Shown: piece after piece, positions 1-64,000 of the stretch
Layout of the letters: each line of letters begins with the position of its first letter
Position numbering within the stretch: position 1 is the stretch's first letter
Assembly (NCBI RefSeq): GCF_022655595.1
Contig: NZ_CP093379.1
Coordinates: 2,678,010-2,742,009, forward strand
Source of the DNA: Ignatzschineria rhizosphaerae
Lineage (GTDB): Bacteria > Pseudomonadota > Gammaproteobacteria > Cardiobacteriales > Wohlfahrtiimonadaceae
Direction of reading: 5' to 3'
Length of the DNA stretch: 64,000 nucleotides
Made by a program: the position numbers and the translations under genes
The notes under the pieces: generated by a model
Database searches by the model: none
Told to the model about the DNA's origin: nothing
The model's input: only the letters and a program-made list of their open reading frames with translations

Positions 1-812
1 GCCGTAATGTGAATAGTCAAGATACTGTACAAGCTACTCGCTTAAAACAGCTTTTAGAAGTTGCGGTAAAAGTTGCAGCAGGTACGCCGCCAGTTGAGTT
101 TGAGAAAGCACAATATGAGTGGGTTAAACAAAATCCTGCATTGGCAGCTTTAACAATTGGTGAGCAGTTAGCAAAAGCTCGTTTAGCGGATATGCTCAAT
201 GCGGCATTATCTTGTGCTGTTGCAGCGCTTACTAATAATAAAGATGTGGTAACGGATTTATCGACCGAGAAAGCATCGTTTAGAGCGTTAAATAAAGCAG
301 CTTCAAAGTTTGGAGATCGCTCTAATTCCCTTCGTGCTTGGGCGATGCACTCCTCTGTAGTACATGCGCTTTACGATAATGCGCTTACGAACGGCGAGCA
401 CTTATTCTCATACGATAGCGTGAACGTATCACGAGATCCTTTCGGTAAGTTGCTTGTTGTGACGGACTCAGACGCACTGATCAAATCCCAAGAAGATGGT
501 ACGTACAATGTATTGGGATTAGTTGAACAAGCGATTGCAGTTGCTGATAACAACGACTTTAACGCAGAACTTGTGGCAACAACGGGTAAAGAGAATATCC
601 AATACACCTATCAGGCTGAGTGGTCTTACAATGCCGGCATTCTTGGTTACTCATGGGATACCACTAAAGGCGCTTCTCCAACTGATGCGGCGCTCGCAAC
701 GCCTGAAAACTGGAAGAAGCACGCAACATCTAACAAGGATACAGCTGGTGTTCTTTTAATCGTGGCAGATGCTTTAGAAGATTCAGGCTTAGATGGTGGT
801 TTAGGCGACTAA
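1..812 (+). CDS. Phage major capsid (coat) protein, 5' end outside window
   Basis: The reading frame is open to the left edge: in-frame codons CGT and AAT precede the first possible start (GTG at 9), so the true start is upstream. The visible 267 residues include a block W-A-M-H-S-x-V followed about 35 residues later by D-P-F-G-K-L-L-V-V-T-D-S. That pattern (MHS near a helix, then a conserved G-x-x-V-V-x-D strand) is typical of siphovirus coat proteins. A terminator follows directly, and neck genes come next, as expected for a capsid gene at the end of the head module. Function is inferred from these motifs and position; a scaffold or other head protein is less likely. Confidence 0.6.
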   Translation, partial: RNVNSQDTVQATRLKQLLEVAVKVAAGTPPVEFEKAQYEWVKQNPALAALTIGEQLAKARLADMLNAALSCAVAALTNNKDVVTDLSTEKASFRALNKAASKFGDRSNSLRAWAMHSSVVHALYDNALTNGEHLFSYDSVNVSRDPFGKLLVVTDSDALIKSQEDGTYNVLGLVEQAIAVADNNDFNAELVATTGKENIQYTYQAEWSYNAGILGYSWDTTKGASPTDAALATPENWKKHATSNKDTAGVLLIVADALEDSGLDGGLGD

Positions 813-831
813 TCCAGTCAATTTTAAATTC

Positions 832-856
832 AAGGCGGCTTAGGTCGCCTTTTTTA
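832..856 (+). terminator. Rho-independent terminator after capsid gene
   Basis: AAGGCG and CGCCTT arms enclose a short loop and are followed by a run of six T. It separates the highly expressed capsid gene from the downstream neck genes. Confidence 0.75.
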
Positions 857-871
857 ATGAGGTAAATAAAC

Positions 872-1297
872 ATGACAAAAGAAACAAAACAAGAAACAAA
901 ATTTGAAAAGCGCGAATGGGCTAAAGGTGATCGCCCTGGTGCTTCGGACTTTAATCGTATTGAGGGCGGTATTGAGTCGGCTCATGAGCGAGTAGACCAA
1001 TTGGTACAGACAGTTAACGATAATGCGACTGCTCAAGCTCAGGCAAATTCTGTAGCGAATAATAACGCTCCTGAAGTAGAGCTTCCTGAACCTGTGATTT
1101 TAACTGTTGATGCAGAAGATCTAATTGAGCGAGTAAAGTTAATTCCAAAGCTTGAAGGTAAGGCTAGTGCGGCAGAACTGCAAAGGGCATTTAATGCTCT
1201 ACATGATGCTATTACAGGTGCAAGTACCCAAGAGAATTCGGAGGAAGATCCTGTGGAAGGCGAGGAATCCGAAGAGCGGGAAGAAGTTCAGGAATAA
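872..1297 (+). CDS. Phage structural protein, possibly head fibre or decoration
   Basis: 141 residues, ATG start with the ribosome site GAGG about 9 bases upstream. The N-terminal third is charged and contains D-F-N-R-I-E-G-G-I-E at about residues 29-38. This resembles the (D/L)-x-N-R-I-E-x-G-I motif found at the N-termini of several phage fibre and head-fibre proteins. It is followed by a heptad-like helix, a low-complexity A/N/Q linker and a very acidic tail (E-rich, residues 120-141). It lies between the capsid gene and the neck genes and is flanked by terminators on both sides, so it is probably a virion accessory protein. The exact role is not recognised. Confidence 0.45.
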   Translation: MTKETKQETKFEKREWAKGDRPGASDFNRIEGGIESAHERVDQLVQTVNDNATAQAQANSVANNNAPEVELPEPVILTVDAEDLIERVKLIPKLEGKASAAELQRAFNALHDAITGASTQENSEEDPVEGEESEEREEVQE

Positions 1298-1302
1298 ACA
1301 AC

Positions 1303-1324
1303 GGGGCGTAACAGCCCCTTTTTC
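1303..1324 (+). terminator. Rho-independent terminator
   Basis: GGGGC and GCCCC arms with a six-base loop, followed by a T-run. It sits between the putative fibre gene and the neck cluster. Confidence 0.75.
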
Positions 1325-1336
1325 TTAGGAGAAAGT

Positions 1337-1741
1337 ATGGATAGTTACGCAACGCTTGATTGTGCCAATGAGTATCACGAAAAGCGTCAATCAGCTTTGA
1401 TGTGGTCAATGCTTAGTGATGAGCAGAAGAATCAACGATTAGTGTCAGCAACAGACTTTATTGATATCAATTTCGAGTTTAAAGATGATTTGAACATCAA
1501 AGCAAAAGAAAGCGGAGAAGTTCCAAATCAGCTCGTTAATGCGACTTGTGAAGTGGCGGCGATGAATGAGCTTGTTATTGGTAAAACTCGTGATAAAGAT
1601 CGGGTAAAAGTCGATGTGATCGAGATTAATTACACGCCTGATAGTGGTTCTGCTTATTCAGATGGCATTGACCGTATTACTAAGATGCTAAAGGGGCTTC
1701 TTGCTCAATCGAGTGGGATTAGCTTTAAGGTGTACCGATGA
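1337..1741 (+). CDS. Head-tail adaptor of the DnaT-like phage family
   Basis: 134 residues with a good Shine-Dalgarno (TAGGAG) upstream of ATG. The pattern of Y-x-x-x-x-x-A-N-E-Y near the start, W-x-x-L-S-x-E-Q-K, then L-V-x-A-T-x-x-I-D-I matches the small phage proteins often annotated as putative DnaT-like ssDNA-binding protein, which act in position as head-tail connector (gp6-like) proteins. The gene is translationally coupled to the next (ATGA overlap at 1738-1741) and begins the neck cluster that runs without gaps to the tail tube. A real DNA-replication role is unlikely given this context. Confidence 0.55.
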   Translation: MDSYATLDCANEYHEKRQSALMWSMLSDEQKNQRLVSATDFIDINFEFKDDLNIKAKESGEVPNQLVNATCEVAAMNELVIGKTRDKDRVKVDVIEINYTPDSGSAYSDGIDRITKMLKGLLAQSSGISFKVYR

Positions 1742-2094
1742 CTTTTGATTATGACGAAATACTCACAATTGTTAATGATGCAATCCCTGAATTTGGCGTT
1801 GAATGTTCGGCTGTTTTAGAGATTGAAGGCGATTACGATCCTGAAATAGACTCAAGCTCAACAAAGCTCGAAACGAAGGGGTTTGCGGTAATCACTAACT
1901 TTAATCTTCGTGATAGCGATCAGAACAATCTGATTGAGGTAGGAGATAAGATCCTTTTGGCAATGCCTTCTTTGCAATTAGCGAAAGGCTCTATCGTCAC
2001 TGTTAACGGTGAAGAATGGAGAGTTGAAAATCCTAATCCAATTCAGCCGGCATCAACGATTGTTCTCTATAAGGCTCACGTAAGGAGGGTTTAA
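1738..2094 (+). CDS. Phage head-completion (stopper) protein
   Basis: 118 residues; start and stop overlap both neighbours by 1-4 bases (ATGA at 1738, TAATG at 2092), so it is tightly coupled. It is a small, mostly beta-strand protein with an acidic N-terminus and a central V-G-D-K-I-L-L-A block followed by V-N-G-E-E-W-R-V. That order is typical of stopper or head-closure proteins in siphovirus necks. Assignment rests on position (second gene after the capsid module, before an HK97 gp10-like gene) and on this fold-like pattern; no catalytic motif is expected or seen. Confidence 0.45.
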   Translation: MTFDYDEILTIVNDAIPEFGVECSAVLEIEGDYDPEIDSSSTKLETKGFAVITNFNLRDSDQNNLIEVGDKILLAMPSLQLAKGSIVTVNGEEWRVENPNPIQPASTIVLYKAHVRRV

Positions 2095-2447
2095 TGGGAA
2101 TTAAGGAGCAAATTGAAGCGGCAAAAAATGAAATTCTTTTAGAGGTCGAGGGTGACGTTAGAAAGGCGGCTTTACTCTTAAAGTCGAAGATCGAGCAGAA
2201 AGTGCCTGTTGATACTGGTGAGTTAAAAGGCTCTTGGAGTCTGATCGAAGAAACCCCTTACTCGTTCCAAGTCGTATCAAGTGCAGCTCATGCAACGATT
2301 GTGGAATACGGTCTTTTTACAACGTTAGTTGATGAGAAAACTGGACGAATGAGGGAGACACCTAAGACTCTTGACGGTTATTCCAAGCAAGCACCTAAAG
2401 GGTTCGCTCGTATAGCTATTCAAGAGGTAATCAATGAGTTTAAGTGA
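2094..2447 (+). CDS. HK97 gp10-family neck protein
   Basis: 117 residues. An N-terminal helix is followed by K-S-K-I-E-x-K-V-P-V-D-T-G-E-L-K-G-S, the hallmark P-V-D-T-G-x-L motif of the HK97 gp10 family, and then by a strand ending in A-T-I-V-E-Y-G, also conserved in that family. Proteins of this group join the head-completion complex to the tail during assembly. It overlaps the next gene by 14 bases (2434-2447), consistent with a fixed-ratio operon. Confidence 0.75.
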   Translation: MGIKEQIEAAKNEILLEVEGDVRKAALLLKSKIEQKVPVDTGELKGSWSLIEETPYSFQVVSSAAHATIVEYGLFTTLVDEKTGRMRETPKTLDGYSKQAPKGFARIAIQEVINEFK

Positions 2448-2823
2448 TATCAAGCAAGCTTTTGAGATCAAAGTTCGTGATTTTGCAAAGAAACATAGTC
2501 TTAGCGTGAGTTATGAAAACGTCCCTTATCAAGGCAAAGGCGAGTATTTAGAGTGCTCCACGCTTCCGATTAAACCTCACGTTGTCACGATGACTCATCA
2601 AGAGCATCAAGCAATCTTTCAAGTGAATTTCTACATGAAAGAGGGCGAATCAGCGAGACGATCTGATCGGTTAGTCGAAGAGTTCTCAAGTCTATTCAGC
2701 ATTGGCGACAAAATCAAAAGTGCAGAGATATTCGAGCCAGTTGAAGTATCCCCAAGTATTAAATCAAGCGGTAAGTATATGACCGCAGTATCAATTTATT
2801 TTAAGTTTAATAGAAAAGTTTAG
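2434..2823 (+). CDS. Tail terminator protein (DUF4128-like)
   Basis: 129 residues, starting inside the end of the gp10-like gene. Length, position before the tail tube gene and the pattern (long N-terminal helix, then E-N-V-P-Y-x-G, repeated V-x-F strands, and a final I-Y-F-K-F-N) fit the phage tail-terminator family often labelled DUF4128, analogous to lambda gpU. Such proteins form the ring that stops tail-tube growth and binds the neck. Family naming is from memory of similar gene orders, so medium confidence. Confidence 0.55.
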   Translation: MSLSDIKQAFEIKVRDFAKKHSLSVSYENVPYQGKGEYLECSTLPIKPHVVTMTHQEHQAIFQVNFYMKEGESARRSDRLVEEFSSLFSIGDKIKSAEIFEPVEVSPSIKSSGKYMTAVSIYFKFNRKV

Positions 2824-2831
2824 GAGTGAAT

Positions 2832-3293
2832 ATGAGTTCAACTTTAGTAGCAAAATCAAAACTGTTTATCAGTAAAACCACTTGCAATAATCTAGCAGAT
2901 AAACCGGAAGATTCAGAGCTTATCCAAATCGCATGCGGAGCGACTGGATTAGATATTCAGGTAGCGGCAGCTGATAAGTCAGATGAAACCACAATTTGTG
3001 ATGGCAGCCCAAAATCTAAAAAAGGCTTTCCTGGTGAGAGTACGGGAACTCTCCCGATGCTTTACTCCTCAGATGAGGATAGCGCCTATGTGGCAGTTCG
3101 AAAGGCAGCAGAACTAGGAGATAACCGCTATATGCGATGGGAGTCTAATGAAGGTGGTGGCGAAGAATTTATTGCTTATGTAGATTCGCATAACTTTGGG
3201 CTTCAACTTAAGGGAATCGTCACAGCAAGCATGAGCCTCGTTATCAACGAAGGGCCAGAACAAATCACAATTCCAGCAAGTTTAGGAGAGTAA
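2832..3293 (+). CDS. Major tail (tube) protein
   Basis: 153 residues. I place the start at ATG 2832 because AGGAG (2822-2826) lies five bases upstream; the in-frame GTG at 2826 overlaps that ribosome site and is unlikely. The protein lies exactly where siphoviruses encode the tail tube subunit, just before the tail chaperone pair, and has the usual size and beta-rich composition: a long acidic loop (D-K-S-D-E-T-T-I-C-D-G) followed by K-G-F-P-G-E-S-T-G-T-L and a C-terminal F-G-L-Q-L-K-G-I-V-T strand. It would polymerise into the tail tube around the tape measure protein. Confidence 0.65.
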   Translation: MSSTLVAKSKLFISKTTCNNLADKPEDSELIQIACGATGLDIQVAAADKSDETTICDGSPKSKKGFPGESTGTLPMLYSSDEDSAYVAVRKAAELGDNRYMRWESNEGGGEEFIAYVDSHNFGLQLKGIVTASMSLVINEGPEQITIPASLGE

Positions 3294-3297
3294 GAAA

Positions 3298-3726
3298 ATG
3301 AATTTAATGAATTACAGTAAAGACAAGTTTGAAAAATCGCAAAAGATGGAGGTGTTATACCCAACAGGAGCAAAAAGCGGTGGGGTTATTTATATCCGAT
3401 CTCTGAAGTCTAAAGCTGTGCAAACCAAGATTGACGAGATTGCAAAGCTAAATAATCAAGTGAAAGCTCAAGGGGTAGGAGCGGCGGTAGATAATGATAT
3501 CGAAATAGCATGTGAGATTGTCGATAGTATTGATGGGTTTACTATCGAAGAAGCAGATAACACGATCGGTTTTGAGTTGTCTGATGGGAATAAAATCGTC
3601 TCTACTCGTGAGAATATTAAGCTGCTCTTGGAGAATTTCCCGTTTATCAGAAGCCAAATTGCAGTTAAGGCACAAGATGATAATTTTTTTTACAAGAGCT
3701 CAGAGACAGAGCAAAAGACTGCATAG
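3298..3726 (+). CDS. Tail assembly chaperone, short form (lambda gpG-like)
   Basis: 142 residues, the zero-frame product ending at TAG 3724-3726. It follows the tube gene and precedes the tape measure region, the standard place of gpG. The sequence is acidic and helical, with a central D-N-D-I-E-I-A-C-E-I-V-D-S-I-D-G-F-T block like other tail chaperones of this class. Near its 3' end it carries an eight-T slippery run, allowing a longer G-T fusion. The short form is expected in large excess, coating the tape measure protein during tail assembly. Confidence 0.75.
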   Translation: MNLMNYSKDKFEKSQKMEVLYPTGAKSGGVIYIRSLKSKAVQTKIDEIAKLNNQVKAQGVGAAVDNDIEIACEIVDSIDGFTIEEADNTIGFELSDGNKIVSTRENIKLLLENFPFIRSQIAVKAQDDNFFYKSSETEQKTA

Positions 3727-4040
3727 AGTTCTATTTTAGACCTGTTGGGGAGAGTAAAGAAACTCTCTTTCAGCAGGTTTCAGCTACTGCCAAGCAGGTT
3801 GATAGCGATATAGGGGATCTAATAGATATTCCTGAAATTCCTCTTTACTATCAGCATGTATGGGCATGGTTTATCGACTTAAATCAGGCTCGGAGCAGTG
3901 GAGGATTTGGAGTTAATCCAATCTCGTATGACTCAATAGATGCCTACTTTCGAGTAATGAGCATTGAAGCAACCAGAGATGACATTCAGGCTTTAAAGAT
4001 ACTCGACTCGCTTTATCTTGAGGCGATATCAGAAAAATAA
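3298..4040 (+). CDS. Tail assembly chaperone frameshift product (lambda gpGT-like)
   Basis: Joined as 3298-3690 plus 3690-4040 by a -1 shift, giving about 247 residues. The -1 frame is open from the slip site through TAA 4038-4040. Its C-terminal part contains W-A-W-F-I-D-L-N-Q-A-R-S-S-G-G-F-G-V-N-P-I-S-Y, which matches the conserved W-x-x-x-x-L-x-x-x-R-x-x-G-F-G-x-N-P-I motif of tail chaperone T domains. In lambda, GT is made at a few percent of G and recruits tail tube subunits through the T domain. A conventional ORF caller would miss this gene entirely. Confidence 0.8.
3684..3690 (+). promoter_or_regulatory. Programmed -1 ribosomal frameshift slippery heptamer
   Basis: The heptamer T-TTT-TTT sits in exact phase with the upstream frame: AAT ends at 3684, followed by codons TTT 3685-3687 and TTT 3688-3690, and an eighth T follows at 3691. 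Slipping back one base leads into the overlapping frame that stays open to 4040. The downstream frame has no usable ATG, GTG or TTG start before its conserved part, so it can only be translated by frameshifting. Confidence 0.85.
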
Positions 4041-4064
4041 GGGATTCTTCGGAGTCCCTTTTTT
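4041..4064 (+). terminator. Terminator after the G/GT gene
   Basis: GGGA and TCCC arms around a TTCGG-containing loop, followed by six T. It ends the head/neck/tail-tube transcript and opens the accessory block. Confidence 0.7.
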
Positions 4065-4071
4065 AATACAT

Positions 4072-4114
4072 AAAAAAAGCGTTGTAGTGCGGCAAACACT
4101 CAACGCCTTTTGAT
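4072..4114. terminator. Bidirectional hairpin terminator
   Basis: GCGTTG (4079-4084) and AGTG pair with CACT and CAACGC (4097-4106). An A-run precedes the stem and a T-run follows it, so it could stop transcription from either side. A second terminator only 15 bases after the first marks a cassette boundary. Confidence 0.65.
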
Positions 4115-4196
4115 TGACTATGTGAAAAGGAAATCAATCAAATCTATGAATGATTATATGAAGAAACTAGGCAAAAGTCTAGAAATGGGAGTGAGT

Positions 4197-4340
4197 ATGA
4201 AAACTTCACTTGAAGGTAAGGCTTCTGAGAAAGCAGCAGGAAGAGCTATTTTGATCAAAAGTATAGGAGCCTCAATTATGTTTATTTGCTTTGGGATCAC
4301 GCCAGTACTATTCACCCTGATGTATTTCTTTAGAGGGTAA
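4197..4340 (+). CDS. Small single-span membrane protein, copy 1 of a tandem triplet
   Basis: 47 residues from ATG 4197, with GGGAG (4187-4191) five bases upstream. A longer in-frame start (4110 or 4147) is possible, but alignment with its two neighbours supports this start. The N-terminal part reads S-L-E-G-K-A-S-E-K and is followed by one hydrophobic helix of about 23 residues ending in F-F-R-G. It is clearly related to the next two genes. No known family recognised; a holin-like, membrane-stress or exclusion role is possible but unproven. Confidence 0.6.
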   Translation: MKTSLEGKASEKAAGRAILIKSIGASIMFICFGITPVLFTLMYFFRG

Positions 4341-4342
4341 GT

Positions 4343-4471
4343 ATGCAAGTGAAAATCGAAGGTAAGATGAGCGAAAAAGGTGCTTACAGGGTTGCGATGA
4401 TCCTAAACATAGGGATCGCTCTGTTCTTAGCTCTTGTTGGTACTGAGATATTAATCTGGGCTATGAAATGA
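4343..4471 (+). CDS. Small single-span membrane protein, copy 2 of a tandem triplet
   Basis: 42 residues, ATG at 4343 two bases after the previous stop and TGA at 4469-4471. It carries K-I-E-G-K-M-S-E-K at residues 4-12, then a single transmembrane helix (about residues 17-40) ending W-A-M-K. The start overlaps the ribosome site region of copy 1's end, and the stop overlaps the next start, so translation is coupled. It is too short for most gene callers. The shared N-terminal motif with copies 1 and 3 argues that it is a real gene. Confidence 0.6.
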   Translation: MQVKIEGKMSEKGAYRVAMILNIGIALFLALVGTEILIWAMK

Positions 4472-4614
4472 AGGTGTCAGTAAAGATCAACCAAAAGGCA
4501 TCAGAAGCAGATAAGAAAAAAGCTAAAACAATATTTTTTACGATGGCGGGCATTGGGCTCGCTTTTTTATTGAGTTGTATTTGTATCGGCTTGATGTTCT
4601 GGCTGATGAAGTAA
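4468..4614 (+). CDS. Small single-span membrane protein, copy 3 of a tandem triplet
   Basis: 48 residues; ATG 4468 overlaps the stop of copy 2 by four bases (ATGA). The N-terminus has K-I-N-Q-K-A-S-E-A, the diverged form of the E-G-K-x-S-E-K motif, followed by a lysine-rich stretch and a hydrophobic helix rich in G, C and I (about residues 22-45) ending W-L-M-K. The positive-inside charge pattern suggests the N-terminus is cytoplasmic. Function unknown. A terminator follows at 4637, so the triplet is a self-contained unit. Confidence 0.6.
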   Translation: MKVSVKINQKASEADKKKAKTIFFTMAGIGLAFLLSCICIGLMFWLMK

Positions 4615-4636
4615 CAGCTTTTTTAATGCAAAAAAT

Positions 4637-4671
4637 AAACCCCTTTTCGAGCGATATCGATCAGGGGTTTT
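4637..4671 (+). terminator. Terminator after the microprotein triplet
   Basis: AAACCCCT (4637-4644) pairs with AGGGGTTT (4663-4670), with internal TCGA repeats in the loop, then T-rich sequence. Confidence 0.7.
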
Positions 4672-4699
4672 AATTTAAATATGAATAAGGAAATTATAT

Positions 4700-5254
4700 A
4701 TGTTAAATGAAAATGTAGCAAATCAGACAAATGAAGTAGCGGAATTAGATTTAGTTTTTATCAGTGATAAAGAGGTTATGACGGATAGCTTGCTTATAGC
4801 AAGGAGATTTGAAAAGAGGCATGACTATGTTTTGCGGAGTATTTCCAAGCTACTTAAAAATAACGCTGGATTAAAAGGTCTCCCCACTTTTGAGGAGAGC
4901 TCATATTTGGATTCCCAAGGGAAAGTTCAGCCTAAATATCTCTTAACAAAAGATGCGATGATACTTCTAGTTATGGGGTATACCGGCAAAAAGGCAATGG
5001 AATTTAAAATTGATTACATTAATGCCTTCAATGTTATGTATGAACACATCAAAACCCAAGCCAGCTTACAAGATCGTCTATTTGCAGCTATGCAGGAAGA
5101 AGATGTTTCAGCGGCTAAAGGGAGTCTTGGCGGAACATTGATGCAAGAACGTAAAGTAGAGAAACCTATCCTTAGAGCCAAAATAGAAGACCTCATAAGC
5201 CTGATGCAGGGCGATATTGATTATAAATCTACTGATAACAAGAAAATCCACTAA
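4700..5254 (+). CDS. Rha-family phage regulatory protein
   Basis: 184 residues, AAGGA upstream of ATG. The N-terminal half matches the pRha domain: V-M-T-D-S-L-L-I-A-R-R-F-E-K-R-H-D-Y-V-L-R-S-I near residues 25-48, then F-x-E-S-S-Y-x-D-x-x-G-K-x-Q-P-K-Y-L-L-T-K-D, then G-Y-T-G-K-K-A-M-E-F-K-x-x-Y-I-N-A-F-N. Rha proteins are prophage or satellite regulators thought to act in place of, or against, host factors such as IHF. The C-terminal 70 residues are a charged helix specific to this copy. It lies in the accessory block rather than the early region, so it may act as an independent moron. Confidence 0.85.
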   Translation: MLNENVANQTNEVAELDLVFISDKEVMTDSLLIARRFEKRHDYVLRSISKLLKNNAGLKGLPTFEESSYLDSQGKVQPKYLLTKDAMILLVMGYTGKKAMEFKIDYINAFNVMYEHIKTQASLQDRLFAAMQEEDVSAAKGSLGGTLMQERKVEKPILRAKIEDLISLMQGDIDYKSTDNKKIH

Positions 5255-5271
5255 TTGATTGAGGTATTAAA

Positions 5272-5574
5272 ATGAAAGATATAAATCTAGAGTTAATGAA
5301 TGAGCCAAGAGAAAATGCCGGTGTAAAAAGGCTTCATGAGATTTTTTTAAGTGGCGGTGAGCCTACGAGTCAAGAGTGGGAAGATGGCTATGCTGATGCA
5401 GTATTCGAGTGGGAAAGGAGTAGCATGGAAGGGCTTGCCTTATTACGGGCTTTAAAGGTGCTAGATAAGGCTAACTTCGCTAAAGTTTGGAATCAATATG
5501 AGTCTATTTTGGCAGAGGAAATCGCTAAAAAAGTAGAGGAACTTGAATCAATCGAGGTTGAGGTTACCCACTAA
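5272..5574 (+). CDS. Hypothetical protein of the Rha cassette
   Basis: 100 residues, 17 bases after rha and probably co-transcribed. It is an acidic, largely helical protein with a W-E-D-G-Y-A-D-A-V-F-E-W-E-R segment near residues 42-55 and a C-terminal heptad-like helix (I-A-K-K-V-E-E-L-E-S-I-E). No signal peptide or membrane span. I do not recognise the family. Its pairing with a Rha regulator suggests a regulatory partner, but this is only context. Confidence 0.55.
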   Translation: MKDINLELMNEPRENAGVKRLHEIFLSGGEPTSQEWEDGYADAVFEWERSSMEGLALLRALKVLDKANFAKVWNQYESILAEEIAKKVEELESIEVEVTH

Positions 5575-5913
5575 CAAGAAAAGCTCAATTAAAAAGACCG
5601 TGGAGGACTGCACCAGTTTGTGCAGTCAGATTTGAAGCTGAGCAATTGCCCGATAAGCCGTCATTTATCCCGTAAGCGCAAAAATGCGTTGACGTTAGTC
5701 GTGATCCCGACCGACCTCTTGAGGCTCTATTTATCAGTGGTTTGAACTGGCGCAAAATCTGCACTAGTTGGGATACGGAAAGAATTAAGAATATGGATGG
5801 TCGGATAACTCTTAGTGAGGATTCGTTCTTGAAGATTAAATCAGAAATGAACGAGATTTCCAAAGCTGTATCGGAAGTCAAAAGTCTGATTTAAGTATTA
5901 ACAGTAAATATAT
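5575..5913. other. Gene-less stretch: inverted repeat plus a stop-interrupted reading frame
   Basis: No convincing intact gene. Forward frame 3 stays open from about 5562 to 5892 except for a single TAA (5672-5674, shortly after a P-S-F-I-P stretch) and has no good start. The part after the stop reads like protein, with S-R-D-P-D-R-P-L-E-A-L and a charged coiled C-terminus (E-M-N-E-I-S-K-A-V-S-E-V). This could be a decayed gene. A perfect 8-bp inverted repeat GACTGCAC/GTGCAGTC (5606-5613 and 5620-5627) could fold as an RNA hairpin or be an operator. A 98-codon reverse frame here lacks coding character. Confidence 0.4.
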
Positions 5914-5915
5914 GG

Positions 5916-5940
5916 ATAGCCCTGATTTAAGGGCTATTTG
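5916..5940 (+). terminator. Hairpin terminator before the GHKL nuclease gene
   Basis: ATAGCCCT (5916-5923) and AGGGCTAT (5930-5937) with a six-base loop. The T-run is short (TTTG), so strength is uncertain. The stem resembles those at 7888 and 8354. Confidence 0.6.
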
Positions 5941-5964
5941 TCGTTTAATTTAATTAGAGGTAAC

Positions 5965-7857
5965 ATGAAAGCAACTTTAAGTGATCAAGGCCTCAATTCA
6001 ATGAAAACAAATCTACCTAGAATCTCAGGATATCTGTATAAAAACGTTACAGTTAATGATGTTTTAAAAGAGTCTGTAATGAATTCTATACAGGCAAATG
6101 CGACTCAGATTGATATTACTCTGGGGTATCAGTATGACAGTACTATTGATGGTGAAGCTTCAGGTATGGGGCGCTTAAATAAGATATCCATCAGAGATAA
6201 TGGTGATGGGCTTACAAAGAGAAATACCGATGCTTTTTTTGAAGTTGCTACTGATAATAAAGCGGGGATTGGAGGGAAGGGAATTGGTCGGATCTCTTTC
6301 TTGAAGATAGCTAATAGAATTGAAGTTGAGAGCGTCTCAAAAGAAGGGAAGTTAGTTAAATTCCCTTTCTCATTTGATGCTAAAAGAGAGGATGTAATAA
6401 CATCTGATTGCAGAAATAAAGATACTTATACGCAAATCGTCTTGAGCGATTTAAATTTAAGACGATATGGCACACAGCCAGCATCGTGTGTTTCTTTTTT
6501 GAAAGAGAAGTTCAACCTGATGCTTTTTTTAAAGCAGCAAGATACTGGGAAAAATATATCGATCAATGTTTTTGTTAATAACTCTAAATTTGAGAGTATA
6601 AATAGCGAGGATATCAACTATTTAGAGAGCAGGCAGTATGAGAGTGGATCTTGTAATTTTCTTATTTATGTATTTAGAAATAAGAGCAAGAACGGAATAG
6701 CTATATCTTATTGCGCCAACAACCTTCAAGTTGACTCAGATGTAGTAAGCAAAGACTTTAAAACGCAGTATATATTTGCGATCACATCTGAATTCTTAGA
6801 TGAGAATGCTAACGCAGAAAGAACTAGATTTGATTTTAGAGATTTTGATGATTCAGAGCAGGAGGATGCAATATTACTTGCTCCCAATAAAGGATTTAAA
6901 GATGAGCTTAAAAAGCTATGTTTGGAAATAGTTCACCAGCATGAGCCTGATCTAGGAAAGGAAAATAAAACAAAGCTAAGTAAACTCAAAGAGCGGTACG
7001 GGTATATTAACTTTGATGATATTGACCCAAGTAGTTTATTTTTTGATGAAAAAAGAATAATTGAAGATTACAGAAAAAAAGTTAATGACAGTGAAGATAG
7101 ATTGGTTGCGCTTCTTGATAGGGCTGACATATCAATTGATCAGCTTGCTAGTGAAGTCACGGAGCAGAATAAGCATGAATTGGCTAAATATATATTCCAT
7201 AGAGATATAGTGGCCAAAAAAGGACTAGGGCTAACAGGTTCAAAAGAGAATGAAGATATCTTGCATAGTTTATTCTTTCCACAAAAAGCGACAGCTAAAT
7301 CCAAGGAAGGCAAGCAAAAGAATGAGATGGGGTTATATGAGAACAGTATATGGTTGCTAGATGATAAGTTCATGTCATTTGTTTACACTGCGTCAGATGT
7401 CGCCATGAAAAGGATATATGATGAGGTTGGTGACAAGAATGCCCCTAAAGCTCCAAGAGATCGCCCTGATTTATTTATTTTGTACAATAATCCTGAAAAA
7501 AGCGATTCATTTAAAGATGTCGTATTGATTGAATTCAAAAAAGGAGATATTAACTATTTAGAGAAGGCATCAGGAATAGATCAGGCTGTTCGGTATAAAA
7601 TGGCACTTATGGATATGGTGGATAATATAAGAAATTTCTACTGTTATATTATTTGTGATTTCGATGCTAATGATGAAAACCTAGAATTAGTTATGAGGGA
7701 TAGGACTTTCACGAAAGTATTTAGCAATGATGGTTGTATGTATTATGGGTATTTACCAGGCTCTAAAACACACATAACATTTATCTCGTCCAAGAGTATA
7801 TTCACCGATGCAGTAGCAAGAAATGAAACATTTTTAAATATTTTAAAGAATAGTTAA
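5965..7857 (+). CDS. GHKL ATPase fused to a PD-(D/E)XK nuclease domain, likely defence protein
   Basis: 630 residues. ATG 5965 is chosen because AGAGG lies four bases upstream and an in-frame TTG at 5938 sits in the preceding terminator. The N-terminus has all GHKL (Hsp90/MutL/MORC) ATP motifs: E36-S-V-M-N40-S-I-Q-A-N-A, D78-N-G-D-G82, and G101-I-G-G-K-G-I-G108. A central helical part follows. The C-terminus has P-D502, then E523-F-K525 and Q540-A-V-R-Y544, matching the PD-(D/E)XK plus QxxxY pattern of RecB-like nucleases. No membrane segment is seen. Such ATPase-nuclease fusions are linked to restriction and anti-phage systems. It is a single gene between two terminators in a prophage, so probably an exclusion moron; target and trigger are unknown. 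Confidence 0.75.
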   Translation: MKATLSDQGLNSMKTNLPRISGYLYKNVTVNDVLKESVMNSIQANATQIDITLGYQYDSTIDGEASGMGRLNKISIRDNGDGLTKRNTDAFFEVATDNKAGIGGKGIGRISFLKIANRIEVESVSKEGKLVKFPFSFDAKREDVITSDCRNKDTYTQIVLSDLNLRRYGTQPASCVSFLKEKFNLMLFLKQQDTGKNISINVFVNNSKFESINSEDINYLESRQYESGSCNFLIYVFRNKSKNGIAISYCANNLQVDSDVVSKDFKTQYIFAITSEFLDENANAERTRFDFRDFDDSEQEDAILLAPNKGFKDELKKLCLEIVHQHEPDLGKENKTKLSKLKERYGYINFDDIDPSSLFFDEKRIIEDYRKKVNDSEDRLVALLDRADISIDQLASEVTEQNKHELAKYIFHRDIVAKKGLGLTGSKENEDILHSLFFPQKATAKSKEGKQKNEMGLYENSIWLLDDKFMSFVYTASDVAMKRIYDEVGDKNAPKAPRDRPDLFILYNNPEKSDSFKDVVLIEFKKGDINYLEKASGIDQAVRYKMALMDMVDNIRNFYCYIICDFDANDENLELVMRDRTFTKVFSNDGCMYYGYLPGSKTHITFISSKSIFTDAVARNETFLNILKNS

Positions 7858-7887
7858 AAGCCTAATCTAAATTTAATCATTAATTAA

Positions 7888-7913
7888 AAATAGCTCCTTA
7901 ACTGGGGCTATTT
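7888..7913 (+). terminator. Terminator after the GHKL nuclease gene
   Basis: AAATAGC-CC and GG-GCTATTT arms around TTAACT. It ends the single-gene unit. Confidence 0.65.
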
Positions 7914-7968
7914 GTGCTTCTAAGGGAAAAGTGAGGTAAGATTAAATGATCAAATTTTAGGAGAGATT

Positions 7969-8310
7969 ATGAAGCGTTTATTGGCAATGGTTATGGTTTC
8001 GTTATTTGTTGTGGGATGCAGTCAAAGCGAGGAGTCTAAAGAAGAGATGGACAAAATCGCTAGGATTAGGGTGGCTAAAGAATCTATTCAGAAGACCCTT
8101 GTAGACCCAAAATCAGCAGAGTACAAGGATATATATGTTCACAAAAATAGAGAAGGCGTGAAAGCTGTTTGTGGTTATGTGAATGCAAAAAATAGGCTTG
8201 GGGGATATGCAGGCTATGAACCATTTTTGGCTGTAGGGAGTATTGCCGCAACAAAATCACAGGGTGGCAAGGAATTTGCTGAGGCTTGGAATACTTACTG
8301 TGAAGGCTAA
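7969..8310 (+). CDS. Small lipoprotein, candidate superinfection-exclusion moron
   Basis: 113 residues. M-K-R-L-L then a hydrophobic run ends in the lipobox V-V-G-C, so the mature protein is lipidated at Cys17. The body contains V-D-P-K-S-A-E-Y-K-D-I, then V-C-G-Y-V-N-A-K-N-R-L-G-G-Y-A-G-Y, a pattern I know from many small prophage and proteobacterial lipoproteins of unknown function. A Cys near the C-terminus could pair with the Cys of V-C-G. It has its own ribosome site (GGAGAG) and is closed by terminators on both sides, so it is probably expressed in the lysogen. Blocking DNA injection by related phages is a reasonable guess, not shown. Confidence 0.7.
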   Translation: MKRLLAMVMVSLFVVGCSQSEESKEEMDKIARIRVAKESIQKTLVDPKSAEYKDIYVHKNREGVKAVCGYVNAKNRLGGYAGYEPFLAVGSIAATKSQGGKEFAEAWNTYCEG

Positions 8311-8353
8311 CAGCCTTCCCTAGCACAAAACCGTAAAAGAAAATCATGTAAAT

Positions 8354-8376
8354 GCCCTTTAATTAGGGCTTTTTTA
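8354..8376 (+). terminator. Terminator after the lipoprotein gene
   Basis: GCCCT (8354-8358) and AGGGC (8365-8369) followed by seven T. The sequence after the T-run (TTTTTTATTG...AAAATAG) resembles that after the terminator at 9376, part of a duplicated block. Confidence 0.75.
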
Positions 8377-8405
8377 TTGTCCAAAAATAGATAGGAAGAG
8401 AAAAT

Positions 8406-8486
8406 ATGGCAGATTTAGGGATGCTTATTAAAGTCCAAGCAGTGGGGGTTAGTGGCGTTGAGTCAGATTTAGATCGCCTCACTTAG
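8406..8486 (+). pseudogene. Relic of a tape-measure gene 5' end
   Basis: Twenty-six codons start M-A-D-L-G-M-L-I-K-V-Q-A-V-G-V and stop at TAG 8484-8486. The intact tape-measure protein at 9429 starts M-A-D-L-G-M-Y-I-R-V-S-A-V-G-A. Spacing to the ribosome site (GGAAGAG) and the terminator upstream are also alike. This is a second, diverged tape-measure start cut off after 26 residues, left when the SHOCT cassette entered or when two related phages recombined. It may still be translated as a short peptide. Confidence 0.8.
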
Positions 8487-8510
8487 AGTCTAATCAAAAG
8501 AAGAGGGTTT

Positions 8511-9266
8511 TTAGGGGTTTAAGATTTTTATTTTCTCGGCTTGAAACTCATCATCCGTTAGTACACCTCGATCTTTTAGACTGGCGAGTCTTTCCAATTT
8601 TGAGATAGTGTTGGCTTCATCTGATAGATCTAATGGAAGAGAGGCATTTTTTTTATCAATCATATCTGCTTGATGGATGATTACATTTAGTGTGCTTTCC
8701 CATTTTCTAGCAGAGCTTATTGCTTCTTGATAGATTTCGTCATTCTTTTCAACTTCTTGATCTAAAAAGTGAATGATGTGATCAGGGTTGACGGTACTGT
8801 TGACAACGACACGAAGAATAATGCTATTAGCATTAGTTGATGTTTTTTTAGAGCCAGAAAGCCCACCTATAACAGCTCCTACTCCGCCTAAAAGAATTGA
8901 GCCTAATAAAGCACCACCTATTTGGCTAGTTCTAGATGTTTTAGTAATAGAAACTCCATCTTCAATTAATTCAACTAAGAGCACATCCTGAAAGCTAATC
9001 ATTGTTAAATTGAAGGGGTGTTGGCTTTGTATTAGGCATATTTTCTTTCTATCTTCATCAATAGCTATACCTGTTTTTAGGCGTGGAGCGAGATAGTAGC
9101 CAGTAGCAGTGAAACTATCAAGATTATTTATGGATTTTAGTATTAAGGTATCTTTACTTTTGTCGATCTCTTTTTGGGTTTCGCCCCACATTTTTAAAAG
9201 GAGAGTAAGAGCATAGAGAGCAGGGATAGCTAAAACAAGCAACCCCCAAAACATATTAGGATTCAT
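8511..9266 (-). CDS. SHOCT-domain membrane protein with glycine zipper
   Basis: 251 residues on the strand opposite to the tail genes, with GAGG seven bases before ATG. Segments in order: N-terminal transmembrane helix (about residues 6-26), a beta-rich soluble region, a glycine-zipper hydrophobic segment (about 116-136, G-G-A-L-L-G-S-I-L-L-G-G-V-G-A-V-I-G-G), a helical part, and a C-terminal SHOCT motif K-L-E-R-L-A-S-L-K-D-R-G-V-L-T-D-D-E-F-Q-A-E-K. SHOCT tails are short oligomerisation helices on many membrane and stress proteins. Its inverted position between the relic and the real tape-measure gene marks it as an independent moron expressed in the lysogen. Function unknown. Confidence 0.7.
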   Translation of the reverse strand: MNPNMFWGLLVLAIPALYALTLLLKMWGETQKEIDKSKDTLILKSINNLDSFTATGYYLAPRLKTGIAIDEDRKKICLIQSQHPFNLTMISFQDVLLVELIEDGVSITKTSRTSQIGGALLGSILLGGVGAVIGGLSGSKKTSTNANSIILRVVVNSTVNPDHIIHFLDQEVEKNDEIYQEAISSARKWESTLNVIIHQADMIDKKNASLPLDLSDEANTISKLERLASLKDRGVLTDDEFQAEKIKILNP

Positions 9267-9375
9267 ATATAGACCTCGGAGTAAAGATTACTGGTGAACA
9301 AGATACATATGATTACATAAGTTGCTGATAGTTTGTAGTATCAAAAATTTTATATTGTGATGGAAGTTATTTTAT

Positions 9376-9398
9376 GCCTGCTTATGCAGGCTTTTTTA
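9376..9398 (+). terminator. Terminator before the tape-measure gene
   Basis: GCCTGC (9376-9381) and GCAGGC (9386-9391) with a four-base loop and six T. On the plus strand only the relic lies upstream, so it probably once ended a gene now lost or protects tape-measure expression. Confidence 0.8.
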
Positions 9399-9428
9399 TA
9401 GTGAAAATAAGTTAATAAGGAGAGATAA

Positions 9429-12400
9429 ATGGCTGATTTAGGTATGTACATCAGGGTTAGTGCTGTTGGGGCGGATAGGGCTGAAGATGCTTTAAATAAA
9501 GTTGCTAATACTGCTGATAAGCTAGAAAGAAAATCAGGGAGTGCTAGTGGAAAAGTAGATGATCTTGGGAACTCTTTGGAGAAGACAGGTAGAAAAGCAA
9601 GAGATGCAGAGCAGTATTTGGGGTTGGCAGAGAAGGCTATAAAAGGACTAGTAACACTTCAAGTTACACGGAGCTTGCTTGATATTGGCGATAATTACAG
9701 AGCAATGAGTGAGCGGGTGAGGATGGCGACAGATAGCTTGGGAGAATTTAATTTCGTTCAGCAGAGATTACTGCAATCTGCAAATACTTCATTCAGATCT
9801 TTAGCTGAAGCTCAAGAGATGTTTATTGCTACATCTGGAAACTTGAGGTCGATGGGGTATTCTCTAGGACAAGCTTTAGATATTACAGACAGTCTCAGCT
9901 TTGCCTTTGTCCGTAATGCTACGTCAGCCCAAAGAGCCGAATCTGCGATTATTCAATATGATAAAGCTCTGAGTAAGGGGGTAATGAATGGCGAGCAGTG
10001 GCGTGTATTTTCAGGTGCAGTTGAGACTGTGGCGAAAAATATAGGAGATGTTTATGGTAAGACTGCACAAGAAATAGATAAAATGGGGCATGATGGGCTT
10101 CTGACTGTTCAAATGATTAACGAAGGACTTCTAAGATCGTTAAATGAAAATAAGGTTGCCGCAGATTCAATGGCAAATACAGTTGGGGATTCCTTTGTTA
10201 AGTTGAATAATGAGTTTAGTCACTTATGGGGAAATATTAACGAAAGCCTAGGGGTTACTTCTCTATTTGCATCAACAGTTATCGGTATTGCTGATAATTT
10301 GGAGTATGCTTTAATTCCAGTCTTAGTGGCTGCATCAGTGGTAACAGGGAGAATGACTTCAGGGTTGATTACTACTGCAAATTCATTTAGAAAATCAGCA
10401 TTCGAAGCTAGTAGGTATCAAGTGAAGTTAGCAGAATTAACAGGGGCTTCTCGAGTGGCTGCTAGATCAATGGTAGCAACATCTGTTGCTGCTCAAGGAT
10501 TATCTTCAACAATTGCATTTTTAGGAGGACCGGTTGGAGCGTTGACAACTGCAGTGACAATAGCTACAGGAGGTTGGATGTTATTTGCAAATAGCACTAG
10601 AGATGCAAAATCAGAAGTAGGTCAATTGGAGCAAGAGGTAATGGATCTAACTGAGCGCTTGAAAACGATGAATAAAGAAAAGGTCGAAGGTGCTCAAATA
10701 AAATATTCCGACATGTTTTTAGATTTGTCAGAAAAGAGGAGAGGGTTAGAGTCTGATATTGATGCTATTGAGTCGCAATTAGAGGGTTTTTATAGAAGGC
10801 AGAGATTATATGCTGCTAGAGGAGTTGAAGATGCCAGCACAAACAATTTGATTGCGAGAGATCAAAAAAGGTTAGCACTACTTAAAGAGGAAGCAACTTA
10901 TACAGATGATGCCTTAAAAATTGTATCGGATACTTTGGAATTAATTCAGGAAAGAGCTAAAACGGCAGGAGGGCAAATCATTGAGATGGGGGCTTGGGCT
11001 AGACTGGCGAAAAATGCTAATGAGGGATTAAACTTAGCAGGAAAGTCTTTAGATCTTTACTCTTCCATGGCTAAGAAAATGTATGAGATTAATAATAATG
11101 GGGTTGAGGCTCAGTTAGCTTTTGAGAGGGCTGTTGGTAATTTAGATGATATGGATGAGAGTACATATCAGGTATTTTTAAATTGGGCGAAGATAATTGA
11201 TCAGCAACAACTCATGAAGGCAAACGATGAAGAGCTTACAAAAATACTTTCAGACGTAGAAGAGCAATATGACAATATAGGCAAAAGCGTGCAGGAGATC
11301 ACTCGAGCGAAATTGATAGCAAGAGCAGTTGATTTAGGTATTGATCCTGAGCAGCTAAAGGAACTTGAATTTTGGTTGACGGCTATCGGAAATGCTCCAA
11401 ATGTTGGCGGAAAAACAAGCCTAAACTACTTTGATGATACCCTTAAATCTCTCAATGATGAGCTAATCTCAACTAAAGCATTAACACAAGATCTAACTCT
11501 TTTTGGCGATCTTAGTCAATACACGGCATTTTCTGAAATGACTATGCAGTTAAACGATACTAAAGGCGTATTGGCGAATATCACGGCTTCACAAAGAGAA
11601 TTACTGCTCTATAAAGCTCAAGAGCTAGATTCACAGAAGCAAATCAATGCGATTTTAGAATTAGGGCGTGATACTACTCAAGACCTTGATGATCTAGAGT
11701 TTGAAATTAGCTTATATGGCAAGAGCCAAAAAGAGATTGAAAGACTTACGTTTTTTAGAGATTTAGACAATGAAGCACGCTTGATCTCAATCGGCATGAC
11801 AGAGGATAATATCGCAGTCCTGAATAGAGAGATTGAGGCACTAAAAGAGCGTTACGGCTTAATTGAAATGAACCGTGAGCATGACGAGAATAGTATCGGG
11901 AAAGGTATCGAAAGTGGCTTCCAACAATACATCGACAATATCGGCACAATGAGAGATTCATTCGCTGATGCTACGCAGTCGGTATTTGGAAATATTGAAG
12001 GCTTCCTCGTTGATTTTGCGCATACTGGAAAGCTTAACTTTAGAGATATGACGACTTCGATTCTGCAAGATTTATCGCAGATTATGATTCGTATAGCTAT
12101 GATGCAGGCGGTTACAGGCATGCAAGGATGGTTATCTGGCTTAGGCTTATTCTCAGGTGGTGGAAGTGTCCCAATTAGTCCAGGTATTCCTTATCAAGCA
12201 TGGACAGGCGGACTTATTCCTGAATACGCAACAGGCGGTCGAGTAATTGACTTCTCAGGCGGAGGATTCACAGGAATGGGCGGAAAGTTTGAGCCTAAAG
12301 GGATCGTTCACGGTGGCGAATATGTCATGAGTAAAGCGGCCGTTAATAATCTTGGAGTTGGGTATTTTGAACAGCTTCATGATTTAGCGAAAAGCGGACG

Positions 12401-12671
12401 AGGCTTTGCAAATGGCGGTCATGTTGGCAGATCATCAACGCAAATGGCAATGATGGGATATATGCCGGCAAATCACTCTACACCTCAACAGCAATCACAG
12501 CCAAGCGGAGATGTTGTTGTTCATCAAACTATTCATTATCAAAGTAGCGGTGATGGGAAAGAGGATGCGAGAAAAGCTGCTAAAGAGTTTGCAGAGAGTT
12601 ATAAGACTGAATTTAAAAAGCTTTTAAAAGATGAGGTTCGAGATGGGGGAATGATTGGTCCTCGACGATAA
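9429..12671 (+). CDS. Tail tape measure protein (lambda gpH-like)
   Basis: 1,080 residues, preceded by AAGGAGAG. It has the long, mostly helical composition of tape measures. The N-terminus M-A-D-L-G-x-x-I-R-V is shared by this class. Hydrophobic stretches around residues 290-400 could enter the host membrane at infection. The C-terminal part contains the conserved lambda-family segment T-G-K-L-N-F-R-D-M-T-T-S-I-L-Q-D-L-S at about residues 866-883, followed by a glycine-rich region and H-G-G-E-Y-V. The protein sets tail length and is coated by G/GT chaperones; at this length the tail would be around 150 nm by the usual residue-to-length rule (inference). Confidence 0.92.
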   Translation: MADLGMYIRVSAVGADRAEDALNKVANTADKLERKSGSASGKVDDLGNSLEKTGRKARDAEQYLGLAEKAIKGLVTLQVTRSLLDIGDNYRAMSERVRMATDSLGEFNFVQQRLLQSANTSFRSLAEAQEMFIATSGNLRSMGYSLGQALDITDSLSFAFVRNATSAQRAESAIIQYDKALSKGVMNGEQWRVFSGAVETVAKNIGDVYGKTAQEIDKMGHDGLLTVQMINEGLLRSLNENKVAADSMANTVGDSFVKLNNEFSHLWGNINESLGVTSLFASTVIGIADNLEYALIPVLVAASVVTGRMTSGLITTANSFRKSAFEASRYQVKLAELTGASRVAARSMVATSVAAQGLSSTIAFLGGPVGALTTAVTIATGGWMLFANSTRDAKSEVGQLEQEVMDLTERLKTMNKEKVEGAQIKYSDMFLDLSEKRRGLESDIDAIESQLEGFYRRQRLYAARGVEDASTNNLIARDQKRLALLKEEATYTDDALKIVSDTLELIQERAKTAGGQIIEMGAWARLAKNANEGLNLAGKSLDLYSSMAKKMYEINNNGVEAQLAFERAVGNLDDMDESTYQVFLNWAKIIDQQQLMKANDEELTKILSDVEEQYDNIGKSVQEITRAKLIARAVDLGIDPEQLKELEFWLTAIGNAPNVGGKTSLNYFDDTLKSLNDELISTKALTQDLTLFGDLSQYTAFSEMTMQLNDTKGVLANITASQRELLLYKAQELDSQKQINAILELGRDTTQDLDDLEFEISLYGKSQKEIERLTFFRDLDNEARLISIGMTEDNIAVLNREIEALKERYGLIEMNREHDENSIGKGIESGFQQYIDNIGTMRDSFADATQSVFGNIEGFLVDFAHTGKLNFRDMTTSILQDLSQIMIRIAMMQAVTGMQGWLSGLGLFSGGGSVPISPGIPYQAWTGGLIPEYATGGRVIDFSGGGFTGMGGKFEPKGIVHGGEYVMSKAAVNNLGVGYFEQLHDLAKSGRGFANGGHVGRSSTQMAMMGYMPANHSTPQQQSQPSGDVVVHQTIHYQSSGDGKEDARKAAKEFAESYKTEFKKLLKDEVRDGGMIGPRR

Positions 12672-12693
12672 TCAAAGCTAGAAAGGAGAGTAA

Positions 12694-13014
12694 ATGGAAG
12701 TATTTAGATGGTGTCCGCTTAGAGATCCTGAGCCTGAGATTGAATATGATGAAGCAGTGAAAGAAGTGAGTTTTGGAGATGGGTATGAGCAAGTATCCCC
12801 TGATGGATTAAATGCCAAAAGGCGAACCTTTAAAAACTTTACCTATTCAGAAGATGCCGACCAAGTGTTGGCTTTTTTTATGCGTCATGGAAAATCAAAG
12901 GCTTTTTTGCTGGATATAAAAGGGCATAAGGCAACGGTGCGTTTCAGTGAAGCACCGAAAGAGTCATTAACAACAGAAAAGCTTACAATAGAAATGAAAG
13001 AGGTATTTAGATGA
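12694..13014 (+). CDS. Minor tail protein M
   Basis: 106 residues, GGAGAG before ATG. Matches the phage minor tail gpM family: an N-terminal P-x-x-x-x-E-I-x-Y-D, V-S-F-G-D-G-Y-E-Q near residues 27-35, and R-R-T-F-x-x-F-x-Y. In lambda, gpM joins the tail tip between the tape measure and gpL. The stop overlaps the start of the L gene by four bases (ATGA at 13011), which supports co-translation. Confidence 0.85.
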   Translation: MEVFRWCPLRDPEPEIEYDEAVKEVSFGDGYEQVSPDGLNAKRRTFKNFTYSEDADQVLAFFMRHGKSKAFLLDIKGHKATVRFSEAPKESLTTEKLTIEMKEVFR

Positions 13015-13727
13015 TTAGCGAAGAAACGAAATCAGATTTAAACAAAGCTGAGTTGCCAGTAGAAGTTGAATTATTTGAATTAGATATCAGCAAGATCAGC
13101 GGATCAACAAATGGTATTTGGCTGTTTTGTAATGAAGTTAATGAATTAAAAGAGCCGGTAGTTTGGCGAGGTAAAATCTTTATTCCTATCCCTATTAATT
13201 TCGAGGGTGCATCAAAGCGAAGTGCAGGACAAAGCAATCGCCCAACCTTAACAGTCGGAAATGTAGACGGCTATATGACGGGTGCTATCGTGATGTACAG
13301 CGGCTTAGTCGGTGCAAAGGTCACACGTTATCGAGTGCGAGCGAATCATCTTGATGCTGTGAACTTTAAAGAGGGCAATCCAGCCGCTAATCCGAATGAG
13401 TACGTTGCAGATAGCTACATCATTAATAGACCTGAATCATACAACAAGCTACAAGCGACCTTTGAGCTTGCTTTACCAACGGAAACGGACGGGGCTTCAT
13501 TACCCAACCGCACGATCTTAGCGAGTATTTGCCCTTTTAAATATCGTGGCACCGGCTGTGGTTATGACGGTCACGCTATTGCCGATATTGACGGTTACGC
13601 ATTAGATCCGCATGAGATGGATAAAGATCAATGCTCCAAGACTTTATATGGGTGTCAGGCTAGATTTGGGATTAATGGACAATTGCCGTTTGGAGGGTTT
13701 CCGATGGCTGATAAGGTGGCTAGATAA
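13011..13727 (+). CDS. Minor tail protein L, probable Fe-S tail-tip protein
   Basis: 238 residues. It matches lambda gpL: an N-terminal half of beta strands with G-A-S-K-R-S-A-G-Q-S-N-R-P-T-L-T-V, and a C-terminal domain with four cysteines in the family arrangement, C174, C183, C208 and C215. Lambda gpL binds an iron-sulfur cluster through this C-terminal cysteine set. It makes the tail-tip ring with M, I, K and J. All four ligands are kept, so the cluster is probably functional. Confidence 0.88.
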   Translation: MISEETKSDLNKAELPVEVELFELDISKISGSTNGIWLFCNEVNELKEPVVWRGKIFIPIPINFEGASKRSAGQSNRPTLTVGNVDGYMTGAIVMYSGLVGAKVTRYRVRANHLDAVNFKEGNPAANPNEYVADSYIINRPESYNKLQATFELALPTETDGASLPNRTILASICPFKYRGTGCGYDGHAIADIDGYALDPHEMDKDQCSKTLYGCQARFGINGQLPFGGFPMADKVAR

Positions 13728-13734
13728 ATATTTA

Positions 13735-13761
13735 AGGTTAATTTTCTCAAGAAATTAACTT
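13735..13761 (+). promoter_or_regulatory. Hairpin in the L-K gap
   Basis: GGTTAATTT and AAATTAACT arms around CTCAAG, without a T-run. It interrupts the otherwise overlapping M-L and K-I-J gene chain and ends about 15 bases before the K start. It may act in RNA processing or stability. Confidence 0.45.
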
Positions 13762-13777
13762 AAGGGAAAAGGTAGCA

Positions 13778-14467
13778 ATGGAAAAACAAATATTAGAACA
13801 CTGCAAAAAACATGGAAATGAGGAAGCCGGCGGAATTATAAAAGCCGGTTTTTTTACGCCCTTAGAAAATGTGGCCACTGATAAAAAGGACTTCTTCGAG
13901 TTTGAATTAGACGATTGGAAAGGTGTAGAGGCAATCGTTCATTCGCACCCGGATAGCAATCAATTTTTATCACCAATGGATCGCAAAATGCAGATTAATA
14001 CAGGGCTTGAATGGCAGATTGTTCATGATGACAAGATCCATAAATACCCATGCGTTCCGCTACTTCGTGGTCGTGAGTTTGAATATGGCAAGAGCGATTG
14101 CGGAACTTTAATTGAAGATGCTTTTAGCTTGATGGGAATTAACTTAGGCAGAGCAAGACGAGGCGATATGCAAAAAGATGCTGATGCTGGAATCATCATC
14201 AAGCGTTTAAAGAAAGTCGGATTTAAACAGGTCAAAGAGATTCAATCGGGCGATGTAATCGTTACTTCATCTCAAGAAGAAGGTAATCACTTAGCGTTAT
14301 TTGTTGATGATACAACCGTGCTTCATCACGCATTTAATCAGCTATCAAGACGTATTCCGTATAACTACATCATTCGCAAAAGAACGCATTCAATTTGGCG
14401 ACACAAGAACTTTAAGCCCGAAATGATTCAGGCCGTTTTAAATGATTTGGAGGCATCAAACTTATGA
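13778..14467 (+). CDS. Tail assembly protein K: JAMM metalloprotease plus NlpC/P60 hydrolase
   Basis: 229 residues with two enzyme domains. Residues about 10-85 form a JAMM/MPN domain with E16 or E17 and the full H55-S-H57-x7-S65-x2-D68 zinc motif. Residues about 95-215 form an NlpC/P60 domain with catalytic Cys in K-S-D-C108-G and His in G-N-H171-L-A-L. This is the architecture of lambda gpK, which acts in tail-tip assembly and is thought to cut peptidoglycan during DNA injection. The stop overlaps the start of gene I by four bases. All catalytic residues are present. Confidence 0.92.
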   Translation: MEKQILEHCKKHGNEEAGGIIKAGFFTPLENVATDKKDFFEFELDDWKGVEAIVHSHPDSNQFLSPMDRKMQINTGLEWQIVHDDKIHKYPCVPLLRGREFEYGKSDCGTLIEDAFSLMGINLGRARRGDMQKDADAGIIIKRLKKVGFKQVKEIQSGDVIVTSSQEEGNHLALFVDDTTVLHHAFNQLSRRIPYNYIIRKRTHSIWRHKNFKPEMIQAVLNDLEASNL

Positions 14468-15174
14468 ACAGAGTAACAGTGCAATTTCACGGGAATTTAG
14501 CGCAATTTGGCGAGACGTTTACGCTTTATGCAAATACAGCTAATGAGGCGATTCGCTCCCTTGCAATTCAAATTGACGGCTTAAAGCAGTATCTACGCAA
14601 AGGATATTATCGCGTTAAAGTCGATGACAAAGTCGTAACTCAATCTGAATATACCGGCATTTTAGATGTCAGCGATGGAAGCGTAATTCATGTTTCGCCA
14701 AGAGTTGCTGGGTCGGGGAAGTTTGGAACATTTATTTTAGGTGCTGTATTAACTGGCGTGAGCTTTTTGCCAGGAATGGAATTTCTTATGCCTATGGGGA
14801 TCGGGTTAATGCTCGGTGGAGTCGCTCAGATGCTTATTAAGCCTAAGAAATTTAATCAAGATCATCAAGGAATTGAAGATAGTAAATCCTCAGCCTTTAC
14901 CAATCTTTCAAACATCGTAGGCCAAGGTAAGAAAATTCCACGAGCATACGGGGAAATCAGAGTTGGAAGTGTTATCGCTTCTCAGTCTTTATCGTCTTAT
15001 CGACCTGATGGAGCAGACAATAACAGTGAAGGCGATATCCAAGAGCCAACTTATAGCAAGAAACCGATCTTACCAATGCCGGCAGAAGATCCTAAAGGCA
15101 ATCCGTATCGATTAGATCCAATGTCCGACAGCATGAGAGAAGCAGCAGTAACAATTACAACACAATGGAGTTAA
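14464..15174 (+). CDS. Tail assembly protein I
   Basis: 236 residues. The N-terminal 85 residues form a ubiquitin-like fold pattern (V-x-F-H-G-x-L-A-Q-F-G, then V-S-D-G-S-V-I-H-V-S-P), followed by a hydrophobic glycine-rich segment (about residues 90-120) with G-K-F-G-T-F-I-L-G-A-V-L-T-G and L-M-L-G-G-V-A-Q. This is the standard lambda gpI layout. The C-terminal 110 residues carry a proline-rich linker P-I-L-P-M-P-A-E. gpI is needed for tail-tip assembly and is lost from or minor in mature virions. Confidence 0.88.
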   Translation: MNRVTVQFHGNLAQFGETFTLYANTANEAIRSLAIQIDGLKQYLRKGYYRVKVDDKVVTQSEYTGILDVSDGSVIHVSPRVAGSGKFGTFILGAVLTGVSFLPGMEFLMPMGIGLMLGGVAQMLIKPKKFNQDHQGIEDSKSSAFTNLSNIVGQGKKIPRAYGEIRVGSVIASQSLSSYRPDGADNNSEGDIQEPTYSKKPILPMPAEDPKGNPYRLDPMSDSMREAAVTITTQWS

Positions 15175-15178
15175 CTAA

Positions 15179-18100
15179 ATGGGTGGAAAATCAGGAGGAG
15201 GCGCAAGAACTCCTGTAATTTGGGCGAATACAGCTCATTCAGCACAGCGATTAAAAGTAACAGATCTCATCAGTAGTGGTGAGATTTTTGGTTTTCAGCA
15301 TGGCAACGATGAGCCTTTAAAGTCTATTTATCTTAATGGTACACCGATTCAAAATGCTGATGGATCGTTGAATTTTGGTGGGGTAAGAGCGGAATACAAT
15401 CGGGGAACGGTTGATCAAGATTACATGCCTTCATTTGGTTCAGTAGATAAAGCGGTAGAAGTTGCAACGCAAGTTAAGAAAGATCGCCCAATCTCAAGAA
15501 CGGTAACCAATAGCCAAGCAACATCCGTAAGAGTAACGGTAGGCGTTGATGTTTTGATGTGGTCAACATTAGAGGGCGACCAGTGGCCCACAACCGCTGA
15601 GTTGCACGTTCAACTTGTGAAGAACAATGTTATCCATACCTCTAAGCTATTTTCGATCTATGAAAAGGGTAACAAGCCTTATCGCCAAGATATCGTCTTT
15701 GATGATCTGCCAGAAGCGCCATTTGAGATTCGTTGTGTTCGTGAAATGGCAGATTCTAACGATGATATGCTGAGAAACGATACTTACTTCTTTAGCTACG
15801 TTGAATCGATTGATGCGAAGATGCGCTATCCATTATCGGCAGTTGTGGGACTTGAGATTGATTCTGAGCAGTTTGGCGATGGTATTCCCGAGAGAACCTA
15901 TGGTATCAAGGGTTGTATTGTTCAGGTTCCAAGTAATTATGATCCAGTCACTCGCACTTATACCGGTCTTTGGGATCGCTTATTTAAGCCAGCATGGACG
16001 AATAACCCTGTATGGATTCTCTACGATCTTTTAACGGATGAAGTTGATGGTTTTAATGCGCTCAATAAGGGTATTAAGATCGATATTGATAACTTCTATA
16101 GTGTTGCAAAATACTGTGATGAGTTAGTCGATGATGGGAATGGCGGTAAGGAGCCTAGATTTGTCTGTAATGCTGTTTTTTATGGCGAAGATGCGTATAC
16201 GGCAATTAACAATCTCTGCTCATCATTTCGTGCAGTTTGCGGCTATAACGGTGAGTATTTAACGCTCTATACTGATCGTGCGCATGATGTCGTGAGGATC
16301 TACAATAACTCAATGGTGGTTGATGGGCTTTTTGATTATGCAGAAACTGAGCTTTCACAACGCTATAACCAAGTACAAGTTCAGTGGGTTGATGCGGAGA
16401 ATGGCTACGAAACAACGATTGATGAGGTATCAGATGATGCCAATATTGCGCTAGTTGAGCGGGTTATTACGCTTTCAATTGTGGCATTTGGCGTAACAAA
16501 GCTAAGCTATGCAAGAAGAGCTGCTTTGTGGGCGTTAATCACATCATTAACTGAAACCGTTGTCGTATCATTTAAAGTCGGTGCTTCCGGCATTTATCAC
16601 GAGATCTATGACATCATTGAGATTGTTGATAATGATCATATTGGCACTATGCTAGGTGGTAGAATTAAAGCCATAAACGGCAGTGTGATTACGCTTGATC
16701 GTGAAGTGAATAATGCGCTTGAATTTTCAATTGAAACTAAATCGGGCCCACGAAACTTTGATGTTAAACGTCAAATTTCAGAGACTGAATATGAGTTAAC
16801 TTTAGCGCCTGAGATTATTGAGAGCGCTGCATTTAACGCCATTTTGAAAGATGTCGAGCCAAGATTATTCAGATGTACGAATATCGAAGAGAACGATGAT
16901 GGTACTTATACCGTTTCAGCGATTCAACATAATCCTCAGAAAGAAGCAATTGTAGATCGAGGAGCCGAGTATATTCCTTCAAAGACTACGGTTATTAATT
17001 CAGTGCCAGGACTATCTAACGGCATTGTGAATAATGATGGCCGAGCGATTATTTTAGAGTGGGATTCGCTATCTGTCATTGGCACCGAGAATACCTATCG
17101 TATTCAGCTCTTCAAAGATAAAGCATTATATAAAACTTTCGAGACAAAAGAGACTTCTTTAGGTCTTGAAAATCTCCCACAAGGTGAATATATCGCAAAA
17201 ATTCGAGCGGTAAATAGCAGTGGCCAACATAGTGAAGAGCTAGTTATTGCGTTTAGCACGACCTATATTATCGATGGATTGCGAGCAAAACCAATCGTCT
17301 TTGGCATTGAGTTAAGATGGCAGTTACCGGCATTAATCACGTCTGATGCTTCAACTGAGATTTGGCATTCAGAGAGAGATGATCGAATGACTGCTACGAG
17401 ATTAGCGGTTGTCCCGTATCCTCAAAGTAACTACACGTTTAATGGCTTATCAGTTGGTGACGCTTATTATTTTTGGTTTAGATTGGTGGATCGTGCCGGC
17501 AATGATGGTGAGTTTAGCTATTCGATTTTAGGCAAGCCAAGCGATAATTCAGACGATATTCTCAGCTATCTTGACGGTAAAATCTCAGAGAAAGAGATCA
17601 GTAAAGAGCTACAAGATCAATTCGACAAAAACATTGACGATGCGATAAAAGAGTCTGAAATAGTCATTAATGAAAGTATCGGCAAGTTAGAGCTCGATAA
17701 TGAAAAGCTTAATATCAATATTGAGAAAATCAATGCTGATGATGTCTTGAAAGATATCTCATTAATGAATGAAGGCTACACAAGAAGATCTCAAGATGCA
17801 GTTTTAGAAGTAAATGTTGCAGATGCTTTTGCTCAGATCAAAGAAACGAATACGGTTATCGTTGATAAGACTGAAGCATTAGCGCAAAAAGATACCCAAT
17901 TAGAAGCTTCAATTAATAGCAATAAAGCCGAGATTAAACGAGTAGAGCAAGTTGTTGTCGATGAAAAGCAGTCACAAGCTATTTTCAAAGAAGATGTTAA
18001 AACCAAATTCGATGAAAATGAAGCAGATGCAACTCTCTCACTAATCTCTCTTTCGACCGAAGGCTTTACTCGATCTCAACAAGATCTAATGCTTAGTGCA

Positions 18101-19858
18101 AATGTTGCTGATGCTCACGCTCAAATTGAAGAGACTAAAACGGTTGTCGCAAAGGAAAAAGAAGCTCAGGCGGAGATTAATACTGATATCAAATCAGAGA
18201 TAGCGAAAAACTCTGCTCAAATCAAGATTAATGCTCAAACACAGGTTGATGATAATAAAGCTTTAACCAAGCAAATCAATGATGCAAGATCTGAAATGGG
18301 CAATAATAAAGCTGAGATTGAAGGGATTAAAGTAACTGTCGCTGACAATGAAAAGGCTCAAGCTGAACTAGAAGAACAAGTAACTGCTAAGTTTAATGAG
18401 AATGAAGCAGACGCTACTTTGTCGCTGATTTCATTAGCAACGGAAGGCGTTACACGCTCTCAGCAAGATTTGATGTTAAAAGCAAACGTTGGCAGCGCTC
18501 AGGCTGATATCGAAGAGACCAAAGGAGTAATCGCAGAAGCTAAGGAGGCTCAAGCAGAAATCAACACAACATTAACATCGAAAGTTAATAACAACGAAGC
18601 TCAGATCAAAGCCAATGCTCAAACTCAAGCTACTGATAAAGCGACATTGACTCAGGAAATCAACTCCGCTAACTCTAAAATCGGTAAAAATGAAGCTGAA
18701 ATCAATAAAATCAAAACTACCCAAGTTAATGACCAAAAAGCAATATCAACGCTTAAATCAGAAACTAGTGCAAGATTTGATAAGAATGAAGCGGATCAGA
18801 TTTTAGAGAATATCAGTTTAACGACTGAGGGGTATTCGAGAGCAAGTCAATATTCAGTGATTAGCGTAAGCGTTGCAGGTAACTCATCATTAATCGAAGA
18901 GCTTAGTAATACATTTGCTGATTTTGATGGAACGATGAGCGAGCAGATCACTCAATTGCAAAGCAAGACGAATGATCATCAAGCGCAGATTACAGAGAAC
19001 AAAACTACAACAGCAAAAGTAGATGGAAAGGTTAATGCGCTTTGGACGCTTAAAGTTGACGCTAATGGCGCTATTGGTGGAATTATGCTTGGCTCAGATG
19101 GTAAGGAAAGCTTATTTAAGGTCGCAGCGGATAGCTTTATCGTAAGCACTGGCAATCAAGAGAAGAACCTTTTCATTATTCAGAGAGTGAATGGGCAAGA
19201 TGTTGCATCTCTTAATGTTACTGATTTTATTATTGATGGATCTGTGAGCGCTAAAAAGTTCAATGCAGAATCATTTGAGGGGTATACGATCACTGGTGTT
19301 GAAATAAATGCTGGTCATTTTTATGGTGGAAGTATCGCTATTGGTGGTACTAAAAATAAACCTAATTTTAGTGTTGAAGAGAACGGCGATTTTTACGCTA
19401 AAAATGGTCGATTTGAAGGAACGATTTTAGCTAATAAAATTGAAGGGAATGTTGGGGAGGTTCTTAATATCCCAGCCATTCGTTATGCATCATTACTGAT
19501 GTGGGGTAGTAGAACTTTCATTAAAAGGTTTGATCCTGTGCCGTGGGAAAGGAACTTGCAAGTAATATCTTCATGGTTCATTAATCAAATGGAAGGATCT
19601 TTCCATGCTGGTAATACATTTAGAGTTTCAGAGATCCGCAATAGCTCAAGAAAGGTATTAGTAGAATCAAGCGATGAAAGAATTGATATCTATAAGCAAG
19701 GTGATTTTATTCACATTCCCCCCAATGTCACTTTTTCAATTGAAATTTATCAGTCAGCCCCGACCTCATACACGGGTGGATTTGCAAGAAGTAACGCCGT
19801 TAAATTAGTGGATATTAGGTCGGGAGTTGTAGATGTAGAGTTTGAAGTGATTGAGTAA
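15179..19858 (+). CDS. Central tail tip / host-specificity protein J
   Basis: 1,559 residues, start four bases after gene I. N-terminal G-G-K-S-G-G-G-A-R-T-P and L-K-V-T-D-L-I-S-S-G-E-I-F-G are typical for gpJ. Baseplate-hub-like domains follow to about residue 600, two fibronectin-III-like domains lie at about 605-790, then a long helical stalk (about 800-1270) built of repeated units, and a C-terminal region with G-G-I-M-L-G-S-D-G-K-E-S-L-F-K-V-A-A-D-S-F (DUF1983-like) before the variable tip. The last 100 residues presumably contact the receptor. It is the longest gene in the window and ends with a terminator. Confidence 0.92.
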   Translation: MGGKSGGGARTPVIWANTAHSAQRLKVTDLISSGEIFGFQHGNDEPLKSIYLNGTPIQNADGSLNFGGVRAEYNRGTVDQDYMPSFGSVDKAVEVATQVKKDRPISRTVTNSQATSVRVTVGVDVLMWSTLEGDQWPTTAELHVQLVKNNVIHTSKLFSIYEKGNKPYRQDIVFDDLPEAPFEIRCVREMADSNDDMLRNDTYFFSYVESIDAKMRYPLSAVVGLEIDSEQFGDGIPERTYGIKGCIVQVPSNYDPVTRTYTGLWDRLFKPAWTNNPVWILYDLLTDEVDGFNALNKGIKIDIDNFYSVAKYCDELVDDGNGGKEPRFVCNAVFYGEDAYTAINNLCSSFRAVCGYNGEYLTLYTDRAHDVVRIYNNSMVVDGLFDYAETELSQRYNQVQVQWVDAENGYETTIDEVSDDANIALVERVITLSIVAFGVTKLSYARRAALWALITSLTETVVVSFKVGASGIYHEIYDIIEIVDNDHIGTMLGGRIKAINGSVITLDREVNNALEFSIETKSGPRNFDVKRQISETEYELTLAPEIIESAAFNAILKDVEPRLFRCTNIEENDDGTYTVSAIQHNPQKEAIVDRGAEYIPSKTTVINSVPGLSNGIVNNDGRAIILEWDSLSVIGTENTYRIQLFKDKALYKTFETKETSLGLENLPQGEYIAKIRAVNSSGQHSEELVIAFSTTYIIDGLRAKPIVFGIELRWQLPALITSDASTEIWHSERDDRMTATRLAVVPYPQSNYTFNGLSVGDAYYFWFRLVDRAGNDGEFSYSILGKPSDNSDDILSYLDGKISEKEISKELQDQFDKNIDDAIKESEIVINESIGKLELDNEKLNINIEKINADDVLKDISLMNEGYTRRSQDAVLEVNVADAFAQIKETNTVIVDKTEALAQKDTQLEASINSNKAEIKRVEQVVVDEKQSQAIFKEDVKTKFDENEADATLSLISLSTEGFTRSQQDLMLSANVADAHAQIEETKTVVAKEKEAQAEINTDIKSEIAKNSAQIKINAQTQVDDNKALTKQINDARSEMGNNKAEIEGIKVTVADNEKAQAELEEQVTAKFNENEADATLSLISLATEGVTRSQQDLMLKANVGSAQADIEETKGVIAEAKEAQAEINTTLTSKVNNNEAQIKANAQTQATDKATLTQEINSANSKIGKNEAEINKIKTTQVNDQKAISTLKSETSARFDKNEADQILENISLTTEGYSRASQYSVISVSVAGNSSLIEELSNTFADFDGTMSEQITQLQSKTNDHQAQITENKTTTAKVDGKVNALWTLKVDANGAIGGIMLGSDGKESLFKVAADSFIVSTGNQEKNLFIIQRVNGQDVASLNVTDFIIDGSVSAKKFNAESFEGYTITGVEINAGHFYGGSIAIGGTKNKPNFSVEENGDFYAKNGRFEGTILANKIEGNVGEVLNIPAIRYASLLMWGSRTFIKRFDPVPWERNLQVISSWFINQMEGSFHAGNTFRVSEIRNSSRKVLVESSDERIDIYKQGDFIHIPPNVTFSIEIYQSAPTSYTGGFARSNAVKLVDIRSGVVDVEFEVIE
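17738..18890 (+). repeat. Tandem degenerate repeats encoding the J stalk
   Basis: The block S-L-x-T-E-G-(F/V/Y)-(T/S)-R-(S/A)-x-Q appears four times, at residues of about 854, 951, 1077 and 1205. The last three are spaced by about 126-128 codons (roughly 384 bp). Between them, helical segments rich in N-N-K-A-E-I and A-Q-x-E-I-N alternate. The repeats probably extend a trimeric coiled coil and could expand or contract by recombination. Confidence 0.8.
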
Positions 19859-19876
19859 ATAGTAATTAAATTAACT

Positions 19877-19900
19877 AAGCCCGTAATTACGGGCTTTTTT
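19877..19900 (+). terminator. Terminator after gene J
   Basis: GCCCG and CGGGC arms around TAATTA with six T. Confidence 0.8.
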
Positions 19901-19920
19901 CATGTCTAAAGGAAAACAAA

Positions 19921-21063
19921 ATGGCAAAACAAACAGGTCAAATAACAGTAGTAAAAAACAACACAGTTACAAACGTAGAGCATCAAATCCGCTTTATCTT
20001 CGTTAAGCAAAACGGAGAGCGAATTACTCGGGATACAAGCGCAAAGGGCGTGATTAATTTCGACATTCCGAACGGTGATTGGAATGTCTCATGGTTTGCG
20101 GTAAAAGGCGATCAAAAAGTCTTACCACTCAGAGCAGGGCTTCAACTAAAGATCACAAGCTCAACGCCTCCAACAGCTCTCTCAGATTGGATCTACGGAG
20201 ATAATACGCATGTAGCAGATCCGATTTTGACGCAATGGACAGAAGTGCTTGATGAGATGAAGGCTGTGCGTGATAAGTTTAGAGATGAGACTCAGAGCAT
20301 CGGCAACGGTAAATTTATGAAAGAGGGAGCTTATGGCGTTGGCACTATAGGTAATGCTCCTAATTTATCAATAGAATATGATATTTCAGAAAGGCTTCCT
20401 AACGGCTTTTATAAAGTAGCGGGAGGTTCAACAGGCTTTCCTAGTTGGAAAGCCTCCGGGGATTCATTAATTTCTTCTGGTTGGGGTGCTTCTTACTGGT
20501 CATCTCTCCATTTAAGTACTGATAATCGTTTAGCGATGATTAGTTCTAGAAGTGGCGTTATTTCTGAATGGGCTGAATTCTATTCAACTTCCAACACAAC
20601 CGTAGACAGTAACGGCAACATCAAAGCAGCAAGCCCAATTGTTAAACTCTTCGCTAATAAAATCGAGCATAGTGGTTTTGGCGATGAAAAGCCGGTCTTT
20701 GAAAAGCTAGATACTGGTATTTACAAGATCAGTAATACGCTTGGCTTAGCAAAGGGCGAGTATGATGGCGACTGGTATATCGAAACGCCGAAAGATAAAA
20801 ACGGTGACGTGCTTTTTAATATCGAATGGTCTCAAGATGAAGATAATAACGTCATTATTCGCACATATAAGCGTAGAGAAATCTATAAGATTGTCGAAGA
20901 TGAAGAGGGCAATATCATGTTTGGTGAGAAGCGAGGAATATTAAATGGAGATCCCGTTGATATTAACGATGGGCGCTTCGTGTCACTGAGATTTTATGAA
21001 GATCCTGAAGTATTAGAAGCTGAAATAGCGAGGCAAGAAGCTGAGATGTTGGCTGAAGAGTAA
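19921..21063 (+). CDS. Tail fibre protein
   Basis: 380 residues, GGAAAAC before ATG. The N-terminal 110 residues look like a virion-attachment domain (beta strands, then a helix L-D-E-M-K-A-V-R-D-K). Residues about 125-215 resemble a pyocin-knob type domain (L-P-N-G-F-Y-K-V, then W-A-E-F-Y-S-T). Residues about 225-320 carry N-G-N-I-K-A-A-S-P-I-V-K-L-F, then L-D-T-G-I-Y-K-I and I-P-type P-K-D-K-N-G-D-V-L-F, the conserved C-terminal module found in many lambdoid tail fibre proteins, ending in a long acidic helix. Likely a side fibre or receptor-binding partner of J. No separate fibre chaperone gene follows. Confidence 0.75.
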   Translation: MAKQTGQITVVKNNTVTNVEHQIRFIFVKQNGERITRDTSAKGVINFDIPNGDWNVSWFAVKGDQKVLPLRAGLQLKITSSTPPTALSDWIYGDNTHVADPILTQWTEVLDEMKAVRDKFRDETQSIGNGKFMKEGAYGVGTIGNAPNLSIEYDISERLPNGFYKVAGGSTGFPSWKASGDSLISSGWGASYWSSLHLSTDNRLAMISSRSGVISEWAEFYSTSNTTVDSNGNIKAASPIVKLFANKIEHSGFGDEKPVFEKLDTGIYKISNTLGLAKGEYDGDWYIETPKDKNGDVLFNIEWSQDEDNNVIIRTYKRREIYKIVEDEEGNIMFGEKRGILNGDPVDINDGRFVSLRFYEDPEVLEAEIARQEAEMLAEE

Positions 21064-21069
21064 AATAAA

Positions 21070-21096
21070 ACCCCGATTAATTTCGGGGTCTTTTTT
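21070..21096 (+). terminator. Terminator after the tail fibre gene
   Basis: ACCCCGA (21070-21076) and TCGGGGT (21083-21089) followed by C and six T. It ends the late structural transcript against the reverse-strand genes. Confidence 0.8.
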
Positions 21097-21100
21097 GCGT

Positions 21101-21343
21101 CTAAATTTCGTGATATTTAAATGAGCCATCTATTAGTGATTTTTGCATTACTCTAATATTTGAGACAACTAGAGATGCAGTATTTTGATAGATAATTTGC
21201 TCTATTTTATTTTGTTTAATTTGATCTAGGGTTATATTGACTTGAACCTCTCTTCCTTTCACTATAAAGCAGAGTTTTAGGCTTGCAAAGCCATTATTAA
21301 GTTCACGAAGATTAAGTCTATTTATATCAAATTGCAAAGACAT
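21101..21343 (-). CDS. Small hypothetical prophage protein
   Basis: 80 residues on the reverse strand between the tail fibre and integrase. GAGG lies six bases before ATG. It begins M-S-L-Q-F-D-I-N-R-L-N-L-R-E-L and alternates short strands and helices; no membrane span, signal peptide or known DNA-binding motif. Position beside the integrase suggests a lysogeny-linked gene, but I cannot name a family. Its ribosome site sits in the stem described at 21349-21370. Confidence 0.55.
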   Translation of the reverse strand: MSLQFDINRLNLRELNNGFASLKLCFIVKGREVQVNITLDQIKQNKIEQIIYQNTASLVVSNIRVMQKSLIDGSFKYHEI

Positions 21344-21348
21344 TGCAG

Positions 21349-21370
21349 ATCCTCAAAATGTAATGAGGAT
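21349..21370 (-). promoter_or_regulatory. Inverted repeat covering the ribosome site of the small reverse gene
   Basis: ATCCTCA (21349-21355) and TGAGGAT (21364-21370) form a 7-bp stem with an 8-base loop. On the reverse-strand mRNA the 3' arm contains the Shine-Dalgarno GAGG, so a folded transcript would hide it. It could equally be a DNA operator. Confidence 0.45.
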
Positions 21371-21430
21371 ATAGTACTCTTATTTGCAGTAAAAAGTATA
21401 AACTACAAAAGTAGGTCGCTGTATAATGCC

Positions 21431-23008
21431 TTATGCAAATCTGATTATTTTTCCGCTTGTTGGGTTTGGCGCTTCAAATACAAAACCATTTTCATCTATA
21501 AAGCACTCATTCATAATACTAAACTCATGTATGGAATCCTTCATTTCTTTATGTAGATTGATGTCGGATATTTTTGCATCCTCTAATGAGGATAGCCCTT
21601 TAATATTCTCAGTAATAATATTAAGAAGCTGAGGTTTATTTAGGTTATCAAACTCAACGATGACGTCGTTGAAAGTTATTACTTCCTTGCTGCTAATTAC
21701 TTTGAAGCTAAGCCATAGTTTTTCAGTTGTATCAAACCCATCAGGTAGTGGGAAAATATCTAACAAAGGTACATTGAGGTTATTCTCAGGGTGAGCGTCA
21801 TCGATGCCAGCCCATATCAACGCTAAAGCATTGTTTTCTCTTGATGTGCATAGGTCAATAAAGTCACTCCACCACTGAATCATAATCCTTCTCTGTGGGA
21901 GATATTCAGCTTTATTATATGTTTCTCTCACGTTATCTTTATCTGAGTGAGCGAGAGCCATCTCAATAGCATCAGAATCAAACATTCTTCTATAATTAGA
22001 AGAAGCTTCATTCAGCACGGTTGAAGCTAAATGTCTAATGCCATGTAGGGAAGAATCAATATTATTCGTCGCTAAAGTTTTAAGGAGTGTTTTTCTGGAA
22101 ATATGCCCATCTATCGAATTGGTAGAGAAGATAAAATTGCTATCATTCTGCTGTAGTTTTAATATATTTCTAGTTTGTCTGGTTAGTGGGACTATGTGTT
22201 CTTTCTTTGTTTTTATTATCGAAGCAGGTAGATCAAAATAACCTCTATTCTCATTAACATAATCCCACTCAAGATTAGTGACCTCTTGCGCTCGAGCTAT
22301 ATTTCTAAAAATTAATTCAAGAGCTCTTTTTGTAACACCTTGCGCTGTAGAGTGTTTAAAGTAGTTGACCAGTTTGTAAATCTCATAGATCGAGAGTGAT
22401 CTGTGGTTTTTTGTTACATGTTTTTTATAAGATGATAATGAGATAAGGTGGGTTGGATCATACTTTACCTGTCCTTTTTTAGCTGCATTTTGAAAAACTC
22501 TACTAAAATAAGACTTTACTCGCTGCAAAGAAGAAAGGTTACCGCTTCTTTCTACTTTCATTAAGACTCTATCTATATCTTTTGTCTCGATGTTATCAAT
22601 TTGCATATTCCCGATCATTCTAAAAGCATACGTGCTTATTAAATGAAAGGCTTCTTTAGCCGTTTTCTCCGCAACTTCCTCTTTCCATTTATCATGCCAA
22701 TTGTGAAAGGCTTCTATAAAATTAACCCCTGAGTGGATTGTTTTGGGGTTTTGTTTGCTCATCACAAGTTTTCTTAGCTCGCTATGCTTCTCTCTAGCTT
22801 CGGCTAATGTTGTTAGTGGGAAGTCTCCAATAATAATTGTGTCTGACTTTTTAGTATCAGGATTTTTAAATCTGTACTCCCAAATTTTATTACCAGCAGA
22901 TGTAATTTTAAGGCAGAGCCCATCGCCATCATATAAGCGATAAAGTTTATCCTTTTTCTTAGCTTTTAATATTTCAGTATTAGTTAAAGATCTAGGTCTG
23001 CGAGCCAT
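21431..23008 (-). CDS. Tyrosine-recombinase prophage integrase (P4 type) with C-terminal extension
   Basis: 525 residues from ATG 23008 (AAGG eight bases upstream); an in-frame TTG at 23038 would add ten residues. The N-terminus M-A-R-R-P-R-S-L-T-N and L-Y-D-G-D-G-L-C-L-K-I-T match the arm-binding domain of P4-like integrases (DUF4102 type). Catalytic residues are visible: Arg in N-I-A-R-A-Q-E-V, H-G-I-R in S-L-H-G-I-R-H-L, His in L-A-H-S-D, and Tyr in V-R-E-T-Y-N-K-A-E-Y. About 140 residues continue after the usual end of the catalytic domain, making it longer than the roughly 400-residue norm; this tail is not recognised. It marks the right end of the prophage. Confidence 0.9.
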   Translation of the reverse strand: MARRPRSLTNTEILKAKKKDKLYRLYDGDGLCLKITSAGNKIWEYRFKNPDTKKSDTIIIGDFPLTTLAEAREKHSELRKLVMSKQNPKTIHSGVNFIEAFHNWHDKWKEEVAEKTAKEAFHLISTYAFRMIGNMQIDNIETKDIDRVLMKVERSGNLSSLQRVKSYFSRVFQNAAKKGQVKYDPTHLISLSSYKKHVTKNHRSLSIYEIYKLVNYFKHSTAQGVTKRALELIFRNIARAQEVTNLEWDYVNENRGYFDLPASIIKTKKEHIVPLTRQTRNILKLQQNDSNFIFSTNSIDGHISRKTLLKTLATNNIDSSLHGIRHLASTVLNEASSNYRRMFDSDAIEMALAHSDKDNVRETYNKAEYLPQRRIMIQWWSDFIDLCTSRENNALALIWAGIDDAHPENNLNVPLLDIFPLPDGFDTTEKLWLSFKVISSKEVITFNDVIVEFDNLNKPQLLNIITENIKGLSSLEDAKISDINLHKEMKDSIHEFSIMNECFIDENGFVFEAPNPTSGKIIRFA

Positions 23009-23040
23009 TTTAGTAACCTTATTTGTCTGTACCCTCAATT

Positions 23041-23156
23041 ATACCCTCATAAACTGTAGATTTACGATCTACAGGTAAAGGCGAGTAATCCTAATAGTAT
23101 ATGAAAAGATTGTAGTTGCAAAGACTCAAGGTATGTGAGAAGATCAATATCTACTG
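23041..23156. other. Integrase upstream region; probable right attachment zone
   Basis: This 116-bp stretch runs from the integrase start to an orphan plus-strand terminator and should contain the prophage-chromosome junction. I cannot pin down the core: no tRNA 3' end or tmRNA end is visible, and the left junction lies outside the window. It contains a perfect 8-bp inverted repeat described separately. Confidence 0.35.
23054..23074. promoter_or_regulatory. Perfect inverted repeat upstream of integrase
   Basis: CTGTAGAT (23054-23061) and ATCTACAG (23067-23074) around TTACG. It lies 46-66 bases before the integrase start, so it may be an operator for the integrase promoter or an excisionase/integrase arm site. 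Confidence 0.45.
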
Positions 23157-23190
23157 GGGAGTCCCGTTAACACTACGGACTTCCCTTTTT
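23157..23190 (+). terminator. Orphan terminator to the right of the prophage
   Basis: GGGAGTCC (23157-23164) pairs with GGACT-CCC (23177-23185, one bulge), followed by five T. No plus-strand gene lies between it and the integrase, so it probably belongs to the host gene or RNA into whose 3' end the phage integrated. Confidence 0.6.
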
Positions 23191-23284
23191 ATTTGCCTAA
23201 AAAAAGATATCAATCCAACTTTAGAGCGCAAATAAAAAGGGGAAGATCAAAATATTATTGTTTGATTTTTTAATGGAGTTTTCT

Positions 23285-23788
23285 ATGAAAATGGACATTT
23301 ACCCTAATAACCCATCTATCAACGCACAAGTTATATCAAACTATGATGCGACGAATCGTTCTATTAAAGAGCGTGCTTTTCATGCCATCTTATTTGAAAC
23401 AGTTGCACTTATCATCTGCGCACCACTATTTGCCTTTTTACTCAATCGCTCGGCTTCTGAAATGGGGTTGATGACGCTCATTATCGCGACGATTGCCGTG
23501 ATTTGGAATTTTATCTATAACGCCGCTTTCGATAGGGTTACGAGAGGTTTTATTAAAGAGCGAGGCTTTATTATCAGAATGATTCATGCCGGAGTTTTTG
23601 AAGGTGGTTTGATTATTATTACTGTCCCGATAATTGCTTGGGTGTTAAAGATGACACTACTTGAAGCGTTAATGATGGATATCGGCATCCTACTTTTTTT
23701 CTTACCTTACACGGTGATCTTTAATTGGATCTATGATGCCGTACGTAAAAATTTGTGGTTAAAAAAGGCAGAGAAGCTAAAAGATTAA
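23285..23788 (+). CDS. PACE-family efflux transporter
   Basis: 167 residues from ATG 23285, with GGAG six bases upstream (an upstream in-frame TTG at 23258 is less likely). Four transmembrane helices are visible as two repeats. Each has the bacterial transmembrane pair signature: R-x-F-H-A-x-L-F-E-T-x-A-L near helix 1 and W-N-F-I-Y-N-x-x-F-D at the end of helix 2, then R-M-I-H-A-x-x-F-E-G-G and F-N-W-I-Y-D. This is the AceI/PACE family, inner-membrane proton-driven exporters of biocides such as chlorhexidine and of short diamines. First chromosomal gene beyond the prophage. Confidence 0.9.
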   Translation: MKMDIYPNNPSINAQVISNYDATNRSIKERAFHAILFETVALIICAPLFAFLLNRSASEMGLMTLIIATIAVIWNFIYNAAFDRVTRGFIKERGFIIRMIHAGVFEGGLIIITVPIIAWVLKMTLLEALMMDIGILLFFLPYTVIFNWIYDAVRKNLWLKKAEKLKD

Positions 23789-23925
23789 AGGACTTCTTTA
23801 GATGCCTTTCTAATAAGCATTGGAGATCTTATAAGAGGATAATGATACCTAGTTGAAATAACCGCTCGGTATTTTTTGCTGAAAAAATTTTAAAGTAATG
23901 GCGCTATAGAGAGTGAGATATCGTT

Positions 23926-24020
23926 AAATTGGTTTAAAAGCCACTAAATCAGATTGCCGGCGCATCGGTTATGAGTAGCGCAAGAGTTGTTCTATCCGGC
24001 ATCATGGAAGCTGATTTGAT
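23926..24020 (+). repeat. Dispersed intergenic repeat, copy A
   Basis: Begins AAATTGGTTTAAAAG and carries GCCGG...CCGGC and AAATCAG (23946-23952)...CTGATTT (24011-24017) inverted arms, so the transcript could fold as a long stem. About 80% alike to copies B and C by eye. It lies in the 320-bp gap between the convergent PACE and xdhC genes; nothing else is visible in that gap. Confidence 0.8.
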
Positions 24021-24108
24021 GCACATGCTGTACGGTTTTACTTTTAATGATTACAGCCACCATAATTTTTAAGTCTATCCTTAAATTCCTCTTATAATTA
24101 GGGACTAT

Positions 24109-25086
24109 TTAGGAAGATTGTAAATTTTTACTCTGCACAATATCGGCCATGATTGAAAGCGCAATCTCTGCAGGTGTTTTACTGCCAATAGGAATACCGA
24201 TCGGTGCTTTAATACGAGAGAGTGTCTCTTGTGTGAAATCTGTGCATTCTCTTAATCTAGCAAAGCGGTGCTCACTATTGCGTTTGGATCCCATTGCGCC
24301 AATATAAAATGCCGGCGTTTCAAGAGCTGCAATCATTGTAAAATCATCAATACGAGGATCATGAGTCAGCGAGATAATCGCAGTTTGCGAGGTTGCGCCA
24401 TTGGTTTCAAGATATTGGGCGGGGAAAGTCTCTAATAATGTGATTTTATCAATGGATGGACTCTCTTTAAGTTGACGTAGTTCTTCAGGTCTATCATCTG
24501 CGACCACCACGGAAAACCCTAAACTTAACGCAAAATCAATGCAATAGAGCGCAACGGCCGAGATACCCGCAATAAAGAGTGTGGTAAAGCTTTGTAAGCG
24601 TATCTCAATATGTGTCTCATTATAGACAATATTGCCTTGTTGTTTTTCGGGGAGATCTTCCAAATATGCTTTATCCCCAAGGTTAACGATCTTTAGCTTC
24701 TCTGTTTTACCACTGATCGCGGCTTGCATCATTTTAAGATAGTGATCAGTTTCACTTGAAGGGGAAAGGTATTCCACTAAAACATCAATGGTTCCTCCGC
24801 AAGGAAGTTTTGTTGTGGGACGAAATAGCTCGCTCTGCTCGCCATAGGTAATAACCTCGCTCTCTTTAAGGAAGAATTTTTCTTGGAGTTTTTGTAAGAA
24901 GTCTTCCTCAATACATCCCCCAGAAAGGGATCCCACATAGTGACCTTGATCGGTTGCCGCAAAGAGTGCGCCAGGAGAGCGTGGCGCTGAGCCATAAGTA
25001 TGCAATACCGTGCAGAGCCATATTTCACGATGTTCTTGTACCCACATTAGCGCAGTATCAATGACTAGAAGATCTAAGGTTTTCAC
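24109..25086 (-). CDS. xdhC: XdhC-family molybdenum hydroxylase maturation factor
   Basis: 325 residues, GTG start with a weak ribosome site. N-terminal XdhC_CoxI domain: L-H-T-Y-G-S-A-P-R-S-P-G near residues 28-39 and Y-V-G-S-L-S-G-G-C-I-E-E-D. C-terminal Rossmann-like domain: L-F-I-A-G-I-S-A-V-A-L then V-V-V-A-D-D-R-P-E, and G-A-M-G-S-K-R-N near the end. XdhC binds molybdenum cofactor, promotes its sulfuration and inserts it into xanthine-oxidase-family enzymes. It is paired with mocA and faces the molybdenum hydroxylase operon, its likely client. Confidence 0.9.
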   Translation of the reverse strand: MKTLDLLVIDTALMWVQEHREIWLCTVLHTYGSAPRSPGALFAATDQGHYVGSLSGGCIEEDFLQKLQEKFFLKESEVITYGEQSELFRPTTKLPCGGTIDVLVEYLSPSSETDHYLKMMQAAISGKTEKLKIVNLGDKAYLEDLPEKQQGNIVYNETHIEIRLQSFTTLFIAGISAVALYCIDFALSLGFSVVVADDRPEELRQLKESPSIDKITLLETFPAQYLETNGATSQTAIISLTHDPRIDDFTMIAALETPAFYIGAMGSKRNSEHRFARLRECTDFTQETLSRIKAPIGIPIGSKTPAEIALSIMADIVQSKNLQSS

Positions 25087-25160
25087 AGGAAAGAGAGGCC
25101 TTTATTGAAAATAGAAAAATAGAGAGAAAGAGGAATCAAGTATCCCTTAAAAATAGGGGA

Positions 25161-25817
25161 TTATGCGCGATTTTTGAGATATTCGGCGTTTAATGCGCAC
25201 CATGCTAAAGTTCCTGGATGTGTGGCAAAATCTTCAGGTACATCAATATCCCATAAGATGCCAGGATCTAGTACAGGGACTTTTTCGCTTGTATGTTTTT
25301 GTAACAATATCTTTGCGCCAAAATCACCCGATAGCGCTTGTAGCTCTGGAAAGAGTGAATGGTGAAAGCCCACAGGATGACCTGATAATCCTTGAAAGGT
25401 GGGTCTAATAATTTTTTTATCTGATTTTTCAAAGCGCCCTTGTAATAACATTAATGTTTCTCGCTGGATGAAAGGAAGATCTGCCGGCAAGATAAAAAGA
25501 TGTTTGAGCCTTTGATGAGGTGTGAGTTGCTGTAAAGCATCAATACCAGCGGCAATAGAGGTACTTAATCCATCGCTTTTAAGCGGCATTACATGCTTGT
25601 TTAATTGATGGGCATGTGCGGTAACGGCCGTTTCTTGCTCATTGGTTAAGATAAAAATAGGGCTGTTTTGAAAGGCTTTTTGTACCGTTTTCGTAGTGGT
25701 TTCTAACACTGATAATGGGCTATTTTCACATTTTGCGAGTAATTTGTGTTGTCCGTGACTAATCCTTTTAAAACGAGTGCTAAGTCCCGCCGCCATAATG
25801 AAGATTCCTGTTGTCAC
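25161..25817 (-). CDS. mocA: Molybdenum cofactor cytidylyltransferase
   Basis: 218 residues, GTG start with AAAGG six bases upstream. MobA-like NTP-transferase fold: nucleotide-binding I-M-A-A-G-L-S-T-R-F near residues 8-17, K-L-L-A-K, S-D-G-L-S-T-S-I-A-A-G-I, the metal-binding L-P-A-D-L-P-F, and G-H-P-V-G-F. MocA attaches CMP to molybdopterin to make the MCD cofactor used by xanthine-oxidase-family enzymes. Clustering with xdhC and such an enzyme supports MocA over MobA or an unrelated nucleotidyltransferase. Upstream of xdhC in the same operon. Confidence 0.88.
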   Translation of the reverse strand: MTTGIFIMAAGLSTRFKRISHGQHKLLAKCENSPLSVLETTTKTVQKAFQNSPIFILTNEQETAVTAHAHQLNKHVMPLKSDGLSTSIAAGIDALQQLTPHQRLKHLFILPADLPFIQRETLMLLQGRFEKSDKKIIRPTFQGLSGHPVGFHHSLFPELQALSGDFGAKILLQKHTSEKVPVLDPGILWDIDVPEDFATHPGTLAWCALNAEYLKNRA

Positions 25818-26129
25818 ATTACGCCTTTATCCTTTAAGTATCGCTTGAGATACCCTACATGAAAAGAAAAAACCTATCCTTTTGATGTGACAAAAGGGAG
25901 ATGCCGTGATTATTTGGCAATTATCTCGTTTTATCTCATCAATTATAGAAGTATTGATATTAATAACGTGCTTTTTGATATTGATTATCAAACTTTATTG
26001 TTTTAGAAGTTAATTTATTGATGATTGTATATTATTATAAATAATTACATAGTGGCAAGTTATGGAGTTTTTATCTAACAAGTCATTTTAGTAAATGATC
26101 ATAAAAAAATAGATAAGAGGCAGAAAATT
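25818..26129. promoter_or_regulatory. Divergent promoter region of mocA-xdhC and the molybdenum hydroxylase operon
   Basis: This 312-bp AT-rich gap must hold promoters for both operons. It contains a palindrome TTGATA-TTGAT-TATCAA at 25975-25991. The arms resemble an FNR half-site (TTGAT...ATCAA), but the spacing is wrong for a classic FNR box. No small gene seen. Confidence 0.35.
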
Positions 26130-29072
26130 ATGGGTATGAGTCTTTCACGCCGAGGTTTTATGAAGCTTGGGGTAATCGCGGGGATTACCGTAATGATAGG
26201 AAAACTACCATTAGCACAAGCTGTAGAGATGAACTCAGGCCCAACATCAACAAATTGGATAGGCGCTAATGGTAAAGCGAAGACTCGCTGGGATGGTGTT
26301 CGTAAAGTAACGGGGCAGAAAAACTTTGCCAGAGATTATCGGGCCAAGGATTTACAAGGATGGCCAACAAAACAAGCTTATGCCTTTATGCTCAAAACAA
26401 CGAAAGCAGATCGCACGTTTGAGGGGATTGATCTCTCTATTTTAGGTAGTGAACTGCAGCCAGATCGCTTAGTGTTACAAGAAGATTTGATTAAAGATGG
26501 GTTTAATATTCCTCAAGATACCAGTATGGGATCTGGTTTTTATGGGCAAAATATTTTAGTTCCTAAAGGCACAACACCGCCAATTTATGGGCATCCTGTT
26601 GCTATTTTGATCTATGAGGATTTTGATCGTTATAGTTTAGCGCATCGGCTTTTACAATTTGAAGAGAGCGTTATTCAATATGGGAAAACCACAGGTATTA
26701 AGCCGCCTAAAAACTATGGTGCGGCGCGTTATGTTCGTATAGGGGGGGATAGCCCTACAGCGCCTTCTCTTTTCTCCCCTTATCAAGATTCGGCGATTAA
26801 AGGCGTCTTTGATGGCAATCTTGTCATTTGGCCGCCAGAGATGTATTCAACGACCTCTTTAACAGCTAATTTACTGCATAAAGATCGTGGCGGTGGTTTT
26901 ATTCGCGCTTTAGAAAAGGCAGATAAAAAGCCTGCAATTCAAAAAGAGGGAATGATGCATGCAGAGGTGATTACGGATGAGATTTCTCGTGCACAAACGG
27001 ATTCTAAAAAGTTTGTATTAAGTCGTCAAGGATTCTCCCAATCGATTGATGCTTGTGCGATGGAGCCTGATAACTGTAACGCTTGGTATGATGATCAGAC
27101 AAAAACATTGCATATTTTAACGGCAACGCAATCTCCGGCTGGCGTTGCCGGGATGGCGGTTGATATGATTAAAAATAGCCAGTATAAAGATGTGAAAAAT
27201 GTGGTGCTTTTAACAGGCTCCACAGTTGGCTATGGTTCTAAAGATTACTCTGTATTCCCGATTTATGCGATGGCGGCTAGTTTTTATAGCGGGGGCTTGC
27301 CGGTACGAATGGCAAATAATCGTTATGAGCAATTTCAGATGGGAATGAAGCGTCATGCTGTTGAGATGGATGTAACGATGGCAGTTGACCGTAATAGTGG
27401 TAAGTTTGAGATCTTAAAAGGAACGTATAACTGTAATGGTGGGGGAAGAGCGAATCTTTCGGTGGCGGTATCACATGTTGCGGTGCGTGGTGCGCAGTCT
27501 ATTTACTATTTCCCTAAATCAGATTTAACGGCGCTAGCGATGGCAACGCCGGCAGTGGAAGCAGGATCAATGCGTGGCTTTGGGTCATTACAATCGATGG
27601 CTATTACCGAATTAATGGTTGATGAGATCGCTCATGAATTAAAAATCGATCCCATTGAGCTACGCATGCGTAATGCGATTAAAGAGGGCTATACCAATAC
27701 GCAAGGGGGGATCTTTGCCGGTGATCCCCGCAATATTGAGATGCTGGAGATGGCACAAAAGCATCCGCTTTGGGTCAATCGTGATACGGCAAAAAAAGCG
27801 TATGAAGGGCAAAATCCTGGGCGGTTTTATGGGGTTGGCTTTGCTCAAGTCCAGCAAGTTTATGGCTCAAGCGGCGTGCCGACGATTCTCTCTTTAGAGT
27901 TTGATGCAAAGGGTAAACTTTCGATGCGTCACTGCGTTCAAGAAATTGGAACCGGCGGCACAACGGCGCAGCAGGTGATGATTTGGCAGGCTTTAGGAAA
28001 AGCGCCTGATTATGTGGAGTTTGGGGTGACAGAATTTGCTGAGTTGCCGCTTTATACCAGCTGGGCAGATCAGAAGAAACAAGATCAACTGGCAAAAAGT
28101 GATCCCTTTTGGACGCCGGCACTCATTCCCGATATGAGCTCTTCAAGCGGTGTTTACTATATTGGCTTTGGTACAAGACAAGCAGGGAAGTTCTTATTAG
28201 AAAATTCTCTTTGGCCCGCGGCAAAAGCGATCTGGAGTGAAGGGATTGGCGGCGGAACATTTAGTAGTTTAAATATGTCGCTTGCTGATGTTAGGGTAAC
28301 TGAGCGCGGGATTGGCGGAGGCGGTATGACGCCGATTCCTTTTGACGTTTTGGCGAAAAAAGCCCATGAGCTGGGATTGATTACCGGTGTTGCAGTTCAT
28401 GCTTATTCGAGCTGGCAATGGTCACGGGCAGAATTTGATATTCCTACCGTTGGGATGAAAAATCTTCCACTAGATGCTTTAGCTGTGAAGTATGGCGATG
28501 GTGCGCCGGCAAATTTAAAAGCAAGAATGACCACCGGCGGATATGATTTTATTAAACGTAAAATTGCTTATTTTCCAGATACCGATCGTTCAGGGGCGGA
28601 TCCAACAACGGTAACGCCAGCATCATGCTTAGTAGAATTAAGCGTAGATAGCTTTACTGGTGAGGTGGATATTATGTCGCATCACATGATGATGGATCCC
28701 GGCACGATGATTGTTCCAGAGCTTGTCTCAGGGCAGATTCAAGGGGGAACGGCGATGGGAATTGGTCATGCACTGATGGAAGAGTTGCCTCTTTATGAAG
28801 ATGGGCCGGGTAATGGGACATGGAACTTTAACCGCTATGTTTTACCTAGAGCAAAAGATGTCGCGGTATGGAAGCAGACGACAGAATTTTTACCCCCTTT
28901 ATCTGAAACCTCCCCGCCTAAAGGGATGGCTGAGCTTGGGATGATTCCGATTTTACCTGCAACCAGTAATGCGTTAACCCATGCGCTAGGAGCTCGTTTT
29001 TATGAGTTCCCCATTACTGCCGATAAGATCTTACAAGCAATTGATCCGGCGACACAAGGCGGCAATAGATGA
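26130..29072 (+). CDS. Tat-exported molybdopterin-binding subunit of a xanthine-oxidase-family enzyme
   Basis: 980 residues. The N-terminus carries a Tat signal (S-R-R-G-F-M-K at residues 6-12, then a hydrophobic stretch ending A-Q-A near 31). The body has the family features: Q-G-F-S-Q-S-I-D-A-C, G-S-M-R-G-F-G-S-L-Q, G-G-T-A-M-G-I-G-H-A-L and, near the end, G-M-A-E-L-G-M with the catalytic glutamate position. It resembles the large subunits of isoquinoline oxidoreductase and membrane-bound aldehyde dehydrogenases rather than cytosolic xanthine dehydrogenase. It would oxidise an aldehyde or N-heterocycle in the periplasm, passing electrons through the next two subunits. The stop overlaps the next start. 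Confidence 0.85.
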   Translation: MGMSLSRRGFMKLGVIAGITVMIGKLPLAQAVEMNSGPTSTNWIGANGKAKTRWDGVRKVTGQKNFARDYRAKDLQGWPTKQAYAFMLKTTKADRTFEGIDLSILGSELQPDRLVLQEDLIKDGFNIPQDTSMGSGFYGQNILVPKGTTPPIYGHPVAILIYEDFDRYSLAHRLLQFEESVIQYGKTTGIKPPKNYGAARYVRIGGDSPTAPSLFSPYQDSAIKGVFDGNLVIWPPEMYSTTSLTANLLHKDRGGGFIRALEKADKKPAIQKEGMMHAEVITDEISRAQTDSKKFVLSRQGFSQSIDACAMEPDNCNAWYDDQTKTLHILTATQSPAGVAGMAVDMIKNSQYKDVKNVVLLTGSTVGYGSKDYSVFPIYAMAASFYSGGLPVRMANNRYEQFQMGMKRHAVEMDVTMAVDRNSGKFEILKGTYNCNGGGRANLSVAVSHVAVRGAQSIYYFPKSDLTALAMATPAVEAGSMRGFGSLQSMAITELMVDEIAHELKIDPIELRMRNAIKEGYTNTQGGIFAGDPRNIEMLEMAQKHPLWVNRDTAKKAYEGQNPGRFYGVGFAQVQQVYGSSGVPTILSLEFDAKGKLSMRHCVQEIGTGGTTAQQVMIWQALGKAPDYVEFGVTEFAELPLYTSWADQKKQDQLAKSDPFWTPALIPDMSSSSGVYYIGFGTRQAGKFLLENSLWPAAKAIWSEGIGGGTFSSLNMSLADVRVTERGIGGGGMTPIPFDVLAKKAHELGLITGVAVHAYSSWQWSRAEFDIPTVGMKNLPLDALAVKYGDGAPANLKARMTTGGYDFIKRKIAYFPDTDRSGADPTTVTPASCLVELSVDSFTGEVDIMSHHMMMDPGTMIVPELVSGQIQGGTAMGIGHALMEELPLYEDGPGNGTWNFNRYVLPRAKDVAVWKQTTEFLPPLSETSPPKGMAELGMIPILPATSNALTHALGARFYEFPITADKILQAIDPATQGGNR

Positions 29073-29773
29073 CTAAAAACAATCATGAAACTTTAATCTC
29101 TCAAGATCAAGATCAAGATCAAGAGAAGATCAATAAAGCAGAAACGATAGGATCAAATGAGATGACAGCAAGCACAGTGACTACAGCGGCAATGAATCAA
29201 GCGATGGATCAGGAGCGAGTGACTCAAAAGTATCCCACTATTGAGCGAAAACCCCTAACTTTAACGATCAATGGTGAAAAGATAGGGCCTATAGAGGTTC
29301 CTATTACAATGTTAATGATTGACTTTTTACATGAATATTTAGATTTAACAGGAACACATTTTGGCTGTGGGCAAGGGGTTTGTCACGCTTGCACGGTGAT
29401 GGTACTGCATGATGATGGCTCAAAAAGCGAAAGCCGAACTTGTGTATTTGGTGCACATTATTTTTCTGGTAAAAATATCGTCACGATTGAAGGGCATGCA
29501 AAAGAGCAGGAAGGAAAATTAGTATTAACGCCGATTCAACAAGCCTTTATTGATAATTTCTCTTTTCAATGTGGCTATTGCGCACCAGGATTTGTTGCAG
29601 GTGCGACTGTTTTTTTAGATCAGCTGAATCGAACGCCGGTAAAGCGAGCACATTTAGAGAAAGCGATTGAAGATGCGCTTAATGATCATATTTGTCGTTG
29701 TACAGGTTATGTTCGTTACTATGAAGCGATTCGTGATGTCGCACTTGCAACGCCAGGTTGCGTGATTGATTAA
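29069..29773 (+). CDS. 2Fe-2S subunit of the periplasmic molybdenum hydroxylase
   Basis: 234 residues, coupled to the large subunit by ATGA. The core (about residues 65-230) has both 2Fe-2S cluster motifs: C-G-Q-G-V-C-H-A-C for the plant-type cluster and C-G-Y-C-A-P-G-F ... C-R-C-T-G-Y for the second. About 65 N-terminal residues are a polar low-complexity extension starting M-T-K-N-N-H and containing D-Q-D-Q-D-Q, with no Tat or Sec signal. The subunit probably travels out folded with the Tat-tagged large subunit. The extension is unusual for the family. Confidence 0.9.
   Translation: MTKNNHETLISQDQDQDQEKINKAETIGSNEMTASTVTTAAMNQAMDQERVTQKYPTIERKPLTLTINGEKIGPIEVPITMLMIDFLHEYLDLTGTHFGCGQGVCHACTVMVLHDDGSKSESRTCVFGAHYFSGKNIVTIEGHAKEQEGKLVLTPIQQAFIDNFSFQCGYCAPGFVAGATVFLDQLNRTPVKRAHLEKAIEDALNDHICRCTGYVRYYEAIRDVALATPGCVID
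29101..29124 (+). repeat. Hexanucleotide microsatellite (TCAAGA)x4
   Basis: Four perfect copies in the polar N-terminal extension of the 2Fe-2S subunit. Each unit is two codons, so gain or loss of copies would not shift the frame. Confidence 0.8.
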
Positions 29774-29783
29774 GGGGATTCAT

Positions 29784-31106
29784 ATGAAAAAATTACGTTA
29801 TTATGATCGCCCGAAACGCCGCAGTGGTCTTATCAGGCTGATTGTTTGGTTATTAATTATTGGGGTGATCTTCTCTTTATTGGTATTGTTTGGTGTTTTT
29901 AAGCAAGATACGGTGAGTGAAAGTGCGAAATCCCCCCTACCTCAAGCAGAGCAAGAAGCGCTTATACCTAGGGGGAAGGAGCTGGCACTTGCGGGGGATT
30001 GTTTTGGTTGTCATTCTCGGTCTGATGGGGAAAAAGGCGCTGGTGGCGTTCCTATTGCGACCCCTTTTGGTACGATCTATTCCACCAATATTACGCCCGA
30101 TAAAGATTTTGGAATTGGGGATTATACACGAGAGGATTTCCATCGTGCGTTAAAAGATGGTGTGGGTAAAAAAGGCAATCTCTTTCCGGCAATGCCCTTT
30201 GTTTTTACTCACATTACAACTGATCGTGATTTAGATGCGCTCTATGCTTATATCATGAGTATTCCTCCTTTACAGGTTCCAAATGCTAAAAATAGTGGTG
30301 TTTTTGAGCTTCCTGTTCGACCATTTATGAATTTTTGGACACTTCTTAACTTTCCAGATCGAAAAGTGCCAATCGATGAGAATCGCTCGGATGTTTGGAA
30401 TCGAGGGGCTTATTTAGTGGAAGGCTTAGCGCATTGCGGTGCGTGTCATTCTCCTCGTAATTTTATGATGGGTGTAAAATTTAGCGATGCGTTAGCGGGT
30501 GGGTTTGAATCTGGAATGGCAATTCCTGATATTCGAGCAGAAAGACTTGCTAAAAATGGCTATAGCGTTGCAGATTTAACGCAGTATCTATCAACAGGAA
30601 TTGCCCCAGAAGGAAGCTCTTTTGCGGGTATGAATACCGTGACGCATTTCTCCACAAGCCAGATGAATCTTTCGGATGTAAAAGCGATGGCAACATATCT
30701 TTTAACAGATTCAAAAGGGAAGCTTTTAACGCCGGAGCAATCCCCAATAGTTTATAACCAAGTGGTGGGGAGAATGAAGCAAGGGGATAGGGAGAAAGGG
30801 CGAGAATACTATATGGCAGCTTGCGCAGGATGTCACGGTCTTCAAGGGGAGGGTACACCAAATGTTGCCCCATCTTTGAGTCATAATGCCATTGTGGAGA
30901 TGCAAGATCCGCAAACCTTTATCGGGGTGATTCTCCATGGTTTACAGACCACTAATTATACCAATGGGCAAAGAATGTATGCGATGCCTGGGTTTAATGG
31001 GGAATTAAAGCCCGAGCAGATCGCCGATCTTTTAACATGGATTCGCGCAGAATGGGGCGGGATTGATCAAGGAATTTCGACCAAAGAGGTGGATAAAGCT
31101 CTCTAA
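29784..31106 (+). CDS. Membrane-anchored tri-haem cytochrome c subunit
   Basis: 440 residues from ATG 29784 (AAGGGG six bases upstream; the TTG 18 bases earlier overlaps the previous gene). An N-terminal membrane anchor lies at about residues 16-36. Three haem c sites are present: C73-F-G-C-H77, C218-G-A-C-H222 and C347-A-G-C-H351, each in its own cytochrome c domain. This is the architecture of cytochrome subunits of aldehyde and alcohol dehydrogenase complexes, which pass electrons from the molybdenum/2Fe-2S subunits to quinone or a terminal oxidase. Last gene of the operon. Confidence 0.92.
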   Translation: MKKLRYYDRPKRRSGLIRLIVWLLIIGVIFSLLVLFGVFKQDTVSESAKSPLPQAEQEALIPRGKELALAGDCFGCHSRSDGEKGAGGVPIATPFGTIYSTNITPDKDFGIGDYTREDFHRALKDGVGKKGNLFPAMPFVFTHITTDRDLDALYAYIMSIPPLQVPNAKNSGVFELPVRPFMNFWTLLNFPDRKVPIDENRSDVWNRGAYLVEGLAHCGACHSPRNFMMGVKFSDALAGGFESGMAIPDIRAERLAKNGYSVADLTQYLSTGIAPEGSSFAGMNTVTHFSTSQMNLSDVKAMATYLLTDSKGKLLTPEQSPIVYNQVVGRMKQGDREKGREYYMAACAGCHGLQGEGTPNVAPSLSHNAIVEMQDPQTFIGVILHGLQTTNYTNGQRMYAMPGFNGELKPEQIADLLTWIRAEWGGIDQGISTKEVDKAL

Positions 31107-31152
31107 AAGAGATTATTCTCTATTTAAAAAGAGAAGTATTAGTGAGTGTATC

Positions 31153-31180
31153 AAAAGGGCGTATTATATACGCCCTTTTA
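31153..31180 (+). terminator. Terminator of the molybdenum hydroxylase operon
   Basis: AAAAGGGCGTA and TACGCCCTTTT arms with a short loop; symmetric enough to work on both strands. Confidence 0.8.
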
Positions 31181-31242
31181 TTGTATCTAGGGTTTGAAAT
31201 GGGCTACCTTGCCGTGGAAGGGAGAGCGAGCATTTTATAGTA

Positions 31243-31438
31243 AAATCGGTTTAAGAAAAGTAAGTCTTAAGCTACTGGCACGGGATTTTAGGAAGAATTC
31301 GAAACATTTTTCCAACCTTGCATAAATCTATAAAGGTGTGTATTAAATAGTGCTTGTAAGATGCGGCTATTAATAATTGATTATTGTGAATAGCGCAATA
31401 TGCCGGCATTTAAATCAGTCTGTTTTGAACCTATTTCA
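31243..31438 (-). repeat. Dispersed intergenic repeat, diverged copy D
   Basis: Read on the reverse strand, it starts AAATAGGTTCAAAACAGACTG and continues to TGCCGGC, matching about 30 of 43 positions at the start of copies A-C. The other end (AAATCGGTTTAAG, 31244-31256) is an inverted copy of the same terminus, and ATGCAAG is kept inside. The rest is diverged and longer than the other copies. It fills most of the 395-bp gap between the cytochrome gene and the next gene. Confidence 0.55.
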
Positions 31439-31501
31439 CTAAACTTGTTATCTTGTGCTAACAATTTAAAGCAAAGCTTTTCTTCATTTGATTTCGCGAT
31501 A

Positions 31502-32341
31502 TTATTGATTGCTGATAAAGGATTTTAGCTTTTCTAATTGTATTTTTGCCTGCGCTTTTTGATCATTGTTGCCTTGTGATAAGGCGACTTCATAAGTCTC
31601 TTTGGCAAAATCGTAGCTTGGTCTATATTCAAGATGGTTCATGACGAAGTCTGCGATAATAAGGTGATTATCAAGATCATTTTCATGGTTTTTAAAGGCA
31701 TTGATACTACTTTCTTGTAAAACAATGATGCCAAGCATCTCTCCTGCTGATCCCTTTTTGCTGTTTGTTAGTAGATATTCAGAAAGGGCGGGCATGTTAT
31801 CCCAATTATCTTTAAATGCCATTTTGAGATCTTCAACATCACTGACGGCAAGATGTGATTCTGTTGAGAAAATCTCGACAAAATCTGCTGGCGTTTTATC
31901 TTTAAAAGCCATATCGAGTAGTTGTTTATCAGGACCTAAATTAAAAAAGGTGCGTTTAAGATCTGCCATCACATCATATCTTTGGTGGGTATTTGCGATG
32001 ATTCTAGTGAGATAAGCTTCAGTGAGGTTCTCAGGCTTTGCTAGATTAACTAACATTGTAGCAAGCGTGACGCTAGCAACAGGATCTCCAAGTTTCACCG
32101 AGCTTCTAAGGCAGTTTAAGAGAGATTCAAGATCTGATTTAGAGATCGTATCTGCACTACTACTTTTAAGAACCTCTAAAACTATTTGACCATTATTTTG
32201 GAAAATCTCTTGGCGTATCTCAGGAGAATCAACTTCTGGAGCATAAGGATTTTCAATGAGACGACATTCGTCAGATAAGGCAAGGCTTTGCGTGAAAAGC
32301 GCTAGCGCGGTAATTGTTAAAATCTTTGGAAATTTTTGCAT
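31502..32341 (-). CDS. Secreted hypothetical protein
   Basis: 279 residues from ATG 32341, giving M-Q-K-F-P-K-I-L-T-I-T-A-L-A-L-F-T-Q-S-L-A as a clean Sec signal; AGGAG lies ten bases upstream. An upstream start at 32383 would bury the signal. The mature protein is helical and acidic, with two cysteines and repeated short helix pairs resembling TPR or Sel1-like units (for example D-P-V-A-S-V-T-L-A-T-M-L-V-N-L-A-K). I do not recognise a family. It stands alone between two intergenic regions. Confidence 0.6.
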   Translation of the reverse strand: MQKFPKILTITALALFTQSLALSDECRLIENPYAPEVDSPEIRQEIFQNNGQIVLEVLKSSSADTISKSDLESLLNCLRSSVKLGDPVASVTLATMLVNLAKPENLTEAYLTRIIANTHQRYDVMADLKRTFFNLGPDKQLLDMAFKDKTPADFVEIFSTESHLAVSDVEDLKMAFKDNWDNMPALSEYLLTNSKKGSAGEMLGIIVLQESSINAFKNHENDLDNHLIIADFVMNHLEYRPSYDFAKETYEVALSQGNNDQKAQAKIQLEKLKSFISNQ

Positions 32342-32527
32342 GAGAAGAGAGCTCCTCTGTGATATTTGAAAAATCGAAATCAAAGATGATTAAATAATGA
32401 TCTTAATATAAGGATAATATACTTTAAAACAATTGGTTGAGTTTTATTATAGGAGAGATAACTGATATAGGTCTTTTTTTAAGGGGAAGAGTAGCGCGTT
32501 ACAGCGAGTATCTGTGGTCATATATTA

Positions 32528-32560
32528 AAAATGCTACCCAATAAGCTTGAGTAGCATTTT
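32528..32560. terminator. Terminator between ppnN and the secreted protein gene
   Basis: AAAATGCTAC (32528-32537) and GTAGCATTTT (32551-32560) form a 10-bp stem with A- and T-runs in the arms. On the reverse strand it ends ppnN. Confidence 0.75.
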
Positions 32561-32602
32561 ATGCATCAATGAGCTTGATGATTAAGTTGATGAATAGGAG
32601 AT

Positions 32603-34006
32603 CTAGCTTTTAATAATGTAGCAAGGCTCATATTCACTGCCAGGAAGCTTCATTCGCTGCTGCTCTACAAAGTCCCGTAGTAACTCATCAACCATCTCCA
32701 TAAGTTCAGGATCCCCCGTGAGTTCAAAAGGACCTTTCTCTGCAATAGCATTGACGCCAAACTCTTTAACGTTGCCGGCAACAATCCCCGAGAAGGCTTT
32801 ACGAAGATTGGCCGCAAGCTTCTCTTTAGGCTGATCTAAATGAAGATCAAGTGTTGCCATATTTTCATGTGTTGGAATAAAAGGCTTTTGGAAATCTTCA
32901 GGGATGGTTAAGAGCCAGTTAAAGCAGTAAGAATCACCCCGTTGCTGACGGCAATCTTTAACATGCGGCATTGAAAGTTTTAGTTTTTTAGCAACCTCTA
33001 CAGGATCATCAATGATGATTTCATAGAGTTTTTGTGCCTCTTTTCCTAAGGTTCTCTCAATAAATTTATCAAGTGTACGGAAATACTGCTCACTCTCTTT
33101 AGGGCCAGTTAATATCAGGGGTAGGCAGATATCTTTATTTTGAGGAAGAAGTAGTAAGCCTAGAATATAGAAGAACTCTTCAGCAGTACCAACGCCGCCA
33201 GGGAAGATAATGACGCCATGGCCTAAGCGAATAAAGGCTTCAAGCCTTTTTTCAATATCAGACATTACAATGAGTTCGTTAACAAGCGGATTAGGTGGCT
33301 CTGCTGCTACGATAGAGGTTTCGGTGATACCGATAAAGCGACTCTCTTTATTTGATTGTCTAGCATGCCCAACAGCCGCTCCTCTCATCGGCGCTTCCAT
33401 TGCGCCAGGGCCACAACCTGTACAGATATTTAGATGGCGTACGCCAAGCTCTTGTCCAACCGCGTAACCATACTCATACTCTGTCTGATTAATAGAATGA
33501 CCGCCCCAGCAGACGATAATATTAGGATCTTGGTCGGTGCGTAAAGTATTGGCATTACGTAAAATAGCAAATACAAAATCGGTGGTTAAAGAGTTACGGG
33601 TTTCAATGGTGTTATCAAGGATTGAACCATTTCCATTTTTATATTCTTGATAAAGATTAGAAACAGAATCAATAAAAAGGGTATCTCTAAGCACAGAGAA
33701 GAGGTTACGACGAATAACATCGGTGAGCTTTCCATCGACAAAAACTTCATGAGGAGGATTATAAAGGCGTAGTTTAATCCCACGCTCTGTACGGATCAGT
33801 TCGATATCATAATCTTTATATTTATTAAAAATGACATGAGGGTCATCAGTTTTACTGCCGGTATTAAGAACTGCTAAAGTACAGTTTCTAAAGAGCGGAT
33901 AGAGTTCACCTTTGGCTGTTTTCTTTAAAATAGCGCTTTCGGTGTGAGAGATAAGATCCATCGAACCTTTTGGGGGATAGATATCATATCGAATACGATT
34001 TGGCAT
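32603..34006 (-). CDS. ppnN: Pyrimidine/purine nucleotide 5'-monophosphate nucleosidase
   Basis: 467 residues, close to the 454 of E. coli PpnN (YgdH). N-terminal ligand-binding extension, then a LOG (lysine-decarboxylase-like) core with the P-G-G-V-G-T-A-E-E phosphoribohydrolase motif around residue 245 and the upstream [13 protein letters not shown] segment. The C-terminal domain contains G-D-S-Y-C-F-N-W. PpnN splits the base from NMPs and is activated by (p)ppGpp in E. coli, shifting growth against persistence. Single gene with its own promoter in the 183-bp gap upstream. Confidence 0.92.
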
Positions 34007-34189
34007 ACTGACACTCCTTATAGATAAATCACCAAAGATAATGCTGTTTTAATTATTATTGTTATTAAAACAATATGTTAATAACGCTATTTGTGGTGAT
34101 AAACATCTTTAAAAATAAATATGTTATAAATCAGTTAATAAACCATCATAGCATCAAAGATTGAATTAGCAGAGTGTCATATTATGATT

Positions 34190-36364
34190 TTATGCGTTAA
34201 ATAGTGCCTTTAAATAAGAAGGAAGCGTTCGAAGAAGAAGCATCAACTGTTGTAATAAAATTGTTGAGACACTATTTTGTGTGCAACTCTCGTGATGTTG
34301 CAACTGATAAATTTCCCGCTTTAAGGCGCTATAGTAGGGCTGATCAAACTGTTTAGTCTGAAGTGTTTTAATAATAAAATTAGCCGTCTTATCAAATAGC
34401 ACTAATACCTCTTTATCTTCTACCTTTTCTCGATGAGCGCCTAATGCCGAGAGATAACCTAAAAAGGTATTATTTAAACAGAGGTTATTAAAGATCTCTT
34501 CTAGCGTCGCTTTATCATGCTGATTGGAAGCAGAAAGTGAGGAGAAAAGTGAAGAGAGCTCGCTATCTGCTTCACTTGCAAGCGTTCTTGAGGTTAAGTA
34601 CGCAAGGTGATCACTTCTTCCAAGATGATATTGCTCTTGGATCTCTTTAAGATAACGGCTATTTTGCAGTGCAACTTTATCATAGGTCTTAAGAACATTA
34701 TGATAGCGCCAGTCAGGCAAGATATAGCGCGCGGCAATCCACGCTAGAGCGCAGCCAATCATCGTATCAATAAGGCGCTCAGGGGCGATAAAGTTATAAT
34801 CATTTAAGTTAAAGCCAATTAAGATCATGATGGTAATCAGGGCTGTGGCAAAGGAGTATTGCGCGGCACTAAAGATAAAAAAGAGTGTCCCGCTCAAGAT
34901 GACAATTAACGCTTGTAAGGAGACCGATGGTGAAAATTGTAAAAAGAGAATGGTAACAATGACGCCTAATACGGTGCCGGAAAAGCGCTTTGTAATCCGT
35001 GTTTTTGTTGCCGTTGAATTAGGTTGGCAGACGAAGATCGCTGTTAAAATGATCCAATAAATACGAGTTGTAATTTCATCACCATTAAGAAGATAGATAT
35101 TCCCAATATTGGCAATCCAGATAATAAGGTATCCCGCTCCCATTACAAAGCTCATACGCACAGCATGACGAAAGACTTCAGATTCCGGTGTAAGATGGCT
35201 CATGATGCGTTGATAAATCTCTAAGAAGCGATCTTTAAGACTGATCTTTTGAGGTGTTTGAGGTAGAAGTTGTTGAATCTCTGTATTGAGAAGATCATTG
35301 GTTGCAAGCCCACTTTGCATCTTTAAAAAGAGTGCGTTAATTTGCTCTAGATTATGAAGAAGATTATCAAGGGAGCGATAAACTTCTCGCTCATGATTTC
35401 CGGACTTTTTAAGACGCTCGATGGTTTCATTTAAGCGGGTCGAGAGTCTATTGAGATATTGGGGATGTTCGTACTCTTCATGTTTATTGATGGCTTCAGA
35501 GATCTTGAGCGCTGTTTGCCCTTGTTGCATCATTAATCGTTGGAAGCGAAAGAGTAGGTCGCTATAGAGGAATTTTTTGTGCAAAAGCTCATATTCCACA
35601 TGCACAGAAGCTGCGCGTTCATAAATAGTTTGTGCGACAAGATAGTAATTGAGGATCTCTGGAAAAGGGTTCTGTCCTCGCTCATTTTGTAATCTACGAA
35701 TAATCGCTCCGCGGATATTATCAAGCTTTGCGGTTAAGTTTTTTCCGGCAATGGAGAGTTTTAATTTCAGTTCTTTGATACTTTCGACTTCATCAGGGTC
35801 AAAAAAACGAGATTTAAGCTCAAGTAACCTTGCTAGATCTTTATAACAATCCGCTAAAGACTCAGTCATCGGTCTTGCCGGCCAAATAAAATGAAATAAA
35901 AGGGAGATCAGATGGTACCAAAGCGCCCCGATAATGAGCATAATCGGCTGAATATACCAAGCGCGATCAGCTTCAAAAGTGAGCATGGTATAAACGGTTA
36001 AAACTAAAGTACCAAAGGCAATCGTGGCGTAGCGATCTCCTAAAGCCCCAAGCATGATTAGAGATGCCGTGCCAAAGACGCAAAGAAGGAAAAAAATCAA
36101 AGGATAAGGGAAGATTAGCTCAACCGCCGTTGAAGCAAGGAAGAAGATCAGGAGGATCAGCCCAATATTTTTTACGCGGCCTTTAATATGGTTATCAAGA
36201 TCAGAAAGCGCTGCGGCAACGGCACCTAAAATCGGAGGAAGTTGTAAGGAGCCCGTTATTAACATCGGCGCAATAACAACTCCGGACATTACGATAAAGA
36301 TCTTAGTGCAGTAAAGGAGTAAGTTGTTGTAGAAAGTGCGCGTGAGTTTTGACAGGGATAACAT
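34190..36364 (-). CDS. yccS: YccS/YhfK-family inner membrane protein (FUSC type)
   Basis: 724 residues, the usual length for YccS. Two hydrophobic blocks of about six helices each (residues 20-165 and 400-530) are separated by a long helical cytosolic part, and a helical C-terminal domain follows. V-I-A-P-M-L-I-T-G-S-L-Q-L and G-A-L-G-D-R-Y-A-T in the first block, and C-Q-P-N-S-T-A-T-K-T-R-I-T-K-R-F-S-G-T in the second, are family-typical. FUSC-like proteins are linked to export of aromatic acids; the substrate of YccS is not established. Upstream of, and probably independent from, ppnN. Confidence 0.85.
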   Translation of the reverse strand: MLSLSKLTRTFYNNLLLYCTKIFIVMSGVVIAPMLITGSLQLPPILGAVAAALSDLDNHIKGRVKNIGLILLIFFLASTAVELIFPYPLIFFLLCVFGTASLIMLGALGDRYATIAFGTLVLTVYTMLTFEADRAWYIQPIMLIIGALWYHLISLLFHFIWPARPMTESLADCYKDLARLLELKSRFFDPDEVESIKELKLKLSIAGKNLTAKLDNIRGAIIRRLQNERGQNPFPEILNYYLVAQTIYERAASVHVEYELLHKKFLYSDLLFRFQRLMMQQGQTALKISEAINKHEEYEHPQYLNRLSTRLNETIERLKKSGNHEREVYRSLDNLLHNLEQINALFLKMQSGLATNDLLNTEIQQLLPQTPQKISLKDRFLEIYQRIMSHLTPESEVFRHAVRMSFVMGAGYLIIWIANIGNIYLLNGDEITTRIYWIILTAIFVCQPNSTATKTRITKRFSGTVLGVIVTILFLQFSPSVSLQALIVILSGTLFFIFSAAQYSFATALITIMILIGFNLNDYNFIAPERLIDTMIGCALAWIAARYILPDWRYHNVLKTYDKVALQNSRYLKEIQEQYHLGRSDHLAYLTSRTLASEADSELSSLFSSLSASNQHDKATLEEIFNNLCLNNTFLGYLSALGAHREKVEDKEVLVLFDKTANFIIKTLQTKQFDQPYYSALKREIYQLQHHESCTQNSVSTILLQQLMLLLRTLPSYLKALFNA

Positions 36365-36416
36365 CCTAAGCTTTCTCCATTTCGGCGTGAATTTCTGAAG
36401 TTAGCATTTTACCATT

Positions 36417-37049
36417 TTACTGATTAAAGCGTGTGATTCTCGATGGCGAGATATATAGATCTAAAGGAATATCCCCTTCATAGATATCGAGAATTTCGGT
36501 AATAGGCTCAAAAAAACCAACCCCGATCTTTTGCACATGTGGATAATCTTGAAAAAACTGGTCGTAAAACCCACCGCCATAACCGACCCGAAAACCTTGT
36601 TGGTCACATACTAAAAGCGGTGTCAGCACGATCTCAATCGCTTTGATTTCTTCTTTAGTTGCCGGCAAATGATGCTTTGCAGGCTCAGGAATCCCCCAGC
36701 GATTCTTCTCAATGATGGTTCCTGGCGTTAATTGCACATGCTCAAGTTTTTGATCGATGGTTACACGTGGAATATAAACGGTATCTCCACGCTCCCAAAG
36801 TACCGGCAATAAACCTCGAAGATCGACTTCATGATTTTTTGCCATCGGCAGAAATAGATGTATATAGATAGGTTTTTCCGGCAATATAGAAAGAAGCCAT
36901 TCCCCAATACTTTGGGAATAGCTCTTTATTAGTTCATTCGTTAAGCCTTTTCGTTTCTCTAAAACTTCGGCACGAAGGTCTGCTTTTAGCGCTGTTTTTT
37001 CTTGGTATAAAGTAGCAGGGATGTTGATTATTTCCGGCATATAGATCAC
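36417..37049 (-). CDS. fthC: 5-formyltetrahydrofolate cyclo-ligase
   Basis: 210 residues. Matches the family: R-A-E-V-L-E-K-R-K-G-L near the start, Y-I-P-R-V near residue 95, R-W-G-I-P-E-P (substrate site) and the ATP-binding G-F-R-V-G-Y-G-G-G-F-Y-D-Q-F near 160. The enzyme converts 5-formyl-THF to 5,10-methenyl-THF at the cost of ATP, recovering a folate that inhibits one-carbon enzymes. In many gammaproteobacteria the 6S RNA gene lies just upstream of this gene; here that position is occupied by repeat copy B. Confidence 0.92.
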   Translation of the reverse strand: MIYMPEIINIPATLYQEKTALKADLRAEVLEKRKGLTNELIKSYSQSIGEWLLSILPEKPIYIHLFLPMAKNHEVDLRGLLPVLWERGDTVYIPRVTIDQKLEHVQLTPGTIIEKNRWGIPEPAKHHLPATKEEIKAIEIVLTPLLVCDQQGFRVGYGGGFYDQFFQDYPHVQKIGVGFFEPITEILDIYEGDIPLDLYISPSRITRFNQ

Positions 37050-37082
37050 TTTATTGGTTTAAAAGAGATTTTGTATAGTCGA

Positions 37083-37224
37083 TTTGGTTTAAGAGACATT
37101 TTATTAAAAATAAACAATATAGCGTAAAAACCAAACCAGCTTGCATGATGCCGGATAGAGCTGCTCTTTCGCTTCTAATTACCGATGCGCCGGCAATCTG
37201 ATTCAGTCTCTTTTAAACCAATTT
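37083..37224 (-). repeat. Dispersed intergenic repeat, copy B with both inverted ends
   Basis: On the reverse strand it runs from AATTGGTTTAAAAGAGACTG (37203-37222) through GCCGGCGCATCGG and CCGGCATCATGCAAGC to a terminal inverted copy, TTGGTTTAAGAGAC on the plus strand at 37084-37097. Total about 140 bp. A further half-terminus, ATTGGTTTAAAAGAGAT, lies just outside at 37053-37069. This gives a small-mobile-element (MITE-like) layout in the gap between fthC and ssb. Confidence 0.8.
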
Positions 37225-37273
37225 TACTATAACCCCATTTTACGATATTTATCATACGTTAAATAAATGCGAT

Positions 37274-37307
37274 AAAAAAACCTAACAATTAAAAAATCGT
37301 TAGGTTT
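37274..37307 (-). terminator. ssb terminator
   Basis: AAACCTAAC and GTTAGGTTT arms; the plus-strand A-run (37274-37280) gives a U-tract on the reverse-strand transcript. Confidence 0.8.
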
Positions 37308-37332
37308 CGTATTTAATATCTAAAAATTTAGA

Positions 37333-37875
37333 TTAGAACGGTACATCATCATCAAAGCTATCGAAGTCAGCCATGTTGTTATCTTGCTGTCTTGGTTGGT
37401 TGAAGCCTTGGTTTTGTTGTGGGGCTTGACGCTGTTGCTGTTGTTGCCCGCCTCCGTAGTTGTTTTGTGGGGGTGCTTGGTTGAAGCCTGAGTAATCATC
37501 TTGCATAGGCTGACCACCAAAGTTGCCGCCGCCAGATCCGCCACCGCCGAGCATTTGGAGCTCGTTTGCGTTGATATCGGTGCTATAGCGCTCGATCCCA
37601 TTTTTATCGGTATATTTGTTGGTGCGAAGGGAACCTTCCACATAGACTTGGCTACCTTTTTTAAGGTATTGTCCTGCGATTTCTGCTAAACGACCGAAGA
37701 ATACAACACGATGCCACTCTGTACGCTCTTGTTGTTGTCCTGTGTTACGATCTTTCCAGCTTTCTGAAGTTGCGATAGAAATCGTTGTTACCGCGCTTCC
37801 GCTTGCGGTATAGCGAACGTCTGGATCATTCCCTAAACGTCCGACAAGAATAACTTTATTAATTCCACGTGACAT
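37333..37875 (-). CDS. ssb: Single-stranded DNA-binding protein
   Basis: 180 residues, near the E. coli length of 178. The N-terminal OB fold begins [17 protein letters not shown] and includes [20 protein letters not shown]-rich linker (about residues 112-165) follows, and the acidic tip ends D-D-D-V-P-F, the docking site for replication and repair partners. It coats ssDNA as a tetramer. Standalone gene with its own terminator. Confidence 0.97.
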
Positions 37876-37996
37876 AATAAAACCTTAAGTTGTACTGATT
37901 AATTATTAAAACGATATTGCTACACACTATACGCTATTTTTATGGTGAAAGCATAAAGCTTTACGATTTAAAGATAGGCGAAAAAGGTGAAAAATA

Positions 37997-38725
37997 TTAA
38001 GGGTTAACCTCAATAAATTTAATTTGTTGCATATCGAGATTGCGTTTCACTTGTGCGAGATCTTTAGTGGTAAAGGGGCCGATTTTCACACGGAAAATGG
38101 TTTTACCATTGACGACGGCTTTTTGAACCTCGGGGTTATAGCCTAAAGATTCTAACTGTGATTTATGAATATTAGCTTCAAATGTGGAGGAGAAGCTTCC
38201 TGTTTGGAGTTTTTTTCGAGGTCCGCTTTCAGGGGCGGGAGCGGGTTCTTGAAATGATTCTGATGCCGAGAGAAGCTCTAAGGCAAACTCATTTTTAATT
38301 TCGGTATCCACAGATTCATAGCCTGAAGGCTCGCTGATGAGCTCAAATTTTGGCTTTGGCTTTGGCTCAACATAATGAGCGCCACCAATGGCCTCTTCCC
38401 CTTCAATATGAAAAGAGCGATTAGCAAGTTGCTCATAAAATGAGAATTCCGATTCAGGAATCTGAATTTCATCGGGGGAGAAAGGTTTGTTTCTCTCCCT
38501 TTCAAGCTCTGCTAAACGCTCCATTCTCGCAATTCTGCGGGCCTCTTTCTCTTCGGCTTTTTTCTCTGCACGATCAGCAAAAAAGAGTGCGCCAGCAACA
38601 ACGAGTGCAACAATAAGGATATAAAAGAGAAGTTCGGCTTTTGTCGGCGGCCTACGAAAGTGACGTAAGAAGCTCTTAATTTTCCGCCACTTCTCTTTTG
38701 ATTGGACTTGTCCGAGTTGCACCAT
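37997..38725 (-). CDS. SPOR-domain protein, FtsN-like
   Basis: 242 residues. A short cytoplasmic N-terminus is followed by one transmembrane helix (about residues 32-50), a charged helix, a motif F-Y-E-Q-L near residue 96 that resembles the F-Y-E-x-L of FtsN-like proteins, a proline-rich linker, and a C-terminal SPOR domain (about 170-242) with Q-T-G-S-F-S and V-K-I-G-P-F. SPOR domains bind denuded septal peptidoglycan. It follows argS directly, the usual place of an FtsN-like gene in gammaproteobacteria, so it is likely the divisome protein FtsN or a close relative. Confidence 0.8.
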   Translation of the reverse strand: MVQLGQVQSKEKWRKIKSFLRHFRRPPTKAELLFYILIVALVVAGALFFADRAEKKAEEKEARRIARMERLAELERERNKPFSPDEIQIPESEFSFYEQLANRSFHIEGEEAIGGAHYVEPKPKPKFELISEPSGYESVDTEIKNEFALELLSASESFQEPAPAPESGPRKKLQTGSFSSTFEANIHKSQLESLGYNPEVQKAVVNGKTIFRVKIGPFTTKDLAQVKRNLDMQQIKFIEVNP

Positions 38726-38737
38726 TGTCAGTGTTCC

Positions 38738-40456
38738 TTACATCTTCGTAGGTGCTGAGAGACCTAGAAGATCAAGTCCATTGGCAAGAACTTGTTTCGC
38801 GGCCATTAAGAGATACAGTTTTGCATCTTGCAAGCCTTTTTGATCTTCATCCTCGGTTAAAATCCGCACCGCGTTGCCCGCATCATCTTTAGCATTGTAA
38901 TAGCTATGAACATCAGCTGCTAAATCTTGTAGGTAATTAGCAATAAGATGCGGCGCACGATTATTTCCAGCGGTAATGACAATTTCACCAAATGTTGAGA
39001 GCGTACGCATGAGCTTATACTCTTGAACCATAGTGAGCTTATCAAGGTTTTTGATCGCAAAGGTTGGATCAAAAGCATTACCACGGCGTTCACGTTCTGC
39101 CAAAATTGAGCAGATGCGAGCATGGGCATACTGGATATAGTAGACAGGGTTATCACTTGATTGTGATAACGCAAGATCAATATCAAATTGTAATTGTGAG
39201 TCAGGATTACGTGCTGCTAAAAAGTAGCGAGTGGCATCTTTACCCACTTCATCAATAAGGTCGCGCAAAGTGACATAAGAGCCTGCACGTTTGGAGATCT
39301 TCACCTCTTGCCCGTCTCTTAGTACCATCACCATTTGATGAAGAACATATTCAGGCCAGCCTTGTGGAATCCCGACATCTAAAGCTTGAAGCCCCGCACG
39401 AACACGAGAAATGGTTCCATGATGGTCGGCACCTTGTTCGTTGATGACGAACTTAAAGCCGCGATCCCATTTCTTCTCATGATAAGCGACATCCGGGACG
39501 AAGTAAGTGTATCCGCCCTCTTTTTTGCGCATAACACGATCTTTATCATCACCATAATCTGTCGTTCTAAGCCATAAAGCGCCATCTTCTTCAAATGTTT
39601 TACCATTTTCAATAAGACGATTAACGACCTTATCCACAGCGCCATCTTGATAGAGAGAAGATTCTAAGAAGTAGACATCAAAATTAATATCAAAGGCTTT
39701 AAGATCTAAATCTTGTTCACGGCGAAGGTACGCAACGGCAAAGTTACGAATATCTTGGATATTCTCTTTATCTCCAGATGCGGTAATTTCGCGATCATCC
39801 GCCGTAATACTCTCTTTAGCAAGATAGCTATTGGCGATATCAATAATATATTCCCCACGGTAACCATCTTCTGGCCATGCGCTATCTTCAGGCGTAATGC
39901 CATCAATGCGGGATTTGACAGAAGCTGCAAGATTATCGATCTGGGCGCCGGCATCATTATAATAGAACTCACGAGTAAGGTCATAACCATTCGCCTCAAG
40001 TACACGGGCGATTGAATCACCTACAGCAGCACCACGACCATGACCGACATGAAGCGGGCCTGTTGGGTTCGCTGACACAAATTCAATCTGAACTTTTTCC
40101 CCATTACCCTCATTATTGTGACCATATTTCGGTCCATCATTTAAAACTTTGCCAAGTTCTTGATGGTGGATTTCTGGTTTGAAAGTGAAGTTGATAAAGC
40201 CAGGGCCAGCAATTTCTATCTTTGCAATTTCTGGTTGTTCACCAATGGCTTCAATTAACATCTCGGCAACAGCTCGAGGATTAGATTTGAAGTTACGGGC
40301 GGTCATCATTGCGATGTTACTAGCAAAGTCGCCATGGCTGATATCTCGCGTTCTTTCTACGCTTTTAAGCACCAGGTTTGGATCGATTTCAACTTGATGC
40401 GTGTTAGCAACGTGCTCAAGGGCGTTTTTAAGAAGACGAATGGGTATTTGTTTCAT
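38738..40456 (-). CDS. argS: Arginyl-tRNA synthetase
   Basis: 572 residues. Class I synthetase with the N-terminal ArgS additional domain, the HIGH-type signature [13 protein letters not shown] (about residues 128-140), and the KMSK-equivalent [11 protein letters not shown] near 388. A DALR anticodon-binding domain lies at the C-terminus. It charges tRNA-Arg. Twelve bases upstream of the SPOR gene, so they are probably one operon. Confidence 0.96.
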
Positions 40457-40473
40457 AGTTACTTTTTGACGAA

Positions 40474-41067
40474 TTACTGATTGAATTTATTAAGAAGAGA
40501 CTGCATTTTTTCATCGAGTGAAAGTGGCTCTTTTGGCGCTTGTTTTGCAGGTTTTGCTGCAGGCGCATTATTAGGGCGAGCCGCTTTTGGTTTGCGGTTT
40601 TTAGGCGCTCTATTTTCAGCACGATTATCGGCTTTTCTTTTAGCTCTTTCAGGGTTCTTCTTTGCAAGAATCGCTTGAATTTTCTCAACATTCTCTTTGG
40701 CAAGATTGCGATGTTCATCATCAATAATCTCAGCGTCTGTACCATCAAGGTTGGTGCGATGCGGCGCATGAACAACCGCTTGTTGGTAGCGAAGTTGTTT
40801 GGTATACCATGAGAGTGCCGAGCGAAGATTCACCGCGCTAAAGCCCCATTCTGTGACAACAGGAATGAGTTGTTTATGGATACCAATTGCCAGCGCAACA
40901 GGGCGGCCATCTTTTGGCTGCGGGAAAATTGTCGGAAATTCTTCTGACAATTTTTGCAAAAGCTGTTGAGAGATTTCAATGCGCTTTTGACGAGCTTCTT
41001 GTGGCGTGAGATTCGTGTCTTCCTGTACAGAAGATGCTTCAAGTTGTGTATTGTTTTCGTTTGACAT
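40474..41067 (-). CDS. proQ: ProQ/FinO-domain RNA chaperone
   Basis: 197 residues from ATG 41067 (GGAAAA upstream); a 23-residue extension from 41136 is not supported. The ProQ/FinO domain (about residues 25-130) shows L-x-E-x-F-P-x-I-F, then [12 protein letters not shown] and [15 protein letters not shown]. It is followed by a K/R/A/P-rich linker and a short C-terminal helix. ProQ binds structured sRNAs and mRNA 3' ends. Located just upstream of argS on the same strand. Confidence 0.92.
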
Positions 41068-41214
41068 TATTTTCCAAAACCTAGATATAATAAAAATTGC
41101 TAAGCCAATTTTATTATATCTTAGCGATAATTGCATTAAGGTGGTAAAATTCTTCTGCTTATATCAAATATTAGAGAGATTTAACCCTTTTTAAATTGTT
41201 GAAAATTTTGAGAA

Positions 41215-42207
41215 ATGATCATTATGAAAATGCGTATATTATCTTTAGTTGCACTCTTAACATTGGCATCGCCAACCGCTATGGCTCGTCTTGGAACCGT
41301 TGATGGTATCGCGTTTGTGATCAATGATGACATTATTACGCTTGCCGATTGGGAGCGTGAAATGCAACTGGCAAGAGACGAGATGAGCTATATTCCACCG
41401 AACCAACGTCTCTCAGGTCAAGAGTTAGAAGAATATGTGACGAAAGTGATAATTACGACAAAATATCAGGATCTTTTTGCAAAACAAGCCGGATTACATG
41501 TCCAAAATAATGAAGTTGACGCGGCAATTGCCGATATTGCGGCAAGAAATGGCACGGATATTGCAACTTTAAGAGAGTATATTCAGTACCAAGGCATGGA
41601 TTACAATCAATATCGTGAGAATATTCGCGGTCAGATGTTAGCGGCTCGCTTACAAAATGAGATCGTACAAAGTACAAGTTTCTCTGAAAATGAGATTGAT
41701 CTTTATATGAAAACTGCAGAGTTCCAAAAATTAAAAGAGAGAATGATGAGTGCTAACGTTTCACAGCATAAAGTCAGTCATATCTTAATTGCCGTTAACA
41801 AAGATACTTCAGAAACAAAAGCGCTCCAAGAAGCGAATCGTCTTCGTGAGCGTATTATCTCAGGCGATGCATCATTTGAAGATATCGCCAGAGCAAACTC
41901 CCAAGATCCGCTATCTGCAGCAGAAGATGGTTCTTTAGGTTGGGTGGGTCTTGGTCAATTAGCGCCAGAGTTTGAAAAAGCGATGGTTCGCTTATCAAAA
42001 GATGAGCTTAGCCAGCCGGTGCGTACGGCATATGGTTATCACTTAATTAAAGTGAATGATCGCCGTACAGGCTTCCAAGATGAGGAAGTGATTCGTAACG
42101 TTGCCAGAGAGTATTATTTTAGAAAGAAAGCAGCGGCAACATTTGATGAGTGGTTAAATCGAATGCTCTCTGATGTTTATGTAGAGAAGCGTGTGGGCAC
42201 ACAATAA
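41215..42207 (+). CDS. surA: Periplasmic chaperone SurA with a single parvulin domain
   Basis: 330 residues. Sec signal (M-K-M-R-I-L-S-L-V-A-L-L-T-L-A-S-P-T-A-M-A); the start could be 41215 or ATG 41224. The N-terminal SurA domain begins V-D-G-I-A-F-V-I-N-D-D-I-I-T. One PPIase domain lies at about residues 185-282 (V-S-H-I-L-I-A, then G-D-A-S-F-E-D-I-A-R, G-S-L-G-W-V and A-Y-G-Y-H-L-I-K-V), followed by the C-terminal helix. E. coli SurA has two parvulin domains in 428 residues; one is absent here. It guides outer-membrane proteins to BAM. Next gene on the strand is rsmA; pdxA, usually between them, is missing. Confidence 0.92.
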   Translation: MIIMKMRILSLVALLTLASPTAMARLGTVDGIAFVINDDIITLADWEREMQLARDEMSYIPPNQRLSGQELEEYVTKVIITTKYQDLFAKQAGLHVQNNEVDAAIADIAARNGTDIATLREYIQYQGMDYNQYRENIRGQMLAARLQNEIVQSTSFSENEIDLYMKTAEFQKLKERMMSANVSQHKVSHILIAVNKDTSETKALQEANRLRERIISGDASFEDIARANSQDPLSAAEDGSLGWVGLGQLAPEFEKAMVRLSKDELSQPVRTAYGYHLIKVNDRRTGFQDEEVIRNVAREYYFRKKAAATFDEWLNRMLSDVYVEKRVGTQ

Positions 42208-42251
42208 TTTAAAAGTCATCAATACTATTTCGATGCAGTAAAATATAGAGA

Positions 42252-42286
42252 AGCTCCGAGTGGTTTAAAACTCCTCGGAGCTTTTT
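42252..42286 (+). terminator. surA terminator
   Basis: AGCTCCGAG (42252-42260) pairs with CTCGGAGCT (42273-42281), then a T-run. It separates surA from rsmA. Confidence 0.8.
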
Positions 42287-42386
42287 AGTTACTATGATGT
42301 AAATGTGACTTAAGATAGAATAGAAGAGAAAGCTCACAGTAGTTTTCTTTATCAATAAGATCAATAAAGAGTAAGAATAGAACTTT

Positions 42387-43169
42387 ATGAATAAACCGCA
42401 ACATAAGGCCCGCAAGCGTTTTGGGCAAAACTTCTTAATAGATGAGAGCATCATCTTCCAGATTATCCAGAGCATTATGCCAATGCCAGGGGAGAATCTT
42501 GTGGAGATTGGGCCAGGTCTTGGAGCAATGACAAGGCCACTCCTTAATGCGGCAAAAAAGATGACCGTGATTGAGTTAGACCGAGATCTTATTGATTATC
42601 TGCGGACTTTAGAGGGGTTAACGGTCATCAATGAAGATGTTCTTAAAGTTGATCTGCCAAAATTATGCGAAAAAGGGGAGAAGCTACGGATTGTCGGTAA
42701 CCTTCCTTACAATATTTCAACGCCGATTATCTTCCATCTTCTTAGCAATGTAGAGATGGTTGAGGATATGCACTTTATGTTGCAAAAAGAGGTGATTGAA
42801 CGAATGGCGGCGCAGCCAGGGGATTCTGCATTTAGTCGATTGTCGATTATGGTGCAGCGTTATTGTGAAGTGGTGCCGCTTTTAGAGATTCCGCCTGAGT
42901 CATTTGATCCTGCGCCAAAAGTGATGAGTCAATTTGTGCGCCTTATTCCTTATGAAGGAAATCCTTATGGGATTGAAGATGATGCGCTCTTTTTTGAGGT
43001 AGTCAAAGATGCCTTTTCGATGAAACGCAAGATGCTACGAAATAATTTAAAATCACTCTTATCAGAAGAAGAGATCCTTAACTTAGGGATTGATCCAAAG
43101 ATTCGTGCGGAAAATCTTCATATTGAAGATTTTGTAAAACTCAGTAATTATTTAGCTAAGCGAGCCTAA
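42387..43169 (+). CDS. rsmA: 16S rRNA dimethyladenosine transferase
   Basis: 260 residues. N-terminal K-R-F-G-Q-N-F-L, then the SAM-binding V-E-I-G-P-G-L-G-A-M-T (about 38-48) and the catalytic N-L-P-Y-N-I-S near 107-113, all standard for KsgA/RsmA, followed by the C-terminal RNA-contact domain with F-S-M-K-R-K-M-L-R-N-N-L. It dimethylates A1518 and A1519 of 16S rRNA late in 30S assembly; loss gives kasugamycin resistance. Eighteen bases before ppx. Confidence 0.97.
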   Translation: MNKPQHKARKRFGQNFLIDESIIFQIIQSIMPMPGENLVEIGPGLGAMTRPLLNAAKKMTVIELDRDLIDYLRTLEGLTVINEDVLKVDLPKLCEKGEKLRIVGNLPYNISTPIIFHLLSNVEMVEDMHFMLQKEVIERMAAQPGDSAFSRLSIMVQRYCEVVPLLEIPPESFDPAPKVMSQFVRLIPYEGNPYGIEDDALFFEVVKDAFSMKRKMLRNNLKSLLSEEEILNLGIDPKIRAENLHIEDFVKLSNYLAKRA

Positions 43170-43186
43170 TGAATAAGGGGTAAACC

Positions 43187-44665
43187 ATGAAGGACCATAT
43201 TTACGCAGTAATCGATTTAGGCTCAAATAGCTTCCATATGGCAGTGATGCAGGAAGATAATGGCCGAATTTTAGTCGTCGATCGAATTAAAGAGATGGTC
43301 CAATTAGGATATGGTTTATTAGAAGGCGGCGGGATTGATCCGATGGTCCGTGAGCGTGCGCTCCATTGCCTTCGAAAGTTTAGAGAAAGATTGGCTAATA
43401 TTGCGCCGCAAAATTGCCGGGCGGTGGGGACATTAACGCTTCGTAAAATGAAGGACCCAACGTTTATTAAAGAAGCACAAGAAGCGTTAGGGATGCCAAT
43501 TGATATCATTTCAGGGCGGGAAGAGGCGCGTTTAATCTATTTAGGTGTATCACAATATGCCAATATTGTAGATCGTGATCTTTTCGTAATGGATATTGGT
43601 GGCGGTAGTACGGAGTTTATATTAGGACGGGAAAATACCATTAAAGAGGCGTATAGCCGAGATGTGGGCTGTGTGAATATGACACGCAAATTTTTTCCTA
43701 ATGGGGAGGTCTCGCAAGGCGCTTACGATCAAGCCTTGATGTTTGTGGAATCAGAGCTACAATCTTTACGTTACCTCATTCCTTATCAAGATGCCTGCTT
43801 TATCGGGGCTTCTGGAACTATTAGAACGATTGGAGAATTACTCTCTTATATTGGTCTGCAAGATGAGTTTATTACTGGTGAAGCGCTGAAACGTTTAGCG
43901 CGAAAATTTATTGATTTGGGCTCTAATAAAAAGATTGCCAAATTTTTTGATTTAAGTGACCTTCGAGCAGATGTTATGCCAGCTGGGCTTGTGATTTTGC
44001 AATCAGCCTTTAAGGTATTATCCATTAAAGAGCTTTCTGTGACGAATGTTGCACTTCGTGAAGGAATGCTTTTTGACCTTTTAGGTAGAGTTCATCAAAA
44101 AGATCGCCGAGATGAAACAATTAGTAGTCTTATTACAAGAATTGGGGCGGATGAAGGGCAAGCAAGAAGAGTTGCGATTACGAGCTTAAAGCTTGCAAAA
44201 ATGCTTAAAGATCCTGATGGGAATAAAATACAATTAGAAGATGATGCGTTACGATATTTAAAGTGGGCCTCATATCTACATGAAATCGGCTTATCAATCT
44301 CTCATCATCGGCAATATAAGCATGCCGCTTATTTAGTAGAGCATGCGGATTTAGATGGTTTTAGTAAACAAGATCAAAAGATTCTTGCAACCATTATCTA
44401 TAATCATCAGCGTAAGATTGATTTAGATGATTTTAAGGGAATGCCGGAGTATGTGCTATTAATCACGCTACTACTTCGAGTTTCGGTACTCTTTAATCGA
44501 GGCAGGTACTTACAAGAATCGCCAGATGTTGAAATATTTTTGACAGATCATGAGATTAAGCTTCGTTTTGAAAAAGGGTGGCTGCGGGATCATCCTCTTT
44601 TTAAGGAAGATTTACATTCAGAGCAAAAATTCTTGCACCAAGCTGGAATTGCTTTGAATTGGTAA
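43187..44665 (+). CDS. ppx: Exopolyphosphatase / pppGpp phosphatase family
   Basis: 492 residues. N-terminal ASKHA fold with A-V-I-D-L-G-S-N-S-F-H (residues 8-18), V-G-T-L-T-L-R (about 84-90), the catalytic region S-G-R-E-E-A-R-L-I-Y-L-G-V, and D-I-G-G-G-S-T-E-F near 142. The C-terminal half is HD-like and helical (Y-L-H-E-I-G-L-S-I-S-H-H). Length fits Ppx rather than the shorter single-domain forms. It would hydrolyse inorganic polyphosphate; GppA activity cannot be excluded from sequence alone. Downstream of rsmA in the same direction. Confidence 0.88.
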   Translation: MKDHIYAVIDLGSNSFHMAVMQEDNGRILVVDRIKEMVQLGYGLLEGGGIDPMVRERALHCLRKFRERLANIAPQNCRAVGTLTLRKMKDPTFIKEAQEALGMPIDIISGREEARLIYLGVSQYANIVDRDLFVMDIGGGSTEFILGRENTIKEAYSRDVGCVNMTRKFFPNGEVSQGAYDQALMFVESELQSLRYLIPYQDACFIGASGTIRTIGELLSYIGLQDEFITGEALKRLARKFIDLGSNKKIAKFFDLSDLRADVMPAGLVILQSAFKVLSIKELSVTNVALREGMLFDLLGRVHQKDRRDETISSLITRIGADEGQARRVAITSLKLAKMLKDPDGNKIQLEDDALRYLKWASYLHEIGLSISHHRQYKHAAYLVEHADLDGFSKQDQKILATIIYNHQRKIDLDDFKGMPEYVLLITLLLRVSVLFNRGRYLQESPDVEIFLTDHEIKLRFEKGWLRDHPLFKEDLHSEQKFLHQAGIALNW

Positions 44666-44676
44666 GGTCCTAGTCG

Positions 44677-44705
44677 TAACCTCGTTACGATAGTAACGAG
44701 GTTTA
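44677..44705 (+). terminator. ppx terminator
   Basis: AACCTCGTTAC and GTAACGAGGTT arms around GATA. The last bases (GAGGTTTAAAAG) merge with the start of repeat copy C, so the repeat lies directly against or inside the terminator. Confidence 0.75.
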
Positions 44706-44845
44706 AAAGAGATTAAATCATACTGCCGGCGCATCAGTTATGAGAAGCACAAGAATCGTTCTATCCGGAAGCATGCAAGCTAATTTGATACATCCTTTGT
44801 GCTATTAAATTACTTTTAAAATAATGTTTCTTGAACCGAATTGGC
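44697..44845 (+). repeat. Dispersed intergenic repeat, copy C
   Basis: GGTTTAAAAGAGATTAAATC, then CTGCCGGCGCATCAG, ATGAGAAGC and TATCCGG...ATGCAAGC align with copies A and B. A degenerate inverted terminus, GTTTCTTGAACCGAATT (44826-44842), matches 13 of 17 positions of the complementary end of copy B, giving about 145 bp overall. Located between the convergent ppx and HAD genes. Confidence 0.75.
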
Positions 44846-44860
44846 TATAAAAATGATATA

Positions 44861-44893
44861 AAACAGGGATCATGAAAACCATGATCCCTGTTT
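44861..44893. terminator. Strong bidirectional terminator hairpin
   Basis: A perfect 14-bp stem, AAACAGGGATCATG (44861-44874) with CATGATCCCTGTTT (44880-44893), and a five-base loop. It ends the HAD gene on the reverse strand. Confidence 0.75.
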
Positions 44894-44931
44894 GGTATTT
44901 AGAATCCTTAAAAATACTCATTAGTGAGCGC

Positions 44932-45858
44932 TTAGTTATTCTTAATAATAAAATCGGGTTGAATGCCAGACTTTTCAATAAATGGCAGTGGATCACGTCC
45001 TCTTAGGAAGCCCCAATCTGCTTTTAGGAGTGTTTTACAACCTGCGTGATTACCCCCTAAAATATCTGTATGGAGCGTATCGCCGACCATTAAGATGCGT
45101 GAAACTTCAAAATCTCCAATGGCTGCTTTAATTTTGTTAAAAGCAACATCATAGGTATTTTGAAAAGGCTTACCACAAAAGGTCACATCTAAATCAGGTA
45201 GCATCTTTAGTAGCTCAATTGTATAAAACCCAGGTTCTACAGAGAAAGAATCTTCAAGAGGAGCGCTAATATCAGGATTGCCAATAATCAGTGGACGGCG
45301 GCGTTTAATCAGAGATTCCATCAATAATGCTTGCCATGCAGCATTCCAATAGCTAGTTGCTAGAAAGATAAACCCATCGACAAAATCAATATTATCTTTA
45401 GAAAGTAAGACGGTATTAGCCGGTAATTGATCGATAAATGCACCATCTCCGACAATTACGCCCCAAGTTTTTCCCTCTTTTGTAAGGTCAAAGTGAGGCA
45501 GTTCTGATTCAACCGCATCACGAGAAGAGATAATGTGTGAAGGCTTAATATCATAGCCCAATTGGGGATACATTTTTGCACGGACATCTGTTGGGTATGA
45601 AGCGCCATTGGTTAAGACAAAGGTCTCTTTGCCAAGAGATTGTAGCGTTTTAATAGTCTGTGGCATGTGGGGTACCGCAGTTCCACCAATGTTGAGAACA
45701 CCAAAGCCATCGAGCAGTAAAATATCATATTGATCTTTGATCTCAAGGAGAGAATTGACAAATTGGCACGCTTTTTGAGGGACTTTACACTCAGGGAAAA
45801 GACGTTGTTGATTGTAGTATGTATCGTATAGTGACCAAACTTTATCAAAGTTAAGCAT
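44932..45858 (-). CDS. HAD-superfamily class IIA hydrolase (TIGR01459-type)
   Basis: 308 residues. HAD motif I is I-L-L-L-D-G-F-G-V-L near residue 45, motif II is V-L-T-N-G-A near 80, and the C-terminal I-L-M-V-G-D-T-L-H-T-D-I-L-G-G-N supplies the last metal ligands. The cap lies between motifs II and III as in NagD-like class IIA phosphatases. The first Asp is followed by G rather than by the usual D-x-D nucleophile/acid pair (D-G-F), as is normal for NagD-like relatives. Substrate unknown; a sugar or nucleotide phosphate is likely. Divergent from the MATE gene. Confidence 0.8.
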   Translation of the reverse strand: MLNFDKVWSLYDTYYNQQRLFPECKVPQKACQFVNSLLEIKDQYDILLLDGFGVLNIGGTAVPHMPQTIKTLQSLGKETFVLTNGASYPTDVRAKMYPQLGYDIKPSHIISSRDAVESELPHFDLTKEGKTWGVIVGDGAFIDQLPANTVLLSKDNIDFVDGFIFLATSYWNAAWQALLMESLIKRRRPLIIGNPDISAPLEDSFSVEPGFYTIELLKMLPDLDVTFCGKPFQNTYDVAFNKIKAAIGDFEVSRILMVGDTLHTDILGGNHAGCKTLLKADWGFLRGRDPLPFIEKSGIQPDFIIKNN

Positions 45859-46064
45859 TATTTTGACCTATGTAAAAAGTAATCATATAAGGGCTGGAGA
45901 TAGAAATTTCCGGCGCTTTTAAAATATTTTAAGAGGTATCTTCTCTTATTATAAGATCCCATTGTAACGTTTAGATGACGTTAGAGTTAAATTTATCATC
46001 CCCTCTCCTTTTTTATTGAAAAGCGGAGTAAACTATTGAGGTTATAGGTCACTTTGAGGTTTTT

Positions 46065-47417
46065 GTGCGAAGGTACAATGTCGTTTTAATTAAGTTATTT
46101 GCAAGTTATGTGGTTCCTACCGTGCTTGCAATGTTTATTAGTGGTACTTATCAGATTGTCGATGGCTTCTTTGTGGGGCATTTTATCGGCGTTAATGGCT
46201 TAGCGGCGGTTAACATTGGCTGGTCCTATATTACGCTCCTTTTAGGGTTTGGCTTTTTAGTCGGTGTTGGTATTGGGAGTCTTTACTCTATCTCTAAAGG
46301 GGAAGACGATGATGAGAAAGCTCGTAAAATTTTAGGGCAAGCACTGTTTTTACAGTTTATTCCTGGAATTTTGATTGGCTTAATCCTCTATTTTAGTTCG
46401 CCTTGGCTGGTTTATGTGCTGGGAATCTCAGGTAGTAGCGCCGAGATGGCGATTATCTTTATTCAAACCTTCTCTTTTGCGGCCCCATTTGTGATTGGGA
46501 GCTTGGCAATGCCCTTTATCGTTAGAAATGTGGGAACGCCCCTACGAGCTACTGGCTATATCGCTGCTGGTGTTGTGGTGAATATTCTACTTTCTTACTT
46601 TTTAATCTCTTATTTAAGAGTGGGCGTTGTGGGCGCAGCCCTTGCTAGTATTGGTGGGGAGATTGTGGCGATGACTCTTGGCGGTTATTTTGTATTAAAG
46701 CAGAGTCGTGAAAAGCTCTCTTGGCAGGATTTTAAACCCGACTTTAAGCTCATTGGTGCGATTTTATTAACGGGAAGCTCCGCCTTTTTTACCTTTATCT
46801 ATATTGGCTTTATTATGACATTACATCATAAAGTCTTAGTTGAATATGGGGGGACGGTTGCTGTTTCTGCTTATACGATTGCAGGGTACCTTTTAACCAT
46901 CTATTACTTTGCCGTTGAAGGTGTTGCAAATGGTGCGCAGCCTTTAATTAGCCGGTTTTATGGGGAAGAGCGAGTCAGATCAACAAGATATGTGACGAGG
47001 CTGATGGTCTATGTAGGGTTAGGTATTGGGATGATTATAACGGCATCACTTTTACTCTTTCCAGAGTTTTTTACGAGTTGGTTTACCGATGATCCTGAGC
47101 TTAAGAGCGTCACAGCTTACGCCTTAAGGCTGCATTTAGCGGTGCTCTTTTTAGATGGGTTATTTGTAACAGCGACGATGTTCTTCCAAGCGATTGGGGA
47201 AGGGCAAAAAGCATTAGTGATCTCAATTGGTAATCTGTTACTACAAGTCCCATTTCTCTTTATTTTACCGAAGTATTGGGGATTAGATGGTGTTTGGCTG
47301 ACGATGCCGATCGCCACCGTCATTTTGGCGATTCCCGTAGCTTGGATGTTCTATAGTCGTTATCAGCGAATTACGGATGATGAATTTTTAGAAGATGAGG
47401 TTTTAGTCGCAGATTAG
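46065..47417 (+). CDS. MATE-family efflux transporter
   Basis: 450 residues, GTG start at 46065 with GAGG five bases upstream. Twelve hydrophobic helices in two halves. The N-half has I-S-G-T-Y-Q-I-V-D-G-F-F-V-G-H-F-I-G-V-N-G-L-A-A-V-N, a MATE signature; the C-half has A-Y-T-I-A-G-Y, V-E-G-V-A-N-G-A-Q-P-L-I-S and Q-A-I-G-E-G. It resembles the MepA-like branch, which exports cationic drugs or dyes with Na+ or H+ coupling. Own terminator downstream. Confidence 0.88.
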   Translation: MRRYNVVLIKLFASYVVPTVLAMFISGTYQIVDGFFVGHFIGVNGLAAVNIGWSYITLLLGFGFLVGVGIGSLYSISKGEDDDEKARKILGQALFLQFIPGILIGLILYFSSPWLVYVLGISGSSAEMAIIFIQTFSFAAPFVIGSLAMPFIVRNVGTPLRATGYIAAGVVVNILLSYFLISYLRVGVVGAALASIGGEIVAMTLGGYFVLKQSREKLSWQDFKPDFKLIGAILLTGSSAFFTFIYIGFIMTLHHKVLVEYGGTVAVSAYTIAGYLLTIYYFAVEGVANGAQPLISRFYGEERVRSTRYVTRLMVYVGLGIGMIITASLLLFPEFFTSWFTDDPELKSVTAYALRLHLAVLFLDGLFVTATMFFQAIGEGQKALVISIGNLLLQVPFLFILPKYWGLDGVWLTMPIATVILAIPVAWMFYSRYQRITDDEFLEDEVLVAD

Positions 47418-47448
47418 ATCTTTATTGGGTCTGTCTATTAACAATAAA

Positions 47449-47475
47449 AAAACGCACCCTTAAAAGGTGCGTTTT
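47449..47475. terminator. Bidirectional terminator between convergent genes
   Basis: AAAACGCACC (47449-47458) and GGTGCGTTTT (47466-47475) around a seven-base loop. It serves both the MATE gene and the sulfatase-fold gene. Confidence 0.85.
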
Positions 47476-47504
47476 GTTTTATCATTTATTGAATATTACC
47501 TGTT

Positions 47505-49232
47505 TTAATCTGCAAAGAAGTTATATTCTAGCTGTTTATCTGATTTGCCAGTTTCTTGGAAGTGCTGAATATCTTTAGGCGTAATATCAAAACGCTCAAT
47601 CTCACTTCTAAAATGAGGAATAGGGCGTTTATAGATAAACCCGATCTCTTTTCCTGTTTTATTTAAAAGCGCTGGATATTCAGTGTAACTTTCGATCACT
47701 TCTGGCTTATATCCCATGAAGTCCATAATCATCGGGGCTGTAATCATCTGGTTTGTAACCCCGGTATTTTGTTGTAGTGTTTGTACTAAATCGCTTGCGA
47801 TAATCTCAGGATTTGCAAAGAGTATGTAAGGTACAAGCCCTTCTTCCATAGAGGTTGTTTTGGCATCACAGTGAGTCTTTTTACTACTAGGGTTAGAGAG
47901 GTCTTGTCCGTGATCTGATGTATAGATCACAATGGTTTCTGGGTTTTGCTCTAAAAGTGCTTGCAGCTTTATAAAAAACTCATTGGTATTTGCGCGAATC
48001 AGGTTTTTATAAGAATTCATTGCTTCTTCACTCGTGGCATCGGCAAGATTTGTATTTTTCATTGCTGGGGTAAAAGGCGTTGCAAATCCCGTATTTTGGA
48101 AGGGGAAGTGGGATCCTTTTAAACCGGCATAGATAAAGACAGGCTCACTATTTTCTGCAAGGATATTGGTAATAATATCGATTACTTCGCCATCATTTTT
48201 AAGAGTGCTGCCATGAATATTCGTGACATCTTGAAGTTCACTATCGGTATAAAAATTATGACCTGTTGCGTTATGCTGCGCGTCGATAATAAAAGGTTTA
48301 AAGCCAGCGGTTTTTGCAATATCCCAAACGGTTGTAGTATCTACAAAGAGATCGCTTGGTTCTTTATGTAGGCGAGGGAGTTTACGCATTGCGAGATTTG
48401 AGGTATCACTACAGTTAGAAAAAGACGCAACGATTCCAAAGTTTAGGAGAGAGTCTTGAGGAAAATCTAATAATGCCGGAGTTGTACCAAGGGGGGTATT
48501 GAACTCAATCATATCGCCGCGAATAGATTCATCCATCACGACAATGATGTTCTTCGCTTTAGGGGTTAGGAGGTCTGCTTTTGTTGGCGCTATTCTTGGA
48601 TGGTATTCAAAGCTTGCCGCATTTGAGCGCAAAAAGTTGAGGTAGGTAAATGTGGATACTTGCGCAACGGGCGTAATAAAGGAGGCGCGCCCATTGGTGC
48701 CTTTTCCGCTTTTGTTGTAGATAATCATGAGTATGCCGGCAAGCGCTAAGAGATAGAGCATTACAGCTGTTAATGTACCTTTCCAGCCCATATGGATTTT
48801 GGGGAAGAGAAAGAAGCCAACGGTAATCGGTAGATGGTAGAGAATGGCTTGGATAATGGCGCCTTGATAGCTTAATGCTGCGTGGCCAATCATCACTCTT
48901 GCATCCATTAAGGTTCTAAAATCTTCATAATCAGGCTCACTGCCGGTTGTGAAGTAGTAGATAAGATAGGTCATAGAACCAAAGAGGAAAAGCCCGTAGA
49001 GCGGGATTCTATAACGCATTTTAGTAAAGGCAAAGAGCTCCACAATTGTCAGGGCAAAGAGTGAAGTCAGAAGATGTCTAATGAGGCGATCTGGACGTTC
49101 TATCGAGATATAATAGAGGGATTTTCCTTCAATAAAAGGATAATTGATGAGGACAAATCCTATTGCAATGAGAACGATTTTGCCAAAAATGCGCATAATA
49201 AAGAACCTTAAAAGCGAGATGAAAGAACGCAT
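47505..49232 (-). CDS. Membrane sulfatase-fold enzyme, phosphoethanolamine-transferase-like
   Basis: 575 residues; ATG 49232 has AAAGG five bases upstream, while ATG 49196 (AAGG nine bases upstream) is an alternative. Four or five N-terminal transmembrane helices (about residues 13-180) are followed by a periplasmic alkaline-phosphatase-superfamily domain: V-V-M-D-E-S-I-R-G-D-M-I near 240 (metal and nucleophile region), K-G-S-H-F-P-F, and Y-T-S-D-H-G-Q-D-L near 430. This is the layout of EptA/CptA-type lipid A phosphoethanolamine transferases and relatives. The D-E-S motif keeps a serine next to the usual threonine nucleophile region, so the exact activity needs testing. Flanked by ubiD divergently. 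Confidence 0.75.
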   Translation of the reverse strand: MRSFISLLRFFIMRIFGKIVLIAIGFVLINYPFIEGKSLYYISIERPDRLIRHLLTSLFALTIVELFAFTKMRYRIPLYGLFLFGSMTYLIYYFTTGSEPDYEDFRTLMDARVMIGHAALSYQGAIIQAILYHLPITVGFFLFPKIHMGWKGTLTAVMLYLLALAGILMIIYNKSGKGTNGRASFITPVAQVSTFTYLNFLRSNAASFEYHPRIAPTKADLLTPKAKNIIVVMDESIRGDMIEFNTPLGTTPALLDFPQDSLLNFGIVASFSNCSDTSNLAMRKLPRLHKEPSDLFVDTTTVWDIAKTAGFKPFIIDAQHNATGHNFYTDSELQDVTNIHGSTLKNDGEVIDIITNILAENSEPVFIYAGLKGSHFPFQNTGFATPFTPAMKNTNLADATSEEAMNSYKNLIRANTNEFFIKLQALLEQNPETIVIYTSDHGQDLSNPSSKKTHCDAKTTSMEEGLVPYILFANPEIIASDLVQTLQQNTGVTNQMITAPMIMDFMGYKPEVIESYTEYPALLNKTGKEIGFIYKRPIPHFRSEIERFDITPKDIQHFQETGKSDKQLEYNFFAD

Positions 49233-49371
49233 TATAACCTTTGATAGCTGTTTCTGAATAATAAAAACAGCTCTTTTTCAAGTGCTTTGGTATTGGTGGT
49301 GAAGATAAGGACTGAAAAAATGCTTCTGTGTTAAAATAATTCAAAATTTAAGTGTTAGAAGGAAGGCTTGC

Positions 49372-50844
49372 ATGCAGTTTCAGGATCTACGGGAATTTAT
49401 TGCATTTTTAGAAGAGAATGGGGAGCTTAAACGTATCCATGAGGAGATAGATCCTTATTTGGAAATGACGGAGATTAGTGATCGCACACTTCGAAAGGAA
49501 GGACCGGCGCTATTATTTGAGAACCCAAAGGGATCAAATATTCCTGTATTAACCAATCTCTTTGGTACGCCCTCTAGAGTTGCTTTTGGGATGGGGCAAG
49601 AATCTGTAGAAAAACTTCGTGAAATTGGTGAGTTTTTGGCATTTTTAAGAGAGCCTGAGCCCCCTGAGAATTTTAAAGATGCTGTTGAAAAACTGCCGAA
49701 GTTTAAACAGGTCTTATCTATGCGTCCTAAGAGAGTGAAAAAGCCTCTTTGTCAGGAAGTGATTATTGAAAAAGAGGATATTGACCTGACAAAAATGCCC
49801 ATTCAGCACTGCTGGCCTGGTGATGCTGCGCCGTTAGTGACTTGGGGATTGACGATTACAAAAGGTCCTTCTAAGAAGCGACAAAACTTAGGGATCTATC
49901 GTCAGCAGGTGATTGGCAAAAACCGTTTAATTATGAGATGGCTGGCTCATCGTGGTGGAGCGCTTGACTATCGGGATTTTAGATTAAAAAATCCGGGGAA
50001 GCCTTTCCCTGTGGTAGTTGCTTTAGGCGCTGATCCGGCAACGATTTTGGGGGCAGTTACGCCAGTCCCTGATGCTCTGTCTGAATATGCATTTGCAGGA
50101 TTACTTCGTGGAAAAAGAACACAAGTAGCAAAGGCATCACTTCATCCTGAATTATCAGTGCCGGCAACCGCAGAAATTATTTTAGAAGGATATATCTATC
50201 CTGAAGATATGGCGGAAGAGGGTCCTTATGGGGATCATACCGGATATTATAATGAAACAGATTATTTCCCTGTCTTTACAGTTGAGCGAATGACGACACG
50301 AGAAAATCCGATCTATCACTCAACTTACACCGGAAGACCACCTGATGAGCCAGCGGTATTAGGTGTTGCGTTGAACGAAGTATTTGTACCGATTTTAAGA
50401 AAGCAGTTTCCAGAAATAGTTGATTTTTATCTCCCGCCAGAAGGGTGTTCTTATCGAATGGCTGTCGTGTCGATTAAGAAACAATATGCGGGGCATGCAA
50501 AGCGCGTGATGCTTGGGGTTTGGTCGTATTTGCGACAATTTATGTATACCAAGTTTATTGTCATTGTCGATGAAGATATTAATTGCCGGGATTGGAATGA
50601 TGTTATCTGGGCGATTACAACAAGAATGGATCCGGCAAGAGATACGGTAATGGTTGAAAATACCCCTATTGATTATCTTGATTTTGCATCACCTATATCG
50701 GGGCTTGGCTCTAAAATGGGGATGGACGCCACCAATAAATGGGAAGGAGAGACTGATCGAGAGTGGGGAATTCCGATTGTGAAGGACCGAGAAGTTGTGG
50801 AAAAAGTTGATGAGAAGTGGGAGCGCCTGAATATTTTTGGTTAA
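49372..50844 (+). CDS. ubiD: 4-hydroxy-3-polyprenylbenzoate decarboxylase
   Basis: 490 residues, typical UbiD length. N-terminal [15 protein letters not shown]; a middle part with L-G-I-Y-R-Q-Q and R-W-L-A-H-R-G-G-A that binds prenylated FMN and metal; and catalytic E[13 protein letters not shown] near residue 285. It decarboxylates the quinone-ring precursor in ubiquinone synthesis using the cofactor made by UbiX. No ubiX gene lies in the window. Confidence 0.95.
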
Positions 50845-50968
50845 TAAGACATCGGTGGTCGTATTTTTATTGCGGGTATCTTTCAGTCATAGGTTTATTA
50901 TTGAGAGAAAGCGCCATTAATACTATCAAGACGCTTGAATAATATTGTGTAAACAGTAGGAGTTAGCG

Positions 50969-51538
50969 ATGATTAATAGAGTTTTAAAACTAGGGTTAGC
51001 CAGTTTTTTAATGTTGTTATTAGCAGGGTGTGCGTCATTGACGGGCGGGAATATTTCGACAAACAATCCGGATGCTTATGGCGATGCGCAAGTCTCTGCT
51101 ATGAGTAATAAAGACCTCATTGGTCTTGAGGCAATGTTAGGGGGAAAAATCACAACTTTAAACTCACAAGCCGATAAGGTGCGTGTTGAAGTGGTGCGTT
51201 ATGAGTTAGATAAAGATGGATTCCCTATTACAAGAGAGGGAGAGATCGCCGATAACCGCATTATTGTGGATATTTATGGGCATGTTCGTACCAATGGTTA
51301 TTCCCCCGGAGACTATTTTACAGCAGTTGGAACGATTAAAAGTGTAGATGATGTCACTATTGGTGGTGAAAAGGTTCGAATTTTTATGATGGATGCAAAA
51401 GATTATGAGTTTTGGCGAGATCCTCGTAGAGAGCTCTACTATGATGATTATGGGTTTAATAGTCCTGCCATTCGTTACCATCATTATAATGCCGGTTGGG
51501 GATTTGGTTTCGGTCCTTATTTCCCATATTACTATTAA
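50969..51538 (+). CDS. Slp-family outer membrane lipoprotein
   Basis: 189 residues, AGGAG upstream. Signal and lipobox L-L-A-G-C (Cys21), then the Slp body: L-G-G-K-I near residue 57, V-E-V-V-R-Y-x-L-D-K-D-G-F-P near 73, I-V-D-I-Y-G-H and Y-S-P-G-D-Y-F-T-A-V-G-T-I. The C-terminal 40 residues are rich in Tyr, Gly and His (R-Y-H-H-Y-N-A-G-W-G-F-G-F-G-P-Y-F-P-Y-Y-Y), a known Slp-like tail. Slp proteins are envelope-stress lipoproteins of unclear function. Single gene. Confidence 0.82.
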   Translation: MINRVLKLGLASFLMLLLAGCASLTGGNISTNNPDAYGDAQVSAMSNKDLIGLEAMLGGKITTLNSQADKVRVEVVRYELDKDGFPITREGEIADNRIIVDIYGHVRTNGYSPGDYFTAVGTIKSVDDVTIGGEKVRIFMMDAKDYEFWRDPRRELYYDDYGFNSPAIRYHHYNAGWGFGFGPYFPYYY

Positions 51539-51827
51539 GTGTTAAAATAATTGACGAAATTTGCATTGGTCAGGTGCTTTTTCTGTTTTAAGAGACAGTA
51601 ATAGCTTCATCACTTTTTATAGATATTTTTTCGTTATTTATCGTCAGAGATAAATGAAAAGTGTCAGTTTAAAGGTCTTGAAAAGAGAGGTTTTGAGGCT
51701 TAAGTGTTGATTTGTGGTGTATAAGATCAATTTTAGCTAGATGCTACAATGCGTAATCGTCTGAAATTTGATATGATTTAGGCAATTTTTGCATTGTGAT
51801 GTATCGATATTGGATTATAAATAACTC
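51539..51827 (+). other. slp-hemA intergenic region
   Basis: 289 bp without an ORF. It contains a possible weak hairpin TTTATC...GATAAA (about 51636-51653) without a T-run. It must hold the hemA promoter; TACAAT near 51744 is a candidate -10 element, but no convincing -35 element lies at standard spacing. Confidence 0.35.
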
Positions 51828-53078
51828 ATGAGTTTATTAGTATTAGGGATTGGTCATAAAACTGCTTCGGTAGATATCCGTGAGCGAGCGACACTTGTGC
51901 CTGAAAATATTAAGGCATTTTTAGCAATGGCTAAAACCTGTCGTATTGCTAGTGAAGTAGTAGTTTTGTCAACTTGTAACCGGACAGAATTTTACTTCTA
52001 TCAGTTAACGATGCCGATAGAAGAGTTTTGTGAGGTGTGGGCAAATTACTCAGAGCTAGATGCCAAGACTGCTAAAGCACACATGTATCAAATTGAAGGG
52101 GATGAAGCGGCGCGTTATATCTTTCGTGTTGCTGCAGGTCTTGAGTCTCTGATTTTGGGTGAGCCTCAAATTATGGGGCAATTAAAAGATTCTTTAAGTA
52201 TTGCAACAGAGTATGGAACGGCACAAAAATATCTGCAGCGAGCGCTACAGATGAGTTTTAATGTGGCAAAAGAGATTCGAACAGAGACAAATATCGGCGC
52301 ATTTGCCGTATCGGTGGCTTTTTCCGCTGTGCAACTTGCGAAAAATATCTTTGATGGGCTGGAAAATCATCATGTGTTATTAGTCGGTGCAGGTGAAACG
52401 ATTGAGCTAGTGGCAAGGCATCTTATAGAAGCGGGTGTTAAAAATATTACGATTGCCAATAGACGTGTAGAGCGAGCAAAGCTGATGATCGATGATCTAG
52501 GGATTGAAGCGGATGCTCATAGCTTAGAGGATTTAGCGCAATTACTCCCTAAAGCAGATATTGTAGTGGCATCAACGGCGGCTCAAGAAGCATTGATTAC
52601 GAAAGAGATGACTAAAAGTGCTCTGAAGCTTCGAAAAAATCGCCCAATGTTGATGATAGATCTCGCTGTTCCAAGAGATATTTCACCAGAATTAGATAAG
52701 TTATCAAATATCTATCTTTACACGGTGGATAACCTCAATGAGATTGTAGAGGATAATCAGCGTGCTAGGGAAGAAGCGGCAGTTGCTGCTGGGAAGTATG
52801 TTGATAAAGGGTTAGAGCGTTGGATTGAATGGTACAAGTTATCAGAAGTAGGAAGTTCTATTCAGGCAATGGTCAATTATGCCGAAGTAGAGAAAGAAGA
52901 AGCGGTTCATAGGCTCTTAAATCAGCTTGATGGGAGCTATGATGCCGTTTTAATTGAGAAAATGGCAACGCAATTAGCAAACCGTCTTCTCCATCCCATG
53001 ATTGAACATCTTAAATCACTGGAAGAAGCGGAAGAAAAAGTGAAGGTCACAGAGCTTCTTGCGCAATTTAAGGTTTAA
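51828..53078 (+). CDS. hemA: Glutamyl-tRNA reductase
   Basis: 416 residues. Catalytic domain L-G-I-G-H-K-T-A-S-V-D-I-R-E-R near the start and the nucleophile in L-S-T-C50-N-R-T-E, the same position as in E. coli. NADPH-binding V-L-L-V-G-A-G-E-T-I-E-L near 183 and a dimerisation helix at the C-terminus follow. It makes glutamate-1-semialdehyde, the committed step of tetrapyrrole synthesis. prfA and the prmC/lolB genes often found nearby are not adjacent here. Confidence 0.97.
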   Translation: MSLLVLGIGHKTASVDIRERATLVPENIKAFLAMAKTCRIASEVVVLSTCNRTEFYFYQLTMPIEEFCEVWANYSELDAKTAKAHMYQIEGDEAARYIFRVAAGLESLILGEPQIMGQLKDSLSIATEYGTAQKYLQRALQMSFNVAKEIRTETNIGAFAVSVAFSAVQLAKNIFDGLENHHVLLVGAGETIELVARHLIEAGVKNITIANRRVERAKLMIDDLGIEADAHSLEDLAQLLPKADIVVASTAAQEALITKEMTKSALKLRKNRPMLMIDLAVPRDISPELDKLSNIYLYTVDNLNEIVEDNQRAREEAAVAAGKYVDKGLERWIEWYKLSEVGSSIQAMVNYAEVEKEEAVHRLLNQLDGSYDAVLIEKMATQLANRLLHPMIEHLKSLEEAEEKVKVTELLAQFKV

Positions 53079-53135
53079 AAAGTGGGAAATTTGGTATAAT
53101 CACAGGATTGATTTTTTTATTACTCAAGGAATAGT

Positions 53136-53687
53136 ATGTCGATTACGTTTGAAGAAGCACAAGATATTATCATTAAGTCAGAAGAGATAATCTCGGCTTC
53201 AGAAATTCAAAATGCATATGATGCAATGGGAAAAGCCATCACATATGATTTAGAGTTGTCAGACCCATTAGTTTTAGTGGTGATGAATGGTGCATTAATC
53301 CCTGCAGGGCAACTTTTGACACGTTTGAATTTTCCATTTCAAATAGGCTACCTGCATGCAACAAGATATAACGGTAAGACTGAAGGTTCACAATTAGAAT
53401 GGGTTGCAAAACCTTCTGTTGATGTGAAAGATCGTGTTGTTCTTTTAATTGAAGATATTTTTGATGAAGGAACCACGTTAAAAGAGATTGTGAATGTTGT
53501 TGAAAATATGGGGGCGCAGGTTGTTTATACGGCCGCTCTTGTGAATAAGCTTCATGATCGTAAGGCAAAAGACTTTAAAGTAAATTATATTGGTGTTGAT
53601 GTGCCTGATCGTTATATATTTGGTTGTGGTATGGACTACCATGAGTATTGGCGTAATCTTCCAGGTATCTGGGCGCTTAAAGAGTAA
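53136..53687 (+). CDS. hpt: Hypoxanthine-guanine phosphoribosyltransferase
   Basis: 183 residues. Phosphoribosyltransferase fold with V-V-M-N-G-A-L-I-P-A-G (pyrophosphate loop) near residue 48 and the PRPP-binding V-L-L-I-E-D-I-F-D-E-G-T-T-L near 107-120; base-site V-P-D-R-Y-I-F-G-C-G-M-D-Y near the end. It salvages hypoxanthine and guanine. Located 57 bases after hemA and 54 before tolB, an unusual neighbourhood. Confidence 0.9.
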   Translation: MSITFEEAQDIIIKSEEIISASEIQNAYDAMGKAITYDLELSDPLVLVVMNGALIPAGQLLTRLNFPFQIGYLHATRYNGKTEGSQLEWVAKPSVDVKDRVVLLIEDIFDEGTTLKEIVNVVENMGAQVVYTAALVNKLHDRKAKDFKVNYIGVDVPDRYIFGCGMDYHEYWRNLPGIWALKE

Positions 53688-53741
53688 GGTGTTATTTAAA
53701 GTTAAAAAATTGGAATGATCTTCAGGAACTAAGGTGAGGGA

Positions 53742-55013
53742 ATGAGCAAAAACATTATTAAAAATATGCAGCAATGGTTATTACTAATGGTTTTCTCATT
53801 AGTTGCTGTGATGAATATGGCAAGTGCGCAGGTGAAGTTAGAGATTGTGAAAGCTTCTAACGAGGCTTATCCTATCGCACTTGTAGATCATGCCACGAAT
53901 AACCAAGCTTTTTTAGAGATCATCAATAATGATCTTCATCGTTCTGGGCGTTTTCTTCCTAAAACAGGGCTTTCAGTGCCAGAGCAGCTAACAACCGTTT
54001 CTCAAGCAGATAGTGGAATTTGGCGCGCTGCAGGTATTAACTTTATCGTGATCATGACGCCAAAAGGTAACATGCTTCAGGTAGATGTGGGTGATACCTT
54101 TAGTCGTACAGTTCGTGCTAGTCGCCAATTTCAATACCTTTCCGATGAAAAGGGTCAAAGAGTTGTAGCACATAAGATTGCCGATTTTATCTATGAAGCA
54201 ATTATTGGTGTGCCGGGATCATTTAGCTCAAAAGTGGCTTATGTTTCTCGTACTAATCGTCATTTCTCATTAGTTGTGGCAGATGCTGATGGGGCTTATC
54301 CGCAAGTTATTTTAGAATCGAACGAGCCAATCTTATCGCCGACATGGTCGCCGGATGGTCGTAAATTAGCTTATGCCTCTTTTGAGAAGAAGCGTAATCA
54401 GATTATTGTTCAAGATCTCTATAGTGGTAATCGTCATGTGGTAATTAGTGAGCCGGGTATTAACTCAGCACCTACTTGGTCGCCAGATGGGACAAGATTA
54501 GCCTTTACACTTTCTCGTGATGGAAATCCTGAGATCTATACCGCTAATATTGATGGTAGCAATTTAAGTCGCTTAACCAATAGTCCTGGGATTGATACAG
54601 AACCTGCTTGGGGGCGTGATGGAATGATCTACTTTACCTCAGATAGAGCGGGTACTCCGCAAGTATATAAAATGCCAGAAAATGGTGGGCCTGCGGTCCG
54701 TGTATCGACTGGTGGTAACTATAATGCCAATGCGACAATTTCAGCAGATGGTAAGCTTTTAGCAATGATGCAGCGTTATCCTGGGCAAGGGTTTGGCATT
54801 GCGTTAATGGACTTAACAACAGGTAAAGTAAAACGTTTAACGAATGGTGGTAAAGATGAAGCCCCGAGTTTCTCGGGTAATAGTCATATGATCCTCTATT
54901 CAGATGGGAGAGGTGGTCTTAAAATCATTTCAACCGATGGTAATGTAGAGCAAAGATTCTACGGTATTGGTTCGGATGTTCGTAAGCCAAGTTGGTCTCC
55001 AAATCTACGATAA
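53742..55013 (+). CDS. tolB: Tol-Pal system protein TolB
   Basis: 423 residues. Sec signal (hydrophobic to A-S-A near residue 29), an N-terminal D1 domain, and a six-bladed beta propeller with repeated P-(T/A)-W-S-P-D-G-(R/T)-(K/R)-L-A and S-D-R-A-G motifs. Periplasmic TolB links Pal to TolA and helps outer-membrane constriction at division. tolQ, tolR and tolA are not upstream; hpt is there instead. Start with GTGAGGG upstream. Confidence 0.95.
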   Translation: MSKNIIKNMQQWLLLMVFSLVAVMNMASAQVKLEIVKASNEAYPIALVDHATNNQAFLEIINNDLHRSGRFLPKTGLSVPEQLTTVSQADSGIWRAAGINFIVIMTPKGNMLQVDVGDTFSRTVRASRQFQYLSDEKGQRVVAHKIADFIYEAIIGVPGSFSSKVAYVSRTNRHFSLVVADADGAYPQVILESNEPILSPTWSPDGRKLAYASFEKKRNQIIVQDLYSGNRHVVISEPGINSAPTWSPDGTRLAFTLSRDGNPEIYTANIDGSNLSRLTNSPGIDTEPAWGRDGMIYFTSDRAGTPQVYKMPENGGPAVRVSTGGNYNANATISADGKLLAMMQRYPGQGFGIALMDLTTGKVKRLTNGGKDEAPSFSGNSHMILYSDGRGGLKIISTDGNVEQRFYGIGSDVRKPSWSPNLR

Positions 55014-55062
55014 AATATTGTAACCAGATTATATTTTAATAACGATTTTTAAGAGGATAGAT

Positions 55063-55563
55063 ATGCGTAAATTAGTGATGAAAGGTGCTGCAGTACTGTT
55101 ATTTGGTTTTGTTGCAGCTGCTTGTTCAACAACAGGTAACAATAACGCGGCAGGTACAGATGGATTTGGGAATGGGGTTGGATATGGCGAAGGGCCTGCG
55201 AGTACCTATTATGATGCTGATTACGGTAAACGTGGTACAGCAGACCGTATTATCTATTTTGATTTTGATTCAGACCGCCTTCGCACGGAATCATATGATG
55301 TGGTAAAAGCCCATGGCGATGAGTTAAGACGTAATCCTAATCGTGGTGTATGGCTTGAAGGACATACAGATGATCGAGGATCTCATGAGTATAATATGGG
55401 GTTAGGTGAGCGCCGTGCAAATAGCGTACGTGACCTTCTTTTACAATCAGGTGCTAATAGTAATCAGATCAAAGTTCGTAGCTATGGTAAAGAGATGCCA
55501 GCAGTATCAGGATACGATGAGCGTGCTTGGGCACAAAATCGTCGTGTAGAGATTGTTTATTAA
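55063..55563 (+). CDS. pal: Peptidoglycan-associated lipoprotein
   Basis: 166 residues, AAGAGG upstream. Signal with lipobox A-A-A-C, then a G/N-rich linker and an OmpA-like domain (about residues 60-166): I-I-Y-F-D-F-D-S-D near the start, L-E-G-H-T-D-D-R-G-S-H-E-Y-N, and N-R-R-V-E-I-V-Y at the end. It tethers the outer membrane to peptidoglycan and binds TolB. 49 bases after tolB; no cpoB follows. Confidence 0.95.
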   Translation: MRKLVMKGAAVLLFGFVAAACSTTGNNNAAGTDGFGNGVGYGEGPASTYYDADYGKRGTADRIIYFDFDSDRLRTESYDVVKAHGDELRRNPNRGVWLEGHTDDRGSHEYNMGLGERRANSVRDLLLQSGANSNQIKVRSYGKEMPAVSGYDERAWAQNRRVEIVY

Positions 55564-55607
55564 TCTTGATGTTCGGAAAAATATTGCGAATTAAAAGATC
55601 CTAATAT

Positions 55608-55645
55608 AAGCACCTATATCTGTTGTGTATAGGTGCTTTTCCTCT
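55608..55645 (+). terminator. tolB-pal terminator
   Basis: AAGCACCTATA (55608-55618) and TATAGGTGCTT (55628-55638), followed by TTCCTCTTTTT. Confidence 0.8.
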
Positions 55646-55666
55646 TTTTAGATTAGGAAGAAAGTT

Positions 55667-57409
55667 GTGGTTAAAAACGAGAGTTTTCAGTTATATAGAC
55701 GAATATTATCTTACTCCTTTAAATACCCTGCTATTTTAATAGCCGCATTAACATGTGTGATCTTAGGGGGATTTGCGGAGGCGGGGTTATTTTGGTTATT
55801 AAAACCCATATTAGATGAAGGGTTTGTTCAGAAAAATTCGCTCTTTATTAAGGTTATGCCGTGGCTTGTGGTGGGCGCCTTTGTTTGTACGAGTACATTG
55901 AGTTTTGCCGGTAGTTTTGGAATGCAGTGGATTTCTCAAAGAGTAATTACGCTTCTTCGCCTTCAAATGTATAACAAGATGCTGCATTTACCGCAAACAG
56001 AGTATGACAAGCATTCAACGGGATATTTTATCTCTAAATTAACCTTTGATATTGCGCAGCTCATGGCGGTCAGTTCAATGACATTAGTCTCTATTATTAA
56101 AGATAGCGCAATGATTATTGGTTTGATAGCGGTGATGTTTTTTAGTAGTTGGAAAATTACACTATTAGTTTTCCTAATGGCGCCGGTCCTTTATATTGTG
56201 CTTCGCTATGTTTCTAAAAGATTGCGGGGTATTGCGCGTAGAATGCAAGAGCATATGGGGGAGTTTAATCATATTTTAGAAGAGGGTATTCGGGGTCAAA
56301 AAGAGATTAAGCTCTTCAATGCCTATGAGCGCATGGATTCTCAATTTGCAAAAGTTAATAAGCACTTGCGTCAATTAAGTATGAAGAGTTTGGTGGCAAG
56401 CCAGATGGCAAGCCCTATCTCGCAGGTTTTTTTAGTGCTCTTTATTGCCGTTGTGATTTGGTATGCTTCAAGCCAAGCATCCGCTGATGAGATTACGATC
56501 GGAAGCTTTTTATCACTTTTAGCGGCGATGGTGGGGATGTTGACGCCGATTAAGCGATTAGTGAGCGTGAATGAAGCGCTGCAAAGAGGCGCTGCAGGAG
56601 CTGAGAGTGTTTTTGCAATTTTAGATGCAGATGCAGAGGTGGATAAGGGCATTGAAAAACTTGATAAGATTCAAGGAAAAATTGAATTTAAGAATGTGAA
56701 ATTCCGTTATGAAGGAAGTAATGAACTTGCAATTAAAGGGATCTCTTTAGAAATCACACCTAAAGAGACCGTTGCGCTAGTTGGGGCTTCTGGGAGTGGG
56801 AAAAGTACATTTGCTAATCTTTTATCTCGTTTTTATATCCCAACAGAAGGGGAGATTACCTTAGATGGTCATAATATTAATGACATTAATCTAGATAATT
56901 ATCGCTCTCATGTGGGATATGTCGGGCAACATGTTATTTTATTTGCAGATACGATTGCCAATAATATTAGCTTTGGTAATAAAACCTTTACTCGAAAAGA
57001 GATTGAGCAAGCAGCGAAATACGCTAATGCCAGTGATTTTATTGAAGCCTTGCCAGATGGTTATGATACGATTATAGGTGAGAATGGAACGAAGCTCTCA
57101 GGAGGGCAGCGTCAACGTATTGCCATTGCAAGAGCGCTTTTAAAAGATGCACCTATTTTAATTTTTGATGAAGCAACGAGTAGTTTAGATAACGAGAGTG
57201 AGTATGCGATTCAAAAAGCACTAAAAGTATTAAGTGCTGAGAAAACGACCATTATTATCGCTCATAGATTGTCAACGATCGAACATGCAGATAAGATTGT
57301 AGTATTTAGCCATGGAGAGATCGTGGAAGTGGGGGATCATCGCTCGCTTTTAGAAAAAGATGGCTATTATGCAAAATTATATCGAGTCGATAAAGATGAA
57401 TTATCGTGA
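55667..57409 (+). CDS. msbA: Lipid A export ABC transporter MsbA
   Basis: 580 residues, GTG start with AGGAAG six bases upstream. Six transmembrane helices (about residues 20-310), then the ATPase domain with Walker A G-A-S-G-S-G-K-S-T near 372, Q-loop V-G-Y-V-G-Q, signature L-S-G-G-Q-R-Q-R near 477 and Walker B I-L-I-F-D-E-A-T-S-S-L-D near 498. Length and sequence fit MsbA, which flips core-lipid A across the inner membrane before the Lpt machine takes over. lpxK, its usual partner, is not adjacent. Confidence 0.92.
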   Translation: MVKNESFQLYRRILSYSFKYPAILIAALTCVILGGFAEAGLFWLLKPILDEGFVQKNSLFIKVMPWLVVGAFVCTSTLSFAGSFGMQWISQRVITLLRLQMYNKMLHLPQTEYDKHSTGYFISKLTFDIAQLMAVSSMTLVSIIKDSAMIIGLIAVMFFSSWKITLLVFLMAPVLYIVLRYVSKRLRGIARRMQEHMGEFNHILEEGIRGQKEIKLFNAYERMDSQFAKVNKHLRQLSMKSLVASQMASPISQVFLVLFIAVVIWYASSQASADEITIGSFLSLLAAMVGMLTPIKRLVSVNEALQRGAAGAESVFAILDADAEVDKGIEKLDKIQGKIEFKNVKFRYEGSNELAIKGISLEITPKETVALVGASGSGKSTFANLLSRFYIPTEGEITLDGHNINDINLDNYRSHVGYVGQHVILFADTIANNISFGNKTFTRKEIEQAAKYANASDFIEALPDGYDTIIGENGTKLSGGQRQRIAIARALLKDAPILIFDEATSSLDNESEYAIQKALKVLSAEKTTIIIAHRLSTIEHADKIVVFSHGEIVEVGDHRSLLEKDGYYAKLYRVDKDELS

Positions 57410-57545
57410 TTATTTTATAAATCACAATAATACAAAAAATTGAGTTTGTATTAAAAATCCCACAATGTTGGAATTTTGATGCAAATATGTATCAATTCTA
57501 ATAAAAATGAGATATGATTAACCCGTTAGTTTGTATTATTTGAAG

Positions 57546-57557
57546 GTAACTTGTTAC
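57546..57557. promoter_or_regulatory. Palindrome upstream of the OmpA-domain gene
   Basis: GTAAC-TT-GTTAC lies 50 bases before the ribosome site in a 197-bp leader. It could be a regulator site or an RNA stem; no regulator is identified. Confidence 0.3.
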
Positions 57558-57606
57558 AACTGTCTGTAATACATTTATTTTAATTAGTAATTAAGTGGAG
57601 ACTTAT

Positions 57607-58137
57607 ATGAAAAAGCAATTAATTATTGCTGCATTAGCAGGTCTATTCGCGACTTCTACAGCTGTAGCAGCGACAGATTCGTTAATTGATAGACAAGGTG
57701 AATTTGTAAGAGATCGTCAAAATGACTGCGTATTAGTTAAAGATGGTGTTCCAGGATGTGGAATCGTTATCCAAGATTTAACTTTCTCAGCAGATACATT
57801 CTTTGATTTTGATAAATCAACAATTCGTCCACAAGGTCGTGAGTTACTTAACAAAGTAGCTGCTGAACTTGTTAAAAACGCAGCAGACGTAAGATCAATT
57901 GAACTTACAGGTCACACTGACTCAACAGGTCGCGCTGAGTACAACCAAGGTCTTTCAGATCGTCGTGCTAACGCAGTACGTAACTACTTAATCGAGAAAG
58001 GTGTTAACCCTTCAGTGATTACAGCTAAAGGTGAAGGCATCAGCTACACATTCGACAACGCAACAGCTGAAGGCCGTGCGAAAAACCGTCGTGTTGATGT
58101 AAAAATCACTGCAGTTAGAGAAGTTAAAGTAGACTAA
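57607..58137 (+). CDS. Barrel-less OmpA-domain periplasmic protein
   Basis: 176 residues from ATG 57607 (TGGAG six bases upstream; the GTG at 57595 is inside that site). Sec signal ending A-V-A-A near residue 22; a short N-terminal segment with a cysteine pair in N-D-C-V-L-V-K-D-G-V-P-G-C; then an OmpA-like peptidoglycan-binding domain (F-D-F-D-K-S-T-I-R-P, E-L-T-G-H-T-D-S-T-G, N-R-R-V-D-V). No eight-strand barrel and no lipobox. Codon use is strongly biased, as in abundant proteins. Resembles OmpA-C-domain proteins that stabilise the envelope. Confidence 0.82.
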   Translation: MKKQLIIAALAGLFATSTAVAATDSLIDRQGEFVRDRQNDCVLVKDGVPGCGIVIQDLTFSADTFFDFDKSTIRPQGRELLNKVAAELVKNAADVRSIELTGHTDSTGRAEYNQGLSDRRANAVRNYLIEKGVNPSVITAKGEGISYTFDNATAEGRAKNRRVDVKITAVREVKVD

Positions 58138-58164
58138 TTTTTAGTCTCTCTAGAATCAAAAAAA

Positions 58165-58190
58165 AGCACTCTTTTTAGAGTGCTTTTTTA
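58165..58190 (+). terminator. Terminator of the OmpA-domain gene
   Basis: AGCACTCT (58165-58172) and AGAGTGCT (58177-58184) with a four-T loop and five T following. Confidence 0.9.
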
Positions 58191-58236
58191 TTTGGAAATC
58201 TATCGAGATAGTTTTATCTCTATAAATAAAATAAGG

Positions 58237-58435
58237 GATGCGCCCCGTAGTAGTCGGTTGCAATTCACCAAGACTCTTGAACGCGTACGTTCAAGTGGAT
58301 ACCTTATAGGCCTCTTTAGGCTTCTGAACTAAATCAGCTTGCACACCAAGATCTAATATCGGCGATCCAAAGTATAAAAATTAGGATCAAGAGGTGTATG
58401 GTGAAAAAAACGCTCGTACATAACAGGAACGCATC
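58237..58435 (-). ncRNA. ssrS: Candidate 6S RNA
   Basis: Read on the reverse strand, the order of conserved blocks fits gammaproteobacterial 6S RNA: GCCGATATT, then TTGGTGTG, then AGAAGCCT, then the stem CTTGAAC...GTTCAAG. GATGCG (58435-58430) can pair with CGCATC (58242-58237) plus neighbouring G-U and C-G pairs as the closing stem, giving about 199 nt. A second arm pairing (CTCTTGA with TCAAGAG) matches the rearranged form seen on pRNA release. 6S RNA binds sigma-70 RNA polymerase in stationary phase. Ends are approximate and no clear promoter is seen; the 5' arm overlaps the comF terminator. Confidence 0.6.
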
Positions 58436-58466
58436 AACACTAGTTTTACATAGCTAGCGTTTTTTT
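58404..58466 (-). terminator. comF terminator with long loop
   Basis: AAAAAAACGCT (58404-58414) and AGCGTTTTTTT (58456-58466) form an 11-bp perfect stem around a 41-base loop, six bases after the comF stop. The symmetry allows use on both strands. Its loop holds the proposed 5' end of the 6S RNA, so the two must be processed or folded exclusively. Confidence 0.5.
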
Positions 58467-58471
58467 TCAAA

Positions 58472-59164
58472 CTACGATTGCGCAATAAATAACCCAAAGA
58501 GTTGTTTTGTTTGAGGATTGTTCAATTTATCAAGTGCCATTTCAAAAGAGCGGCCAGTCGTAATCACATCATCTATCAATAAGATAGACTCTAAAGGCGC
58601 TTTAGAATTGTGGCGATAATTGATTGAGAAATGATCTTGTAAATTATAGAGCCGCTCTTGCCTTGATAGCTCTACTTGTGGGATAGAGAAGGCCGATTTT
58701 AGTAGGTAGTTTGGATCATAAGGGAGTCCGCTAAGCTTTGAGAGATCTTGGGCAATCAGTGCTACAGGATTATAACCTCTTTTAGCGACCCGTAAACGGC
58801 CGCTAGGCATTGGAATGATCGTAGTTTTAGAAGGTAAGCTCTGAAAGAAAATCTTATGCTGTTGCCAGATAATTTGGCTGATGGTTGTGGCAAGATAGGG
58901 CTTTAAAGAAAACTTTAATTGTTGAATAATTTGTTTGATGGGTGCTTCATATTGGAAGGTAATATGGATATTTTGGAGTTTTGGGTAATGTTTTTTGCAT
59001 AAATGACACAGAAACTGGCCGAGTGTATCGCAAAAGATACATTTTTTAGGGGGAGATTTTAAGAGAAAAAAGTATTTATTACAAAGATTATAATTAATAT
59101 TTCTCTCTATTTTTAATTGGCAGACGGCGCAAAATCTTGGGATTAAATAATCGAGTATAATCAT
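58472..59164 (-). CDS. comF: ComF-family phosphoribosyltransferase-like protein
   Basis: 230 residues. N-terminal double zinc-finger-like cysteine pairs (F-C-A-V-C, C-I-F-C, C-H-L-C), then I-P-M-P-S-G-R-L-R-V-A-K-R-G-Y-N-P near residue 118 and the PRT loop S-I-L-L-I-D-D-V-I-T-T-G-R-S near 190-203. ComF/GntX proteins act in natural transformation in some genera, helping ssDNA handling after uptake. Alone on this strand; sbcB and an EEP nuclease follow further upstream. Confidence 0.88.
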   Translation of the reverse strand: MIILDYLIPRFCAVCQLKIERNINYNLCNKYFFLLKSPPKKCIFCDTLGQFLCHLCKKHYPKLQNIHITFQYEAPIKQIIQQLKFSLKPYLATTISQIIWQQHKIFFQSLPSKTTIIPMPSGRLRVAKRGYNPVALIAQDLSKLSGLPYDPNYLLKSAFSIPQVELSRQERLYNLQDHFSINYRHNSKAPLESILLIDDVITTGRSFEMALDKLNNPQTKQLFGLFIAQS

Positions 59165-59217
59165 TAAAAAGCCTCTAATGATCTTTTAAGATATAAAATG
59201 TCTTGACAGTAAGACAA

Positions 59218-60063
59218 TCAAAAATAAATTTCTACGGAGATTGGGTCGTGATCAGAGAATCGATAAGTTGATTTAAGGTTAGTATTAATATGATGGATTT
59301 GTGGATGATTAAAAGAGATCGCATCTGAGAGTAAAATATAATCAATGGCAACAGGGCAATTACGATGCTTTGTGGTATAGAGTCTAGCTTGATATTGAGA
59401 CCAAATAGAGGTCATTTTATTGTCTAGGAGTAGCTTTAATGTATCGCTGTTAGGCGTATCATTAAAATCGCCCATAATCACGACAGGCATATCACTAGGT
59501 AATTGCTGACAATGCTCTTTAATTATTAAAGCTTGCTCGTTACGTTGTTTTTTTGCCAGTTTTTTCTCTTGGTTAGTGCGAGAGTTTTGTGATTTTAAGT
59601 GGCAATTTATGAGCGTCAGTTGCTTTTGTCCCTTTTCAATAATGATCACAAGAGGGTTGCGAGAAGGCCTAAATTGTAATGTTTCATCGCCAGTAAACGC
59701 CGGATCATTAGTGCCTATCTCATATTTTTGTAATAGTCGAATATGGGTGCGAATTAAAAAAGCAGGGCGAATATTAAAATCGTGAGCGCCGCCTGTGGAG
59801 TTTTTTAAAGGCGCAATATCGACATATTGATATGCCACCCCTGTTTTAGCGTAGAGCATTTCAATTAAGATTAAGGCAACCTCTGCGGTGGCAAAATTCT
59901 CTTTATTAACCGCTTCTGAACCTATTTCTTGCAAGGCAATAACATCTGGTAATGCGAGTTCGTGACTGAGGGCATGAATGAAATTATCGATTTTATGTAA
60001 TGCAGAGTGCTCATTGAGATTTTGCAGATTGCACGAGGCAATATTTAAAGGGAGCTTTGTCAC
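59218..60063 (-). CDS. Endonuclease/exonuclease/phosphatase-family protein
   Basis: 281 residues. EEP fold motifs: N-I-A-S-C-N-L-Q-N-L at the start, I-A-L-Q-E-I-G-S-E (metal-binding Glu) near residue 45, N-C-H-L-K-S near 157, G-D-F-N-D-T-P-N-S-D near 200 and the catalytic S-D-H-D-P-I near the end. It lacks a signal peptide, so it is probably cytoplasmic. Stop of sbcB overlaps its start by four bases (60060-60063), so the two are coupled. Substrate could be DNA or a phosphorylated small molecule. Confidence 0.82.
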   Translation of the reverse strand: MTKLPLNIASCNLQNLNEHSALHKIDNFIHALSHELALPDVIALQEIGSEAVNKENFATAEVALILIEMLYAKTGVAYQYVDIAPLKNSTGGAHDFNIRPAFLIRTHIRLLQKYEIGTNDPAFTGDETLQFRPSRNPLVIIIEKGQKQLTLINCHLKSQNSRTNQEKKLAKKQRNEQALIIKEHCQQLPSDMPVVIMGDFNDTPNSDTLKLLLDNKMTSIWSQYQARLYTTKHRNCPVAIDYILLSDAISFNHPQIHHINTNLKSTYRFSDHDPISVEIYF

Positions 60064-61472
60064 AGATACTCACTTTTAATGGATTCTAATAGGCTAATTT
60101 TATTAGAATCTTGAGCCTCAATCGCACTCTTTAGGAGTGTTTCATATTTTGGCTGATATTTGTGTTTATAATATTCTCGTTTCATCGAGAGATATCGTTT
60201 CCAATCCTCTTTTTCATCTTCAAAAAGCGTCTCGAAATAATTGCGTGCACGATAAATAAAGAGTAGCGGTAGCACTCTTGGGTCATGAAAGTAAAAATCA
60301 TAATTTAAGAGTTCCTCACCATTCATTTTAGGAATAAGATCCATTTGCTGGCGATCACTACGTTCGAAAAAACCTTGATAAAGAAGTGATTCCACCGGTT
60401 CATTATGGGGATCTGACTCGTAGTTTCTAGGTGTTTGGTATATTTCAAAGATTTTTGAGAGAACGGCTTCCTTATGGCTGCTGAGTAATTCAAAGTTTTT
60501 ACGACAATGTGCTTCGTCAATAGTATGGGTTGCCATTGTGGGTAATAATTTTGTGGTTGCTAAAATAGGGCATTTATTAAGGTGAATGCCTTTTAGCGGG
60601 ATCCTCGCCTCCCCTTCAGGGAGATCCGCTGTTGGGGTATACATTTTTTCTCGAATTTTGGATGCGTTTAATGTGAGTATGCCTGAGATATCTCCCATTA
60701 AGTCAATGCTAATGAGCTCATTTTTATTATGAGGATTAAAGAGCATTGGCATAATCATGGAGAGGTTATTGCGCGCTTGTCCAAACATGCCGGAAATATG
60801 TAGCAAAGGGGTTAAGTTTTGGAGGTCAATAAGGTTATTAAGATCTCTTGCTCGGCGGTGTTTAAAGTAGTACTCAAAGAGTTTAGGCTGTTTTTGTTGA
60901 ATTAGCTTCGCCATAGCAATTGTGGCGTACACATCACTTAGGGCGTCATGGGCTTTTTCATGCTCGAGTTGATTGACTTTAGCGAGATTCTCAAGCTTGA
61001 GGTTCACAATTCCATCTTCATCACTTGGCCAATGAATACCTTCAGGGCGAAAGGCATGCGTTGCTCTGACGACATCTAGTAAATCCCAGCGAGAGTTACC
61101 ATTTTGCCAATGATGGGCATAAGGGTCTAAAAAGTTACGATAAAAGAGGTAGCGAATCATTTCATCATCAAAACGAATGCTGTTATATCCCAAGATGCAG
61201 GTATTTGGGGTAGAGAATTCTTCATGAATTCTTGCTGCAAATTCTGCTTCAGGCACCCCTTTTTCTAAAGCCTCTTGCGGTGTTATTCCGGTAATAAGGA
61301 TTGATTCAGGATCAGGAATATAGTCTTTAGGCGGCTGGCAATAAATATTGATAGGGTCTCCTACAATATTAAAGTTAGCATCGGTTCGAATACCAGCAAA
61401 TTGCGCAATGCGATCTTCTTTTGGATTGAGACCAAAAGTTTCAAGGTCATAGAAAAAGAAGGTCGAATTCAT
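60060..61472 (-). CDS. sbcB: Exodeoxyribonuclease I
   Basis: 470 residues, close to E. coli ExoI (475). DEDDh exonuclease domain with F-F-Y-D-L-E-T-F-G-L-N-P at residues 5-16, Y-N-S-I-R-F-D-D-E near 112, and H-D-A-L-S-D-V-Y-A near 180, followed by the SH3-like and helical C-terminal domains (P-L-L-H-I-S-G-M). It degrades ssDNA 3' to 5' and works in recombination and mismatch repair. Confidence 0.95.
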   Translation of the reverse strand: MNSTFFFYDLETFGLNPKEDRIAQFAGIRTDANFNIVGDPINIYCQPPKDYIPDPESILITGITPQEALEKGVPEAEFAARIHEEFSTPNTCILGYNSIRFDDEMIRYLFYRNFLDPYAHHWQNGNSRWDLLDVVRATHAFRPEGIHWPSDEDGIVNLKLENLAKVNQLEHEKAHDALSDVYATIAMAKLIQQKQPKLFEYYFKHRRARDLNNLIDLQNLTPLLHISGMFGQARNNLSMIMPMLFNPHNKNELISIDLMGDISGILTLNASKIREKMYTPTADLPEGEARIPLKGIHLNKCPILATTKLLPTMATHTIDEAHCRKNFELLSSHKEAVLSKIFEIYQTPRNYESDPHNEPVESLLYQGFFERSDRQQMDLIPKMNGEELLNYDFYFHDPRVLPLLFIYRARNYFETLFEDEKEDWKRYLSMKREYYKHKYQPKYETLLKSAIEAQDSNKISLLESIKSEYL

Positions 61473-61551
61473 AAGTAGTGTCCTTTATCGATTAAAGTGA
61501 GCAATCTTAGAGAGATCTCGTTTATTGCTCAGGTTGATCTTAGAGATTGAT

Positions 61552-62274
61552 CTATAGTGAGAAATTTTCACCAAGATATACGCGGCGAACATCTTCATGG
61601 TTGAGAAGCAGTTCTGTATCACCTTCTGCAATCACGGTACCGGCGCTTAATATATAGGATCTTTCACAGATTGAGAGGGTTTCACGGATATTATGATCGG
61701 TGATTAAAATGCCGATACCGCGTTCAGAGAGCTCCACAATGATCGATTGAATATCCGCTACAGAAAGAGGGTCAACTCCTGCAAATGGCTCATCAAGGAG
61801 GAGAAATTTAGGATTTAAAGCTAAACTTCTCGCAATTTCCACGCGGCGTCTCTCTCCGCCAGAAAGAGAGATCCCCAAAGAGTCGGCAATATGGGTAATT
61901 TTAAAGTCTTCTAGCAGCTGATCTGCTAACTCTTCTTGGGCATCTTTGCTCAGGTCTTGACGGGTTTGGCAAATCGCTAAGATATTATCTCGGCTACTCA
62001 TTTTTCGAAAAATAGAAGCCTCTTGGGGAAGGTAGCCAATACCCAGTTTTGCTCTTTCGTGCATTGGGCTTTGCGTGATATCTCTATTTTCTAGGAAGAC
62101 TTCCCCTTCATCGGGGGTGATTAAGCCAACGGTCATATAGAAACTTGTTGTTTTTCCGGCACCATTAGGGCCAAGTAGTCCCACAATCTCCCCTTGATTG
62201 ACATGAAAAGAGGCACCGTTAACGACCGTTCGATTTTTAAAGCGCTTAATAAGATTTTGAGTCGTCAGACGCAT
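61552..62274 (-). CDS. lptB: LPS export ABC ATPase LptB
   Basis: 240 residues. Walker [10 protein letters not shown] (residues 35-43), Q-loop [10 protein letters not shown] near 85, signature L-S-G-G-E-R-R-R near 136-143 and Walker [13 protein letters not shown]. The P-Q-E-A-S-I-F-R stretch is diagnostic for LptB. It powers LPS extraction by LptFG. Follows lptA by two bases. Confidence 0.97.
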
Positions 62275-62276
62275 AA

Positions 62277-62795
62277 TTACTCTCTTCCTTCCATTTGGAT
62301 CGTAAAATGAACTCGATTTTTGCTACTTCTTTCAGCATTAATTTTTCGAGTATCGAGATTGTAGGTAATTTTATTTGCTGAAACAGAATCATTACTCTGT
62401 TTAATTTTTGCATTATTTTCAAGCGCTAACATCTGCTGTTGAGGATAGAAGCTAAGAGAGCCTCCTTCACCAAAGACCCAGCCTTCATTAGCTTGTGGTA
62501 GATCTTTAATCTTTACAGGATTGCCGGTGGCAATAATATATTCAAGCTCCCCATCTTTTAACTGAAAGATCGCTTCATCGGCCGTGATTTGAAGATTACC
62601 TTGTGTTAAAACAACATTGCCTCGATAGATGCCGGTTGGGGTTCCACCGCTAAATTCAGACCAATCGGCATTGATATCAAGCGGTAATTTTCGATCTTCA
62701 GGTAGTGCTGCTGCAATATTAATGCTTCCCCCAATAAGAATGAGAGAAACGCTTTTTATAAGTAATGACGTTAAAGAAAGCAAAGGTCTATTCAT
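62277..62795 (-). CDS. lptA: LPS periplasmic bridge protein LptA
   Basis: 172 residues. Signal peptide to A-A-A-L-P near residue 31, then the jelly-roll repeat with [31 protein letters not shown] and the conserved A-T-G-N-P-V. It polymerises into the filament that carries LPS across the periplasm. Overlaps the lptC stop by eight bases. Confidence 0.92.
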
Positions 62796-63411
62796 GGGAA
62801 GATTCCTGGTTAGTCATGAAGGTGGAGTGAACATCACGAAGAATGGTAAATTGCTCTTTATCAGGGAAGCCCTCAACCCCCACTCCTGAAATAGTGCGAG
62901 AAGGGGAGGCGATTTTCACAAAGATATCTGAGGTGATCTTATCGCCACGATCATGAATATAGAGGCGATCTGTTGTTAAGGTCACGGTATTTTGTGGGTT
63001 TTCTTCATTAGGTTTTTGTAAGACCACATCTTTAAGAAGAGTGACAAGATTTTTATCTTGTGAAATGGTTGCTGTGAGGCTTTCTGCTTGCCAATCAATA
63101 ACTGGCGTACTTTTTTCATCGGCATCACTCTTAAGCAATGAGGGCTGTACATAATGGAGGATTTTAGGGTTTGTTAACTCACTTCCCCTCTCATTATCGT
63201 AATGCACAAGATAATCTCCTTCAAGAGAGTACTCTATATCTCCCGCTTGGTTATAGCGAATAATCTCATATTCGCTTAATTCAATTTGGGGATCTGTTGA
63301 GACGATCTCAGGGAACTCTCGGCTATCACGATAAATAATCCAAGAAAAATAAACGAGTACCCCTGCAATAAAGAGAAGTAGAAAGCGTTTAAAAATCTCA
63401 GATATATTCAT
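62788..63411 (-). CDS. lptC: LPS export inner-membrane protein LptC
   Basis: 207 residues. One N-terminal transmembrane helix (about 8-26) and a periplasmic jelly roll with the family-typical Y-L-V-H-Y-D-N-E-R-G-S-E-L-T-N-P, Q-A-E-S-L-T-A-T and a final G-V-G-V-E-G block. It hands LPS from LptB2FG to LptA. kdsC and kdsD, often upstream, are replaced by rpiA here. Confidence 0.9.
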   Translation of the reverse strand: MNISEIFKRFLLLFIAGVLVYFSWIIYRDSREFPEIVSTDPQIELSEYEIIRYNQAGDIEYSLEGDYLVHYDNERGSELTNPKILHYVQPSLLKSDADEKSTPVIDWQAESLTATISQDKNLVTLLKDVVLQKPNEENPQNTVTLTTDRLYIHDRGDKITSDIFVKIASPSRTISGVGVEGFPDKEQFTILRDVHSTFMTNQESSHE

Positions 63412-63429
63412 AGGGATATTTCCAATAGT

Positions 63430-64000
63430 CTATTTTTTTGTGATGGTACGAATATTCAGGGCTTGATCTGCCATTAAGAGGACATCTGCGCCGCGTGCTG
63501 CAAAAAGACCGTTTGTCACAACCCCCGTAATCTGATTAATAGAGGCTTCAAGTTGAATAGGGCTTGTGATTTTTAAGCCTTCTACATCGACAATGAGGTT
63601 ATGGTTATCGGTAATAAACCCTTCTCGAATTTTCGCTTTTGCCCCCATCTGTTCCATTTTTCGAATGACAAAATGAGCCGCCATAGGAATGACTTCAATC
63701 GGAAGAGGGAAAGCACCTAAAGTTTCCACAAGTTTTGACTCATCGGCAATACAGACAAATTGCTCGGCATGGGCAGCAACAATTTTTTCACGTGTTAAAG
63801 CGCCACCACCGCCTTTAATCATGGCCAGATGATGATTGATCTCATCAGCACCATCGATATAGGTATCAATCACCGTAATATCTTTTAGATCAACGACAGG
63901 GATTCCCAAAGCTTCTACCTGTTTTGAGGTGCGCTCTGAGCTTGATGCAATCCCTTTTATTTTAAAAGGAAGCGTTGGCAGGAGCGCGATTAGGCAGTCA
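63430..64000 (-). CDS. rpiA: Ribose-5-phosphate isomerase A, 5' end outside window
   Basis: The reverse frame stays open to the right edge. About 190 residues are visible, with S-S-S-E-R-T-S-K-Q (sugar-phosphate loop) near the edge, D-G-A-D-E-I-N (catalytic Asp/Glu region), K-G-G-G-G-A-L-T-R-E-K-I and a C-terminal G-V-V-T-N-G-L-F-A. All are RpiA hallmarks. The internal Met at 63909 is not the true start. It interconverts ribulose- and ribose-5-phosphate; the 18-base gap to lptC suggests co-transcription. Confidence 0.95.
   Translation of the reverse strand, partial: DCLIALLPTLPFKIKGIASSSERTSKQVEALGIPVVDLKDITVIDTYIDGADEINHHLAMIKGGGGALTREKIVAAHAEQFVCIADESKLVETLGAFPLPIEVIPMAAHFVIRKMEQMGAKAKIREGFITDNHNLIVDVEGLKITSPIQLEASINQITGVVTNGLFAARGADVLLMADQALNIRTITKK

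Follow-up and report, generated by a model that had tools for sequence, protein, structure and literature searches.

The question raised by this locus is what three very short open reading frames, placed in a row among the tail genes of a prophage, encode and how they might be controlled. The prophage lies in the window, that is, the whole 64,000-nt stretch of DNA that was analysed, and all coordinates given here are positions in it. The gene for the major tail protein (2826-3293) is followed by that for the tail assembly chaperone (3298-3726; its -1 frameshift product reaches 4040), the microproteins, a Rha-type regulator (4700-5254), further inserted genes, and the tape measure gene (9429-12671). 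The chaperone frameshift is probable at a run of T residues around 3685-3692; in the overlapping frame, open from 3684, the stop lies at 4038-4040. A GHKL-type ATPase of 639 aa is encoded at 5938-7857, between the Rha regulator and the tape measure gene, by one of the inserted genes, which may represent another moron.

A preliminary description of this DNA had reported three tandem ORFs of 47, 42 and 48 codons, and they are found exactly where it placed them, all on the plus strand. ORF1 (4197..4340; 47 aa, MKTSLEGKASEKAAG...) is followed by ORF2 (4343..4471; 42 aa, MQVKIEGKMSEKGAY...), which is the nearest of the three to the consensus of the family described below, and by the diverged copy ORF3 (4468..4614; 48 aa, MKVSVKINQKASEAD...). 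From the ORF1 stop to the ORF2 start the sequence reads TAAGTATG, such that only GT separates the two genes, and the ORF2 stop and ORF3 start overlap as ATGA. Given this spacing and overlap, translation of the three ORFs is probably coupled, in agreement with the earlier claim. The single-span topology that had been proposed also agrees with the hydropathy of all three products: each has an N-terminus with a net positive charge and one hydrophobic stretch, predicted to be a membrane helix, with maximum Kyte-Doolittle values over 19 residues of 2.15 (ORF1), 2.29 (ORF2), and 2.43 (ORF3). Likewise, the unit is indeed bounded by terminator hairpins. On the 5' side there is one at 4039..4060 on the plus strand, directly 3' of the chaperone frameshift product, which folds at -12.6 kcal/mol, and a second at 4079-4106; on the 3' side there is a hairpin at 4637..4670 on the plus strand, which folds at -17.3 kcal/mol. 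The statement that two of the ORFs fall below gene-calling limits is only partly right, as relatives of 53 aa (WP_002121607.1) and 60 aa (CAH1086671.1) are annotated.

The start of ORF1 bears on the rest of the analysis. An in-frame ATG at 4146 would lengthen the protein to 64 aa, and this start was at first favoured because the frame is kept in G002 and G010, two relatives from the window's own clade. However, comparison of the window with G002 gives a dN of 0.081, a dS of 1.22, and a dN/dS of 0.067 from the ATG at 4197, but a dN/dS of 0.90 with a dS of 0.37 for the stretch 4146-4196. Consequently, the protein starts at 4197, and in the stretch that precedes it the constraint is on the DNA and not on a protein. 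Since the ATG at 4197 also has its own Shine-Dalgarno sequence, GGGAG (4187..4191, plus strand; GGGGG in G002 and GAGG in G010 at the equivalent place), the start at 4146 was dropped. The ratio of 0.067 and the conserved frame are the very features, homologues with synonymous substitution bias, on which the preliminary description had made its proposal depend, and purifying selection extends to the Acinetobacter subfamily, in which pN/pS is ~0.17. These selection tests contradict the reading that the ORFs are decayed or spurious, to which their extreme shortness and the relative in G003, which lacks the motif and the leader, would lend some colour; together with the independent profile matches given below, they make it exceedingly improbable.

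To what, then, are the microproteins related? ORF1 (8e-4) and ORF2 (2.2e-6) independently match phrog_12997 of PHROGs v4, a cluster that is also matched by the G010 relative and by a relative in an Acinetobacter phage. This entry has no assigned function, is out of reach of ORF3, and is silent on leaders, hairpins, and triplication. A further match in G290 is spurious, as it lies within an ORF of 382 aa. Pfam and NCBIfam contain no model that the family matches above cut-offs, and literature searches found no paper on it; thus, the earlier statement that there is no named family holds, the sole database entry being an unnamed PHROG cluster. A profile was also built solely from relatives in other phages, without the window sequences, using loci from DNA pattern scans of viral contigs. 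It detects ORF2 at 4.9e-11, ORF1 at 2.8e-5, and ORF3 at 3.6 (Z=60000), the last corresponding to ~6e-5 if taken as a single test. In addition, the C-terminus of ORF3, IGLMFWLMK, is common to the single-copy relative in G010. Together with the cluster matches, these results uphold the proposed paralogy, and shared ancestry of ORF1-ORF3, as judged from sequence similarity, is beyond chance.

The pattern scans of viral contigs yielded ~75 loci with relatives. The motif is specific, as almost all of the M-type matches prove to be short ORFs in which it is combined with one helix; scans of viral contigs with A-type motifs gave chance matches only. The family consensus is (V/I)xGKMSExGAD(R/K)(A/V)G plus one helix, and its architecture by hydropathy and alignment, to which the window ORFs conform, is a short polar N-terminus followed by a single C-terminal hydrophobic helix. 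In the window's own clade there is one copy in G002, between the tail tube and tape measure genes, and one in G010, 3' of the tail tube gene; farther afield, an A. baumannii phage-plasmid carries a family member (WP_002121607.1), as does Pasteurella phage Pmp14, in which the gene lies between the terminase and portal genes. Among the collected relatives, tandem copies occur in the window only, and nearly all of the others are single. The family therefore needs no neighbouring paralogue, and the suggestion that tandem divergence reflects a hetero-oligomeric pore or different partners finds no support. Three loci are worth recording separately. The L032 prophage contig carries two members 5.7 kb apart. 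L152 (in G003) has a diverged or degenerate copy, with GEASQ replacing GKMSE and without a separate leader, beside a P22-type antirepressor; this copy is possibly decaying. Finally, NZ_CP104448.1 (L067), a sequence of 4.09 Mb with a family member, is listed among plasmids but, judging by its size, looks like a chromosome.

The positions of the genes indicate what kind of element they are. PHROG typing of the neighbours places the cassette after the tail chaperone (the window, L094, and L134), after the tail tube gene (G002, G010, and L105), after the tape measure gene (L066, L073, L076, and L079) or before it (L085 and L096), next to capsid genes (L109), within lysis cassettes (L006, L029, L090, L114, and L118), after antirepressor genes (L019, L086, and L074), and before a methyltransferase (L075). 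In the contexts that were read, the adjoining typed genes are co-directional with the microprotein. Given so many different sites in late operons, with tail, capsid, lysis, and antirepressor neighbours, the family members behave as morons. The typing agrees with an extra gene lying at varying sites between genes that adjoin each other in relatives, and a terminator of its own follows the cassette, at 4637-4670 in the window and downstream of the gene in 30 of 42 relatives. However, a consensus scan of 3000-6200 revealed no promoter-like site on the plus strand, and it follows that the cassette would be read with the late transcript. A promoter of non-consensus type may nevertheless exist, since the scan covered consensus sites. 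Thus, the cassette is distributed and behaves like a moron, although the strict definition would also include a sense promoter of its own. As side observations, antirepressor or Rha genes lie repeatedly beside the cassette in unrelated prophages (window 4700-5254, L086, L074, L062 2739-3617, and L152), and in L066 (2480-2790), from an A. baumannii phage-plasmid, imperfect repeats of ~120 bases separate the tape measure gene from the microprotein.

Such a distribution invites comparison with HK97 gp15, a superinfection-exclusion protein. Like the microproteins, gp15 is a small single-helix membrane protein encoded between a frameshifted tail chaperone and the tape measure gene and followed by a terminator, and by this analogy of site exclusion is a plausible function. 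According to this explanation, the family would be an ordinary exclusion moron, with peptides in the membrane that, like gp15, prevent the DNA of related phages from entering the cell or interfere with the function of their tails. In roughly half of the typed contexts the neighbour is a tail chaperone, tail tube, or tape measure gene, the members are found in prophages and are almost absent from records of isolated phages, and the conserved polar motif suggests a protein partner. However, the helix is N-terminal in gp15 and C-terminal here, and a profile comparison of gp15 with the family found no similarity (probability 0.7%). In addition, the capsid, lysis, and antirepressor neighbours argue against tail specificity, and the scan of 3000-6200 found no sense promoter for expression in the lysogen. 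Exclusion by an ordinary moron of this type is, on balance, unlikely, if not strongly so.

The leader of the cassette provides a second line of evidence. The hairpin at 4079-4106 recurs unchanged, loop included, in G002 and with a single base difference in G010. When read in the antisense direction it is followed by a run of seven T residues, and the whole (4072..4106, minus strand) is a predicted terminator of an antisense RNA. Almost all family leaders have a terminator-like hairpin ~28-48 nt 5' of the start codon; the stems differ, T runs are present on both sides, and that on the opposite strand is typically TTTTTGCTTTTT. In 21 of 26 non-redundant leaders the hairpin is significant at p 0.033 or below relative to shuffled sequences. 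The three leaders of the window's clade contain a bulged hairpin, which is missed by a simple search and found by folding. A few members, of the L019 and L086 type, have no leader terminator other than one in the sense direction, immediately 5' of the start. Because the hairpins are bidirectional, they may simply be sense terminators, which speaks against an antisense reading. However, in several cassettes no downstream terminator separates the microprotein from an essential late gene that follows directly, and there a purely sense-direction terminator would be harmful; this was counted in favour of an antisense role.

Other interpretations of the leaders were set aside. Sequestration of the Shine-Dalgarno sequence by CCTT...AAGG hairpins was convincing by eye, but not significant against shuffled leaders. 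The loop GTGCG-AACAC was dropped as a conserved signal, since other Acinetobacter cassettes have it in inverted form and its frequency in related genomes is close to that of the control. Indeed, in Acinetobacter cassettes that are otherwise alike, the loop is present in both orientations, GTGCGCCAACAC and GTGTTGGCGCAC (L006 3910-3923 and L066 2912-2930). A search of Rfam with the window leader gave nothing above gathering scores and no match to an antitoxin RNA.

The stretch 4146-4196 holds, on the minus strand, a promoter-like element (4153..4181) that consists of TAGACT (4181-4176), a spacer of 17 nt, and TATAAT (4158-4153). The corresponding sequences are TAGACT-17-TATAAT in G010 and TAGACA-17-TATACT in G002, and in each of these three the element stands out from shuffles at p 0.01-0.03. 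Between the window and G010, the two hexamers are identical at 12 of 12 positions, and over the remainder of 4146-4196 roughly every second base agrees. Across the family the element lies just inside the ORF or 5' of it, and there it is visible in codon choice. Codons 2-3, which read TAT[AG][AC]T on the opposite strand and match a -10 box there, have a synonymous codon identity of 0.91-0.99, and the codons TTA AAG GTA GAT, which read TACCTT on that strand, 17 nt from TAT[AG][AC]T, have one of 0.80-0.88. Elsewhere in the ORF this identity is 0.24-0.6 for most codons, and several codons between the two blocks are free. Given the amino acids and the codon usage of each locus, the chance of the TATA[AC]T spelling is 10^-8.7 (strict) or 10^-5.6 (relaxed), values that are not independent probabilities because the family members are related by ancestry. 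Furthermore, for most family members the antisense promoter does not reach significance by sigma-70 scoring (median p 0.47), and the TACCTT box is not a consensus -35 sequence.

Together, the hairpin and the promoter-like signals suggest an antisense RNA of ~75 nt over the leader. In the window this predicted RNA would run between the promoter-like element and the antisense-direction terminator (4072..4146, minus strand). It would end 5' of the Shine-Dalgarno sequence of ORF1, whose start is at 4197, and would thus cover the leader but not the ribosome site, which weakens the case for regulation by such an RNA. If the family were an exclusion moron and nothing else, the hairpins would be cassette boundaries only and the codon conservation would reflect translation signals; the two frozen codon blocks are not explained by exclusion alone.

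The second of these blocks is open to another interpretation, as a ribosome site for an internal start at the Met of GKMSE, an idea that belongs to another explanation: a holin/antiholin-like protein, made late, that would time lysis and would have dual starts in most members, with a long form from the first start and a short form from the GKMSE ATG. Some cassettes are indeed flanked by a membrane protein gene and the endolysin, or by the endolysin and the Rz spanin, and a conserved TTAAAGGTAGATGGAAAA precedes the GKMSE ATG. In addition, five loci have kept the core despite having no in-frame ATG, GTG, or TTG upstream. Given these loci and the second block, the frozen codons may serve both purposes. 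The family resembles the dual-start lambda S system in its structured leader and in the second in-frame start codon within the ORF of most relatives, but differs from it in having one helix and in lying mostly outside lysis cassettes. Furthermore, Ala replaces the internal Met in window ORF1 and ORF3 and in G010, and in most members the N-terminal part evolves as coding sequence, with the third position changing fastest. Consequently, a role in lysis timing is considered quite improbable.

Taken together, these results have led to the hypothesis that the cassette is an inner-membrane phage moron regulated by an antisense RNA, with a layout like that of type I toxin-antitoxin systems. This is the best explanation of the locus, although it is offered tentatively, at somewhat short of an even chance. 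In this model, the product would be a very small inner-membrane protein with a short, positively charged N-terminal tail, which carries the conserved GK(M/A)SE and is presumably cytoplasmic, and one membrane helix. The cassette would have been inserted at different points of the late operons of unrelated phages. The antisense RNA of ~75 nt would begin opposite the start of the gene, stop at the hairpin just upstream, and bind the leader of the mRNA, thereby keeping expression low in the lysogen until late transcription eventually outruns it. In the window prophage the gene would have been triplicated under a single leader, with ORF2 and ORF3 each dependent on translation of the preceding gene. 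The site of action of the product would most likely be the inner membrane, with either the host or the DNA of an incoming phage as target, and the peptides might be toxic or might exclude phages.

The proposed layout resembles that of type I systems of the Hok/Sok, Fst/RNAII, and AapA/IsoA kind in the small hydrophobic peptide, the predicted cis-antisense RNA over the leader, and the shared hairpin terminator. However, the window family has a conserved polar motif, no toxin promoter was found, and the genes are located in late operons. Moreover, conservation is stronger in the polar motif than in the helix, which is not the pattern of classical type I toxins, and there is no match to a type I family among the Pfam toxin models or the Rfam antitoxins.

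The analysis thus identifies a real, unnamed, and widespread moron-like family with a locally triplicated member; its breadth, its variable insertion sites, and the opposite-strand signals go beyond what the preliminary description saw. As a family it adds a new entry to a known kind, and antisense control, if real, would set it apart as a variant. In its fullest form, the proposal is of a widespread class of membrane microproteins that would have the promoter of a cis-antisense RNA in their first codons and be carried as a cassette in the late operons of gammaproteobacterial phages, with a three-peptide operon under one RNA in the present case. As read from sequence patterns, this wider proposal is possible, and is put forward with more doubt than confidence. 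If true, a large group of prophage microproteins that lack annotation, many of them in Acinetobacter prophages, would have a concrete RNA switch, and the list of prophage functions with an influence on lysogeny, exclusion, or lysis would gain an antisense-controlled membrane peptide system. Should there be no such RNA, the motif and the alignment still allow such tiny genes to be recognised and annotated.

Follow-up and report, generated by a model that had tools for sequence, protein, structure and literature searches.

What does a gene for a GHKL ATPase joined to a PD-(D/E)XK nuclease do among the tail genes of a prophage in Ignatzschineria rhizosphaerae? The window analyzed here (the whole stretch of 64,000 nucleotides) carries the right-hand part of an intact prophage of ~49 kb, which was delimited with the help of flanking genome stretches and a 25-bp perfect direct repeat (CTGGGGAGTCCCGTTAACACTACGG) whose other copy lies at genome position 2651934. 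The prophage location given in the original prediction is supported. Besides an integrase gene, the element has genes for an S24/CI-type repressor, for the recombination proteins RecT and YqaJ and for head and tail, and a chlorhexidine-efflux gene (PACE, BTP domain; 23258-23788) is found directly past its attachment site. The gene in question encodes a protein of 630 residues, here called P0001. Its open reading frame is a real gene, beginning with an ATG at 5965 and carrying an AGAGGT ribosome-binding site immediately 5' of it. Coordinates of the features discussed below are collected in Table 1.

Table 1. Features of the P0001 gene and of the surrounding prophage (positions in the window)
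Feature	Position	Strand	Basis
Tail-assembly chaperone (3298-3726) with an overlapping extension in the -1 frame, bounding the accessory stack on the left	3298..4041	+	phrog_313, E 2.3e-6; frame open to 4041
Terminator-like hairpin, 5' of the P0001 gene	5912..5941	+	
GHKL ATPase - PD-(D/E)XK nuclease gene (P0001, 630 aa)	5965..7857	+	ORF call, family alignments
GHKL ATPase and S5-like transducer module, residues 8-332 (predicted)	5986..6960	+	Pfam HATPase_c_3, MORC3 fold match
N-box E36..N40	6070..6084	+	invariant in 43 sequences
G1 box DNGDG, residues 78-82	6196..6210	+	D78, G80, G82 invariant
G2 box GIGGKGIGR, residues 101-109	6265..6291	+	G106, G108, R109 invariant; G103 nearly
Helical linker between the two modules, residues 333-395 (predicted)	6961..7149	+	secondary structure of model
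PD-(D/E)XK nuclease domain related to Shedu SduA_C, residues 396-630 (predicted)	7150..7854	+	hhalign, VIA-align
E430, first acidic nuclease residue, aligned with the ExxW glutamate of Shedu	7252..7254	+	invariant; hhalign
Nuclease core P501-D502 to E523-x-K525	7465..7539	+	D502, E523, K525 invariant
Q540-xxx-Y544 motif	7582..7596	+	both residues invariant in 43 sequences
Hairpin ATAGCTCC-TTAACT-GGGGCTAT, 3' of the P0001 gene	7890..7911	+	read from sequence
Tape-measure protein, bounding the accessory stack on the right	9429..12671	+	TMP_3, E 6.4e-41; phrog_339, E 9.2e-111
Prophage integrase	21431..23038	-	Phage_integrase, Phage_int_M
Attachment-site repeat	23154..23178 (genome 2701163)	.	25-bp perfect direct repeat; other copy at genome 2651934

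The GHKL ATPase of P0001 is N-terminal and the PD-(D/E)XK nuclease C-terminal, and a model of the whole protein was obtained with a pLDDT of 81 and a pTM of 0.63. The original prediction had read the GHKL motifs, the PD-(D/E)XK signature and a QxxxY motif within this one protein, and all of them are present. A family alignment of 43 sequences, 18-54% identical to P0001, showed E36, N40, D78, G80, G82, G106, G108, R109, E430, D502, E523, K525, Q540 and Y544 to be invariant. Because they are kept in sequences that share so little identity, the motifs are not chance occurrences, and they make up a full GHKL set together with a full PD-(D/E)XK and QxxxY set.

Sequence comparison supports an N-terminal GHKL ATPase with intact ATP-binding motifs, with Pfam HATPase_c_3 matching residues 29-138 (E 9.6e-13). 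The best fold match for residues 8-332 of the model was MORC3 (5ix2_A; Z 17.0, rmsd 4.4, 284 residues aligned), followed by MORC4, Hsp90 and MutL. As the alignments to MORC3, MutL and Hsp90 extend over both ATPase and transducer (Z 15-17), an S5-like transducer is predicted to follow the GHKL domain, by fold only. A search of viral folds returned mainly topoisomerases and T4 rIIA-like proteins, the common part being the GHKL domain alone.

For the C-terminal half, a nuclease had been proposed at residues 480-580. A nuclease fold was indeed predicted there, and residues 396-630 modeled alone (235 residues) gave a pLDDT of 83.6 and a pTM of 0.83, but the domain spans about 396-630 and its first acidic residue, E430, lies before 480. 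Model and alignment together point to a C-terminal restriction-fold nuclease with an E-D-ExK set, in which the ExK motif of P0001 reads E523-F-K525. No match for residues 413-630 was found in Pfam, NCBIfam, PADLOC or PHROGs, and a sequence search of the PDB with P0001 and both profiles returned no relevant nuclease match. The lack of a predicted nuclease fold had been named as a refutation of the original prediction, which withstood this test. Foldseek alone, though, placed no nuclease under E 0.001 (McrBC came first at 5.5e-3, with Shedu at 1.7e-2). VIA-align was then used as a second look at Foldseek's matches. Its first three matches were all Shedu structures, namely E. coli SduA 8ps4 (Z 9.6, rmsd 4.9, 171 residues), B. 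cereus Shedu 8ti9 (Z 9.3, rmsd 3.7, 154 residues) and 8ps5 (Z 8.2), followed by BspD6I (8.1) and FokI (7.2), so that in these model comparisons the gap from Shedu to the next nucleases is modest.

The independent profile comparisons were clear. When the C-terminus of the P0001 family was aligned with eight Shedu proteins in hhalign, probabilities of 96.4% (E 9.9e-10) and 95.2% (E 2.8e-8) were obtained, and the E, D, ExK and Q residues of the two sides lined up. As controls, the N-terminal part gave 0.0% and the best of 30 column-shuffled alignments gave 6.0%. Profiles were needed for this result, single sequences giving 2-26%, which is too weak to use. The nuclease of P0001 thus resembles Shedu SduA (PF14082/DUF4263; 8ps4, 8ti8, 8ti9) in having equivalent E, D, ExK and Q residues, whereas classical Shedu proteins are without the GHKL ATPase. 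In single-sequence HMM searches neither P0001 nor any of the 43 aligned sequences (0/43) was matched by PF14082 (SduA_C) or by the PADLOC SduA models, so the suggested check against PADLOC came back empty; as a positive control, the classical Shedu gene at 5320-6699 of a Vibrio locus (L008) matched PF14082 at 1.3e-25. A PF14082 search of the I. rhizosphaerae genome gave no match, and the control genomes were equally silent. Since the PF14082 and PADLOC SduA thresholds were failed, P0001 was not filed as classical Shedu. From profiles and folds, on which the link to Shedu rests, its nuclease is best described as a remote homolog of the Shedu nuclease.

Two described groups share this domain plan. 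The first is paraMORC3, defined by Iyer, Abhiman and Aravind in 2008 as a GHKL and S5 module with an added C-terminal restriction-fold domain bearing E-D-ExK, with a patchy and laterally mobile distribution and sometimes stand-alone (PMC2292703). The original prediction had pointed to these authors' work, and the link holds: P0001 has the same GHKL and S5 ATPase module and the same type of nuclease with E-D-ExK. The paraMORC3 paper stresses restriction-modification and helicase operons (PMC2292703), none of which was seen at the P0001 locus. The second is VcSduA, a one-gene anti-phage system on the VSP-II island of the WASA lineage of V. cholerae, reported in Nat Microbiol in 2025 (PMC12137116). 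VcSduA has a GHKL ATPase at its N-terminus, joined to a DUF4263 nuclease; its protection was abolished by E27A and likewise by K557A, and was similar at every multiplicity tested, consistent with direct phage restriction and host survival (PMC12137116). Its authors equate this architecture with paraMORC3 and with a proposed Shedu type I-D (PMC12137116).

P0001 shares with VcSduA the order of the two domains, the single-gene form, the catalytic glutamate (E36 in P0001, E27 in VcSduA) and the lysine (K525 and K557). It differs in lying on a prophage rather than an island, and in length, with 630 aa compared to about 670 aa for VcSduA-type relatives. By domain order, residues and predicted fold, P0001 fits the paraMORC3 or VcSduA-like architecture. 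The earlier view that such a stand-alone form was little described is not supported, as VcSduA is a single gene of the same architecture that needs both an ATPase and a nuclease residue (PMC12137116). The architecture of P0001 is not new; proteins of this kind were already on record, and 2025 brought the validation of one of them.

VcSduA itself was placed in the P0001 family by architecture and residue numbers, and the identity figures given here are those of VcSduA-type relatives. In two of these (L027 and L029), from a well-populated part of the tree, the aligned Glu is residue 27 and the aligned Lys residue 557, exactly the numbers of the residues essential in VcSduA. E36 of P0001 aligns with E27 of the VcSduA-type proteins and K525 with K557 of L027 and L029, and the alignment of L029 with P0001 is nearly full length (E 6e-24). 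These alignments argue for whole-protein homology of P0001 to members carrying E27 and K557.

The N-terminal part of P0001 is also related to the GHKL ATPase of the BbrUII/HgiDII restriction enzymes, which raises the question of whether P0001 does the cutting, as one subunit, in a restriction system of that sort, either modification-dependent or classical, and depends on a cognate methyltransferase. The NCBIfam model restrict_BbrUII (NF050001) matched residues 24-222 (E 4.8e-11), and paraMORCs often occur in restriction-modification operons (PMC2292703). However, unlike in BbrUII/HgiDII, the match is confined to the N-terminal third, the ATPase part alone, and its 41.9 bits fall far under the cut-off of 550, a score by which P0001 does not appear to belong to these enzymes. 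No methyltransferase was recognized among the scanned neighboring prophage ORFs, relatives of P0001 are mostly single genes, and VcSduA, of the same architecture, acts alone (PMC12137116). A methyltransferase-dependent role was rejected on the sub-cut-off NF050001 score and on the lack of a recognized methyltransferase among the scanned neighbors, and we regard the subunit explanation as improbable. Elsewhere in the genus, one genome (G008) has a cytosine-5 DNA methyltransferase gene (L006, 208-1461) followed by a 682-aa GHKL ORF, a locus that looks like a MORC/paraMORC restriction-modification system of the BbrUII/HgiDII sort.

Relatives of P0001 were drawn from IMG/VR prophages, a Snodgrassella gandavensis chromosome and plasmids. 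They turned up at 46 IMG/VR loci, in one isolated phage genome and on many plasmids, a spread that further tells against a little-described prophage form. The nearest are Snodgrassella-type prophage copies (L002-L004; 53% identical), which sit directly before terminase genes, and the chromosomal Snodgrassella copy (L005; 54% identical), which adjoins recR and polymorphic-toxin modules of the CdiA type; the viral contigs are presumed to be from Snodgrassella because they are so close to this chromosomal copy. In the tree, P0001 and the Snodgrassella copies form one branch with 100% SH-aLRT and a long stem, 20-25% identical to VcSduA-type proteins. What is new is this divergent sub-branch and the place of P0001 in a prophage late operon.

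Several relatives lie beside known defense genes: a Vibrio relative next to type I restriction-modification genes and a true Shedu gene (L008), an Acinetobacter relative next to a CBASS-like set (L007), and others next to XamI restriction-modification and SIR2 (L012) or AbiE (L014). By analogy with these neighborhoods and with the VcSduA-type family to which P0001 belongs, the proposed role as a single-gene defense candidate is likely. The many relatives on conjugative plasmids, where competition between elements is usual, might instead suggest that the main targets of P0001 are plasmids or other mobile elements and not phages; yet VcSduA, the sole tested protein of this architecture, targets phages (PMC12137116), and we give this alternative little credence.

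The relative in the isolated phage, vB_RanS_PJN03 (L107, 2485-4509), adjoins an integrase gene; its annotation as an N-acetylmuramoyl-L-alanine amidase looks like a misannotation. It was reached only with the Vibrio relative as query, tblastn of P0001 in phage records having found none, and the Vibrio relative had no DNA-level match in E. coli genomes. A search of the phylum matched 84 of 398 sampled genomes, mostly through short hits to the GHKL region only, which were left out of the member count; full-length or nearly full-length copies were found in about 11 of the 398. Within the genus, the other genomes yielded no full-length copy.

Within the prophage, the P0001 gene had been described as a lone cassette, but it shares the interval from the tail chaperone to the tape-measure gene with several other accessory genes. 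In order, this stack comprises small ORFs, a Rha-type regulator, a 100-aa ORF, the P0001 gene, a lipoprotein gene, a tape-measure fragment and a reverse-strand SHOCT gene, and the P0001 gene is its only identifiable defense-type gene. The P0001 gene is regarded as a mobile accessory cassette because its neighbors change, its G+C is lower (about 34% vs. 39-42%) and hairpins stand on both sides.

Other genes in and beside the stack have features of their own. The overlapping -1-frame ORF after the chaperone (3298-4041) is without its own start and has CAAAAG just 5' of the stop, and it is likely a programmed frameshift of the lambda G/GT type. The Rha-type phage regulator (4700-5254; phrog_518, Phage_pRha) has an unusual location in the middle of a late operon. 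The small predicted lipoprotein 3' of the nuclease gene (7969-8310; VVGC lipobox, phrog_2320) is possibly an exclusion lipoprotein. At 8406-8486 a fragment of 26 codons (MADLGMLIKVQAVGVSGVESDLDRLT*), with its own ribosome-binding site, looks like the beginning of the tape-measure protein (MADLGMYIRVSAVGADRAEDALNKV) and is probably a recombination scar that arrived with the accessory stack from another phage. A membrane protein with a C-terminal SHOCT domain (8511-9266, reverse strand; phrog_27819/phrog_888) is inserted between late genes.

A position between tail genes in a late operon would suit a protein that serves the phage's own life cycle, in DNA replication, recombination, packaging or tail assembly. 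Against this, relatives are found in settings that have nothing in common (by an integrase, before terminase, beside chromosomal recR, and in plasmid defense islands), the P0001 gene is set off by its hairpins and low G+C, and full-length copies were not found in the other genomes of the genus. On these grounds a phage housekeeping role was rejected, and we hold it to be very unlikely. Nor do we think it at all probable that the gene is a passenger, silent or in decay. Upstream of it, no sigma-70-like promoter rose above chance, so that expression in the lysogen is a presumption, and remnants nearby, such as the truncated tape-measure start, show that the stack has been rearranged; but the frame is full length and no catalytic residue has been lost at 53-54% identity to its closest relatives, which implies selection on P0001.

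We therefore favor, with a probability of roughly 0.8, the explanation that P0001 is an anti-phage nuclease of the paraMORC3 or GHKL-Shedu (VcSduA-like) kind, encoded by a single gene that the prophage carries, judging from its sequence, its predicted folds and the analogy with VcSduA. As such an anti-phage nuclease, P0001 would dimerize via its GHKL/S5 module, and, in the manner of MutL, MORC and topoisomerase VI, the dimer would go through an ATP cycle of opening and closing on DNA. This ATP-driven switch may position and license the C-terminal PD-(D/E)XK nuclease, which would then cut incoming phage DNA while sparing host and prophage DNA, and without killing the host. The prophage would gain a host protected against competing phages. 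A further and rather unlikely possibility is that the branch of P0001 and the Snodgrassella copies is functionally distinct and phage-adapted, sensing a feature of incoming phage DNA other than that sensed by VcSduA (e.g., topology or replication state) and being exempted or shut down upon induction of its own prophage.

P0001 adds a divergent prophage-borne branch to a defense family with one characterized member. PADLOC 2023 and Pfam SduA_C miss these GHKL-Shedu relatives, even though 46 loci occur in one viral collection. As a distant and intact member, P0001 is useful for learning how a Shedu nuclease is gated by an ATPase of the MutL/MORC type, and by what means phage DNA is told from self.
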